A stretch of 42,370 nucleotides of DNA from Saprospiraceae bacterium. GTDB taxonomy: Bacteria; Bacteroidota; Bacteroidia; Chitinophagales; Saprospiraceae. Of the stretch, positions 1-42,370 are shown one piece after another. The translations under genes and the position numbers were made by a program. The DNA is taken from positions 1 through 42,370 of the forward strand of contig JAHDCG010000044.1 in assembly GCA_020629965.1 (NCBI GenBank), read 5' to 3'. Under the pieces are notes generated by a model. The model was not told the DNA's origin and made no database searches. It worked only from the letters and a program-made list of their open reading frames with translations. Position 1 is the stretch's first letter. Every line of letters begins with the position of its first letter.

Positions 1-2
1 CT

Positions 3-329
3 GATGCTACGGTCGTTTGCGGTGATGTTGAAATGTCAGATAATCAATCTGATGCCATTATAAATCCCACCGTTATCATTGAAGTTTTATCAAAATCGAC
101 ATCGGCTTATGACCGAGGGGATAAATTCCAAGTATATCGCAAAATTAAAAGTCTGAAAGAATACATCCTGATTGAACAAGACAAAGCCAAAATTGAAGTA
201 TTTAAAAAACGAGGCGACCTGTGGCAGATTCTCTTGTTTGAAGGCTTAGATGCGGAAATGTACATCGAAGCATTAGATGTGCAGGTTTCTTTAGAGCAGA
301 TTTATTTGAATGTGAGGTTTGAAAAATAA
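3..329 (+). CDS. Uma2-family (DUF820) putative endonuclease, copy A, 5' end outside the window
   Basis: The reading frame is open from the first bases of the window, so this is the C-terminal part of a gene starting upstream. The first residues (DATVVCGD) match the YPDAMVICG segment of the complete copy at 729-1301, and the rest aligns with it without gaps to the stop. The motif IEVLSKST is the E-x-x-x-K part of the PD-(D/E)XK core of Uma2 proteins, a family common in Bacteroidota and cyanobacteria and usually annotated as putative restriction endonuclease. No cognate methylase is visible and the biological role is unknown. The last 90 residues differ from copy B at only about nine positions, while the stretch just before is clearly diverged. 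The ATG at 33 is internal and not the start. Confidence 0.85.
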   Translation, partial: DATVVCGDVEMSDNQSDAIINPTVIIEVLSKSTSAYDRGDKFQVYRKIKSLKEYILIEQDKAKIEVFKKRGDLWQILLFEGLDAEMYIEALDVQVSLEQIYLNVRFEK

Positions 330-408
330 ATAATTTTTATTTACTGAAAAAATTGAAAGCCGAAATCCTCAACATTCTAAAATCCTGCTCGCCTCTCACG
401 GTTCAAAC

Positions 409-447
409 AAAAAAAATCCCGACAAACACACAAAGCGTTTGCCGGGA
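409..447 (-). terminator. Intrinsic terminator, duplicate of the fusA terminator
   Basis: On the minus strand TCCCGGCAAAC pairs with GTTTGTCGGGA (11 pairs, one G-U) around an ~9-base loop, followed by a run of eight T. It is the copy of the hairpin at 2132-2169 and ends the fusA fragment. Confidence 0.8.
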
Positions 448-474
448 CTTTTTATATTCTAAAAACCAAAAGGC

Positions 475-652
475 TTAAGCACTAACCGTACCTTTTGCTT
501 TTTCAATCACTTCCTTCGCTACACCGTTCGGTGCAGGTGCGTAATGAGAGAATTCCATCGTAGAATTCGCGCGACCCGAAGTAATCGTCCGCAAATCGGT
601 CACGTAACCGAACATCTCTGCCAACGGTACGTCGGCGTTGACAGAAACGGCA
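475..652 (-). pseudogene. fusA' fragment: last ~59 codons of elongation factor G
   Basis: The frame encodes [20 protein letters not shown] and continues to the same stop as the real fusA, with two substitutions (V for I, N for S). This is domain V of EF-G only, without the G domain, so it cannot work as a translation factor. Upstream of base 652 the sequence no longer resembles fusA; an open frame continues to an ATG at 675, so a 66-residue peptide is possible but probably meaningless. The low divergence suggests a fairly recent duplication or continuing gene conversion with fusA. Confidence 0.85.
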
Positions 653-728
653 TCACTTGTAAAAAAAACGGTCATTTCAAGTTTTGATTTTTGACTGTTA
701 ATTTGTATTTTGCTTTAAAATTAAAATT

Positions 729-1301
729 ATGGAAGCGAAAATATTGAATAACCTAAGCGTTGCAGAGTATCTTGAATTAGAAAAAGCAAACGACGTGAAG
801 TATGAATATCACGACGGAGCGGTTTATGCTATGGCGGGCGGTACGAAAAATCACGGACTTATCGGGGGTAATATTTTTGGGGTATTATGGGGAAAACTAA
901 GCGGTAAAGGCTGTACCGTAATGAACAGCGAGATAAAACTACATATCGCAGCCGAGAACAGTTATGTCTATCCGGACGCCATGGTAATCTGCGGTGAAAC
1001 GGAAGACAGCGAAGATGAAAAAAATGCTGTAACTAATCCTACCGTCATTATCGAAGTTTTATCAAAATCAACATCGGCTTATGACCGAGGGGATAAATTC
1101 CAAGTATATCGCAAAATTAAAAGTTTGAAAGAGTACATCCTGATTGAACAAGACAAAGCCAAAATTGAAGTATTTAGAAAACGGGGCGACCTGTGGCAGA
1201 TTTTAGTTTTTGAAGGCTTAGATGCGGAAATGTACATCGAGGCTTTGGAGGTACGGGTTTCTTTGGAGCAGGTTTATTTGAATGTGGGGTTTGGGGAGTA
1301 G
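729..1301 (+). CDS. Uma2-family (DUF820) putative endonuclease, copy B
   Basis: A complete 190-residue protein, the normal length for Uma2. The PD-(D/E)XK core can be read as D83 in YPDAMVIC, E109 in VIIEVLSK and K113. The N-terminal part (YLELEKANDVKYEYHDGAVY) is the typical Uma2 opening, with the conserved E-Y-x-D/N-G element. Family members are predicted nucleases of unknown target; many genomes carry dozens of copies, which fits the second copy ending at 329. The gene lies between the duplicated fusA 3' ends, in the opposite orientation to fusA. Its 3' half is nearly identical to copy A while the region before it has drifted, suggesting partial gene conversion. The only candidate start is the ATG after an AT-rich stretch; no clear promoter was found. 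Confidence 0.88.
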   Translation: MEAKILNNLSVAEYLELEKANDVKYEYHDGAVYAMAGGTKNHGLIGGNIFGVLWGKLSGKGCTVMNSEIKLHIAAENSYVYPDAMVICGETEDSEDEKNAVTNPTVIIEVLSKSTSAYDRGDKFQVYRKIKSLKEYILIEQDKAKIEVFRKRGDLWQILVFEGLDAEMYIEALEVRVSLEQVYLNVGFGE

Positions 1302-1320
1302 GTCGGACGAACATAATTTT

Positions 1321-1986
1321 TCAGTCCCTTTTGTCTTGTTTTTTTAACGTAAAAAACATATAAGACGCTGACAATTCAAGCGTATTCATTGCCAAAAAAT
1401 CTTGCCTGGTTCCTGCTCCGTTCGACTCTCCTATTCCTTTCAGATATCTTATCTCGAACTGCAAATTTTGAAATTTGTAGGATGATTTTAACAAAAAACC
1501 GGCGTGTCGATTTGGAGTATAGCCGCCGAGAAAGGCAAAATAAGTCGGGTCGTTACCGGATATTTTCAAAAATCCGCCTATTCCCGCGTCGAACTTTTCG
1601 GTTAAGTTCATGGAAAAAGAAGCCGAATGAGTGGCTACAAATATGCGGGTTCTCTTATAAGTATCCGGACCGCCCGGCCCGGGCAGTAATAAAGGGTTGA
1701 GATTTCTGTCAATTCTGAAAATTTTAAAGAAATATCTGAATTGATAATCCGCATAAAACCTCTCGTTTATTTTTTGGGTAAATTTCAATCCTATTGTCGG
1801 CACAAATTTCTCTTTAGCTTGCAGCGGAAGCAGGTATCGGTGTCCGTATTCGAACTCTTCCGGGTCGATGCTGTGTAACTCTATGTAATTTACGCCGGCG
1901 GTAATTCCGATTTGTGATTGAGTAAAGGCAGAAACGGATATCAGAAAAAGACTGAGTAAGATTAGGGTTTTTTGGATTGCTTTCAT
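1321..1986 (-). CDS. Outer-membrane beta-barrel-like protein, hypothetical
   Basis: A 221-residue protein with a clear signal peptide (MKAIQKTLILLSLFLISVSA, cleavage near FTQS). The ATG at 1986 was chosen over one 11 codons upstream because it starts directly with the signal peptide. The mature part alternates short polar turns with amphipathic strands (FYADYQFRYFF, AGFLLKSSYKFQNLQFEIRY) and ends in an aromatic-rich strand, as in 8-12-strand outer-membrane barrels of Bacteroidota. No family was recognised. It lies downstream of fusA in the same direction but behind the fusA terminator, so it probably has its own promoter. Confidence 0.7.
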   Translation of the reverse strand: MKAIQKTLILLSLFLISVSAFTQSQIGITAGVNYIELHSIDPEEFEYGHRYLLPLQAKEKFVPTIGLKFTQKINERFYADYQFRYFFKIFRIDRNLNPLLLPGPGGPDTYKRTRIFVATHSASFSMNLTEKFDAGIGGFLKISGNDPTYFAFLGGYTPNRHAGFLLKSSYKFQNLQFEIRYLKGIGESNGAGTRQDFLAMNTLELSASYMFFTLKKQDKRD

Positions 1987-2126
1987 AGTTAAAATTTCTA
2001 AGTATATCAATTTCACCACAAAATGAACGTCCGACTCAGGTTGTCAAAATTGATATCTTGATTTTACATAAACAAAATATACGAAATTTCTCTTCGGAAT
2101 TATACAACAAGAAAAACTTTAACATC

Positions 2127-2374
2127 CAAACAAAAAAAATCCCGACAAACAACAAAGCGTTTGCCGGGACTTTTTATATCCTAAAAACCAAAAGGCTTAA
2201 GCACTTACCGTACCTTTTGCTTTTTCAATCACTTCTTTCGCTACACCGTTCGGTGCAGGTGCGTAGTGAGAGAATTCCATGGTAGAACTCGCGCGACCCG
2301 AAGTAATCGTCCGCAAATCGGTCACGTAACCGAACATCTCTGCCAACGGTACGTCGGCGTTGATAGAAACGGCA
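2127..2374 (-). repeat. Direct repeat 2: native fusA 3' end and terminator
   Basis: This is the native copy of the segment repeated at 404-652. It covers the last ~59 codons of fusA and the terminator. See the finding on the duplication. Confidence 0.9.
2132..2169 (-). terminator. Intrinsic terminator of the str operon, after fusA
   Basis: On the minus strand TCCCGGCAAAC (2159-2169) pairs with GTTTGTCGGGA (2140-2150), 11 pairs with one G-U and an 8-base loop, then eight T. It lies about 28 bases after the fusA stop codon. It indicates that transcription ends after fusA here and does not run on into ribosomal protein genes. Confidence 0.88.
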
Positions 2375-4332
2375 CCGCCCGAACGCGGCTCCTGACCTTT
2401 CGGCAATCCGCGGCGACGGTTCAAGTCACCGATAACCGAACCGGTGTATTCTTCCGGCGTGATAATCGTCAACTTCATAATCGGCTCCATCAATTGCGGC
2501 TTACAGCGCGGTGCTGCGGCTTTGAAGCCTTCTTTCGCACACAATTCAAAGGCAATCGGCTTACTGTCCACCGCGTGCATCGACCCGTCAAAAACACGGA
2601 CTTTCATGCTCTCGATGTTGTAACCCGCCAAGATACCGTTGTTCATCATCGACGTAAATCCGTCACGAATCGGCTTTTGGTAGTTTTTGTCGATAGAACC
2701 ACCGACAATGCCCCAATCGAATTGCAACTTGACTTTACCCGCTTTGAAGTCTTCGCTTTCCAAAAACTCCTCATCGGCGGGGCCGAGTTCGAATTCCATA
2801 TCGGCAAACAAACCGGAACCACCCGATTGTTTTTTCAAACGCTCGCGGTGAGATACCGTCTCGTTCAATGCCTCTTTGTAGCTTACCTGCGGCGCACCTT
2901 GCTCACATTCTACTTTGAATTCGCGCTTGAGGCGATCCAAGATGATTTCCAAGTGCAACTCACCCATACCGCTAATGACGGTTTGGTTGGTCTCATCGTC
3001 GTAACGCACGGTAAAGGTCGGGTCTTCCTCGGCAAGTTTCGCCAATGCCATACCCAATTTATCCATGTCTTTTTGCGACTTAGGCTCTACCGCCACACCG
3101 ATAACGGGGTCGGGGAAAACCATAGACTCCAAGACAATCGGATTGCCTTCTTCGTAAATCGTATCACCGGTACGGAGGTCTTTAAAACCTACACCCGCCG
3201 CGATGTCACCCGCTTCTACTTTGTCGATTGCATTCTGCTTGTTAGAGTGCATTTGGTACAGACGAGAGATACGCTCTTTCTTACCGGTACGCGAGTTGAT
3301 GATGTAAGAACCCGCATCCAATTTACCGGAGTAAGTACGGAAGAATGCCAAACGACCTACAAACGGGTCGGTCGCAATCTTAAATACCAATGCCGTAAAC
3401 GGCTCATCGGTGCTTGCGTCACGGTGAATTTTTTCCTCCGTGTCGGGGTTCGTACCCGTCACACCGCCGATATCGACCGGAGAAGGCAAGTAAGCACAAA
3501 CCGCATCGAGTACCGCTTGTACACCTTTGTTTTTAAAGGCAGAACCACACATCATCGGGACAAACTTCGCGTCCATAACCGCCTGACGTACTGCTGCACG
3601 CATTTCTTCTTCGGTGATGCTGTTTTCGTCTTCGAAGAATTTCTCCATCAAAGTATCGTCGTATTCCGCGACAACTTCCAACAGTTTACCTCTCCACTCC
3701 GCTACGGTATCTACCAAGTCTTCCGGAATCGGAATTTCTTCGTAAGTCATACCCATATCGTGCTCGTTCCACACGATAGCTTTGTTGAGAATCAAATCTA
3801 CCACGCCTTTAAAGGTCTCTTCGGCACCGATCGGCACCTGCAACGGAATAGCCAAAGTTCCCAATTTCTCGTAAACGTCGTTGACAACGTTAAAGAAATC
3901 GGCACCCGAGCGGTCCATTTTGTTGACGAAACCGATACGCGGTACTTTGTAGTTATCCGCCAAACGCCAGTTGGTTTCGGATTGCGGCTCTACACCGGAA
4001 ACGGCGCAAAACAAGAATACCAAACCATCCAAAACGCGCAAAGAGCGGTTTACCTCGACGGTAAAATCCACGTGACCGGGAGTATCGATGATGTTCATCG
4101 GGTACTCTTGGTCTTTCCACACCCATTTGGTCTTGGTAGCGGCAGAGGTAATCGTGATACCACGCTCCTGCTCTTGCTCCATCCAATCCATGGTAGCGGC
4201 ACCGTCGTGTACCTCACCGATTTTGTGACTCATACCGGTATAGTAGAGGACACGTTCTGTAGTAGTGGTCTTGCCCGCATCGATGTGCGCGGCAATCCCG
4301 ATATTTCTTGTGTATTTTAAATCTTTTGCCAT
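2197..4332 (-). CDS. fusA: Elongation factor G
   Basis: 711 residues, the normal length for Bacteroidota EF-G. The GTPase motifs are intact: G1 AHIDAGKT (15-22), the switch region with RGITI (57-61), G3 DTPGH (83-87) and G4 NKMD (137-140). The C-terminal domain IV/V signatures ([32 protein letters not shown]) are present. It catalyses ribosomal translocation and, with RRF, ribosome recycling in the cytoplasm. It is the last gene of rpsL-rpsG-fusA. The 187-base gap to rpsG is long for this operon and holds a large hairpin. The stop is followed by a strong terminator, and the 3' end exists a second time at 404-652. Confidence 0.99.
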
Positions 4333-4440
4333 GATAAGGTTACCTTAATCGTTAATGGAAATTATAAAAGAGGTCACCCGATTAAGGCGTCCTCCGTTGA
4401 TTTGGCGGTTCGTTTCGTCGTTATGTTTAGTGCTTTGTCG

Positions 4441-4518
4441 AGATGTTGGACTTTAGATGTCAGACGTTAGATTCCGCACAGGGAGTCTAACGTCTAAAAT
4501 CTAATATCTAACGTCTAA
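4441..4518. repeat. Long imperfect inverted repeat between rpsG and fusA
   Basis: Arms of about 31 bases (4441-4471 and 4487-4517) are built from degenerate copies of the word TCTAACGTC/GACGTTAGA and surround a loop of about 15 bases. In the rpsL-rpsG-fusA transcript the arm nearest the rpsG stop reads GACGTTAGATATTAG and the arm nearer the fusA start reads TCTAACGTCTGACATC. It has no U-tract, so it is not a classical terminator. The core TCTAACGTCTAAAATCTAA recurs at 5022-5040 and 39702-39720. Confidence 0.85.
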
Positions 4519-4519
4519 G

Positions 4520-4987
4520 CTACACGCGGAAGTGCGCAAATGCACGGTTAGACTCGGCCATTTTGTGCGTATCTTCTTTACGCTTCACGGCTGCGCCTTC
4601 GCCTTTGCTTGCTGCGATTAACTCTGCCGCCATTTTTTCAGCCATACCTTTACCGCTGCGCTGACGAGCAAATTTGATAATCCACTTCATGCCGATAGAA
4701 ATCTTGCGCTTTGCGCGAATTTCGGTCGGGATTTGGAAAGTCGCACCGCCTACGCGGCGAGAGCGGACTTCTACCTGCGGCATCGCATTATTCAAAGCTT
4801 TTTTCCACACTTGGTGCGGGTCTTGCTTGGTGCGTTCCTGAATTTTATCACACGCATCGTAAAAGATTTTAAAAGCAGCGGATTTTTTGCCGCTGTACAT
4901 CATCATGTTGACGAAAGTCGTGACCAAAGTATCGCCGAAGCGCGGATCCGGGGCGATTACCCGCGGTTTTGGTTTTCTTTTTCTCAT
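4520..4987 (-). CDS. rpsG: 30S ribosomal protein S7
   Basis: 155 residues, full length. The S7 signatures are visible: MRKRKPKPRVIAPDPRFGD at the N-terminus and KALNNAMPQVEVRSRRVGG in the middle, ending with the basic HFRV tail. S7 binds the 3' major domain of 16S rRNA and starts assembly of the small-subunit head. It is the second gene of the str operon. Both flanking gaps (187 and 241 bases) are unusually long and carry TCTAACGTC-type words. Confidence 0.98.
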   Translation of the reverse strand: MRKRKPKPRVIAPDPRFGDTLVTTFVNMMMYSGKKSAAFKIFYDACDKIQERTKQDPHQVWKKALNNAMPQVEVRSRRVGGATFQIPTEIRAKRKISIGMKWIIKFARQRSGKGMAEKMAAELIAASKGEGAAVKRKEDTHKMAESNRAFAHFRV

Positions 4988-5010
4988 TTCGGTTGATTTG
5001 TACGGGGTTT

Positions 5011-5050
5011 TTGTTGAGATGTTAGATTTTAGACGTTAGATATTAGATTC
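5011..5050 (-). repeat. TCTAACGTC-type word repeat upstream of rpsG
   Basis: In the direction of rpsG the stretch reads as consecutive degenerate words TCTAATATC, TAACGTCTAAAATC, TAACATCTCAAC. It contains the 19-mer TCTAACGTCTAAAATCTAA, also found at 4486-4504 and 39702-39720. It lies in the rpsL-rpsG gap about 25 bases before the rpsG start. Confidence 0.8.
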
Positions 5051-5228
5051 TTTTCGTCTTCGGTCTGACTCTACTTATAAAACCTCGTAAGTTCTTGATT
5101 GCGGACAGCGGTCGAGAGAGTATTCAATCGACGTAACCGTTGTGTTTCCGGTCGCACCTTTTTCTCTTCAATGTCTGACTAAAAAACCGTTAAGCTCTAC
5201 CTGACATTTACTAAAGGCTGCGGAAAAG

Positions 5229-5603
5229 TTACTTTTTAGGACGTTTGGTTCCGTACTTCGAGCGAGATTGGCGACGGTCATTGACACCGGCGGTATCTAA
5301 TGCACCGCGGACGACCGTATAACGGACACCCGGCAAATCTTTCACACGACCTCCGCGTACCAATACGATAGAGTGTTCCTGCAGGTTGTGTCCCTCGCCG
5401 GGGATGTAGCAGATAACCTCGATACCGTTGGTCAAACGTACCTTAGCAACTTTACGCAAAGCAGAGTTCGGCTTCTTCGGCGTGGTCGTATATACACGAG
5501 TACATACACCGCGACGCTGAGGACAAGATTCCAATGCGCGGGAATTCGACTTCTCCACGATTTTCTTTCTTCCTTTGCGTACCAGTTGATTGATAGTAGG
5601 CAT
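5229..5603 (-). CDS. rpsL: 30S ribosomal protein S12
   Basis: 124 residues, canonical length. The sequence PKKPNSA (42-48) and [12 protein letters not shown] (84-95) are the decoding-site loops. Lysines at positions 43 and 88 are the wild-type residues whose substitution gives streptomycin resistance in other bacteria, so this copy looks streptomycin-sensitive. Asp89, next to Lys88, is the usual site of beta-methylthiolation. It is the first gene of the str operon and has a well-formed Bacteroidota promoter about 120 bases upstream. Confidence 0.99.
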
Positions 5604-5718
5604 AAATGAAAATTGATTAAATTAATTCTTAAAGGGGAAAGTGCTCCCCGATTCCTTTATTTGCTTGACTTTCAGCCTCTTTTTCGTACGAAAACAAGAC
5701 CTCTGCTCAAAGCGAGTG

Positions 5719-5749
5719 CAAAGGTACGCTTTTTTCGTGAGAGTACAAA
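5719..5749 (-). promoter_or_regulatory. Promoter of rpsL-rpsG-fusA
   Basis: On the minus strand a -33 element TTTG (5746-5749) is followed by exactly 19 bases and a -7 element TACCTTTG (5719-5726), a full match to the Bacteroidota consensus TTTG-N19-TAnnTTTG. The expected start near 5712 gives a leader of about 105 bases. The rest of the 5604-5953 gap is a strongly C-rich (minus strand) low-complexity tract; no gene is visible there. Confidence 0.8.
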
Positions 5750-5953
5750 GGGAATTTTGTTAGTTTGCGCGGGGCGGGAGAGGAGGGAAAACCAAGTGCC
5801 GGGAAGAGGGAATTTTTTGCGGGGAAATTTTGGGAGAGGTTGGTTTTTGTAGGTGTAGATTACTTTTTTGGAATTTTGTTTTGAATAGGCAGGAGATTAT
5901 GGGGGTGTTAAAGGTTTTGTTTGGTGGGGGCTTAGTTCTGTAATAACTAAAAT

Positions 5954-6916
5954 TTAATTTTGATTGATGATTTCTTCGATTACATTTAAATACCAAACAT
6001 TTCCCAAATCCATCTTGATTTTTCTTATAGTTATTGCATCATCTGTTTCAATAGGCGTATCGTCTAAATAAATTTCTCCTGAATATATGCCTATAAACTG
6101 AACAGGTTTACGGGATTTATAAAAACGCATTTTCCCGTCTGCACTAACAAAAACTTCCGGAGGAAGATACATTACCAAACTGCCTGAAAAAGAACGATAT
6201 AATTTGCTATCAATCAAATATTTTGGTAAGCCATTGTATGATTGACCAAAAAAACTTGCTATTGTAGCTGATTTTGCAATAGGTAAGAAATTTATTTGAT
6301 CATAAAAGTTCCTAGGATAACCTACTACCACTACACGATCACCAATAAAAGGCGTCGGAGAATTGTTATCGGTTTCTAAATCCGTTTTACGAATAGGATA
6401 TAGTGAATAATGAAATAATTTGTAACTATCCTCGTGATTATGCCAACCACCTCTAATACTTTTATCAATACTAATTATCGCTATGTCAACTTCTAAGTTT
6501 TCATGAACAATTATATTTTTTTTAATATAATTTTTATCAAAACTGCTTCGATGCCAATACGGAATATCAACTAAGAAATTTCTTGATGTCGAATCTTTTG
6601 GTGCAGTATAAGATGTTTCTCTAATGTGAAAAACTATACTATCAGGTATCGTGTTTTCGGGGATTAGAAGGTGTTTGTTTGAGACTAAATAAAATTCTCC
6701 ATTTATATACTTATCAACAATAGAATCTGTATTGATTGTATCTTTAACAAAATAGCCGCCATCGTAAAATGTCGCATTTCCATGACTAATTCCTCCATTG
6801 TGGTAAACCTCTAATCTAGCGATTGAGTTAGCCATTTTATTGAAATAATTATCATGTTGAGAGAACAACAAAAAGGCATTAAACATTACTACCGACAACA
6901 AAAATAATTTAATCAA
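5954..6916 (-). CDS. Secreted trypsin-like serine peptidase domain protein
   Basis: 320 residues with an N-terminal signal peptide (MIKLFLLSVVMFNAFLLFSQ). A chymotrypsin-fold triad can be read in order: H82 in LVSNKHLLI, D144 in LEVDIAIISI and S244 in RSFSGS, with the GDRVVVVGYPR strand between Asp and Ser. This is the arrangement of HtrA/Trypsin_2-like peptidases, though no PDZ domain follows. The substrate is unknown. It is the last gene of a tight three-gene operon, overlapping the previous gene by 8 bases. The operon is much more AT-rich than its neighbours, which suggests horizontal acquisition. Confidence 0.7.
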   Translation of the reverse strand: MIKLFLLSVVMFNAFLLFSQHDNYFNKMANSIARLEVYHNGGISHGNATFYDGGYFVKDTINTDSIVDKYINGEFYLVSNKHLLIPENTIPDSIVFHIRETSYTAPKDSTSRNFLVDIPYWHRSSFDKNYIKKNIIVHENLEVDIAIISIDKSIRGGWHNHEDSYKLFHYSLYPIRKTDLETDNNSPTPFIGDRVVVVGYPRNFYDQINFLPIAKSATIASFFGQSYNGLPKYLIDSKLYRSFSGSLVMYLPPEVFVSADGKMRFYKSRKPVQFIGIYSGEIYLDDTPIETDDAITIRKIKMDLGNVWYLNVIEEIINQN

Positions 6917-7295
6917 AACGAACTCTTTTTATAGTATATGCTTCGTTATATTCATCATAAATTATAGCATACTTATGATTATTTCTTAAAACGCACCTGT
7001 GAATTTTCTTAGGACCTGTCCGTATCCTAAATGTATATGTTTTGATGCGTTTAGTAGAAAGGCGTAAACCTTTAAGAGCACCCAATTTGTAGATTTCCCA
7101 AATCTTCCCGTCAATCGATATTTCAAACTCAATACCGAACTTCAAATCATTTGCGATGAGAATATTACCATCTAAATCAATATTCAAGTCGGAGGTAAAT
7201 GAATGGTCAATTTGTTTATGCACTTTCAAGCTATCTTGAGCTTGGAGTGTGAACGAAAAGAGTGTAAAGAAAATCAAAATTTTAAGATAATCCAT
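6909..7295 (-). CDS. Secreted protein of unknown function
   Basis: 128 residues with a signal peptide (MDYLKILIFFTLFSFTLQAQ). The mature part is short and beta-rich, with an INIDLDGNILIANDLKF-like strand pattern and a basic C-terminal half (KRIKTYTFRIRTGPKKIHR). No family was recognised. It starts directly after the stop of the membrane protein gene at 7296 and overlaps the protease gene by 8 bases, so the three are very probably co-translated and act together in the periplasm or envelope. Confidence 0.7.
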   Translation of the reverse strand: MDYLKILIFFTLFSFTLQAQDSLKVHKQIDHSFTSDLNIDLDGNILIANDLKFGIEFEISIDGKIWEIYKLGALKGLRLSTKRIKTYTFRIRTGPKKIHRCVLRNNHKYAIIYDEYNEAYTIKRVRFD

Positions 7296-7538
7296 TCAGG
7301 AATTGTTTTTTCTGTTTCCGAGAACATATCCTATTATAGTTCCCAACAAAGCAATTAAAGGTGTAGTTTTTTCACTGTTGAAACCTGCTATCAGCACAAA
7401 CAACGTTGCTGAAACAACCAAATTTACGACTGTAAGCATAGCGTATTTGTCTGACTCTATTTTATTTTTTGATAATAAAGCAGAAAAGGTAACCTGTAAA
7501 ACGATAGTGTACAAGAGCAAACCAATAATAAGATACAC
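7296..7538 (-). CDS. Small membrane protein, first gene of the AT-rich operon (start uncertain)
   Basis: From the GTG at 7538 this is an 80-residue protein with two membrane segments (YLIIGLLLYTIVLQVTFSAL and AMLTVVNLVVSATLFVLIAG), a third weaker one (LIALLGTIIGYVLG) and a basic tail. The frame stays open upstream to a stop at 7647-7649. That extension is hydrophilic and protein-like (DPPTINHSDLSGEISFYSNF) but contains no ATG, GTG or TTG. The true N-terminus may therefore use a rare start codon, or a frameshift may have removed it. Function unknown; its stop abuts the start of the secreted protein gene. Confidence 0.6.
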   Translation of the reverse strand: MYLIIGLLLYTIVLQVTFSALLSKNKIESDKYAMLTVVNLVVSATLFVLIAGFNSEKTTPLIALLGTIIGYVLGNRKNNS

Positions 7539-7668
7539 ATCAAAATTACTGTAAAAACTTATCTCTCCGCTTAAATCTGAATGATTTATTGTGGGAGGGT
7601 CATTATATATAATCTCTGAAACACCTGTACTATCTGTCGCTATGTGTTAGTTTTTATTTAATTTCGTA

Positions 7669-7676
7669 CAAATTTA
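7669..7676 (-). promoter_or_regulatory. Candidate -7 element for the protease operon
   Basis: TAAATTTG on the minus strand matches TAnnTTTG. A TTTG lies upstream at 22 bases, slightly too far for an ideal -33 element. The predicted start would be near 7661, just before the open frame that leads into the membrane protein. Confidence 0.4.
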
Positions 7677-7745
7677 AACATTTAATTTGACAAATCCACA
7701 AATCAATATAAAAAGTTCTTTATTTTCGTGCAGTTGTTACAAACC

Positions 7746-8276
7746 TCACTCCCTTCTCCCCAACACCCCCCGCTGCACACTCCCCACCCCAAACGCCGCA
7801 ACCACCGGCACCTCCTCCGTCTCCCCGCCCGACACACTCACCGCCTCCGCCTTCCCCGCATACACCGTCCACGTAAGCTCATCCGCCCCCGTTTTTTCCG
7901 TCACCATCGTCAGCAGATTGCCCATTACTTCAAAGCGTTGCACAAAGCTGTTGCCGAGCAGATAGCCTTCCATGGCGATGCCGTTTTTCTCGTCGATTTT
8001 GTAAAGACCCTTTGCCGCATCAATGGTGACTAACTCGTAGGGGCGCAGACCGGCGACTTTATCTTCGCCGTAAATGATGTAAAAAGTGTGATTGTCGCTC
8101 GTGTCAATCGGTAAAATGTGCAGTTCCATCGGCAGACTTTGGGTTTTGCCGACGGCGGTGAAAATTTCTAAAGTACCCGTGTATTTGCCTTCCCAACTTT
8201 GGGGAAAGGCGAGAGAGTCGGTCTGAGCATCGAGCAGTTTGACGGAAAGGAAAAACAGGAGGAGAAGAACGCGCAT
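7746..8276 (-). CDS. Secreted lipocalin-like hypothetical protein
   Basis: 176 residues from the ATG at 8276, chosen because it opens directly with a signal peptide (MRVLLLLFFLSVKLLDAQ); an in-frame ATG 36 codons upstream would add an implausible basic leader. The mature part begins SWEGKYTGTLEIF and continues as a run of strands separated by short turns (MELHILPIDTSDNHTFYIIY, YKIDEKNGIAMEGYLLGNSF), which is how small calycin/lipocalin-like barrels look. No family was recognised. The C-terminal residues are encoded by a G-rich low-complexity stretch typical of the gene ends in this window. Confidence 0.6.
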   Translation of the reverse strand: MRVLLLLFFLSVKLLDAQTDSLAFPQSWEGKYTGTLEIFTAVGKTQSLPMELHILPIDTSDNHTFYIIYGEDKVAGLRPYELVTIDAAKGLYKIDEKNGIAMEGYLLGNSFVQRFEVMGNLLTMVTEKTGADELTWTVYAGKAEAVSVSGGETEEVPVVAAFGVGSVQRGVLGRRE

Positions 8277-8305
8277 TGTAATTGATTTTTTTTTCTTTAT
8301 GAAGA

Positions 8306-8313
8306 CAAATTTA
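8306..8313 (-). promoter_or_regulatory. Candidate -7 element upstream of the lipocalin-like gene
   Basis: TAAATTTG on the minus strand, 29 bases before the start codon; it predicts a leader of about 20 bases. The -33 region (TTTTC) is only a partial match. The remaining gap to 8581 holds the dispersed repeat at 8451-8520 and nothing else recognisable. Confidence 0.45.
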
Positions 8314-8450
8314 CATCGGTTCGATTTTTTGAAAATAAGGTGTTTGCCTGACGGGCGATAACCCGTAATTTTTCCGCACCTCAAAAATTAAAAATTCGGC
8401 TAATGCAATAATTTGTTAGTTTCTGACAGTTATGTCGATTAAGAATTGGG

Positions 8451-8520
8451 AAGATTTTACGAAGTAAAATCCAAATCATAACAAATCATAAGCATCATAA
8501 AAATCAGGTTCAAAAAAAGG
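8451..8520 (+). repeat. Dispersed ~70-base intergenic repeat, copy A
   Basis: It begins with a perfect hairpin GATTTTAC-GAA-GTAAAATC (8453-8471), followed by degenerate AAATCATAA words and ATCAGGTT. The complement of 15509-15577 shows the same order: TTTTACGTAGTAAA, then TCATAACAAAATCATAAAAA, then ATCAGGGTT. The two copies are in opposite orientation, both in non-coding DNA. Confidence 0.7.
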
Positions 8521-8581
8521 AAAACTATCAAAATTTAATAAATCATCCCACTATCCTCATTCTGAATTTTAGCAACCGGAT

Positions 8582-9547
8582 TCACCACTTCTTTCCCTCC
8601 GCCAAATAATTCTTCACGTAATCCTCAATACCCGCTTCCAAGTCATAAAACTCACCCTCATAGCCCGCGCGGCGCAGCTTTTCCGTGTCGGCTTCCGTGA
8701 AATATTGGTAAGTGTCGCGGATGTCCGCCGGCGTGTCGATGTAGCTGATGTTCGGCTCCTTGTCGAGGGCTTTGAAAGTACACTCCGCAAGGTCTTGAAA
8801 GGCTCGCGCCTTACCGGTGCCGAGGTTGTAGAGTCCGCTCGCGGGGCGGTTGAGGTACAGCCAATACATGACCTCGACCACGTCTTTGACGTACACAAAA
8901 TCACGACTCTGCCTGCCGTCGGCGATGCCCGCGCGGTGACTGCGGAAGAGTTTCATTTCGCCCGTTTTTTGAATTTGTTGCACCGTGTGCAGGATGACAC
9001 TCGCCATGCGCCCTTTGTGGTATTCATTCGGGCCGTACACGTTGAAAAATTTCATGCCCGCCCAAAACGGCGGGTCAACGCCCGCTTCCAGCACCCACTT
9101 ATCAAATTCATTTTTGGACTCGCCGTAAGGGTTGAGCGGGTGCAGTTTGTCCAAAATATCGTGGTCGTCCGCAAAGCCGTGTTCGCCCATGCCGTAGGTC
9201 GCGGCGGAAGAGGCGTAGATGACGGGAATGAACTCGCGGACACAGATTTTCCATAAATCCTGCGAAAATTTGACGTTCAGTTTATTAAAAATCTTCTTGT
9301 CTTTTTCGGTCGTATCGGTGCGTGCGCCGAGGTGAAACACGAAGCTGATTTCGGTCGGGTGCAGGTCGAACCACTCGATAAAACGGCTGCGTTCGATGTT
9401 TTGGTTAAACTTCTTGCCGTCGAGATTTTTATTCTTTTCGTCGTCGCTGAAGTCATCGACGATGATGATATCGCGCCGCCCCATGTCGTTCAATTTTTTC
9501 ACCATGCAAGAACCGATAAAGCCGGCTGCTCCCGTTACTACAATCAT
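8582..9547 (-). CDS. hldD: ADP-L-glycero-D-manno-heptose 6-epimerase
   Basis: 321 residues. The NAD-binding Rossmann motif GAAGFIGS lies at 6-13. The SDR catalytic pair is Y141-x-x-x-K145 (YGESK), with serine in SSAATYG (113-119). The segments KFFNVYGPNEYHKGRMASV and YNLGTGKARAFQDLA are typical of the RfaD/HldD family. It converts ADP-D-glycero- to ADP-L-glycero-beta-D-manno-heptose for the lipopolysaccharide inner core. The ATG at 9547 is preferred to one 25 codons upstream because the Rossmann strand begins immediately. It stands alone between envelope protein genes. Confidence 0.9.
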   Translation of the reverse strand: MIVVTGAAGFIGSCMVKKLNDMGRRDIIIVDDFSDDEKNKNLDGKKFNQNIERSRFIEWFDLHPTEISFVFHLGARTDTTEKDKKIFNKLNVKFSQDLWKICVREFIPVIYASSAATYGMGEHGFADDHDILDKLHPLNPYGESKNEFDKWVLEAGVDPPFWAGMKFFNVYGPNEYHKGRMASVILHTVQQIQKTGEMKLFRSHRAGIADGRQSRDFVYVKDVVEVMYWLYLNRPASGLYNLGTGKARAFQDLAECTFKALDKEPNISYIDTPADIRDTYQYFTEADTEKLRRAGYEGEFYDLEAGIEDYVKNYLAEGKKW

Positions 9548-9603
9548 TTTGTGTGTATTTGTATAGTTTTTTGAATGCCTGATTCGACACTTTTCAGAGA
9601 CGG

Positions 9604-9611
9604 CAAAGATA
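9604..9611 (-). promoter_or_regulatory. Candidate -7 element of hldD
   Basis: TATCTTTG on the minus strand, a full match to TAnnTTTG, 56 bases before the hldD start. No TTTG is found at the -33 distance. Confidence 0.45.
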
Positions 9612-9770
9612 AAAGCAAGCAAGGCTTCGGAATCGGCAAAATATTGACTTTTTACTACTTAGAATTTGTCTAAATAAGGCGAACGTTATCGAAATATTGA
9701 ACCGTTATACAGCAAAAAACGGCGTGTTCGGGTCTGTACGGTATTCTTGCAACTTCACCAAAATATTGTT

Positions 9771-10391
9771 ATGTCAATCAACCTGTATAAATTCTTTTTC
9801 TTTCTCTGCTGCATTTTCTTGAATCAAATTGCACAAGCGCAATACAGCTTAGAGTCATCTTACGTCAACAGTCACACGGGCGAAACCGTCAATTTACTGC
9901 TCAAAAAAGATTTCAAAAACGGGAAATTTACAATTTACGGCGGCGTAAAATATCTTTTCTCTCGACAATTTCCGCCGCGCAACACTGACGGTGTCGGCAA
10001 AATTTTCTACCCGCGTAATGTCCTGCAATCACTCGGACCGGTCCTCGGCATACAGCGCAATTTTGCTTTCAATCCGCACGTCAGAGGTCTTGCTTTTTAT
10101 CAAACTCAACTCACCAATACACCCCTGCGCTCCTTCGGCTTCGGCGGTTTGAGTATCAGCGACGACAAGGTTACTGCGCTCGAACACCTTTTCGGAGTCG
10201 GTTTGCAAGCGCGACTGACCGAGCGTTTTTCCTTCATCATACGCGGCGGCGGCAACGTCATATTTACGCATGCGCCTAATCGCATTAACGAAAGCGGCGG
10301 TCTCGGCAAATTAAAAGCCGGTTTTAGAAACGCCGACGCTTCGGGTGTCTTTACTATCGGGGCTTGTGTTGCTTTGCACAAATCAGAATAG
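9771..10391 (+). CDS. Outer-membrane beta-barrel-like protein, hypothetical
   Basis: 206 residues from ATG 9771, which directly precedes a signal peptide (YKFFFFLCCIFLNQIAQAQ); an ATG eight codons upstream is less likely. The mature protein has alternating strands (FTIYGGVKYLFS, LFGVGLQARLTERFSFIIRGGG) and ends with an amphipathic strand, suggesting a small outer-membrane barrel. No family recognised. It precedes the double-OmpA gene by 112 bases of C-rich low-complexity DNA with CAAC words (10428-10480). Confidence 0.65.
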   Translation: MSINLYKFFFFLCCIFLNQIAQAQYSLESSYVNSHTGETVNLLLKKDFKNGKFTIYGGVKYLFSRQFPPRNTDGVGKIFYPRNVLQSLGPVLGIQRNFAFNPHVRGLAFYQTQLTNTPLRSFGFGGLSISDDKVTALEHLFGVGLQARLTERFSFIIRGGGNVIFTHAPNRINESGGLGKLKAGFRNADASGVFTIGACVALHKSE

Positions 10392-10503
10392 CTTATCGAC
10401 CAAAGGCAATGCTACGGTGCGCCCCCAACCTCCCAACTCCTCAACCCCCCCAACTTTAACGCCCCCTTCACGTTCCTTTTTTGCCACACTGCGTTATAAG
10501 GAC

Positions 10504-11574
10504 ATGAAATTTTACGCAGCTTTTTTAGTACTTTTCCTTCCCTTTTCCGCACCGGCACAAACCGTTTTTACGCCGAAAACGGAGGTCAAAATCCTGTCCG
10601 ATACCCTCGTTTTATTCGACTTCGGCAAGTACGATTTGCGCCCCGAGTCCGTGGTTTTGCTGCGCGAATTGAGCAACGAAATTAAAACGCTCAAAAAAGT
10701 AAAAATCGAAGTCACCGCGCACACCGACTCTATCGGCAGCATTCAAAACAACGAAATTCTCTCGCAAAATCGCGCCGATGCCGTTAAGGCATTCTTAGTC
10801 AAAAACGGCATTTCCGACAGCATTATCACCGCACAGATTTACGGCGAAGCCGCCCCCGTCGCCGCAAACGACAGCGACTTCGGTCGTCAACAAAATCGCC
10901 GCGCCACCGTTAAAATTCTGCGCGAAATGCCGCTCGGTACTTACAGCGGGCGGGTCATCGACGAGCAGACCAAAGAGGGTATTCAGGCGGAAATCGTGTT
11001 CAGAAGTAAGACCGTGCGCGACAGTTTCAGTACGGATGCCGAGGGTAGATTTACGAGTAGATTACCGCTCGGCGAGATTGTCGGTTTTGACGTGTACGCG
11101 CCTTGTTATTTTTTTGAAAATAAAATGTTTCGCGTCGAAAGAGTAGGGGAGTTGGAATTTGTGCTGCCGAAGGTGGAAAAGGGCGCAGTCTTTCCGATTC
11201 GTAATTTATATTTTGTCGGAAACAAAGCCGAACTGCTGCCCAAATCCGAACCGACGCTGCCCAAACTGCTGTCTTTTATGCAAAAAAACGACTGCGGAGT
11301 CGTCGAAATCGCGGGACACATTAACCAACCCAATCGCCCGCCCGTGCCGCCCGAAAGTTGGGATTTTAAACTCTCCGTGCGCCGCGCGAAGTTAGTATAT
11401 GACTACCTTTTGGCAAACGGTATCGCCGCCGACCGAATGAGTTATAAAGGCTACGGCAACTCGCAAATGATTTTTCCGACGGCGCGCACCGAAGCGAAAC
11501 AAGCGATGAACCGCCGCGTAGAAATACGGGTGACGGAGGATAGGCAATTTGGTGTGCAAAAAGCGGAGCGTTGA
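10504..11574 (+). CDS. Envelope protein with two OmpA-like domains around a carboxypeptidase-regulatory-like domain
   Basis: 356 residues. Signal peptide 1-19 (ends FSAPAQ). The first OmpA-like domain spans ~28-140 (LVLFDFGKYDLRPES, then TAHTDSIGS at 71-79 and NRADAVKAFLVKNGI). A Bacteroidota CarboxypepD_reg-like domain follows at ~146-222 (YSGRVIDEQTKEGIQAEIVF). A second OmpA-like domain spans ~230-344 (IRNLYFVGNKAEL, RRAKLVYDYLLANGIAADRMS, MNRRVEIRV). OmpA-like domains bind the peptidoglycan peptide non-covalently. In the second domain the usual GHTDxxG loop is replaced by GHINQPNRPPVPPESWD, so its ligand may differ. ATG 10504 is chosen because it opens with the signal peptide; the frame is open for 53 codons upstream through low-complexity DNA. 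Confidence 0.85.
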   Translation: MKFYAAFLVLFLPFSAPAQTVFTPKTEVKILSDTLVLFDFGKYDLRPESVVLLRELSNEIKTLKKVKIEVTAHTDSIGSIQNNEILSQNRADAVKAFLVKNGISDSIITAQIYGEAAPVAANDSDFGRQQNRRATVKILREMPLGTYSGRVIDEQTKEGIQAEIVFRSKTVRDSFSTDAEGRFTSRLPLGEIVGFDVYAPCYFFENKMFRVERVGELEFVLPKVEKGAVFPIRNLYFVGNKAELLPKSEPTLPKLLSFMQKNDCGVVEIAGHINQPNRPPVPPESWDFKLSVRRAKLVYDYLLANGIAADRMSYKGYGNSQMIFPTARTEAKQAMNRRVEIRVTEDRQFGVQKAER

Positions 11575-11575
11575 G

Positions 11576-11784
11576 GTTTGTTTAAGCGTTTAGTTGTTTG
11601 GGGGCTTTGCCCTGTTTAATCGTTGGGGGCGTGTGCATTGGATTACCTTGTGGTAAGGTCTTCATTCATATTTTAAATGTTTAACGAATAAAATATAGTT
11701 TCGCATTGCAGTCGGAAAATATTCAACCGGTAGCTTAAAGCGCCCGTCGCTGCTAATGCTAAACGATTAAACGCCTAAACAAAC
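11576..11784. repeat. Long-range inverted repeat of GTTTA/TAAAC words
   Basis: GTTTGTTTAAGCGTTTA (11576-11592) and GTTTAATCGTT (11614-11624) are together complementary to the contiguous block 11762-11784, which reads AACGATTAAACGCCTAAAC and continues AAAC. A further run of CTAAAC words occupies 11848-11905, up to the start of the regulator gene. The 11575-11909 gap holds no gene and no clear promoter. Confidence 0.75.
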
Positions 11785-11909
11785 AATTGCAGTCACAGCA
11801 AGCATAATGCAATCGAATTACGTTACAGAAAAGACCGCGCCTGCCACCTAAACAGAGCGTCGCTCCTAAACCTCTAAACAGGACGCAGTCCCTAAACAAA
11901 ACAGCCGAG

Positions 11910-12563
11910 ATGAATACCGATATCGAACGCAACACCGAGCTTCTGCGCACATATTTTCCGAAGCTGAACGACCTGAAACTCATCGAAGAAATCGCCGCCT
12001 GCGCGCAGTTGTTTTCCTTCCCGGAGGGGCAGGTCATCATGAATTACGGCGACCACATTCGTATGGTACCTTTAGTCATCAGCGGGTCGATTAAAGTGAT
12101 GCGCCAAGACACGGACGGCAACGAACTCTTCCTCTACTACCTGCAAGGCGGTGATGCCTGCGCGACTTCGTTTACCTGCTGCATGACTGCCAAACAAAGC
12201 TACATGAAGACCATAGCGGAAAAAGATTCGGTCATCCTCGGCTTACCGATTAAAAAAACGGACGAATGGATGAGCGAGTACCGCGTGTGGAAAAACTTCG
12301 TGATGCAGGCCTACGACGCGCGGGTTTTGGAATTGGTGCGCACTATCGACAACATCGCCTTTATGAAGACCGACGAGCGATTGTACAAATATTTACAAAA
12401 AACGGCGCAGACTTCGCAGACCAATGTCATCGAGCATACGCATCAGCACATTGCCAACGATTTGCACGCTTCGCGCGAGGCGGTGTCGCGGCTGCTGAAA
12501 AAATTGGAGAAGAAAAATCTGATTAAATTGGGTAGAAATCGCATTGAAATTTTAGACCGGTAA
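11910..12563 (+). CDS. Crp/Fnr-family transcriptional regulator of the sulfur module
   Basis: 217 residues: a cyclic-nucleotide-binding-type beta-barrel (~20-125), a dimerisation helix and a Crp-type winged helix (~150-215). The recognition helix ASREAVSRLLKKLEKK contains R189, E190 and R194 in the same spacing as Arg180, Glu181 and Arg185 of E. coli CRP, which read TGTGA half-sites. A perfect TGTGA-N6-TCACA lies 93 bases downstream, in front of the YeeE gene. The effector pocket is not the CRP cAMP pocket. Four cysteines (C31, C84, C90, C91), three of them within DACATSFTCC, could sense redox or sulfane sulfur, but this is inference. The classical N-terminal FNR iron-sulfur cysteine cluster is absent. 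Confidence 0.88.
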   Translation: MNTDIERNTELLRTYFPKLNDLKLIEEIAACAQLFSFPEGQVIMNYGDHIRMVPLVISGSIKVMRQDTDGNELFLYYLQGGDACATSFTCCMTAKQSYMKTIAEKDSVILGLPIKKTDEWMSEYRVWKNFVMQAYDARVLELVRTIDNIAFMKTDERLYKYLQKTAQTSQTNVIEHTHQHIANDLHASREAVSRLLKKLEKKNLIKLGRNRIEILDR

Positions 12564-12656
12564 AGCGCACTATGTATATCCGCTCCTCTTTCGCACAGGT
12601 CAAATTATCTTACCTCGATCCGCCTTCCGAAAAAAAAATAACCTTTTTTTGGCTTT

Positions 12657-12672
12657 TGTGACATGTATCACA
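12657..12672. promoter_or_regulatory. Crp/Fnr-type operator, perfect TGTGA-N6-TCACA
   Basis: TGTGACATGTATCACA is a perfect 5+5 palindrome identical to the CRP consensus. Its centre (12664.5) is about 42-44 bases before the start predicted from the -7 element at 12694-12701, the spacing of a class II activator site. It replaces the -33 element, which is missing at this promoter. The likely ligand is the regulator encoded at 11910-12563. Confidence 0.8.
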
Positions 12673-12693
12673 GAGTGTGAAAAAACCGCCCCA

Positions 12694-12701
12694 TATCTTT
12701 G
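12694..12701 (+). promoter_or_regulatory. -7 element of the activator-dependent sulfur-module promoter
   Basis: TATCTTTG, a full match to TAnnTTTG. There is no TTTG at -33; the Crp/Fnr-type operator covers that region instead. The start is predicted near 12706-12709, giving a leader of about 250 bases to the YeeE ATG. Confidence 0.7.
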
Positions 12702-12800
12702 TTGTATAATCAGCGAATTTTCGTTGCTTTTATTCAAGAACTTCACACCCCGTCAATTATTGACCGGGTGACAACGATATTTATTTAGCCGATGTAACAG

Positions 12801-12841
12801 GGGACGGATGTACCGGTAAAAAAATTCGTCCCGCTTTTTTT
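12801..12841 (+). terminator. Leader terminator 1 of the sulfur module
   Basis: GGGACGGAT (12801-12809) pairs with ATTCGTCCC (12824-12832) with one G-U, then GC and seven T. Confidence 0.75.
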
Positions 12842-12900
12842 CGCAAACAAATAAACAAAAAATATACAGTCAAAAAATTCATAACAGTCGGGTGATTTGG

Positions 12901-12941
12901 GGCGAATACATTTTTACAATGTGATTCGCCTCTTTTTTTTT
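12901..12941 (+). terminator. Leader terminator 2 of the sulfur module
   Basis: GGCGAAT (12901-12907) pairs with ATTCGCC (12924-12930), extended by ACATT/AATGT with one bulged G, a 5-base loop, then TC and nine T. The U-tract ends 15 bases before the YeeE start codon, leaving no room for a separate promoter behind it. Confidence 0.8.
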
Positions 12942-12956
12942 GCAAAAATAATTGAT

Positions 12957-13538
12957 ATGATTGAATGGATAAGTCAGCCGTGGCACTGGGCGGTTTCGGG
13001 GGCGATGATTGCCTTGGTGATGTGGTTGCTGCTGTGGTTTGGCGGCGAGTTTGGCGTAAGTTCTACTTTGAAAACAATGTGTACCATCGGCGGGGCCGGC
13101 AAGCGGTATGAGTTTTTTAATTTTGATTGGAAAGCGCAAATTTGGAACTTAGTTTTTATCGGCGGCGCGGTCATCGGGGGCTTTCTCGGTGTGACGGTTT
13201 TCGGCAGTCCGGAGCCGGTACAAATTGCCGAAAGCACGCAGGAATATTTAAACTCGGTCGGCATAGACACCCCACAGACCTTAGCGGAGGGTCGGGGCTA
13301 TGTGCCGCAGGAAATTTTCGCCCTCGACAACATTTTTTCGGTCGTCAATCTCATCGTTTTAGTTGTCGGCGGGGTGCTGATTGGTTTCGGCACCCGTTGG
13401 GCGGGCGGCTGTACCTCGGGTCATGCGATTAGCGGTCTTTCAAATCTCCAACTGCCCTCCCTCATCGCGGTAGTCGGATTTTTTATCGGCGGCTTGGTTA
13501 TGGCTTGGGGTATTTTGCCGTTTTTGTTGACAATGTGA
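12957..13538 (+). CDS. YeeE/YedE-family transporter subunit (first half)
   Basis: 193 residues with about five membrane segments. The conserved motif GTRWAGGCTSGHAISGLSN carries the family cysteine, and a second cysteine lies in TMCTIGGAG. YeeE (TsuA)-type proteins take up thiosulfate by relaying it along conserved cysteines; in many bacteria the protein is split into two half-size polypeptides, as here with the gene at 13637. The ATG at 12957 lies 15 bases after a terminator-like U-tract. A TTG at 12897 in frame would run translation through the hairpin and is considered less likely. Regulation by the upstream Crp/Fnr protein is inferred from the operator. Confidence 0.88.
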   Translation: MIEWISQPWHWAVSGAMIALVMWLLLWFGGEFGVSSTLKTMCTIGGAGKRYEFFNFDWKAQIWNLVFIGGAVIGGFLGVTVFGSPEPVQIAESTQEYLNSVGIDTPQTLAEGRGYVPQEIFALDNIFSVVNLIVLVVGGVLIGFGTRWAGGCTSGHAISGLSNLQLPSLIAVVGFFIGGLVMAWGILPFLLTM

Positions 13539-13636
13539 AATGAGGAGAGAGGGGCAAGGTGAGAGAGGCGCACGACGGTTTTTCTCCCGACTTCTCTCTC
13601 TCCTCTCCCCTGACACCTCTCTCCTAAAACAAAATT

Positions 13637-14050
13637 ATGAAGTTCATCAAATACTTAGCCGTCGGCATCCTCTTCGGGATTGTCATGACCAAATCCGAGG
13701 CGGTCAGTTGGTTTCGGATACAGGAAATGTTTCGCTTCGAGAGTTTTCACATGTACGGCATCATCGGCACGGCGGTGGTGTTGGGGGCAATCGGCGTAGC
13801 GATTTTCAAAAAGTTCAATATCAAGTCCGTGGACGGCGGCGATTTGCGCTTACGGGATAAAACCTTCAGCGTGCCGCGCTACCTGTTCGGCGGTATCATT
13901 TTCGGCTTGGGTTGGGCGATGACGGGCGCCTGCCCGGGGCCGTTGTTTACGCTGCTCGGGCAAGGAGTTTGGAGTATTTTACTGGTCATCGTTTCTGCGG
14001 TGGCCGGTACTTATTTGTACGGTGCGGTGCGGGCTAAATTGCCGCATTAA
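13637..14050 (+). CDS. YeeE/YedE-family (DUF6691) transporter subunit (second half)
   Basis: 137 residues with four membrane segments. The motif GWAMTGACPGPLFTLLGQG is the signature of the second YeeE/YedE half and carries the third pathway cysteine. It is expected to pair with the preceding gene to form one sulfur-compound channel, like PmpA/PmpB of Serratia. The 98 bases between the genes are a C/T-rich low-complexity tract (CTCTCTC-type words). A start at ATG 13637 fits the first membrane segment (FIKYLAVGILFGIVMTKSE). Confidence 0.88.
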   Translation: MKFIKYLAVGILFGIVMTKSEAVSWFRIQEMFRFESFHMYGIIGTAVVLGAIGVAIFKKFNIKSVDGGDLRLRDKTFSVPRYLFGGIIFGLGWAMTGACPGPLFTLLGQGVWSILLVIVSAVAGTYLYGAVRAKLPH

Positions 14051-14184
14051 ATTATTCTCGTACTGCTTCCGACACGGCGGGGGCATCACATCGCGGCGAC
14101 TACAAATTTAGGCGTACAGAAAGTTTTATTGCTTCGGAACGAACCGGTAAGTTCTGTTTATTACTGAATTCAGTCCCGGAGAAA

Positions 14185-14267
14185 GTTCCCCCGATTCGGG
14201 GGTTAGGGGGCTGAAGATACTCGGCACTTATCGTCTTTAGCCCCCTCCGCCCCCGAATCGGGGGAAC
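14185..14267. repeat. Palindromic element with CCCCCGATTCGGGGG cores
   Basis: Two arms of about 31 bases: GTTCCCCCGATTCGGGGG then TTA-GGGGGCTGAAGA (14185-14217), and the inverse with CGGA in place of TTA (14233-14267). Each arm contains its own small palindrome. A degenerate third arm (TTCGGGGGTTAGGAGGTTGAAGA) lies at 14319-14342. It looks like a REP or small MITE-type unit. The rest of the 14051-14390 gap is without a recognisable gene or promoter. Confidence 0.8.
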
Positions 14268-14390
14268 CCTGCCGGAAGCGACTTGTACCTCCGGTGTGCT
14301 GAATTTTAGAATCATTCAATTCGGGGGTTAGGAGGTTGAAGACGAACAAATGACACGCCGCACAACTCTGCGCACCCTCTTTTGTTTCCA

Positions 14391-15431
14391 ATGAAAAATG
14401 CAGCGAACATGAACTACTACTTCGATAAATTTATCAACGGCTACACCGGCTACGCGAATTATCTGTGGAATGACATTACGAGTCCGACTTGGGGTTCGTA
14501 TTTTTATTGGCTCATTTTGGTGTCGGTGGTTTTCTTCGCTTTTGAAGTCGTCATGCCGTGGCGCAAAGGGCAAAAAGTACTTCGCAAGGACTTTTTTATG
14601 GATGCCTTTTACATGTTTTTTAATTTTTTTCTTTTTTCCCTCATCATTTACAATGCCGCTTCGGATGTCGTCGTCGATTTATTTAACAACGGCATTAAAG
14701 GTTTGACGGGCTTCAACCTGCAAGCCAATAATCCGCTCAACGGCTTTCCGTATTGGGCGGTTTTGCTCGTCGGTTTTGTGGTCAGAGACTTTGTGCAGTG
14801 GTGGATTCACCGTCTGTTGCACCGCAGCCCGACGCTGTGGGAATTTCACAAAGTACATCACTCGGTAGCGGAAATGGGCTTTGCGGCGCACCTGCGTTAT
14901 CATTGGGCGGAAAATGTCGTTTATCGTTCTTTGGAATATTTGCCGCTCGCCCTGCTCGGCATCGGGCTGTATGACTTCTTCGTCATTCACATTTTTACTT
15001 TGGCGTGGGGGCATTTTAATCATTCCAATCTGACGGTCAAAGGTTGGGTGACGGGCGGCATTTTGGGCTTTTTGACGGGTATTGTTTTCGCTAACGGTCT
15101 GCTCGATATTACTTTTTTGCAGCAAATCTATGTGTCGGGAAAAATTTTGGTCATCGCGGGTACGACCGCTGCGGGCGCAATTGCTTTAGGCCCGCTGATG
15201 CACAAACTGTTCAACAGTCCGGAAATGCATATATGGCACCATGCTTATGACCTGCCCGCAGACCGACATACGGGCGTAAATTTCGGACTGACTTTAGCAA
15301 TTTGGGACTACCTTTTCGGCACCGCCTATGTGCCGCATGACGGCAGAGATATCCGTCTGGGTTTTCCGGGAGTGGAGGAATTTCCGGAGGATTTTGTAAG
15401 GCAGAATGTGCATGGGTTTGGGAAGTCGTGA
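14391..15431 (+). CDS. Sterol desaturase / fatty acid hydroxylase superfamily membrane protein
   Basis: 346 residues. The three histidine clusters that bind the di-iron centre are present: HRLLH (140-144), HKVHH (153-157) and HIWHH (280-284), with extra histidines at 167, 171 and 208-211. Several membrane segments surround them. The superfamily hydroxylates or desaturates lipids with oxygen; members of this type in Bacteroidota may act on membrane lipids or carotenoids, but the substrate cannot be read from sequence. It lies between thiosulfate-type transporter genes and the sulfite dehydrogenase genes in the same orientation, so a link to sulfur metabolism is possible but unproven. ATG 14409 is an alternative start six codons inside. 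Confidence 0.85.
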   Translation: MKNAANMNYYFDKFINGYTGYANYLWNDITSPTWGSYFYWLILVSVVFFAFEVVMPWRKGQKVLRKDFFMDAFYMFFNFFLFSLIIYNAASDVVVDLFNNGIKGLTGFNLQANNPLNGFPYWAVLLVGFVVRDFVQWWIHRLLHRSPTLWEFHKVHHSVAEMGFAAHLRYHWAENVVYRSLEYLPLALLGIGLYDFFVIHIFTLAWGHFNHSNLTVKGWVTGGILGFLTGIVFANGLLDITFLQQIYVSGKILVIAGTTAAGAIALGPLMHKLFNSPEMHIWHHAYDLPADRHTGVNFGLTLAIWDYLFGTAYVPHDGRDIRLGFPGVEEFPEDFVRQNVHGFGKS

Positions 15432-15508
15432 AGAGGATTTTTTTGACGCTGATTTCTTATGATTTTTTATGATTTACGCTGTTTCTGCTTTGACTTGGTT
15501 CGTGATTA

Positions 15509-15577
15509 TGTTTTTTAACCCTGATCATTATGATTTTTATGATTTTGTTATGAATTTGAGTTTACTACGTAAAATTT
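15509..15577 (-). repeat. Dispersed ~70-base intergenic repeat, copy B
   Basis: The complement matches 8451-8520 in order of elements (hairpin TTTTACGTAGTAAA, ATCATAA words, ATCAGGGTT). Another run of TTATGATTTTTTATGATTT lies at 15458-15476. The 15432-15819 gap otherwise holds the CAAC words before the sorA-like gene (15785-15816) and no gene. Confidence 0.65.
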
Positions 15578-15819
15578 TTTTTTGCCTTGAATGGCTGATG
15601 ACGATTTGAAATCCTCCGCGTTTTTCCTCGCAAATTTATAATTTGCGCAGGTATCGAGTGCTGCTGCGGTATTCATGTAAATTACAAATTTGAGGGGGAA
15701 AATCGTTCGGCTTTACAAATGCCGATTTATCTCTCAAGACGAGTGAAACTACACAACAAAGCAACGTTTTACCCCAATCGCGCGCTCAACAATTCAACGG
15801 TTTAACAATCCAACAAAAA

Positions 15820-17133
15820 ATGCCCGAAAACAAAAAAATCGGTCTCCACACCTTATACCAAACCGACAAAACCAAAGCCGAAAAAATCCTCCTCGGCGCA
15901 TCCGCTAATCGGCGCGGTTTTCTCAAAAGCGGGGCGATTGCAGCGTTAGGAACACTTCTCGGCGCACCCGTCGTCTTCGGAAAAAACTACCCGTCGGGGC
16001 TGATACCGGCGGCTTGGGCAGACAGCGATTTGCCCTTTTCTTTGCCCGGTAAAAACGGCGGTTTGGTCATTCTCAACGACCGCCCGATAAACGCCGAAAC
16101 GCCGCCGCATCTTTTGGACGATAAAATTACGCCCGCCGATTTACTTTTCGTCAGAAATAACGGCATTCCGCCGGAGGCAGGCAGCATCGACCCGCAGACT
16201 TGGACGCTGACCGTCGAGGGCGAGTCCGCTGCCCGCAGCAAGACCTACACACTTGCCGATTTGAAAAGCAAATTCAAAAATTATACTTATCAACTGACTT
16301 TGGAATGCGGCGGCAACGGTCGCAAAGAGTTCAATCCGCCCGCCAAAGGCAATCAATGGACGACGGGCGCGGTGGGCTGCCCGACGTGGACGGGTGTAAG
16401 ATTGAAAGACGTACTGAACGATGTCGGCGTGAAAAATGACGCGGTTTACATCGGTTATTACGGAAAAGATACGCACCTCAGCGGCGATACGGCGAAGACC
16501 GTGATTTCGCGCGGCGTGCCGATGGTCAAAGCGATGCAGGACGAAAGTTTGCTTGCGTGGCAAATGAACGGCGCGGACATTCCCTTGCTCAACGGACATC
16601 CGCTGCGCTTGGTTTTCGGAGGTTGGCCGGCCTCTTGTTCGGGTAAATGGCTGCACAAAATTGTCATCAGAAATCGAGTCCACGACGGCTCGAAAATGAC
16701 GGGGCAATCTTACCGGGTGCCCTGCACACCCGTCGCGCCCGGCACCAAAGTCCCCGACGAGGAGATGTGCATCATCGAAACCATGCCGGTCAAATCGCTC
16801 ATCACTTTTCCCAAAACCGGGGCAACGATTAAACGCAGTCAAAAACTGCCGATACGCGGACATGCTTGGGCGGGCGATACGTCGATAAAAGCGGTAGATT
16901 ACTCCATAGATTTCGGTGCGACGTGGCAAAAATGTAACTTGGAAGCCGCCGCAAACCTCAATGCGTGGCAGCATTTCAGCGCACAAATCACCTTCCCGCA
17001 AAGCGGCTACTATGAGGTGTGGGCGCGAGCGACGGACGCCGCCGGCACGGCACAACCGATGCTGCTGCCCGGTTGGAATCCGCGCGGCTATCTCAACAAT
17101 GCCTGTCACCGCATCGCCGTCAAAGTTCAGTAA
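15820..17133 (+). CDS. Sulfite dehydrogenase, molybdopterin subunit (SorA-like)
   Basis: 437 residues of the sulfite oxidase family. A Tat signal NRRGFLKSG (30-38) precedes a hydrophobic stretch ending LIPAAWA (61-67). The molybdenum-ligand cysteine is C163 in TLECGGNGR, and the C-terminal Mo-co dimerisation domain follows (~300-437, DYSIDFGATWQKC, GYYEVWARATDAAGT). Oxidises sulfite to sulfate in the periplasm and passes electrons to a cytochrome c; the next gene, one base away, encodes such a subunit. Methionine sulfoxide reductase MsrP is a relative, but length, dimerisation domain and the cytochrome partner favour a sulfite dehydrogenase. Confidence 0.88.
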   Translation: MPENKKIGLHTLYQTDKTKAEKILLGASANRRGFLKSGAIAALGTLLGAPVVFGKNYPSGLIPAAWADSDLPFSLPGKNGGLVILNDRPINAETPPHLLDDKITPADLLFVRNNGIPPEAGSIDPQTWTLTVEGESAARSKTYTLADLKSKFKNYTYQLTLECGGNGRKEFNPPAKGNQWTTGAVGCPTWTGVRLKDVLNDVGVKNDAVYIGYYGKDTHLSGDTAKTVISRGVPMVKAMQDESLLAWQMNGADIPLLNGHPLRLVFGGWPASCSGKWLHKIVIRNRVHDGSKMTGQSYRVPCTPVAPGTKVPDEEMCIIETMPVKSLITFPKTGATIKRSQKLPIRGHAWAGDTSIKAVDYSIDFGATWQKCNLEAAANLNAWQHFSAQITFPQSGYYEVWARATDAAGTAQPMLLPGWNPRGYLNNACHRIAVKVQ

Positions 17134-17134
17134 T

Positions 17135-17680
17135 ATGGAAGAGAAAAATACGGAAAAATACTTCGCCGCCAATCAATCTTACCTGTTCGGTTTTTTGGTA
17201 AATTTGACTTTGCTCGTCTGCATTGCCTTGTTGCTGTACGGCGTTTTCGGTGAGAGTATGCGGGGCATTTTTGCGCAACCGCAGCCCGTACCCGAGGTCG
17301 TGCAAAAGCAAAACCGCAAACAACGCGCCGTTGCCGCCGTCGATGATTTTGACCGGGTAGAAAACGGTATTCATGTACCAACGGGCTTGGTTTTCGCGGA
17401 GGGTTTTGACGTGGTGCGCGGCACTTGCACGGCTTGTCATTCCGCGAAGTTAGTGACCCAAAATCGAGCGACGCGTGCGGGTTGGAAGGGCATGATTCGT
17501 TGGATGCAAAAAACGCAGGGCTTGTGGAATTTAGGCAAAAACGAACCGATTATTCTCGATTATTTGGCGAAGCATTACGCGCCGACGGAGGCGGTGCGCC
17601 GCCCGGGTTTGGATGTAGCGGCAATCGAGTGGTACGTTTTGGATTTGGCGGAGGAGGCGGTTGTACAAAAACAGAAGTAA
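17135..17680 (+). CDS. Membrane-anchored cytochrome c subunit of sulfite dehydrogenase (SorB-like)
   Basis: 181 residues. An N-terminal membrane anchor (YLFGFLVNLTLLVCIALLLYG, 16-36) is followed by a linker rich in Pro, Gln and Lys and one haem site CTACH (98-102); M120 or M124 in GMIRWMQKTQG is the likely distal ligand. This matches SorB-type monohaem subunits that accept electrons from the molybdenum subunit. The ATG at 17135 lies one base after the stop of the SorA-like gene, so the pair is translationally coupled. The anchor would hold the complex at the inner membrane facing the periplasm. Confidence 0.85.
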   Translation: MEEKNTEKYFAANQSYLFGFLVNLTLLVCIALLLYGVFGESMRGIFAQPQPVPEVVQKQNRKQRAVAAVDDFDRVENGIHVPTGLVFAEGFDVVRGTCTACHSAKLVTQNRATRAGWKGMIRWMQKTQGLWNLGKNEPIILDYLAKHYAPTEAVRRPGLDVAAIEWYVLDLAEEAVVQKQK

Positions 17681-17698
17681 TCCGTGAGCAGGAAAAAA

Positions 17699-18421
17699 TT
17701 ACTGTAAAGTATCGAGTCGCGCCTCCAAGTATTCGTATTCAACGTAGCCGTTAGAGAGTAAAGACGCTTTTTCGTCTTTTATGACTACCAGAGTCGGAAA
17801 GCCGGAAATGCCGTAATTTTTGGTCAAACTGATGTCTTGCAGCGCGGCATTTTGGTATTTGGGGTCGGATAAATCTTTGACAAATTGCGTACCGTCCAGA
17901 CCGATTTTTTCCGCATAGCGACCGTAGTCCTGCAAGTGCTCGGGGTGCATACCGTCCACATAAACGGCGCGGTGCAGCATCGAACCGAGCTCAAAAGCCC
18001 GATCCGGCATTTTTTCTTTAACAATCGACAAAGCGACGGCCGGCGGGAAAGAGTTCATAATCATGTTGCCTTCTTCCAAAGGTCCGTTGATAAAATCTTC
18101 GCCGAATTTTACGCCGCAGCGTTCTTCCACCGTTTTGTAGGCTCCCGCTTTGATGTAGGGCGCGACCTCTCCGATAGGACCGACGCCGCTTTCGAGTTTG
18201 AGACCGCCGCTGACAATTTCAAAGTCGAATTTGTCACCGTAATTTTGGCGTATTTCAGTCATGACGGGACTAAAGCCGTAGCACCAACCGCAAAGCGCGT
18301 CGTAGAAGTAGAGAATTTTTGTTTTGTTTTCCTGCATCGGATTTTTTAAAGTATTAGAAACGGTGACAAATAACAATAAAACGAGGATGATTGGTAAAAT
18401 AAGTTTTCCGTAGTCTTTCAT
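17699..18421 (-). CDS. DsbA-family thioredoxin-fold protein with CGWC motif
   Basis: 240 residues. A membrane segment or signal (KLILPIILVLLLFVTVSNTL, 6-25) precedes a thioredoxin fold with the redox motif CGWC at 44-47 (DALCGWCYGF) and a C-terminal ISGFPTLVVI strand with the cis-proline. The inserted helical domain and the LCGWCYG motif fit the FrnE/DSBA-like group (PF01323). It probably acts on thiols in the periplasm, or anchored to the membrane. It is divergently transcribed from an HxlR-type regulator, with a palindrome between them; this layout usually means thiol or electrophile stress control. Confidence 0.82.
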   Translation of the reverse strand: MKDYGKLILPIILVLLLFVTVSNTLKNPMQENKTKILYFYDALCGWCYGFSPVMTEIRQNYGDKFDFEIVSGGLKLESGVGPIGEVAPYIKAGAYKTVEERCGVKFGEDFINGPLEEGNMIMNSFPPAVALSIVKEKMPDRAFELGSMLHRAVYVDGMHPEHLQDYGRYAEKIGLDGTQFVKDLSDPKYQNAALQDISLTKNYGISGFPTLVVIKDEKASLLSNGYVEYEYLEARLDTLQ

Positions 18422-18438
18422 TGCATTATTTTATTTCA

Positions 18439-18446
18439 CAAAATTA
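18439..18446 (-). promoter_or_regulatory. -7 element of the DsbA-like gene
   Basis: TAATTTTG on the minus strand, full match to TAnnTTTG, 18 bases before the start codon. No TTTG at -33; the palindrome at 18475-18490 begins 28 bases further upstream. Confidence 0.5.
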
Positions 18447-18474
18447 CCTTAAATTTGCTGTTCATTTTGCGCTA

Positions 18475-18490
18475 CTATACTTGAGTATAG
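18475..18490. promoter_or_regulatory. Palindromic operator of the HxlR/DsbA-like divergent pair
   Basis: CTATACT-TG-AGTATAG has perfect 7-base arms. It lies 23 bases before the HxlR start codon. Palindromes of the AGTATACT type are typical HxlR-family operators. The position suggests autorepression and control of the divergent thiol gene. Confidence 0.7.
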
Positions 18491-18513
18491 CGTTCACTAC
18501 ATTTTCGATTATC

Positions 18514-18864
18514 ATGCGACCTGCCATCAAGAAAGACGAAAAAGAATGTAAAGTTTACCTGCGCCCCGTGCGCGATGTCATTGACCTCATCGGCGGCAAA
18601 TGGCGGCTGCCGATATTGGTGGCTTTGAGTTTCGGCGATAAAAAATTTACGGAATTGGAACGCGCCCTGCCCGGTATTTCACCGCGCATGCTATCGAAAG
18701 AATTAAAGGATTTGGAACTGAATCTTTTGGTGAGCAAAAAGGCGGAAGAAATCGGTGCCGAACCGACTGCCTATCATCTGACGGATTACGGTAAAAGTTT
18801 GGACGCCGTCATTCAAAGTATGCGTACTTGGGGAACAAAACACCGTGCGCACGTGATGCGGTAA
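18514..18864 (+). CDS. HxlR-family transcriptional regulator
   Basis: 116 residues from ATG 18514; the frame is open 31 codons upstream but that stretch contains the operator and is unlikely to be translated. The winged-helix signatures of HxlR proteins are present: VIDLIGGKWRLPILVALSFGDKKFTELERALPGISPRMLSKELKDLE and the wing YHLTDYGKSLDAVI. A cysteine at position 12 (ECKVYLRP) matches the conserved N-terminal cysteine used by redox-sensing HxlR members such as YodB and HypR. Likely controls itself and the divergent DsbA-like gene. Confidence 0.88.
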   Translation: MRPAIKKDEKECKVYLRPVRDVIDLIGGKWRLPILVALSFGDKKFTELERALPGISPRMLSKELKDLELNLLVSKKAEEIGAEPTAYHLTDYGKSLDAVIQSMRTWGTKHRAHVMR

Positions 18865-18873
18865 GGTTGTTTT

Positions 18874-19635
18874 TTAATCCGCCCCCGCCCACTTTTTAAA
18901 CGCCTTCACCCGCGTGCGACTGACGATAACCGCTTCCGTAAAAGCGGGTTTTAAATCCAACTTTAAGCGGTGATTAAAGTAAGCGTGAATTTTTTCAATG
19001 CCGTCGATGCCGATGATTTGCTTGCGATTGATGCGAAAAAAATCGGCGGGGTCGAGTTGCTGTGCAAGGCGGTCGAGCGACTGTTCGAGCAGAAACCGCT
19101 TGCCGGATTTTTGCATCAGGAAAGTCAAGCCGTCTTCGGAGTAGAAGTAAGCCGCATTTGCCGTGTCGATGCGCACGTATTCCTGTCCGCTTTTCACCAA
19201 AAATCTTGTTTTATAATCGGGCTGCGGGGCGCGTACCGCTTGCAGTAATTGCTGCCAATCGGGCGCGGCGGTTTGAGATTGATGCAGCCGTTTGAATTTG
19301 TCGATTGCTGCGGCGAGTTCGTTTTTATCGACGGGTTTGAGTAGGTAGTCGATGCTGTTGACTTTGAAGGCTTTGAGCGTATATTCGTCAAATGCGGTCG
19401 AAAAAATGACGGGTGCGGTGACTTCCGTTTGCGCGAAAATATCGAAGCTGATGCCGTCCGCCAATTGAATATCCATAAAAATCAAATCGGGCTGCGGGTG
19501 TGCGTCGAGGTAGGCAACTGAGCCGGCAATACTATCACATACGGCGAGAATATTGCCTTCGGGCAGGCATTCGGCGAGCAGAGTTTGCAGGCGTTTGGCG
19601 GCGTAAGTTTCGTCTTCGATGAGGAGGATTTGCAT
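18874..19635 (-). CDS. LytTR-type response regulator
   Basis: 253 residues. Receiver domain 1-120 with the phospho-acceptor D55 (IFMDIQL), acidic pair E7-D8 and the K101 switch (YLLKPVDK). The LytTR DNA-binding domain occupies ~145-253 (FLVKSGQEYVRID, FFRINRKQIIGID). The partner is almost certainly the LytS-type kinase at 21806-22843, normally the next gene upstream in Bacteroidota; here two RloAB genes lie between them. A short word (AATCCTGCTCGCCTCTCA, minus strand, 19653-19670) before the start is shared with 381-398. Confidence 0.92.
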   Translation of the reverse strand: MQILLIEDETYAAKRLQTLLAECLPEGNILAVCDSIAGSVAYLDAHPQPDLIFMDIQLADGISFDIFAQTEVTAPVIFSTAFDEYTLKAFKVNSIDYLLKPVDKNELAAAIDKFKRLHQSQTAAPDWQQLLQAVRAPQPDYKTRFLVKSGQEYVRIDTANAAYFYSEDGLTFLMQKSGKRFLLEQSLDRLAQQLDPADFFRINRKQIIGIDGIEKIHAYFNHRLKLDLKPAFTEAVIVSRTRVKAFKKWAGAD

Positions 19636-19726
19636 GAGGATTGTTTAGACCTTGAGAGGCGAGCAGGATTAGAGGATTTTACCGGTCATTGACTAAAAAT
19701 GAAGCAAAGGGTTAACGAGGAGTTAT

Positions 19727-20446
19727 TTATTTACCCGGTGTCCAAGAATAATAATCTATCCATTCTGATAGTCTTTGTACGAGCAGATGAACTTTTGTAC
19801 TCGGATTGGCATCGATTGGAGCGTTTTCGCCATGGTATTCGAGCAGTTTTTCGGCTTTTGCGGCGGCGGCGTTTCCGTCTCCTGCATTAAGGACTATTTC
19901 AATTGTTCGCTCATTGGGTTTGTAGTGGTCATATTCGTAGCTCTCGTATCCGGGTATTTTTTGAAAAATTTCTTTCAACGCTTGATAGATTTCTGCTCTT
20001 GTCAGCGGAGTTTTTTCATCGACATCAGTAAAATGCAGCAAAAACCACAATTCAAAAACTTCATTGCTGTACGCTGTTTCAAAACGGTTTTTAGCAGCGA
20101 TACTAAAAGCATCCGCAAAATTTTGGCGCGTGGTTGCGTTTTTGTCGGCATCGTCTTTATCAAATACGACCCAAATTTCATCTACTTCTTTTTTTGCCTT
20201 TCGCGCTAAAATTTCTTTTTCTTTGACGGCAAACTCTACGACTCTTTTTGGGTCTCGCCCGGCACCTACGGTTTCGAGATATAGAGTTTCGGGGGGAATT
20301 CGTCTTTTGTAAGTGCCGAAGTATGCAGGCTCCGTCTGCTCATCTTCACAAACTATCAAAAAAAGATATTCGTATTTTCTGAATCTGACCGGTCTTTCTT
20401 TTTCCTCCTCCTCCGCCTTGCTTTTTATTTTACCTCTTTTCGCCAT
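19727..20446 (-). CDS. RloB-like protein (AbiLii-type), Toprim-like, module 1
   Basis: 239 residues. The RloB family motifs are clear: FLIVCEDEQTEPAYF (29-43), VVFDKDD (93-99) and NEVFELWFLLHF (128-139). The early acidic residues (E34, E36) followed by DxD (D96, D98) resemble the Toprim core seen in OLD-family nucleases. The gene overlaps the preceding ATPase gene by 17 bases. ATPase plus RloB pairs are found in restriction-linked loci and in the AbiL phage-defence systems, so anti-phage function is probable but inferred. The charged N-terminal tail (KSKAEEEEKERP) is not seen in this form in the second module. Confidence 0.82.
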   Translation of the reverse strand: MAKRGKIKSKAEEEEKERPVRFRKYEYLFLIVCEDEQTEPAYFGTYKRRIPPETLYLETVGAGRDPKRVVEFAVKEKEILARKAKKEVDEIWVVFDKDDADKNATTRQNFADAFSIAAKNRFETAYSNEVFELWFLLHFTDVDEKTPLTRAEIYQALKEIFQKIPGYESYEYDHYKPNERTIEIVLNAGDGNAAAAKAEKLLEYHGENAPIDANPSTKVHLLVQRLSEWIDYYSWTPGK

Positions 20447-21740
20447 TAGGAATTAGTTTTAGTGAATGAAAATCCGAGAGAACCGGTACAGCACCATATC
20501 TGCCTTCAATGTATCTTTTTTCTTTGTCCGTATCCGGTCTTTCTTTCGAGTCATCAAGATAAACAAAGTCAGAAAGAGAGTAAATTTCGGTAGCTTCTCG
20601 GGTATTTTTTTCGCAAAAATAAATTTGGTCTCTGCGCAATTCGGAATACGTCAATAAATTCGTGTTGTGAGTAGCGAATATAAGTTGTGCATTATTAGGA
20701 TTGGTCTGCTTATCCAAAAAAAGATTAATCGTTTCAAGCGTCATAATCGGATGTAATTTGGCTTCAATTTCATCGATTATCAATACCCCGCCGTTGGTCA
20801 ATGTCCATAGGACGGGACCGCTTAATTGAAAAGCTTTATTTGTACCTGCCGATTCTCGTTCCGCAAATTTCCATGATAAAAGTTCATCCGTTACCGCGCC
20901 CTCCTGCGAAAAAAATGTATGTTTGGCAATAATGTCGAAACTTTTCGCTCCGCTCAACTGCTTAGTTAGTTGACTTTTCATACCATCACTTAAACTATCA
21001 GGTAATTCGGAAGTATCAAAATTTTTAGTAATCACATCTACATCAGCCAAACCTAAATCGAGTTTACTCATATAGGTGCGTATTTTTTCTCTGTAATCGG
21101 CATCTTCCCACATGTGTACGGTACCTATGGTTTCGATATTCAAACCGTCAATCATTTGAAACTTTCTAAACCATTGAAATATAGTTTTCGCCTCTTTAAT
21201 ATTAAAATTATCACACATAGAGAGAAACAAAGCATTAGGTCGAGTGGACTCTATGGCAGCGTCGATTACTCTTGTATTGCCTTTCAATGCAGAAGAAGTA
21301 TCGATGATTTCGTCTTCTCGTAAAAACACATTAACCTCCCGTCCGGCAGTTTTTCGGTACAGCCATTCGGAGGTTACTCTGTCTTGATGATACTCAAGTC
21401 CGTATCTGTATCTTACCTCGTCGATGATAAAGGTAATTTCAAAGTATGTAGGTCGTTTTTGCCAACCTTCTTGTAGTAAGAACGGATCGTAAGGCAATTT
21501 TGTAGTAGAAGATGATGCACCGGACAGATTGATGAGTTTATCCAACAAACTCATAGAAAGCAGCAGATTACTTTTTCCGCTTGCATTGGCACCGTAGAGT
21601 GCAATCGCATTTAACGCTTTGTGCTTTCCGTTGAGCATTATATTGCTTGTAAAGTCGCTTTTGCGCTTATCAGGTATCAAACTCAATATTTGCTCTTTAG
21701 CAATGGAGCGATAGTTCGCTACTTTAAATTCTATCAACAT
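20430..21740 (-). CDS. RloA-like ABC/AAA ATPase (AbiLi-type), module 1
   Basis: 436 residues from ATG 21740. The N-terminus MLIEFKVANYRSI is the usual opening of OLD/RloA-type ATPases. Walker A GANASGKS (50-57), ABC signature-like ESAGTNK (296-302), Walker B VLIIDEIEAKLHP (319-331) and H-loop FATHNTN (355-361) are all intact. The insert between Walker A and the signature is family-specific. It works with the RloB protein of the next gene, presumably as sensor or motor of a defence complex. It has its own -7 element, so the pair forms an independent cassette between the kinase and regulator genes. Confidence 0.85.
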   Translation of the reverse strand: MLIEFKVANYRSIAKEQILSLIPDKRKSDFTSNIMLNGKHKALNAIALYGANASGKSNLLLSMSLLDKLINLSGASSSTTKLPYDPFLLQEGWQKRPTYFEITFIIDEVRYRYGLEYHQDRVTSEWLYRKTAGREVNVFLREDEIIDTSSALKGNTRVIDAAIESTRPNALFLSMCDNFNIKEAKTIFQWFRKFQMIDGLNIETIGTVHMWEDADYREKIRTYMSKLDLGLADVDVITKNFDTSELPDSLSDGMKSQLTKQLSGAKSFDIIAKHTFFSQEGAVTDELLSWKFAERESAGTNKAFQLSGPVLWTLTNGGVLIIDEIEAKLHPIMTLETINLFLDKQTNPNNAQLIFATHNTNLLTYSELRRDQIYFCEKNTREATEIYSLSDFVYLDDSKERPDTDKEKRYIEGRYGAVPVLSDFHSLKLIPNGEKR

Positions 21741-21762
21741 GGCTGTTTTGTTTATTTTTTTA

Positions 21763-21770
21763 CAAAAATA
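21763..21770 (-). promoter_or_regulatory. -7 element of RloAB module 1
   Basis: TATTTTTG on the minus strand, a full TAnnTTTG match, 22 bases before the start codon; no clear -33. It lies in the 65-base gap between the kinase stop and the ATPase start. Confidence 0.5.
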
Positions 21771-21805
21771 CACAAGTTCGTCGGTAATCTACGGAAAATT
21801 AAAAT

Positions 21806-22843
21806 TTATTTCAACAACGGCAACTCCACCAAAAACTCCCCTTCCGTTTCCCGCACTTTCACCTCCTTTTTTCCCAATAATTCATACCGTGCTTTAATAT
21901 TTGCCAAACCCACTTTAGTCGAGTTAAACTGCTGTTTTTTCAACTGCAAATTATTGCGCACAATCAAAAAATTATCTTGCACGGAAATGCGAATGTGCAA
22001 AGGATGCGCGGCGGAAACGACGTTATGCTTGACGGCATTTTCCATGAGCATTTGCAACGAAAGCGGCAGTATCAAGTCTTCTGCGTACGCGGCGGGAACG
22101 TCACGGTCGATGATGATTTTATCGCCGAAACGAATTTTCAACAAGTAAACGTAAGCGTCTAAAGCCCGTAATTCTGCGCGCAGCGGTATCAGCTTTTCAT
22201 TGCCTACGGCTAAAATGTGGCGGTAGGTTTGCGAGAGTTTTTCGACAAATCGGATGGCGGATTTCGGGTCTTCGGGTATCAGACTCGTCAGGGTGTTGAG
22301 ACTGTTGAAAAGGAAATGCGGGTTGACTTGATTTTTGAGGGTGTCGAGTTGAGATTGTAGGTTGATGCGTTGCAATTTTTCGCGCGCGATTTCGGCTTCT
22401 TTGTACTTTTGAAAGAGGTAGATGATTTCATAAATACTCATCGTCAGCAGCGTCAGAAAAGCACTTGCCAATAAAGCCTGTACGCCCGTCGGCTCGTCGA
22501 TGCGCGCGGGATTGTAGTCGGTAAAAACGTTTTGCATCAGGAAAATAATCACCGTTTGTACCACAGCGATGATGATTGCCGCGTAAATCACCTGCCAAAA
22601 AAGTCGCTTGCCGAGGTCTGACGCCGCCGGGTATTTGCGACGCATCCGCATAATAATTTCCACGCCCGAGAAGTAATAAATCGCCGTCATTATCGTCGAA
22701 ATGAAGGCGTTCGGGAAATACTCCGCCGGCAGCTTTATCGGTTTGTTGCCGAAAAACATGACGGGGGTCAGCATCCCGAGGAGGAGGATGAAGACGGGAG
22801 CGAATTTTAGGTCGTTGAAACCGAGTATTTGTTTTCTGTTCAA
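21806..22843 (-). CDS. LytS-type sensor histidine kinase
   Basis: 345 residues with four predicted membrane helices in the first ~150 residues, a short coiled linker (YKEAEIAREKLQRINLQSQL) and the His_kinase domain with phospho-acceptor histidine in NPHFLFNSLNTL. The HATPase part has the N box LMENAVKHN and the G box VGLANIKARYELL. No extracytoplasmic sensor domain is present. The start is TTG at 22843: the in-frame stop TAA lies only two codons upstream and the next ATG is inside the first membrane helix. It is the probable partner of the LytTR regulator at 18874-19635. Confidence 0.9.
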   Translation of the reverse strand: MNRKQILGFNDLKFAPVFILLLGMLTPVMFFGNKPIKLPAEYFPNAFISTIMTAIYYFSGVEIIMRMRRKYPAASDLGKRLFWQVIYAAIIIAVVQTVIIFLMQNVFTDYNPARIDEPTGVQALLASAFLTLLTMSIYEIIYLFQKYKEAEIAREKLQRINLQSQLDTLKNQVNPHFLFNSLNTLTSLIPEDPKSAIRFVEKLSQTYRHILAVGNEKLIPLRAELRALDAYVYLLKIRFGDKIIIDRDVPAAYAEDLILPLSLQMLMENAVKHNVVSAAHPLHIRISVQDNFLIVRNNLQLKKQQFNSTKVGLANIKARYELLGKKEVKVRETEGEFLVELPLLK

Positions 22844-22847
22844 TGCT

Positions 22848-23141
22848 TAGTTGGTGGTTGGTGGTTGGTGGGAGGTTTTCTGATTTTGCTCGGTGTTTTG
22901 GTGAAAATGATTCTATGAATTTTCTTGTAAAGATAGTTCGCTTTTTTCTTCCCCGGCACTTACGTGCCGGGCTGAAGTGATTCGTGCCGTTGGCACTTGG
23001 GGATTAGTGGTTAATAGTATCTTCCGGGAAAGATTTATCACCCTATTCATCCACAAAAGTAAAGCGAAAACCGTCCGTCAACCAACAACCACCAACCATC
23101 CGCGACTGAAGTCGGGATTTCGCTGTCGCTCAACCAACCAA
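22848..23141. repeat. Intergenic word repeats and REP-like palindromes between TonB receptor and kinase
   Basis: In the minus direction GTTG words follow the receptor stop (TTGGTTGGTTGAGCG, then GGTTGGTGGTTGTTGGTTG, 23077-23141), and CAAC words (CACCAACCACCAACCACC) precede the kinase start (22848-22876). Between them lie CCCGGCAC-TTAC-GTGCCGGG (22952-22971) followed by CTGAAG, and GTGCC-GTT-GGCAC (22984-22996). Confidence 0.75.
23054..23061 (-). promoter_or_regulatory. -7 element of the kinase gene
   Basis: TACTTTTG on the minus strand (full TAnnTTTG match) with GTTG 18 bases upstream as a partial -33. It predicts a leader of about 200 bases containing the REP-like palindromes. Confidence 0.45.
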
Positions 23142-25544
23142 TCAGAATTCTAAGCGGTACAAGAAATCCGGGAAGAAGCCGATTTGATATGTCTCGTTCA
23201 CTTCATTCGTTTGGCGATTATAAGCGCGGCGGAAAACGTTGTCGCGGTTTGTCAGATTTTGCAGGTCAATCGACCACTGTTGGGCGAGTTTGCGTTTTTT
23301 GCTGTTGATTTTAATGCCGAATTTTACGTCCCAACGGAAATAATCGGAATAGCGGCGGCTGAAGGCTTCGTCGGTTTTGAGGACTTGCGTCTCGGCGAGG
23401 CGCGAAATTTCCAAATCTACGGGTGTGTAGTAGCGACCGCCCGCCGTCGTGAGTTTGGTATCGGCGTGGAGGGTGACTCTGCCGCTGTTGCCGAAGTCCC
23501 ATTCTTTGCCGGCTAAGAGGTTGACGACGTAGCCGTTGTTGAAGGCCGTATTGCGCTCGATGCCGTCGCTGCCGGTGTATTTGGAGTCGAAGAGAGAGGC
23601 GGTCAGCAAACCGTAAAAGCCGTCGGAAAAGAACTTTTCTACGGTGAGTTCTACGCCGGTGTTGTAGCCCGTACCGGTATTGGCGAGATTGGTTTTACCG
23701 TCGGGAAAGCCGAAATCAGCACCCACATTTAAAGAAGAAAACGAAGAGGGCAGCGAGTCCACGGGGACGTTGCTGATGGCTTGGTAGTAGGTTTCGACTT
23801 TGGCGCGCCACGCGGAGGCAAATTTGTAATCATAGCCCAAGACGAATTGATTGCTGCGCGTAAATTCTAAGTCTTGATTGGGCAGCGTAATTGTACCGTC
23901 GGGCAGTTGTTTTTCGGCTAAAAGAATTGGTATCGGCAGGTTTTGGCTGTGCAGTCCGTAGCCTAAGTTTATCATCTGATTTTCGGCAACGGCGTAGTTT
24001 AAAGCCAAACGCGGCTCGACGGCGAAGTCTTCGTTGAGCGACAAATACTGCCCGTGAACGCCCGCGTTGAGGGTCAGTTTTTTGGTCAATCGGTAGCGAA
24101 TTTGGGCGAAGGGCTGCGCGATGTAAGCATTGTCTTCAAAGCGGTACACAGTGATGAGGTCGTTAATACCGTCGCCGTCCGGGTCGGGGCCGAAGTTGTT
24201 AGACTCTTGGTCGAGGTCGAAGAAGAAATTTTCTAAGACCAAACCCGTGCGCAGGGTCAGGCGGGCGTTAAATTTTCGGTTGTAATAAGAGGACAGCGAA
24301 ATGCGATTTTCGGCATCGTCGCCGTTGTTGGTGCGCACTTTAAATTCATCCGTTTCGTCTAAATTATAGTAGCGGTCGAGGGTAAAAGTATTGCCCGCGT
24401 GCGCGGCGGAAAGCACGGTGCGCAGGTAAGAATCATTTTTGAAAAGCAAATTATGCCGCAGACCGACTACACCGAATTGCGAGGTCGCTAACAAATCTTC
24501 GTCCTTCGCCGAAAACAAATCGCCCTCGTCGATGCTGTCGTGCAAAAAGTCGATGTCGCTCGTGCCGCCGATGCCGAAAAGGGAAAATTTACCCGCCTTA
24601 CCGTTACCGAAATCCAACTTGAAAGACACATCGCGGTAATTAGGCACGGCAGTCGTACCGCCCGCACCGATGCCGAACAAACCCGTAAAAGCATAGCGAC
24701 CGGCGACCAAATACGAGCTGTTTTTCTTCCGCGAAAGCGGCCCTTCCGCCAAGGCTTCCAAACCCGAAAACGCACCCGTTTGCAGCATATATTCGTGTGT
24801 GTCTTTATTGCCGCTGCGGAAACCGAGGTCAAAAACACCCGCCAAAGCATTGCCGTATTCGGCGGGAAAAGCGGAGGTCAAAAAATCGGAATTACTCAAC
24901 AAATTAGGATTGAGTGCGCTGACGGGGCCGCCCGTCGTGCCGAAGGTAGCAAAGTGATTGGGCGAAGGAATGGGTACGCCTTCGAGTCGCCACAGCACCC
25001 CGGTGGGCGAGTTACCGCGTATCACAATGTCGTTGCGGCTGTCGTTAGCGGTGGCTACGCCCGCGAAATTGCTCGCCAAACGCGCCACATCGCTGCGACC
25101 GCCCGAGTAGCGACCAACCTCTTCAACCGAAAAGGTGCGCGCCGAGACGGTCGCCATTTCGTTTTGCGCCCGGTCTTTATCGACTTCGGCGGTGACGACG
25201 ACCTCGCCGAGAGTCTCGAAGGCTTCTTCCAAACCGACGTTCAAAATGACTTCCTTTCCCGCAGTCAGCACGACATTGGGCAGGGTGACGGACTCGTAGC
25301 CGAGGTAGCTGATGCGAAAGGCGCGGCGTCCGACGGCGATATTTTCTAATCTAAAAGTGCCGTCGATGTCGGTGACGGTGCCTACACTTTCTTCTTCGCC
25401 GACGAGTTCGACGGCAGCACCGATGAGCGGCATTTCGGACTGTTTGTCAACGATGCGCCCTTTGACGGTCTGGGTAGCGGACTGTGCGACGAGGCTGCCG
25501 GCTGTGCATAAAAAGCAGAAAAAGGTAAAGAGTGAGATTTTCAT
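23142..25544 (-). CDS. TonB-dependent outer-membrane receptor with carboxypeptidase-regulatory-like N-terminal domain
   Basis: 800 residues. Signal peptide 1-20 (ends AGSLVAQ). A CarboxypepD_reg-like domain at ~25-110 (VKGRIVDKQSEMPLIGAAVELVGE) precedes the plug domain (~115-240, GEVVVTAEVDK, DIVIRGNSPTGVLWRLEGVPIP), then the 22-strand barrel ending in FLYRLEF with the terminal aromatic residue. It imports a ligand through the outer membrane with TonB-ExbBD energy. No SusD-like partner is adjacent and it lacks the long SusC architecture, so an iron chelate or small organic ligand is as likely as a glycan. Substrate unknown. Confidence 0.9.
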   Translation of the reverse strand: MKISLFTFFCFLCTAGSLVAQSATQTVKGRIVDKQSEMPLIGAAVELVGEEESVGTVTDIDGTFRLENIAVGRRAFRISYLGYESVTLPNVVLTAGKEVILNVGLEEAFETLGEVVVTAEVDKDRAQNEMATVSARTFSVEEVGRYSGGRSDVARLASNFAGVATANDSRNDIVIRGNSPTGVLWRLEGVPIPSPNHFATFGTTGGPVSALNPNLLSNSDFLTSAFPAEYGNALAGVFDLGFRSGNKDTHEYMLQTGAFSGLEALAEGPLSRKKNSSYLVAGRYAFTGLFGIGAGGTTAVPNYRDVSFKLDFGNGKAGKFSLFGIGGTSDIDFLHDSIDEGDLFSAKDEDLLATSQFGVVGLRHNLLFKNDSYLRTVLSAAHAGNTFTLDRYYNLDETDEFKVRTNNGDDAENRISLSSYYNRKFNARLTLRTGLVLENFFFDLDQESNNFGPDPDGDGINDLITVYRFEDNAYIAQPFAQIRYRLTKKLTLNAGVHGQYLSLNEDFAVEPRLALNYAVAENQMINLGYGLHSQNLPIPILLAEKQLPDGTITLPNQDLEFTRSNQFVLGYDYKFASAWRAKVETYYQAISNVPVDSLPSSFSSLNVGADFGFPDGKTNLANTGTGYNTGVELTVEKFFSDGFYGLLTASLFDSKYTGSDGIERNTAFNNGYVVNLLAGKEWDFGNSGRVTLHADTKLTTAGGRYYTPVDLEISRLAETQVLKTDEAFSRRYSDYFRWDVKFGIKINSKKRKLAQQWSIDLQNLTNRDNVFRRAYNRQTNEVNETYQIGFFPDFLYRLEF

Positions 25545-25576
25545 TTTTCATTGTTTTGTCGGTTATGAATACAGGG

Positions 25577-25607
25577 CAAAACTATGAAGAGAACGGGGAG
25601 AAGGAAA
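25577..25607 (-). promoter_or_regulatory. Promoter of the TonB receptor gene
   Basis: -7 element TAGTTTTG (25577-25584) with TTTC exactly 19 bases upstream as a three-of-four -33 match; it lies 32 bases before the start codon. In the rest of the 25545-25859 gap the only notable sequences are repeated ATGCAA words (25812-25858) just before the XRE gene. Confidence 0.5.
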
Positions 25608-25859
25608 GGTTTTTTTGACGGAGCGTCGTATTTAGGGGGTGAGGTGTTTTTTTCGCTGATTTTTAATGACTCATTGTTTCGTATCAGGGTCAAACGAGTT
25701 TCAATTCCGAAAGCAAACGTAAAGTAAAGCGGATGCGAGCAGAAAGGCTAAAGAACGTTATTTCAACCTTTGCAAATCAATAATGAGAGAGTAAAAAAAG
25801 ACAATTAAACTATGCAATTTTGACTTTTATGCTTATATTGCACATTAAAATATGCAAAT

Positions 25860-26129
25860 ATGTTATTCACTGCCTTTAAAATCAAAGACATAAAAACCGA
25901 CATCGGAGAAACCGTCCGTATTCTGCGCAAGAACGCCGGATTGACCCAACAGGATTTGGCAGACAAATTAGCTTTGTCCCGAATTACGGTGCAAAATTTG
26001 GAAGCCGGCAAAAACTTTACTATCGACACCTTATTGAAGGTGCTGCAACATTTCGGTTTGTTGCAAAATTTAAAATCCGAAATCGCTCGCGTTAAAGAAG
26101 ACGCGGAAGATGCAAAATCTCTTTTTTGA
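25860..26129 (+). CDS. XRE-family helix-turn-helix regulator
   Basis: 89 residues with one HTH_3 domain (~16-70: VRILRKNAGLTQQDLADKLALSRITVQNLEAGKNFTIDTLLKVLQHFGL) and a short helical tail (EIARVKEDAEDAKSLF). This size and tail resemble HipB-like antitoxins, but no HipA kinase gene follows. It is convergent with RloAB module 2, with 26 bases between the stops. ATGCAA words in the AT-rich upstream region could be its own operator. It may be an orphan antitoxin-like protein or a regulator of the neighbouring defence module. Confidence 0.8.
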   Translation: MLFTAFKIKDIKTDIGETVRILRKNAGLTQQDLADKLALSRITVQNLEAGKNFTIDTLLKVLQHFGLLQNLKSEIARVKEDAEDAKSLF

Positions 26130-26155
26130 TATGGCGGTAAACAGGCTCATCTTAC

Positions 26156-26857
26156 TTAACCCCCGCCGCTCATTTTCAACAAGGATTGAATCAATAAATG
26201 CACTTTTGTACAAGGATTATGACGCGCGAAACTGCGGTCGTCATACAATACCTCTAATTTTTCCGCGTTAGCAACCGCCGCTGCCTGACTGCCGTAGCGT
26301 TTTAGCAAAGCGTACATTCCCGTCGAGTTTTTTTCGTATCTGAATGCCTCGTTACCGGAGGCTTCTCGCATTGCAACTTCTAACTTTTCCTGATAACTGT
26401 GTCGAGAAACAGCGGTATTGAAATAATGAAAGTGAAGTAAATACCACAACTCAAAGGCTTCATTCGTCCATGCGCAGTTGATTTTCGGCTGCGAATTTTC
26501 CCCTTTGTTAACGGCATTGTTAAAATTTCTGTCCGGGAAACTGTCTTTGTCGAATACCGCCCACACCTCGTCAATGGCTCGCAGATAATTTTTTTCATAG
26601 CGGTCACGTAATTTCACGGACTCGTCGATGACAGAGATTGTATTTTTTCCCGTACCGTCGATGTCTATATTCACGAGTTCTAACACTCCTTTCGGCAGGT
26701 CTGCTTTGAATGCGTTAAAATAATTCGGCTCGGTCTTTTCGCCTTCGCATACGATGAGATAAAAGCGACGTTTGGCTTTGATTTCTACCGCTCGTTTTCG
26801 CTCTTTACGGGCGCGCCTTTTTAAAACAGCATTATCGATTTTTATTCTTCTTGCCAT
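26156..26857 (-). CDS. RloB-like protein (AbiLii-type), Toprim-like, module 2
   Basis: 233 residues from ATG 26857, one base after the stop of the ATPase gene; an ATG 24 codons upstream would overlap the ATPase gene. Motifs: LIVCEGEKTEPNYF (34-47), VWAVFDKDSF (98-107) and NEAFELWYLLHF (132-143). The acidic E38/E40 and DKD (103-105) correspond to module 1. The N-terminus is strongly basic (MARRIKIDNAVLKRRARKER). Overall divergence from module 1 is high outside the motifs, so the two modules are old paralogues or independent acquisitions and not a recent duplication. Confidence 0.82.
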   Translation of the reverse strand: MARRIKIDNAVLKRRARKERKRAVEIKAKRRFYLIVCEGEKTEPNYFNAFKADLPKGVLELVNIDIDGTGKNTISVIDESVKLRDRYEKNYLRAIDEVWAVFDKDSFPDRNFNNAVNKGENSQPKINCAWTNEAFELWYLLHFHYFNTAVSRHSYQEKLEVAMREASGNEAFRYEKNSTGMYALLKRYGSQAAAVANAEKLEVLYDDRSFARHNPCTKVHLLIQSLLKMSGGG

Positions 26858-26858
26858 A

Positions 26859-28115
26859 TTACAAAAGTTCCGAAAAATTACCCGTAAACGGAATTGCGCC
26901 GTATCTGCCGGCAATGTAATCCTTTTCAAAAGAACGGTCTTTCCTTACTTTTGCCTTCGAGCCCTCCTCTCTGTATTCGATGAGAGAATACAAATCGGTC
27001 GCTTCCGTATTGTCTTTTTCAAGAAAATAAATTTGGTCTCTTCTGAAGCCGCCGTAGGTCAAAAGATTGGTATCGTGTGTGGCAAAAATAAGCTGTGCCC
27101 GATGTGTATTATACTCCGAAGAATTGAATAATTTAGTCACCGCTGCCGTGAGCAGCGGGTGCAGTTTAGCATCCAATTCATCGACTACCAAAATACCGCC
27201 GCCCGTCAACGTTTCAAATATCGGACCTGCAAGGTCGATGATTTTATTTGTACCCGAAGATTCCTGCTCTCTCAGGTCAAATTCCTGCGTACCCACTGCA
27301 TTTCCTTCCGCATCAAATTTTTTGTGTACGGTCATAATTCGAACGTCCGCATTTTCGTCCGGCTCTTGCGCCATATAGCCGGCACTACCCGTTGTCATCA
27401 AAAACTCTTGCTTCTTGACTTTCAACCGCTCAAAACCCAAGTCCAAATCCGAGAAAAAACGCAGCATTTTTTCCTTAGTCTCTTCTCTTTCCAACAGCGA
27501 AAAAGTTTTGTTGCGGTAGTTATCATGACTCAAGCCGGACACCGTCACCCACCGGTTAAACCACTTGACGATTGCCCCCGCCGTTTGTCCGTTAAACAAA
27601 TCGACCACCGACAAAAACAGAGCATTGTCGCGAGTACGATCTTCCAGTCCTTTGCCCTCCGAAAATGCCTCCGTCACACCGATACCGTCATTTTCTCTGA
27701 TAAACAGCGGCATCTCTTTCCCCGTCGTCTGCGAGAAAAGCCACTCGGCGTGCACGATTTTCGCATCGACTTCAAAGCCGTATCGATAGCGCGCATTATC
27801 CGTAAAAAAAACGACTTCAAAAAAGGAAGGACGGTTTTCGGTTTCCGTACTCAGTCGAAAAGGCACGACCGGCAATTTAGCAGCGGAGGATTTTTCCCCC
27901 GATGTCAGTACCAACAGGCGCATCATCGACATAGCTTTGATAAGATTGGATTTTCCGCTCGAATTGGCACCGTACAGCACCGCTGTCCGCAGCAGATTCT
28001 GCGCACCACAGGCGAATACGGAATCCGGATGTTCCGTAATACCGGTTGCTTCTAAGGAAAGGGTTCGCGGTTCTTTAAACGACAAGAAGTTGCCTACCGA
28101 AAATTCGACTATCAT
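26859..28115 (-). CDS. RloA-like ABC/AAA ATPase (AbiLi-type), module 2
   Basis: 418 residues. The N-terminus [22 protein letters not shown] is the typical RloA/OLD opening. Walker A GANSSGKS (49-56), signature ESSGTNK, Walker [14 protein letters not shown] and H-loop FATHDTN are intact. The layout and the C-terminal [11 protein letters not shown] closely parallel YIEGRYGAVPV in module 1, showing common descent. Forms an operon with the RloB gene one base downstream. A -7 element with a palindrome over the -33 region lies directly upstream. Confidence 0.85.
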
Positions 28116-28149
28116 ACGCGTTGCTTTTTGTATTTACATGAATACAAAA

Positions 28150-28182
28150 CAAAGGTATGTATTTTGTGAGAGATTTTCTCAC
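28150..28182 (-). promoter_or_regulatory. Promoter and possible operator of RloAB module 2
   Basis: The -7 element TACCTTTG (28150-28157, minus strand) is a full TAnnTTTG match, 34 bases before the start codon. No TTTG occurs at -33; that region instead holds the palindrome GTGAGA-GATTT-TCTCAC (28166-28182), which could bind a repressor. The rest of the gap up to 28459 has no recognised gene; an inverted pair GGAAAGGT/ACCTTTCC (28432-28470) overlaps the end of the next gene. Confidence 0.55.
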
Positions 28183-28459
28183 TAATTACTTTTGATTTTA
28201 TAATTTTAACAAAATACTGCGTTTAAAATTTGAATTTTTTGTATTTATGTATTATCAGGCGGGATGGTGTTCTTGACAAAAAATATCCACTAAAAGAAAT
28301 AAATCTCAAATTGAAATCCTGTCTCTGCCTAAGACGCGTTTTCCCGTGTTTCTGCGAAAAGAAGCGACCTAAGAATGCTGACAGCATAAAGCTCTTCAAC
28401 CCCGCCGGTCTCTCAAGATAGATGAGTGCCGGAAAGGTTAAAACGACTCTAAAAAAATC

Positions 28460-31213
28460 CTACCTTTCCCCCCCGATCAACTCGATAAAACCGCTCAACA
28501 AAATTTCCGTATCGCCCTCGTCTGTCACCCGCTGCTCAAAAACGCGGCAGGTGTAATAGTACGTTCCCGTTGCCAAAGCGTCGCCGTTTGCGCTCGTGCC
28601 GTCCCAGTCGATATTCGGGTCGGTAGTCGAAAAGACCTGCTGCCCCCAGCGGTTAAAAATGCTTAACTCGATGCGGTCGATGAAGCAAAAAGGGTAGGGG
28701 TGAAAAATGTCGTTTTGACCGTCGCCGTTGGGTGTAAAAGCGTTGGGCAGTTCGTAAACGGGACAGTTATCGACACACACGACGTTGCTGAACAGACTTT
28801 CGTTGAAAAAACTATCGACCGCCGTCACCGCATAACAGCCCGCCAAACCCCGGTCGGGATTGTGCGTGAAAAGCGTATCGCTGATGTCGTCCGTAGAGTG
28901 AATGAGCGAAAATTCCGCCCCCTGGCGGTCGGCATAATAGACATTGTAGGCGATTACGTCGTCGGTATCTTCGCAAAAGAAATTCGGGTTTGTCCAAGTC
29001 AAATCATTGACCAATTCCGCATCCGTGCAGTCCTCCTGCGTGTCGCAAATATTGCTGACAATCAGCGTCGGCGGACAGGGCGGCACCGTATCAATCGGCG
29101 TACCGCAGGCGCGCTGCGACTTATTAACCAACGGACTCGGAATGCCCTCGATGCTGTACGCGCCGTAAGACTCGACGTAATAACAATATTCTCGCCCGTT
29201 GACCAAAGGCGCATCGACGTAGCTCTCGGTATCGACGGTGTCTATCGGATTGAAATTCCCGCTTGCGTCTTGTTTGAATACGATGTACTCAAAGTTTTCC
29301 CAAGGCGTGTCGAAAGCCCAACTCAACTCATTCCGTTCGTCCGCACCGCTGACCGTCAAAAAGACCGAAGAGGCTTTGTTTGCGGTGCGTATCGGCTCGT
29401 CGTTGCCGCTCACGTAAAACTCGATGCGGTAAGTATAAGCCCTTTCCAAAGTATTCAAACCCGTATCGGTGAATGTCGTGTCGGTCAGTGCAAAAAAGTT
29501 ATCCGCCGTAAAAGTACCGCCCGGCACGAGGCTGAAATTTTCCGTGCCGATGCCTTCCGAGCGCAGCACCTCGTAGCGGTAAGGGCCGGGGTTTAGTATC
29601 GTGTCCAGTTCTTCGGCAATCGGAGCAATCCACTTCACAAAAATTTCTCCGTCATTCGTACCCGTCACCGTCACATCGACATTGGTGAGCAGCGGAACGT
29701 CTTGTTTGAGTTGCACGCAGACCTCATCGGAGGGCAAACTTTCGACGAGGTTAAAGGGATTTCCGTTATCGGTAAAGCGGGCGAATTTGGCTAAAATCCG
29801 GTAGCAATATGTCTTGCCTCTATCGACTTCCGTATCCAAAAAGAAGTACCTGCCGTCCCTGATTTCGTTCGTCAATCCCGTGAGTTGCGTGTAGCCGCGC
29901 CCCGCCAAGCCCGTGCGGCAAGAGTCGAAAGGAAACGGGTTGCTGTTTTCTCTGCGCCACACCGAGAAGCCGTAGAAGTAATCATTTGCTGCATCTTCGC
30001 AAACGTAAGGATTGTCCCAGTACAGTTCGATTTCGCCGGGTACGGCAATGGCTTCCGGATTTTCGGGCGGCGGGCCGACGACGGTCACGCGCACGATTTT
30101 CAGCGTGGAAAGCCCCGTCGTGTCTAAAAAATTATCCGTTGCGCGAAAGATGATTTCGTAGGGCTGCGAGGCGATATGCTCACAGGTCGTCTGCCACCTA
30201 AAAGTTTTATTGACAATCGGCGTTTCAAAGAAAGTCGCGTCTTCAAATTCGGCGGGGCTAACGGGTACGTTAAACGGGCCGCCGCGCGCAATTAATTTCA
30301 CACCCTGCCCCGCGTCGGGGTCGTCGGCGGCTACGTTAAATTCAAGCAAATCGCCCGCTATCACACAAATTTCGTCGATACTTTCCACCGTCGGCGGGTT
30401 ATTGTCTTCGCAGTCGTTGATAGTCACCTGCATATCGCGCACCATAGTATCGAGCGGTATGCCGCCCCGCCACGAGATGATGATAAAAGCCATATTGTAC
30501 TCTCCGGCAAAAAGCGGCGAGTTCCAAGTCAGCGTACCGGTCACCGGGTCGATGCTGAAAGTGCCGTTGCTGACGCCGTTGGGTTCGTTGGGAAAATTAT
30601 AATTGGGTACGGTGGTGTTCACGTCCGCTAAAGGCGTAATAAGTTCGTAAGAAAGACTGTCGCCGTCGGGGTCGTAAGCACCCGGATTGTGCTCGAATAT
30701 TTGATTCAAACAACCTACATCCACGGGTTCATAATCCAAAATCGGGCTGCTGTTGAGACCGTTAAACTGACAATCGAGCAGCGTATGCGTCGTCTGAATG
30801 TGAAACTGCACTTGGTCTGAGTTAGGCCAATTGACGTTCTGAATACCGCCGTTACGGTTGGGGTCGGTCATGGAAATGGTGTAGCTGCCCGGTCCGGGGT
30901 AAGTGTGCGTACCGATGTACTCGTTGCGCTTGATGTCGTTTTCGAGAATTTGACCGTTATTGCCGGGGCCGTTGTTGCGAAAAAGTGTCTCGCAGTTATT
31001 TCCTTCACCCCAACAGATAACGAGCGAGTCGCGGTCGGCTTGCGTGCTGCTCGCTTTGGTGTAGGTGATGATAGTCGCCCGCAGGGTGTAGTCATCGCAG
31101 GGTTCGAGTTGCTCGACGACGATTTCGCCGGCGCGGTTATGGGTTGCGTTTGCATTTTGAGCAAGGCAAAAACAGCAGAGGAGAAGAACGGAAAGGCGTA
31201 GGATATTTTTCAT
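28460..31213 (-). CDS. Large secreted multi-domain protein with T9SS type B (gliding-motility-associated) C-terminal domain
   Basis: 917 residues from ATG 31213, chosen because a signal peptide follows (MKNILRLSVLLLCCFCLAQNANA); the frame continues 49 codons upstream without sense. The C-terminal ~90 residues (PNAFTPNGDGQNDIFHPY, then SIFNRWGQQVFST and WDGTSANGDALATGTYYY) are the CHU_C/type B sorting signal of the type IX secretion system. The body contains cadherin/PKD-like segments (DPDGDSLSYELITP) and several fibronectin-III-like domains. Numerous cysteines suggest disulfides. Probably a cell-surface adhesin or matrix protein of the kind abundant in Saprospirales; ligand unknown. Confidence 0.88.
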   Translation of the reverse strand: MKNILRLSVLLLCCFCLAQNANATHNRAGEIVVEQLEPCDDYTLRATIITYTKASSTQADRDSLVICWGEGNNCETLFRNNGPGNNGQILENDIKRNEYIGTHTYPGPGSYTISMTDPNRNGGIQNVNWPNSDQVQFHIQTTHTLLDCQFNGLNSSPILDYEPVDVGCLNQIFEHNPGAYDPDGDSLSYELITPLADVNTTVPNYNFPNEPNGVSNGTFSIDPVTGTLTWNSPLFAGEYNMAFIIISWRGGIPLDTMVRDMQVTINDCEDNNPPTVESIDEICVIAGDLLEFNVAADDPDAGQGVKLIARGGPFNVPVSPAEFEDATFFETPIVNKTFRWQTTCEHIASQPYEIIFRATDNFLDTTGLSTLKIVRVTVVGPPPENPEAIAVPGEIELYWDNPYVCEDAANDYFYGFSVWRRENSNPFPFDSCRTGLAGRGYTQLTGLTNEIRDGRYFFLDTEVDRGKTYCYRILAKFARFTDNGNPFNLVESLPSDEVCVQLKQDVPLLTNVDVTVTGTNDGEIFVKWIAPIAEELDTILNPGPYRYEVLRSEGIGTENFSLVPGGTFTADNFFALTDTTFTDTGLNTLERAYTYRIEFYVSGNDEPIRTANKASSVFLTVSGADERNELSWAFDTPWENFEYIVFKQDASGNFNPIDTVDTESYVDAPLVNGREYCYYVESYGAYSIEGIPSPLVNKSQRACGTPIDTVPPCPPTLIVSNICDTQEDCTDAELVNDLTWTNPNFFCEDTDDVIAYNVYYADRQGAEFSLIHSTDDISDTLFTHNPDRGLAGCYAVTAVDSFFNESLFSNVVCVDNCPVYELPNAFTPNGDGQNDIFHPYPFCFIDRIELSIFNRWGQQVFSTTDPNIDWDGTSANGDALATGTYYYTCRVFEQRVTDEGDTEILLSGFIELIGGER

Positions 31214-31333
31214 GCACTTGTATTTTTGACCTCGCAAAAAAGAAGAAGCAGAGGACATTACACAAAATAACGAGAAAAGACCGAAAGTAGTTTGAGCCGT
31301 GCGCTTAATAATGTCGGCTGTTGACGGATTGAC

Positions 31334-31377
31334 AAAAAAAGAGAGCCGAATGACGCGCATTCGACTCTCTTTTTTTG
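31334..31377 (-). terminator. Terminator after the type A T9SS cargo gene, possibly bidirectional
   Basis: AAAAAAAGAGAGCCGAATG (31334-31352) and its near-complement ending in seven T (31359-31377) form an 11-12-pair stem with a small loop; the minus-strand RNA has one G-U pair and a terminal U7. It lies between the genes at 31464 and 28460, both on the minus strand. The flanking 31381-31460 holds TTATTCGG and TAAACGCCTAAAC words. Confidence 0.8.
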
Positions 31378-31463
31378 TTTATTCGGTTATTTATTTATTC
31401 GGTTATTTGATGTGGTTATTTGTCCGAATAAACAAATAAACGCCTAAACAAATCAACCTTCGT

Positions 31464-32426
31464 TTAGTCTGCTTTCACAAACTTCACCTGCGCCAAACGC
31501 GCTCCGTTTTCCGCCGTTAATACGGCAAAGTAAAGACCCGGCGTAAAATCGCTCGTATCGACAGACAAGTTTTGTGTGTCGGACCGGATAACGTTTTGCT
31601 GTATTCTTTGACCGGACTGTGCGTGGTAAAAAGTCAGAACTGCTGCGGACTGCGGCAGTTCCGACAAACGTACTGTCATCAAATCAAAAACGGGGTTCGG
31701 AGAAACGGCAACGAGGCTGTTGTCGATAATCTCCGCCTTTACGATTTGCGAATAATCTTCGGTACCGTCGCGGTCTGTTTGACGCAGACGGTAATAGTTA
31801 ACACCGGCCGTCGGATTGCGGTGAATTGCCGTGTAGTTCTTGGCGGCGTCGCGGTCGAAGCCGTCGCCTTTTACGGTCGTAAATTCGGTGTAGTCGATAC
31901 CGTCCGTGCTGACCTCTACGGAGAAGTAGTCGTGGTTGATTTCCGACTCGGTAGTCCAGTCGAGGACGACGCTTTGACCTTTTGTTTCGGCGGTAAAGCG
32001 GCTTAATTCTACGGGCAATGCGCCGATTTCAATAACAATAATATTACTTTCCGCCGAATATTCGGTGCATTCTTCTTCGATACGTGCACAACGGATAAAA
32101 TACGTTGTTTCGGTCACCGAGCCGGGTTGATAATTTGCCGAAATTGCACTCGGAATCGGTGTCCAGTTGGTACTGCTGAAAGCCCCGCCGATGGTACTGC
32201 TCATCCAGAGGTACTCGACGTCGCCCGTGCCGCCGGTCGCGGGGGCTACGCTTATCAGTTCGGAGGGAACGGAGCCGGCTGCTATGGTTTGGTTAGCAGA
32301 GATGCTGCCGCCGTTTGTCACGTTATCGCATCCGGTTTGCGCCTGTGTCTGTAGCGAATAGAGGAAAAAGAACGCAACCGCTGCGGACTTCAGGAGGAAA
32401 AAAGGGTAAAGCTTTTTGATTTTCAT
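31464..32426 (-). CDS. Secreted protein with T9SS type A sorting domain
   Basis: 320 residues from ATG 32426 (signal peptide KLYPFFLLKSAAVAFFFLYS, cleavage near TQAQ). A Bacteroidota Ig-like repeat (~40-125, VEYLWMSSTIGGAFSSTNW, YFIRCARIEEECTEY) precedes a beta-sandwich segment common before sorting domains (ELSRFTAETKGQSVVLDWTT, NYYRLRQTDRDGTEDYSQI). The C-terminal ~75 residues (VSPNPVFDLMTVRLSEL and DFTPGLYFAVLTAENGARLAQVKFVK) are the type A sorting signal. Exported by the type IX system and probably anchored at the surface. Confidence 0.88.
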   Translation of the reverse strand: MKIKKLYPFFLLKSAAVAFFFLYSLQTQAQTGCDNVTNGGSISANQTIAAGSVPSELISVAPATGGTGDVEYLWMSSTIGGAFSSTNWTPIPSAISANYQPGSVTETTYFIRCARIEEECTEYSAESNIIVIEIGALPVELSRFTAETKGQSVVLDWTTESEINHDYFSVEVSTDGIDYTEFTTVKGDGFDRDAAKNYTAIHRNPTAGVNYYRLRQTDRDGTEDYSQIVKAEIIDNSLVAVSPNPVFDLMTVRLSELPQSAAVLTFYHAQSGQRIQQNVIRSDTQNLSVDTSDFTPGLYFAVLTAENGARLAQVKFVKAD

Positions 32427-33093
32427 AGCTTCTGATTTTTTGATTTGTAATTGACAGATTTGATGCAGAGACTCGAATAACAATCGAGTCGAAAGTTTTT
32501 CTTCCTTGCAGAATTAAGCGGAAGAAAATGCGGGGAGAGATTTTGTGAAAGCAGGTAATCGAAACGTGCAGGCGCAGGGGAGAGGTACACCTTTGAAGTG
32601 TACGGCGACAGCAGCGACCTAAATCGCAGGACAGCCTGTTTTAAGTTGTTAAGTTTTTACGGTAGGAAAGCGGTAAACCCGTAGGTTTTAATAGTTGATG
32701 AGACAAAGATAGAGGAGATTTTAAAGTTTTTTCGGAAAAAATGCTATGTAAAAATATAACAATACGAAGGATGAGTGTGTAGTATATAATAATTTTGTGA
32801 AGTGTATTTCGATATCTAACAGCGATTTATTTTTTGTATTAAAATTATATTTATACTTTATTGAATTTTACTCTGTCACATAAATTGCGTTTTATTGCTT
32901 GTTTTATCGAAAAATTGATAATCAAATTTCCGATTCGATTATTTTGTGATTTGTGACAAGATAAAATATCGGGTATAGCTACTTACTTTTTGGTATCGGC
33001 TTCATTCCCTAATAAACCGAAGCGGGGGCCCGCAATACCGAAAAATTCGATTTCTTTGTTCCTCCGTTTTTATCAATCCTGTAAAAAGCTGTC
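32427..33093. other. Long AT-rich intergenic region with leader of the T9SS cargo gene
   Basis: 667 bases without a gene. The part 32427-32700 would be the ~270-base leader of the minus-strand gene if the -7 element at 32704-32711 is used; it contains a hairpin GTACAC-CTTTGAA-GTGTAC (32586-32604). The part 32740-33050 is AT-rich with no clear structure; no full TAnnTTTG was found before the plus-strand methyltransferase gene. Confidence 0.5.
32704..32711 (-). promoter_or_regulatory. Candidate -7 element of the type A T9SS cargo gene
   Basis: TATCTTTG on the minus strand, a full TAnnTTTG match; no TTTG at -33. Use of this site implies a 270-base leader. Confidence 0.4.
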
Positions 33094-33798
33094 ATGAAAA
33101 AAGGAAAACTGTACTTGCTCCCTTGCCCCTTAGGCGAAAATGCCCTGCATACCGTGCCGCCCTACGCCGTAGAAATTATGCACCGCTTGGATTATTTCAT
33201 CTGCGAAAGACCGAAGACCGCACGGCATTTTATCAAAGCCACGGGCATCGAAAGACCGCTGCCCGAGATTACTTGGTACGAATTGGGCAAACGCATTGAC
33301 AAAAAACAAAAGCAAAACTACTTGAACGTTGCCGAGCGGGGGCACGACATCGGATTGCTGTCGGAGGCGGGCTGCCCCGGCGTAGCCGACCCGGGCGCGG
33401 AAGTAGTCACCCTTGCCCACGAGCGCGGTATCGAGGTTGTACCGATAGTCGGCCCTTCCTCTATTCTTTTGGCAGTCATGGCAAGCGGTATGAACGGACA
33501 AAATTTTGCCTTTAACGGCTACTTGGGCGTGAAAAAGCCGGACTTAGTGCGCGATTTAAAGCGATTGGAGCAGGACGCCAAAAAGCGCAAACAAACCCAA
33601 ATTTTTATCGAAACACCGTACCGCAATAACGCGTTGGTCGAAACGGCAATACAAACCCTCGCGGCAAACACGCGTTTCGGCGTAGCGGTAGATTTGACTT
33701 TAAACACGGAAAAAATAATCGTGAAGCAAGCGGGAGATTGGAAAAAAGACAAGCTGCCCGATTTGCACAAACGACCCGCGATATTTATGATAGGGTAG
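33094..33798 (+). CDS. RsmI-like SAM-dependent methyltransferase (tetrapyrrole methylase fold)
   Basis: 234 residues. The fold signatures are KLYLLPCPLGENALHTVP at the N-terminus, LLSEAGCPGVADPGAEVV (~88-105) and the VPIVGPSSILLAVMASGMNGQNFAFNGYL segment. These are shared with RsmI, the 16S rRNA cytidine-2'-O-methyltransferase. The protein is shorter than RsmI (about 280 residues) and lacks its C-terminal domain, so it belongs to the second RsmI-like group present in Bacteroidota, whose substrate is not established. A separate canonical rsmI elsewhere in the genome would be expected. Confidence 0.82.
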   Translation: MKKGKLYLLPCPLGENALHTVPPYAVEIMHRLDYFICERPKTARHFIKATGIERPLPEITWYELGKRIDKKQKQNYLNVAERGHDIGLLSEAGCPGVADPGAEVVTLAHERGIEVVPIVGPSSILLAVMASGMNGQNFAFNGYLGVKKPDLVRDLKRLEQDAKKRKQTQIFIETPYRNNALVETAIQTLAANTRFGVAVDLTLNTEKIIVKQAGDWKKDKLPDLHKRPAIFMIG

Positions 33799-34020
33799 AG
33801 ACGGCGGACGGTTTTTTTGACGGTGGACGGTTTTACGGTGGACGGTGGACGGGAGTCTGTGAAAAAACTCCTTTTTTCGTGAAAAAAATCGTTAAATTTA
33901 TTACGTTTCAGGCGGAATAATTTAGGTTTTTTCACACTCTGACGGCGGTCGGCGGTCGGCGGTCGCAATCTCTCAACCCCTCAACCTCTCAACCCCCAAC
34001 CTCTTCGCCTCCCGACTCTC
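33799..34020. repeat. Intergenic word repeats between convergent genes
   Basis: After the methyltransferase stop, GACGGTGGACGGT-type words (33803-33850) and GGCGGTCGGCGGTCGGCGG (33943-33961); before the minus-strand gene end, CTCAACCCCTCAACCTC words (33972-34020). Both genes thus end with G/T-rich words in their own direction. Confidence 0.75.
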
Positions 34021-34023
34021 AAC

Positions 34024-34062
34024 AAAAAAATCCCCGCACTCGGAGAGTACGGGGATTTTTTA
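34024..34062 (-). terminator. Terminator of the repeat-protein gene
   Basis: On the minus strand TCCCCGTACTC pairs with GAGTGCGGGGA (one G-U), 3-base loop, then a run of seven T. It lies 40 bases after the stop codon. Confidence 0.85.
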
Positions 34063-34101
34063 TATCCGTATTTTCAAGCCTAAGGCTCGAAATCGGTCGG
34101 C

Positions 34102-35493
34102 TTAGTAATTGACGCCCAAAGACTGCAAAGTCTTCAAGTCAAGGCTGCCGATCGGCAAACCGTTGTCTTTTTGGTACTTCGTCAAAGCTGCACGCGTACG
34201 TGCACCCATTACGTTGTCAATCGGACCCGGATCGTAACCGCGGTCACGCAAAGCAGCTTGAATCTGACGTACAGTCGCGCTGTTTACTTTGCTTTCGCAC
34301 AGTACTTCTTTCCACTCCGTGAAACCGCCTTGCTTTACCAAGTTACGCTTAGTAACGGTTTGGTACTCCGCAGGAACGGTGATGGTACGTGTAGAAGCCG
34401 GTGACTTAACTACTTTCTTAGAAACAGTTGCGTACTCGGCAGGAATTGCTTCCTCACGCACAGACGCAGGCGTTTTTACCACACGACGGGTAACGGTTTT
34501 GTACTCCGCAGGAATGATTTCCTCACGTGTAGAAGCCGGAGTTTTTACAACGCGCTTCGTTACGGTTTTGTATTCCGCAGGAATAATTTCCTCGCGGAAA
34601 GTAGCCGGAGTTTTTACAACTTGCTTCGTTACGGTTTTGTACTCCGCAGGAATAACTTCGGTACGCTGAGTAGCCGGAGTTTTTACCACACGACGAGTGC
34701 GTGTTCCCATTTTAGCGGGAATGGTAACTTCTTTGACACAGCCTGCATCCGCCACGCCCGAACCGTCACAACCGACGTTCATGCGCTTAGTTACGGTACG
34801 GAAAGTAGCCGGTACTTCTACCAAACACCAAACCAAACAGTCGTTAGGGTCTGCGCTCAGGCAAGAAGGGTCGCCTTTTTTCTTTACCCACTTCGTAGAG
34901 GCGGGGCTGACTTGTACTTGCTCGGTTACGGTTTCGTACTTTGGTGTCAAAGTTTCGATACGCGTAGAAGCAGCTTCCATTTCGTAAGTCTCGGTAACGG
35001 TTTCGTATTCGGCAGGAACGGTAATGATGCGCGTTGACTCTGCTTTAGAGATAACTTGCTCGGTTACGGTTTCGTACTCTGCGGGTACGGTAATGATACG
35101 CTTAGACTCTGCTTTTGAGAGTACTTGCTCGGTAACGGTTTCGTATTCGGCAGGTACGGCGATGAGTTTCTTAGACTCAGGCTTTACCAATACTTGCTCG
35201 GTTACGGTTTCGTACTCTGCGGGTACTGCTACGAGGCGTGTAGCTTCTGCGGTTTTCAGTGCCTGCTCGGTCACTGTTTCGTACTGCGCGGGAATGATTT
35301 CGGTGCGGGTAGATGCTGCTTTGGTTTCGATTTGCTCGGTGAGAGTTTCGTACTCATCGGCGATCAAACATTTGGCGTAGCACTTACCGGGTTCTGCATT
35401 CGGCGGTACGTCTCCGGGGGCATTGCTTTGTGCCGTAGCAACTGATGCTACAAACAAGAATACTAATGCCGGAATAAGGTTAAATTTTCCCAT
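34102..35493 (-). CDS. Secreted 23-residue-repeat protein with C-terminal peptidoglycan-binding domain
   Basis: 463 residues from ATG 35493. Signal peptide 1-22 (FNLIPALVFLFVASVATA). Residues ~44-395 are about 14 copies of a 23-residue unit of the form (I/V)PAEYxTVTxx(V/A)-x5-(A/E)STR. The first seven units are acidic (VPAEYETVTEQV), the later ones basic (IPAEYKTVTKRVVKTPAS). Two cysteine-bearing inserts (DPSCLSADPNDCLVWC and VGCDGSGVADAGC) separate the two halves. A PG_binding_1 domain closes the protein (401-463: RQIQAALRDRGYDPGPIDNV, ARTRAALTKYQ). It probably sits in the periplasm, tied to peptidoglycan, with the repeat as a spacer or self-interacting rod. Function unknown. Confidence 0.82.
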   Translation of the reverse strand: MGKFNLIPALVFLFVASVATAQSNAPGDVPPNAEPGKCYAKCLIADEYETLTEQIETKAASTRTEIIPAQYETVTEQALKTAEATRLVAVPAEYETVTEQVLVKPESKKLIAVPAEYETVTEQVLSKAESKRIITVPAEYETVTEQVISKAESTRIITVPAEYETVTETYEMEAASTRIETLTPKYETVTEQVQVSPASTKWVKKKGDPSCLSADPNDCLVWCLVEVPATFRTVTKRMNVGCDGSGVADAGCVKEVTIPAKMGTRTRRVVKTPATQRTEVIPAEYKTVTKQVVKTPATFREEIIPAEYKTVTKRVVKTPASTREEIIPAEYKTVTRRVVKTPASVREEAIPAEYATVSKKVVKSPASTRTITVPAEYQTVTKRNLVKQGGFTEWKEVLCESKVNSATVRQIQAALRDRGYDPGPIDNVMGARTRAALTKYQKDNGLPIGSLDLKTLQSLGVNY

Positions 35494-35711
35494 ATCCAAA
35501 AACGTGATTTATAAAGATTAGTGAATCACAGCTATTTTAACTTGACAAAATAAAGAACAAAAACTCGTTCTTTTTTCGATATATTAGAAATAACTGCGTT
35601 AAGTTATGTTAGACAATCAAACAATAATTTTGTTTAACAGAAAAAATTATTTGATATATTTTAAAGGTAATTATTTTTTTTGTGAAATCAAAATATAATT
35701 ACGCTGCAAAT

Positions 35712-36929
35712 TTAAGTTATATTTTTGGGATAGCATAAATAATGCTTGGTTATTCTTTTTGATTGCAAGCCGTAGTCGGTGCTTTCCGACATCGGTTTTA
35801 CTTTTCCGTTTTTAAACAAGATTTTTATCTCGTTTTTGACGGTGCTGTATTCGTGGTTGGACTCTTCGCCCGCTAAAACAAAGTATTCGGCTTCTTTTAT
35901 ACTGATACCGAATTGTTCAGCGGTTTTATGACGCAGCTTTTCGATAAAGTCACGGTCGAAAGGCTCACTTTGCATAATTGTTTTAAACAATCTGCGATTT
36001 ATCAGATTTTCGGCTAAGCGCGACAAGACCTTATCCGAATGCCCCATAAAAGACTTAATCGCAGACATCACGTCGTTGTCATCTAAAAGTGTAAAATGGT
36101 GCAAAAGTTCACTTTCTTTGCCTGATATATTTTTTTCCGTGATGTGATTGCGGAAAAAATAATCCAAATGCGGCGAGCAATTAAACGCCTCGCCCCGGTT
36201 TGCCGAGGTCTGCGCTCGGCGCATCACCGATATCATCATCTGCTCGGCACTCAGCACGGTTTTGTGCAAATATACCTGCCAGTACATCAGCCGCCGCGCC
36301 ATCAAAAACTTCTCTAAAGAATAAATTCCTTTTTCCTCTACGACCAGCTCGTTGCGGTGCACACTCAACATCTTAATGATGCGGTCGTGCCCGATGACGC
36401 CCTCCGATACTCCGGTAAAAAAGCTGTCGCGGTTCAGGTAGTCCATTCTGTCCATATCCAACTGCCCGGAGACCAATTGGTGCAAAAAACGCTTGGGGTA
36501 TCGATTTTCAAAAATTTCAATCGCGATATCCAAAGCCCCGTCGAACTCTTTGTTCAGTTCTTTCATCAACAACGACGAAATGAGTTCGTGATTGACATCC
36601 ATCAAAGTATGCTCCAGCGTATGGCTGAAAGGTCCGTGCCCGATGTCGTGCAAAAGAATGGCGAGCAGTGCGGCTTTCCGTTCTGCTTTAGTAATTTTAA
36701 CTTTTTTGGCTTGCAGTACATCGAGTGCCTGCTGCATCAGGTGCATCGCGCCGAGGGCATGATGAAACCGCGTATGCAAAGCCCCCGGATAAACGTAGTG
36801 CGTCAGGCTCAACTGTTTGATACGCCGCAGCCGCTGAAAATACGGATGCTCGATGATATCGAACAGTACATTATAAGGTACGTTGATGAAGCCGTAAACC
36901 GGGTCGTTAAATATCTTTTTCTTATTCAA
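35712..36929 (-). CDS. HD-domain phosphohydrolase (dNTPase-like)
   Basis: 405 residues. The HD motifs are complete: H52 and H56 in LHTRFHHALG, H94-D95 in LLHDIGHGPFSHTLEH, and D160/D163 in GQLDMDRMDYLNRD. The N-terminal KIFNDPVYGFINVPYNVLFDIIEHPYFQRLRRIKQL is typical of the YwfO/SAMHD1-like branch of deoxynucleoside triphosphate triphosphohydrolases. It likely hydrolyses (d)NTPs in the cytoplasm; the exact substrate is not deducible. It has a well-formed promoter 170-200 bases upstream. Confidence 0.88.
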   Translation of the reverse strand: MNKKKIFNDPVYGFINVPYNVLFDIIEHPYFQRLRRIKQLSLTHYVYPGALHTRFHHALGAMHLMQQALDVLQAKKVKITKAERKAALLAILLHDIGHGPFSHTLEHTLMDVNHELISSLLMKELNKEFDGALDIAIEIFENRYPKRFLHQLVSGQLDMDRMDYLNRDSFFTGVSEGVIGHDRIIKMLSVHRNELVVEEKGIYSLEKFLMARRLMYWQVYLHKTVLSAEQMMISVMRRAQTSANRGEAFNCSPHLDYFFRNHITEKNISGKESELLHHFTLLDDNDVMSAIKSFMGHSDKVLSRLAENLINRRLFKTIMQSEPFDRDFIEKLRHKTAEQFGISIKEAEYFVLAGEESNHEYSTVKNEIKILFKNGKVKPMSESTDYGLQSKRITKHYLCYPKNIT

Positions 36930-37099
36930 TGAAGTCGAGTGTCAATATGGAGAAAGTTAATTCTCTGACCCGTCCGAATGTGACAGGTCAATTTTGCAAA
37001 CAAGAATGTCTGTCGAAGTGTCGTGATGATGCTCAAAAGAGATGTGAATTCCGCCGATATTCCATAAATCCGGGTGTTCGGTTGTATCGGAATTGTCTG

Positions 37100-37129
37100 C
37101 AAAAGTAGGCTTTATCTTTAGAATACAAA
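37100..37129 (-). promoter_or_regulatory. Promoter of the HD-domain gene
   Basis: -33 TTTG (37126-37129) and -7 TACTTTTG (37100-37107) on the minus strand with 18 bases between. The start is predicted near 37093, leaving a leader of about 165 bases. The remainder of the 36930-37421 gap holds the trmB promoter and word repeats (37261-37300, 37381-37412). Confidence 0.65.
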
Positions 37130-37235
37130 CTATTTTACATATTATTTTTACCCGAAAACCTGTACGGCAATTTTCCCGATTACTGCAAAGACTGTGACAA
37201 AGAATCAATGTCTGACAGAACGCGCGAAAATTTCC

Positions 37236-37243
37236 TACTTTTG
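37236..37243 (+). promoter_or_regulatory. -7 element of trmB
   Basis: TACTTTTG, full TAnnTTTG match; a TCTG lies 21 bases upstream as a weak -33. The implied leader of ~170 bases contains GTTGAATCGTTGAGGTGTTG and then TTAAACGCCTAAACCC words. Confidence 0.5.
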
Positions 37244-37421
37244 CGGTCGATTTTTTACCAAATGTTGAATCGTTGAGGTGTTGAATCGTCGAAAACTCTA
37301 CACCTCGGCAGAGCTTTAAAATTACTCGCTTTTAAGGTCTCGATTATATTAAAAGAACAAAACTCTCCGCCGAGGAAGGACTAAACTTTTAAACGCCTAA
37401 ACCCTTAAACACTTTCGACTT

Positions 37422-38117
37422 ATGAGCAAAAGAAATAAACTTCTCAAATTCGCGGAAATTCAATCCTTTCCCAATGTGTACGAAAACCCCTACACCGCCG
37501 AGCCGCAACTGCTCGGCATGCACGGCGAGTCAGTGGATTTAAAAGGAAAATGGAGCAAAGAACACTTTAAAAACGATAATCCGCTGACCCTCGAATTGGC
37601 CTGCGGCGGCGGCGAATATACCGTCGAGTTGGCGCGTCGCTTTCCCGACCGCAACTTTATCGGCGTAGATGTGAAAGGTGCCCGCATCTGGAAAGGCTCG
37701 AAAATCGCTCTGACCGAAAAAATCGACAATGCCGCTTTTCTGCGCACCCGCATCGAGCAAATCGCCCTCTTTTTCGCACCCGGCGAGGTCGATGAAATTT
37801 GGATTACTTTCCCCGACCCCTTTCTCAAAGAAAGTAAAGCCAACCGCCGCCTGACCTCCCCGCAGTTCATCGCCGAGTACCGCAAAATTTTGAAAAATGG
37901 CGGCATCGTTCACCTCAAAACGGACGACCCGACGCTCTACGATTTCACCGTCGAAACGCTGCAAAATGATGAAGGCTGCACCATTCTCTACCACGACGAT
38001 AATATCTACGCCAAAGAATTACCGATACCGGAGCTGGATATTCATACTTATTACGAAGAGCAACATTTGGCCATCGGAAGGTTGATAAAGTATGTGCGGT
38101 TTTTGATAAACGGTTGA
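37422..38117 (+). CDS. trmB: tRNA (guanine-N7-)-methyltransferase
   Basis: 231 residues. SAM-binding motif LELACGGGEYTVELARRFPDRNFIGVDVKGARIW (~57-90) and the TrmB signature ITFPDPFLKESKANRRLTSPQF (~127-148) are present. It methylates G46 in the tRNA variable loop. It is convergent with the glycosyltransferase gene below, which is itself predicted to act on tRNA, so two tRNA modification enzymes are neighbours. TAAACGCCTAAAC words directly precede the start and GTTGACGGTGAACGG words follow the stop. Confidence 0.95.
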   Translation: MSKRNKLLKFAEIQSFPNVYENPYTAEPQLLGMHGESVDLKGKWSKEHFKNDNPLTLELACGGGEYTVELARRFPDRNFIGVDVKGARIWKGSKIALTEKIDNAAFLRTRIEQIALFFAPGEVDEIWITFPDPFLKESKANRRLTSPQFIAEYRKILKNGGIVHLKTDDPTLYDFTVETLQNDEGCTILYHDDNIYAKELPIPELDIHTYYEEQHLAIGRLIKYVRFLING

Positions 38118-38152
38118 CGGTGAACGGTTTACGGTGGACGGGTGCGTGACTC

Positions 38153-39346
38153 TTAAGTAGCTGTTTTGCTCTGATGTTCGGTTGCAATTCTTTGCAGTAT
38201 TTCATCATACTTTTCCGCACAAACCGACCAATCATAATGCGCAACGAACCTCCGAAAATCGGACTCCCGTTCCCCTTTGGCAAAATCCGTAATAACCCCT
38301 TTCAACTTTGCATAAAAATCTTCCCTGCCTTTATATAAATGCTTGCTGTGTAATGCCGGCGGCAGATGCTCCGGATATGCCAAGCGGTCGGGCAGCAGCG
38401 GAAAACAATTACAGTACATTGCCTCGACCACGCTGCCGCCGAAAAAATCCTGTCGGCTCGTGACGGGTAAGATGTCGGCGGTGTGCAACAATCGGGCATA
38501 ATCCGCAAAAGACCGGACGTAACCGAAATGCAGAATTTTGTCTTTCAGTTTTTCTTTTGCCGCAGCAAAAATCGGCGGCGCGGATTTATAATTTTCACCC
38601 GTGACAATGAGCTGAAAATTAATGCCTTCCGCCTCTAAACGCAACAAAGCCGTGAAAAAATCTTCCGGGTTTTTATCGTATTCCCAACGGTGATTCCACA
38701 GCAAAACGGGATATTTATTTTTACGCAGTCGAGCAGACTCGTGCTCACTCACAGGGTGATTCAAAGTCACCTTTTGAATGAAACCGGGAACATTTCCAAC
38801 CTCCTCATACCTCTTCAAATCCAAACCCAAAGGCAAAACCGTCGTTTTCTCCTCCATCAATTTCACCGTATTCATATTTCTGCGGTCGGGAAATTGCCGT
38901 AAAAAATCAGGCAGCGCACCGAGCAAAGAGTCGCGGTGATATTGCGAATTAAACAAAACCGCATCCGCCGCCAAAGCACTCGTGTAGTTGACAAAACCGT
39001 ACTGATTATTACGATTTTTTTCGACATCCGCATCCGTCGGCGACCACGGGTAGGTAATTTGATTTTCGTGAAAATAAATCGCCGTCGGAATGCCCGCCGT
39101 TTTCCGGCGCGTCAAAGCTAAAAAAGTCGCCAAATCCAGCATATCCGTCGCCAAAATCAATTCGGGCGTATGTTGTAATTTTTCAAATTCCGCCGCCAAA
39201 CTTACCGCTCCGCCGTACATCCTCCATTTCCAATGCCGCCCGGGCAACGTCAGCAGCGTCACCTCGTGCGCGCTGAATTTTTGTAATTCAGTCGCCCAGC
39301 GTCGGTGGCTGCCGGTAAAAAAGGGTTCGATGAGCAGAATTTTCAT
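38153..39346 (-). CDS. tRNA-queuosine alpha-mannosyltransferase-like glycosyltransferase (DUF3524 / GTDC1 family)
   Basis: 397 residues, GT-B fold. The DUF3524 N-terminal signatures are unmistakable: IEPFFTGSHRRWATEL (6-21), LPGRHWKWRMYGGA and YFHENQITYPWSP. The GT4-type C-terminal half contains LLWNHRWEYDKNPEDFF and the donor-site segment DILPVTSRQDFFGGSVVEAM. The vertebrate homologue (GTDC1/QTMAN) attaches mannose to queuosine-34 of tRNA-Asp; bacterial members carry the same annotation, but their activity is less well tested. It stands alone, convergent with trmB. Confidence 0.85.
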   Translation of the reverse strand: MKILLIEPFFTGSHRRWATELQKFSAHEVTLLTLPGRHWKWRMYGGAVSLAAEFEKLQHTPELILATDMLDLATFLALTRRKTAGIPTAIYFHENQITYPWSPTDADVEKNRNNQYGFVNYTSALAADAVLFNSQYHRDSLLGALPDFLRQFPDRRNMNTVKLMEEKTTVLPLGLDLKRYEEVGNVPGFIQKVTLNHPVSEHESARLRKNKYPVLLWNHRWEYDKNPEDFFTALLRLEAEGINFQLIVTGENYKSAPPIFAAAKEKLKDKILHFGYVRSFADYARLLHTADILPVTSRQDFFGGSVVEAMYCNCFPLLPDRLAYPEHLPPALHSKHLYKGREDFYAKLKGVITDFAKGERESDFRRFVAHYDWSVCAEKYDEILQRIATEHQSKTAT

Positions 39347-39745
39347 GAATGATGATTGATGACTTATGAATGATAGGCGCGTGACTTATGTCTGTTTTTT
39401 TCGTAAAATACAGGTATCGTTGAATTATAATTTTTCGAGAAAGATTCTCCGCATTTTTTATTTCTTAACTCTTTCACTACCTTTACGACAAAGGGGAAAT
39501 TTTGATTTTTTTGTGGAAAATTTAATCAGACAAAAAGAGAAATTTGAAAATTGCGGCATTGACATTTGAACTCAACCCGTAAGTCAGAGACAAGAAAGAC
39601 TTTCGGATCTTTGTCCGTGTCCTGTCGCACGAGTCAAAAGAAAAAAAAACTCTGCGCCTCCGCGTCTCTGCGTTCGATACTTCTCACTTCACTTAAGAAA
39701 GTCTAACGTCTAAAATCTAAAATCTAACGTCTCCCTTTAAGCATC
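39347..39745. other. Intergenic region with word repeats, no gene
   Basis: 399 bases. Before the minus-strand glycosyltransferase start lie TGATGATTGATGACTTATGA words (39349-39378). Before the plus-strand phosphatase start lies AGTCTAACGTCTAAAATCTAA-like sequence (39700-39733). Short open frames in between have no recognisable features. Confidence 0.6.
39700..39733 (+). repeat. TCTAACGTC-type word repeat upstream of the phosphatase gene
   Basis: Contains the 19-mer TCTAACGTCTAAAATCTAA (39702-39720), identical to 4486-4504 and to the complement of 5022-5040, followed by AATCTAACGTCTCCC. It ends 12 bases before the start codon. Confidence 0.85.
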
Positions 39746-40996
39746 ATGTCACAAACAGCAAACATACAAAACGCTTCCGAGGTAATCAACAGCCTCGAAC
39801 GACAACTGCACCTCAAACAGTTGCAAATCAATCGTTTGCTCAATATCACGCAATCCATCAATAACAATATCGACGCGGAGGGGCTGTTTGCGATGTACAA
39901 GAGTTTTTTGAGTTGGGAAATGAGCATTACCAAAATGGCACTTTTTCTGCGCGAAAACGAGTCCGATTGGTTTTGCGCCGCCTCCCTCGGCATGACCGAC
40001 GAACTGCTGACCGTTAACATTCAAGACCGTTTGCAACGCATCACCAAATTAGAAAATCTGGACGATGAAGACGAAAATGATTTGATAAAAGAATTTGAAG
40101 TCGTCATTCCCGTAGCGCACAAAGACCAACCGCTTGCCTACGTTTTTATCGGCGAGGTGGGAGAGGAAGAAGACTTATATAACAAAGTAAAATTTATCAC
40201 CGCCATCACCAATATCGTCGGCGTGGCGATTGAAAATAAACGCCTTTTCAAGCAGCAGTCAGAGCGCGAGCGTATGCAAAAAGAGATTGACTTTGCGGGC
40301 GAAATGCAGCGCACGATGATACCCAAATCTTTTCCGAAAGGCAAAGGCTACGACCTCGCGGGCATCTATCGACCAAAAGACGGCGTCGGCGGCGACTACT
40401 TCGATTTTGTGGAATTGGAAAACGACAAAATCGCCTTTTGCATCGGTGACGTGTCGGGCAAAGGCATTGCGGCGGCGCTGCTGATGGCTAATTTTCAGGC
40501 AACTTTTCAGGGCTTGATTCGCGGCGGTTCGCAGTTAGACGACCTGCTGCGCATCCTCAATACCGCCGTGCTGCGCATTGCCAAAGGCGACAAATTCATC
40601 ACCTTTTTCATCGCCGAATATGACCTGCGCACGCAAAAGCTGCACTACATCAACGCCGGTCACGACCCGCCTTTTCTCATCATGAACGGCGAGGTACAAC
40701 AACTCAAAAAAGGCTCGATTTTTCTCGGTACGCTCGACGATATTCCGCACATCGAAATCGGCGAAATCGACATCACCAACGAGGCTCTCATCCTCACTTA
40801 CACCGACGGTCTTACCGACGTGCGCAACGAAGAAGGCGAATTTTTGGACGAAACTTTCGGGCACCGCTTTCTGCTCGACCACTACAAACTCAGCGCGGAA
40901 GCCTTCAACGCCGAACTGATGCGCGCCATTGATAATTTCAAAGGCAGCACGGGTTTTCCCGATGATTTGACGGTTTTTACTTGTAAGATTTATTGA
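39746..40996 (+). CDS. GAF domain and SpoIIE-type PP2C serine phosphatase
   Basis: 416 residues. A coiled segment (10-40) and a GAF-like sensor domain (~42-168) are followed by a linker helix (FKQQSERERMQKEIDFAGEMQRTMIP) and the SpoIIE/RsbU catalytic domain (~185-416). Metal-binding aspartates are D217 in VGGDYFDF and D235 in IGDVSGKG, with the later TDGLTD and DDLTVF motifs. Such proteins dephosphorylate anti-sigma-factor antagonists in partner-switching cascades. No kinase or antagonist gene is adjacent. Confidence 0.92.
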   Translation: MSQTANIQNASEVINSLERQLHLKQLQINRLLNITQSINNNIDAEGLFAMYKSFLSWEMSITKMALFLRENESDWFCAASLGMTDELLTVNIQDRLQRITKLENLDDEDENDLIKEFEVVIPVAHKDQPLAYVFIGEVGEEEDLYNKVKFITAITNIVGVAIENKRLFKQQSERERMQKEIDFAGEMQRTMIPKSFPKGKGYDLAGIYRPKDGVGGDYFDFVELENDKIAFCIGDVSGKGIAAALLMANFQATFQGLIRGGSQLDDLLRILNTAVLRIAKGDKFITFFIAEYDLRTQKLHYINAGHDPPFLIMNGEVQQLKKGSIFLGTLDDIPHIEIGEIDITNEALILTYTDGLTDVRNEEGEFLDETFGHRFLLDHYKLSAEAFNAELMRAIDNFKGSTGFPDDLTVFTCKIY

Positions 40997-40999
40997 AGG

Positions 41000-41147
41000 G
41001 AGTTTTTGAGTTGTTGAAGCGTTGAATCGTTGAGCGCGTTTGCTCTCACCGGCAGCAGCTTCACAGAAAGTAATCGTTGTTACATTTTAAAACAAAACTT
41101 AGCAAAAAACGAAAGCCTGCCATCAACCACCATCCATCAACCATCAA
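41000..41147. repeat. Convergent intergenic word repeats
   Basis: GTTGTTGAAGCGTTGAATCG words follow the phosphatase stop (41010-41035), and ATCAACCACCATCCATCAAC words (41121-41150) lie at the end of the minus-strand gene. Each convergent gene thus ends with GTTG words in its own direction; the two blocks are partly complementary. Confidence 0.75.
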
Positions 41148-42362
41148 CTACCTGCCCTTTATCCGCGTCCACAACTCCGCAAAAGCCCCCTCTTCCACGG
41201 CGCGGTCGCGGGGCTGTGTCACCTCTATGCTGCCGTCCGAATTTTCGTGCAGGTGAAAGTAAAAAACGAAGTCGTCTTTGTCGATACTCATCGTGCCGTA
41301 GCGCAGGTCGTTGAGTTGCACCCGACTCCCGTCGATACGCTGCACGTTGTAGTAATCATTGGCAAACCACTTGAGAATGCGTAACTCCCGGCTGCCCTCG
41401 AAAGGAGCGAGGAGTTCGTGATTTTTTTCAAATTTTCTGAACTCCGTAATGCGCGGCTCCGTGTCCCAAAAAGAGTACAGACCGGTGTAAAAGGCATCTT
41501 CGGTCTCCGCCGTGCCCGACCACAGCACGTTATTCAGAATAGTCGGTGCGGTCATGTAGCGTTCAAAATCAATGTTTTGCTCGGTCAGCGATTTTTCAAA
41601 AATATTGTCCATGCGCACTTTGTGGTAAAAGGTAAAAAGCAGATAACCGCTGCTGAAAGTTATCGCAAACCAGGTAAACAACCGCCTGCGTTTAGAAGTC
41701 CGTGTCAGCACGCCCGCCATCGTCAGAAAAATCAAAAACCACAGCGTATAAAGCGGGTCCGCCACCGAAATATTATTAAATGCCACCCGATAATCCCAAA
41801 AAGGCTGAAAAAGCTGTGTGCCGTAAGCCGTACAACTGTCTAACAGCGGGTGGGTAAATATCGACCAAAAAAACAGTCGAATCCAGTCTTTGCGCGAAGC
41901 AATGACCTCCGCCGAAGGTGTATTGTAGTATTTAGTAATTAAGCGATAAATGAAGAAGCCGCCGCCGACTGCCACTACCGTTAATGCCCCGTAACTCGGA
42001 CTGCCGTTGCCCGCCGTTGCAGTGACGAACCATCCGATATAACCGACGAGCAAAACAAATGCAGTATTCAGTCCGATTACGATGCTTTTCCAAGTGTTAC
42101 TTTTATAAAAATTACTGTCATAAAGCCGATGCACCAGCCATCCGAACAGCAGCGGCGCCAAGACCGCAAACAGCAAAGAGTGCGAAATGCCGCGATGAAA
42201 CGCCAAAGCACCGACTTCATCCAAAAAGAAATTGCCGATGATGTCCAAATCGGGAATAGTACCGCCGATTGCGCCCCACAGCATCGCCCGGTTGCCTACT
42301 TTCCTGCCGAGTACGACTTCGCCGCAGGCGGCGCCGAGTGCCATTTGAGTGAGTGAATCCAT
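41148..42362 (-). CDS. YdjM-like membrane-bound metal-dependent hydrolase (DUF457)
   Basis: 404 residues. The N-terminus MDSLTQMALGAACGEVVLGRKVG, the PDLD pair (D38, D40), HRGISHS (H56, H61) and FTHPLLDSCTAYGTQLFQPF are the hallmark motifs of the YdjM/DUF457 family. Five to six membrane segments lie in the first ~240 residues; a hydrophilic C-terminal domain (~250-404) follows. The conserved His/Asp residues suggest a metal site facing the membrane interface. Family function is poorly known; phospholipid or lipid-linked substrates are possible. The ATG is eight bases from the window end, so the promoter is outside. Confidence 0.88.
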   Translation of the reverse strand: MDSLTQMALGAACGEVVLGRKVGNRAMLWGAIGGTIPDLDIIGNFFLDEVGALAFHRGISHSLLFAVLAPLLFGWLVHRLYDSNFYKSNTWKSIVIGLNTAFVLLVGYIGWFVTATAGNGSPSYGALTVVAVGGGFFIYRLITKYYNTPSAEVIASRKDWIRLFFWSIFTHPLLDSCTAYGTQLFQPFWDYRVAFNNISVADPLYTLWFLIFLTMAGVLTRTSKRRRLFTWFAITFSSGYLLFTFYHKVRMDNIFEKSLTEQNIDFERYMTAPTILNNVLWSGTAETEDAFYTGLYSFWDTEPRITEFRKFEKNHELLAPFEGSRELRILKWFANDYYNVQRIDGSRVQLNDLRYGTMSIDKDDFVFYFHLHENSDGSIEVTQPRDRAVEEGAFAELWTRIKGR

Positions 42363-42370
42363 GTGTTAAG

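Follow-up and report, generated by a model that had tools for sequence, protein, structure and literature searches.

In this Saprospiraceae genome, the leader of a yeeE-type transporter gene probably contains one copy of a base-pairing small RNA (sRNA) whose multicopy family, found in Saprospiraceae, appears not to have been described; the sRNA would repress translation, and read-through of the leader would give the yeeE mRNA. The features concerned are listed in Table 1, in coordinates of the window, i.e. the whole stretch of 42,370 nucleotides that was analysed. Transcription from the presumably Crp/Fnr-activated promoter is predicted to start near position 12706; where it stops at terminator 2, it would yield an RNA of about 236 nucleotides whose 3' part consists of a 16-nucleotide core and then the terminator hairpin. 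The core would pair with mRNAs across the start codon and the bases immediately before it, in its own genome with that of an ABC-transporter ATPase and in relatives with those of TonB-type receptors, MacB/FtsX permeases and secreted proteins, and by analogy with the FopS sRNAs this pairing would probably block translation initiation. Read-through of both terminators would produce the yeeE-DUF6691 mRNA, and terminator 1 probably acts as an additional control point for sRNA and mRNA alike. The family, the terminators, the promoter signals and the co-occurrence of the core with complementary target sites are read directly from the sequences; we infer the expression of the sRNA, the repression, the inducing signal and the fraction of read-through.

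Table 1. Features of the yeeE leader and of the adjoining genes in the window
Feature	Position	Strand	Remarks
Crp/Fnr-family regulator gene	11910..12563	+	Pfam HTH_Crp_2 and cNMP_binding
Crp/Fnr-type box TGTGACATGTATCACA	12657-12672	+	37 bp before TAnnTTTG in 12 of the 15 yeeE upstream regions with both elements, window included
-7 element TATCTTTG	12694-12701	+	Sole + strand TAnnTTTG in 12561-13000
5' leader hairpin	12746-12770	+	10 pairs, one C/C mismatch, -13.2 kcal/mol, z -3.7
Terminator 1	12801-12841	+	Stem 12801-12832, T7 at 12835-12841
Extended seed (TTCAT + 16-nt core)	12878-12898 (core 12883-12898)	+	Complement reads AAATCACCCGACTGTT-ATG-AA
Terminator 2, predicted sRNA 3' end	12899-12941	+	Stem 12899-12932, T9 at 12933-12941
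yeeE-type transporter gene (Sulf_transp)	12957..13538	+	Pfam PF04143
Second transporter gene (Sulf_transp / DUF6691)	13637..14050	+	Pfam

The promoter of the window looks like a conserved yeeE promoter, because its box and the 37-bp distance (start to start) from TGTGACATGTATCACA to TATCTTTG recur upstream of other yeeE genes. A Crp/Fnr-type box is present in 23 of 133 yeeE upstream regions, 15 of which also have TAnnTTTG, and the spacing is 37 bp in 12 of these 15 (the window, L060, L025, L081, L026, L063, L076, L084, L083, L433, L431 and L437); some of the 133 regions are one genome under two locus identifiers (e.g. L060 and L025), so that these are not counts of independent genomes. The distance from TAnnTTTG to the start codon is 263 nucleotides in the window, versus 28-162 nucleotides where this box and spacing recur at yeeE genes outside it. 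The sequence-only reading, which had placed an activator box upstream of a promoter and had seen no second TAnnTTTG promoter, was right on both points. On the opposite strand, a TATTTTTG box lies directly 3' of terminator 2 (window 12943-12950; L001 1884-1891), which could conceivably drive transcription antisense to the sRNA.

Folding and a scan for hairpins followed by T6 place the 10-pair hairpin and the two terminators of the sequence-only reading where it had put them, the scan of 12703-12957 giving exactly terminators 1 and 2, both of which are missed by a simple terminator scanner with a loop limit of 3-8 nucleotides. The stem of terminator 1 has 9 pairs and a 14-nucleotide loop (-12.1 kcal/mol, z -2.3), and that of terminator 2 has 14 pairs and one bulge (-15.3 kcal/mol, z -5.3). 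Among 200 dinucleotide shuffles of the leader, at least one terminator arose in 6 and two arose in none. Two terminators and no second TAnnTTTG promoter imply that yeeE needs read-through, and intrinsic terminators between promoter and gene are a feature shared with transcription attenuators and riboswitches. The leader could be a cis attenuator that senses sulfur or redox state and switches yeeE by one or both terminators with no function in trans, a reading that the fold of the full leader (z -2.5) also favours. We regard it as unlikely, since the leader is not kept at other yeeE genes (the core is found upstream of 1 of 133, that of the window), no Rfam family matches, and the last 60 nucleotides or so are kept at other, unrelated Saprospiraceae loci, as an sRNA module. 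Unlike attenuators and riboswitches, the window leader has no aptamer conserved in orthologous leaders and no structure kept across the 133 upstream regions; Rfam gave nothing at gathering score for the leader, as the sequence-only reading had supposed for riboswitches, and 12600-13000 gave sub-threshold matches only (E 0.94 or worse). That reading had also proposed a sulfur-responsive cis leader and had named beforehand, as an outcome that would refute it, a lack of conservation of the hairpins in orthologous yeeE leaders; they are not conserved, any terminator-like hairpin within 250 nucleotides being found in 13 of the 133 upstream regions, window included, and this proposal is not supported. 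In G001, of the same genus, a yeeE fragment stands behind a different gene and has a distinct leader, itself ending in a hairpin and T-run. Such hairpins with T-runs between upstream genes and yeeE, in G001 and 12 further upstream regions of the 133, speak for ordinary insulation, in which the terminators shield yeeE from upstream transcription and an unseen yeeE promoter lies behind them; this we hold to be quite improbable, as the conserved yeeE promoter precedes the terminators and the core in front of terminator 2 departs widely from chance.

The core, AACAGTCGGGTGATTT, comprises the 16 bases directly 5' of the terminator 2 stem and had been overlooked by the sequence-only reading. The passing suggestion in that reading of a small RNA made from the promoter agrees with the explanation preferred here. 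A DNA search of 60 relatives with the leader gave exact matches of 18-21 bases at 12878-12898 in several genomes, and the 21-mer 12878-12898 is exact in contig C119 of the same genome and in G001. Exact copies of the core itself are present in 53 of 199 Saprospiraceae genomes, and of its reversed control in none; copies were collected by exact match, which overstates the invariance of the core, and at L236 the core has a single mismatch. An intrinsic terminator follows directly at 67 of 76 distinct places (66 by script, L004 by eye), so that, as expected of a base-pairing sRNA, the predicted RNA would have its own 3' end, marked in the window by T9. These 67 copies occupy 52 genomes, with one copy in 38, two in 13 and three in one, that of the window. 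TAnnTTTG is found upstream, at -200 to -40, in 30 of the 67, versus 7.8 +/- 2.6 in shuffles (0 of 500 reach 30) and 10 on the other strand. A terminator follows none of the exact core matches in viral contigs (0 of 9); these were read as chance matches, and carriage of the family by phages was rejected. In the genome of the window, one exact core (L175, G000:C133:46022-46037) is followed by no direct terminator, and its complement leads into no long frame.

Terminator 1 is the least explained part of the leader, and it counts against the sRNA reading: it precedes the core and would cut it off, its product being a 136-nucleotide RNA without the core. No sign of a counterpart was found at other core copies, and the two others in the same genome have a promoter-like box 57 and 75 nucleotides before the core without a step like terminator 1. 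The idea that terminator 1 is a duplicate of terminator 2 was dropped, as 152 of 2000 shuffle pairs align as well or better. A further point against is that the predicted fold of the full leader pairs part of the core in the window (mean unpaired 0.44, compared with 0.61 for 12846-12941).

A model of the family, R2, was built on 36 of the 67 copies picked for similar terminators (alignment A1 holds 64 of the 67); it replaces R1, which was discarded for its misaligned terminators and faulty consensus structure. Across 36 type-A rows, 95.8% of the stem cells are paired and 9 double changes occur, each value being reached by 0 of 500 shuffles; 14 of 500 shuffles reach the number of stem pairs that show double changes. 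As a point against, a control slid by -3 has 11 double-change cells versus 9 in the true pairing, yet is paired in 43.7% of cells versus 95.8%. Below E 1e-11, R2 finds 17 genomes among the 248 of the order, all Saprospiraceae; its best matches outside the family Saprospiraceae are at 3.8e-6 (G065) and 5.2e-6 (G796). The window copy, at E 1.4e-5, scores no better than generic terminators outside Saprospiraceae, and its membership rests on the exact core, not on R2. Among 31 R2 loci read, four are family members, their core having 0-1 mismatch, and L258 is the sole other locus with three mismatches or fewer; this locus, in G768 outside Saprospiraceae, has a look-alike, AACAGCCGGGAGATAT, before a terminator (R2 E 5.7e-5). 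Spread beyond Saprospiraceae was rejected, the outside matches being at E 3.8e-6 or weaker and the loci read there lacking the core.

The 5' regions of type-A copies (33 copies) align poorly. Similar same-strand reading frames lie downstream of 23 type-A copies, and the one scanned (L155) encodes a sodium:solute symporter; of 22 copies with a downstream symporter-like motif by script, 4 have TAnnTTTG between terminator and gene. At L155, L199, L207 and similar loci, the gene downstream of the type-A copy is sodium:solute symporter-like, and in many cases no promoter box separates the two. A second sRNA type (L187, L188, L198 and L201) has a 5' hairpin, GAGTGA..TCACTC-like, before the core, and several loci of this type share an upstream gene on the opposite strand, which at L187 encodes an animal-type haem peroxidase. 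Rfam on 12 sRNA loci gave sub-threshold matches only, with nothing at gathering score or above noise. A recurring design may be discerned here, in which sRNAs with a shared anti-start-codon seed reside in the leaders of transporter genes (yeeE in the window, under a Crp/Fnr-type regulator, and sodium:solute symporters elsewhere) and couple uptake to repression of envelope and transporter functions; we put this forward tentatively, at somewhat less than an even chance. If it holds, the choice between termination and read-through would couple the uptake of one substrate to translational repression elsewhere.

The conserved seed is complementary to mRNA start regions, as expected of a base-pairing sRNA: the core complement, AAATCACCCGACTGTT, stands directly before ATG at several places, and the pattern AAATCACCCGA-N2-14-ATG has 283 matches in the 199 genomes versus 66 for the reversed pattern. 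With 36 matches set aside as reverse readings of sRNA copies, there are 2.62 complement sites before ATG per genome with the core (n=53; control 0.45) versus 0.74 per other genome (n=146; control 0.29; Fisher p 0.005), the reversed pattern being an imperfect control and genomes without the exact core possibly carrying variants. The 40 target loci were picked by eye among the matches listed and 20 of 32 proteins were scanned, so that the genes behind them are illustrative and not a count: they include genes for CarboxypepD and TonB-receptor Plug domain proteins, MacB/FtsX permeases, an ABC ATPase, LpxC, beta-lactamase-fold proteins and secreted proteins. Tandem complement sites, one exact and the other with a single change, precede the start codon at L171 and L178. 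The genome of the window has 11 matches to the target pattern, two of which are sRNAs read backwards, and the one in C286 alone lies clearly before a long frame without being inside another. The C89 site was discarded because it lies inside a frame, as were several others that precede short frames; a further match to the pattern is found in C232.

At the C286 site, AAATCGCCCGACTGT-ATG stands at a gene for an ABC ATPase (Pfam), and the predicted duplex of the window copy with this start region has -29.8 kcal/mol, versus -12.9 +/- 2.2 for shuffled start regions (0 of 500 reach it). The comparison of orthologs of this gene is the strongest target test. The best contiguous pairing with the core at -40 to +3 has a mean of 19.5 in the core genomes (n=22) and of 12.0 in those without the core (n=32; one-sided Mann-Whitney p 1.3e-4, 54 orthologs in all, kinship ignored), and shuffled seeds give 11.8 +/- 0.9, 0 of 300 reaching the observed value. 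The ortholog set is 56 of the 57 listed at >=67% identity, G327 being omitted because it lies close to the end of a contig. For L407 the test used a misplaced start codon, the true ATG being 12 nucleotides before the point used, and G334 bears the core through the target-like place L150 only, with no sRNA-like copy seen there. Two orthologs from core genomes outside the n=54 test (G362 and G425) score 24 and 31. With a cut-off of at least 21, set afterwards, strong pairing is seen in 14 of 24 core genomes and in 0 of 32 others; a strong site at this gene is missing in 10 of the 24.

The core might instead be a double-stranded DNA site of a protein that acts in either orientation, at terminators or at start codons, with no pairing of RNAs; both orientations of one sequence do occur, and the RNA pairing is predicted from sequence. 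This seems very improbable to us in view of the strict orientation of the core relative to terminators, of the position of the strong ABC-gene sites, 13 of 14 of which end -1 to +3 nucleotides from ATG, inside the transcript, and of the changes within these sites, which keep G-U pairing in 9 of 10 cases in the central six bases, though in 13 of 24 over ten bases and in sites selected with G-U allowed. Bacteroidota mRNAs generally have no Shine-Dalgarno sequences.

Around the leader, an inverted repeat with 23-nucleotide arms (13543-13625; -37.3 kcal/mol) lies between the yeeE and DUF6691 genes and might determine how much of each transporter protein is made relative to the other. A gene for a sulfite-oxidase-type molybdopterin enzyme (Oxidored_molyb, Mo-co_dimer; 15820-17133, + strand) lies 3' of the transporter genes and fits a neighbourhood of sulfur metabolism, and an Acido-Lenti-1 RNA (RF01687) is found at 22952-22997 (+ strand; 49 bits versus a gathering score of 37).

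The core sequence was not found in the literature searched, and the closest sRNAs found for Saprospiraceae and related Bacteroidota are FopS, GibS and Rfp18, in both cases with slight coverage of subscription papers and preprints; for Saprospiraceae and small RNA together, only work on lake communities was found. RhlS (PMC6786874) and Rli51 (PMC11394854) are likewise sRNAs from the 5' leader of a gene that act as attenuators and/or in trans; unlike the Saprospiraceae family, they belong to other phyla, and the accessible portions of these papers make no mention of a multicopy family with a shared seed. In the window, the single + strand TAnnTTTG before yeeE, at the box spacing of other yeeE promoters, may serve both the sRNA and the gene. 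Rfp18 of Flavobacterium psychrophilum is likewise a Bacteroidota sRNA with predicted secreted-protein targets that is kept across species, but, compared by description in the portion available, its pairing is predicted via the third stem-loop and it is conserved in the genus Flavobacterium (PMC9723704). FopS and GibS of Bacteroides thetaiotaomicron resemble the present family most in being multicopy paralogous sRNAs of Bacteroidota that pair at start codons and whose targets include SusC-type receptors (PMC11697453, PMC7366714); in Bacteroides, translation of susC-type mRNAs is blocked when FopS sRNAs bind them close to the start codon (PMC11697453), a repression shown there and inferred here. 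As far as the available parts of these sources describe, FopS/GibS RNAs are about 65-70 nucleotides long and carry the seed at their 5' end, in positions 1-21, whereas the Saprospiraceae core is on the 3' side, directly before the terminator, with promoter-like boxes, where present, tens to more than 100 nucleotides upstream. The Saprospiraceae family would work like FopS but cannot be filed there, being set apart by seed position. With a shared seed of 16 nucleotides, a clear 3' end, many copies and co-occurring target sites, post-transcriptional control becomes directly testable in Saprospiraceae, a large environmental group, and, if true, the family would join FopS among Bacteroidota sRNAs that act on envelope genes at their start regions.
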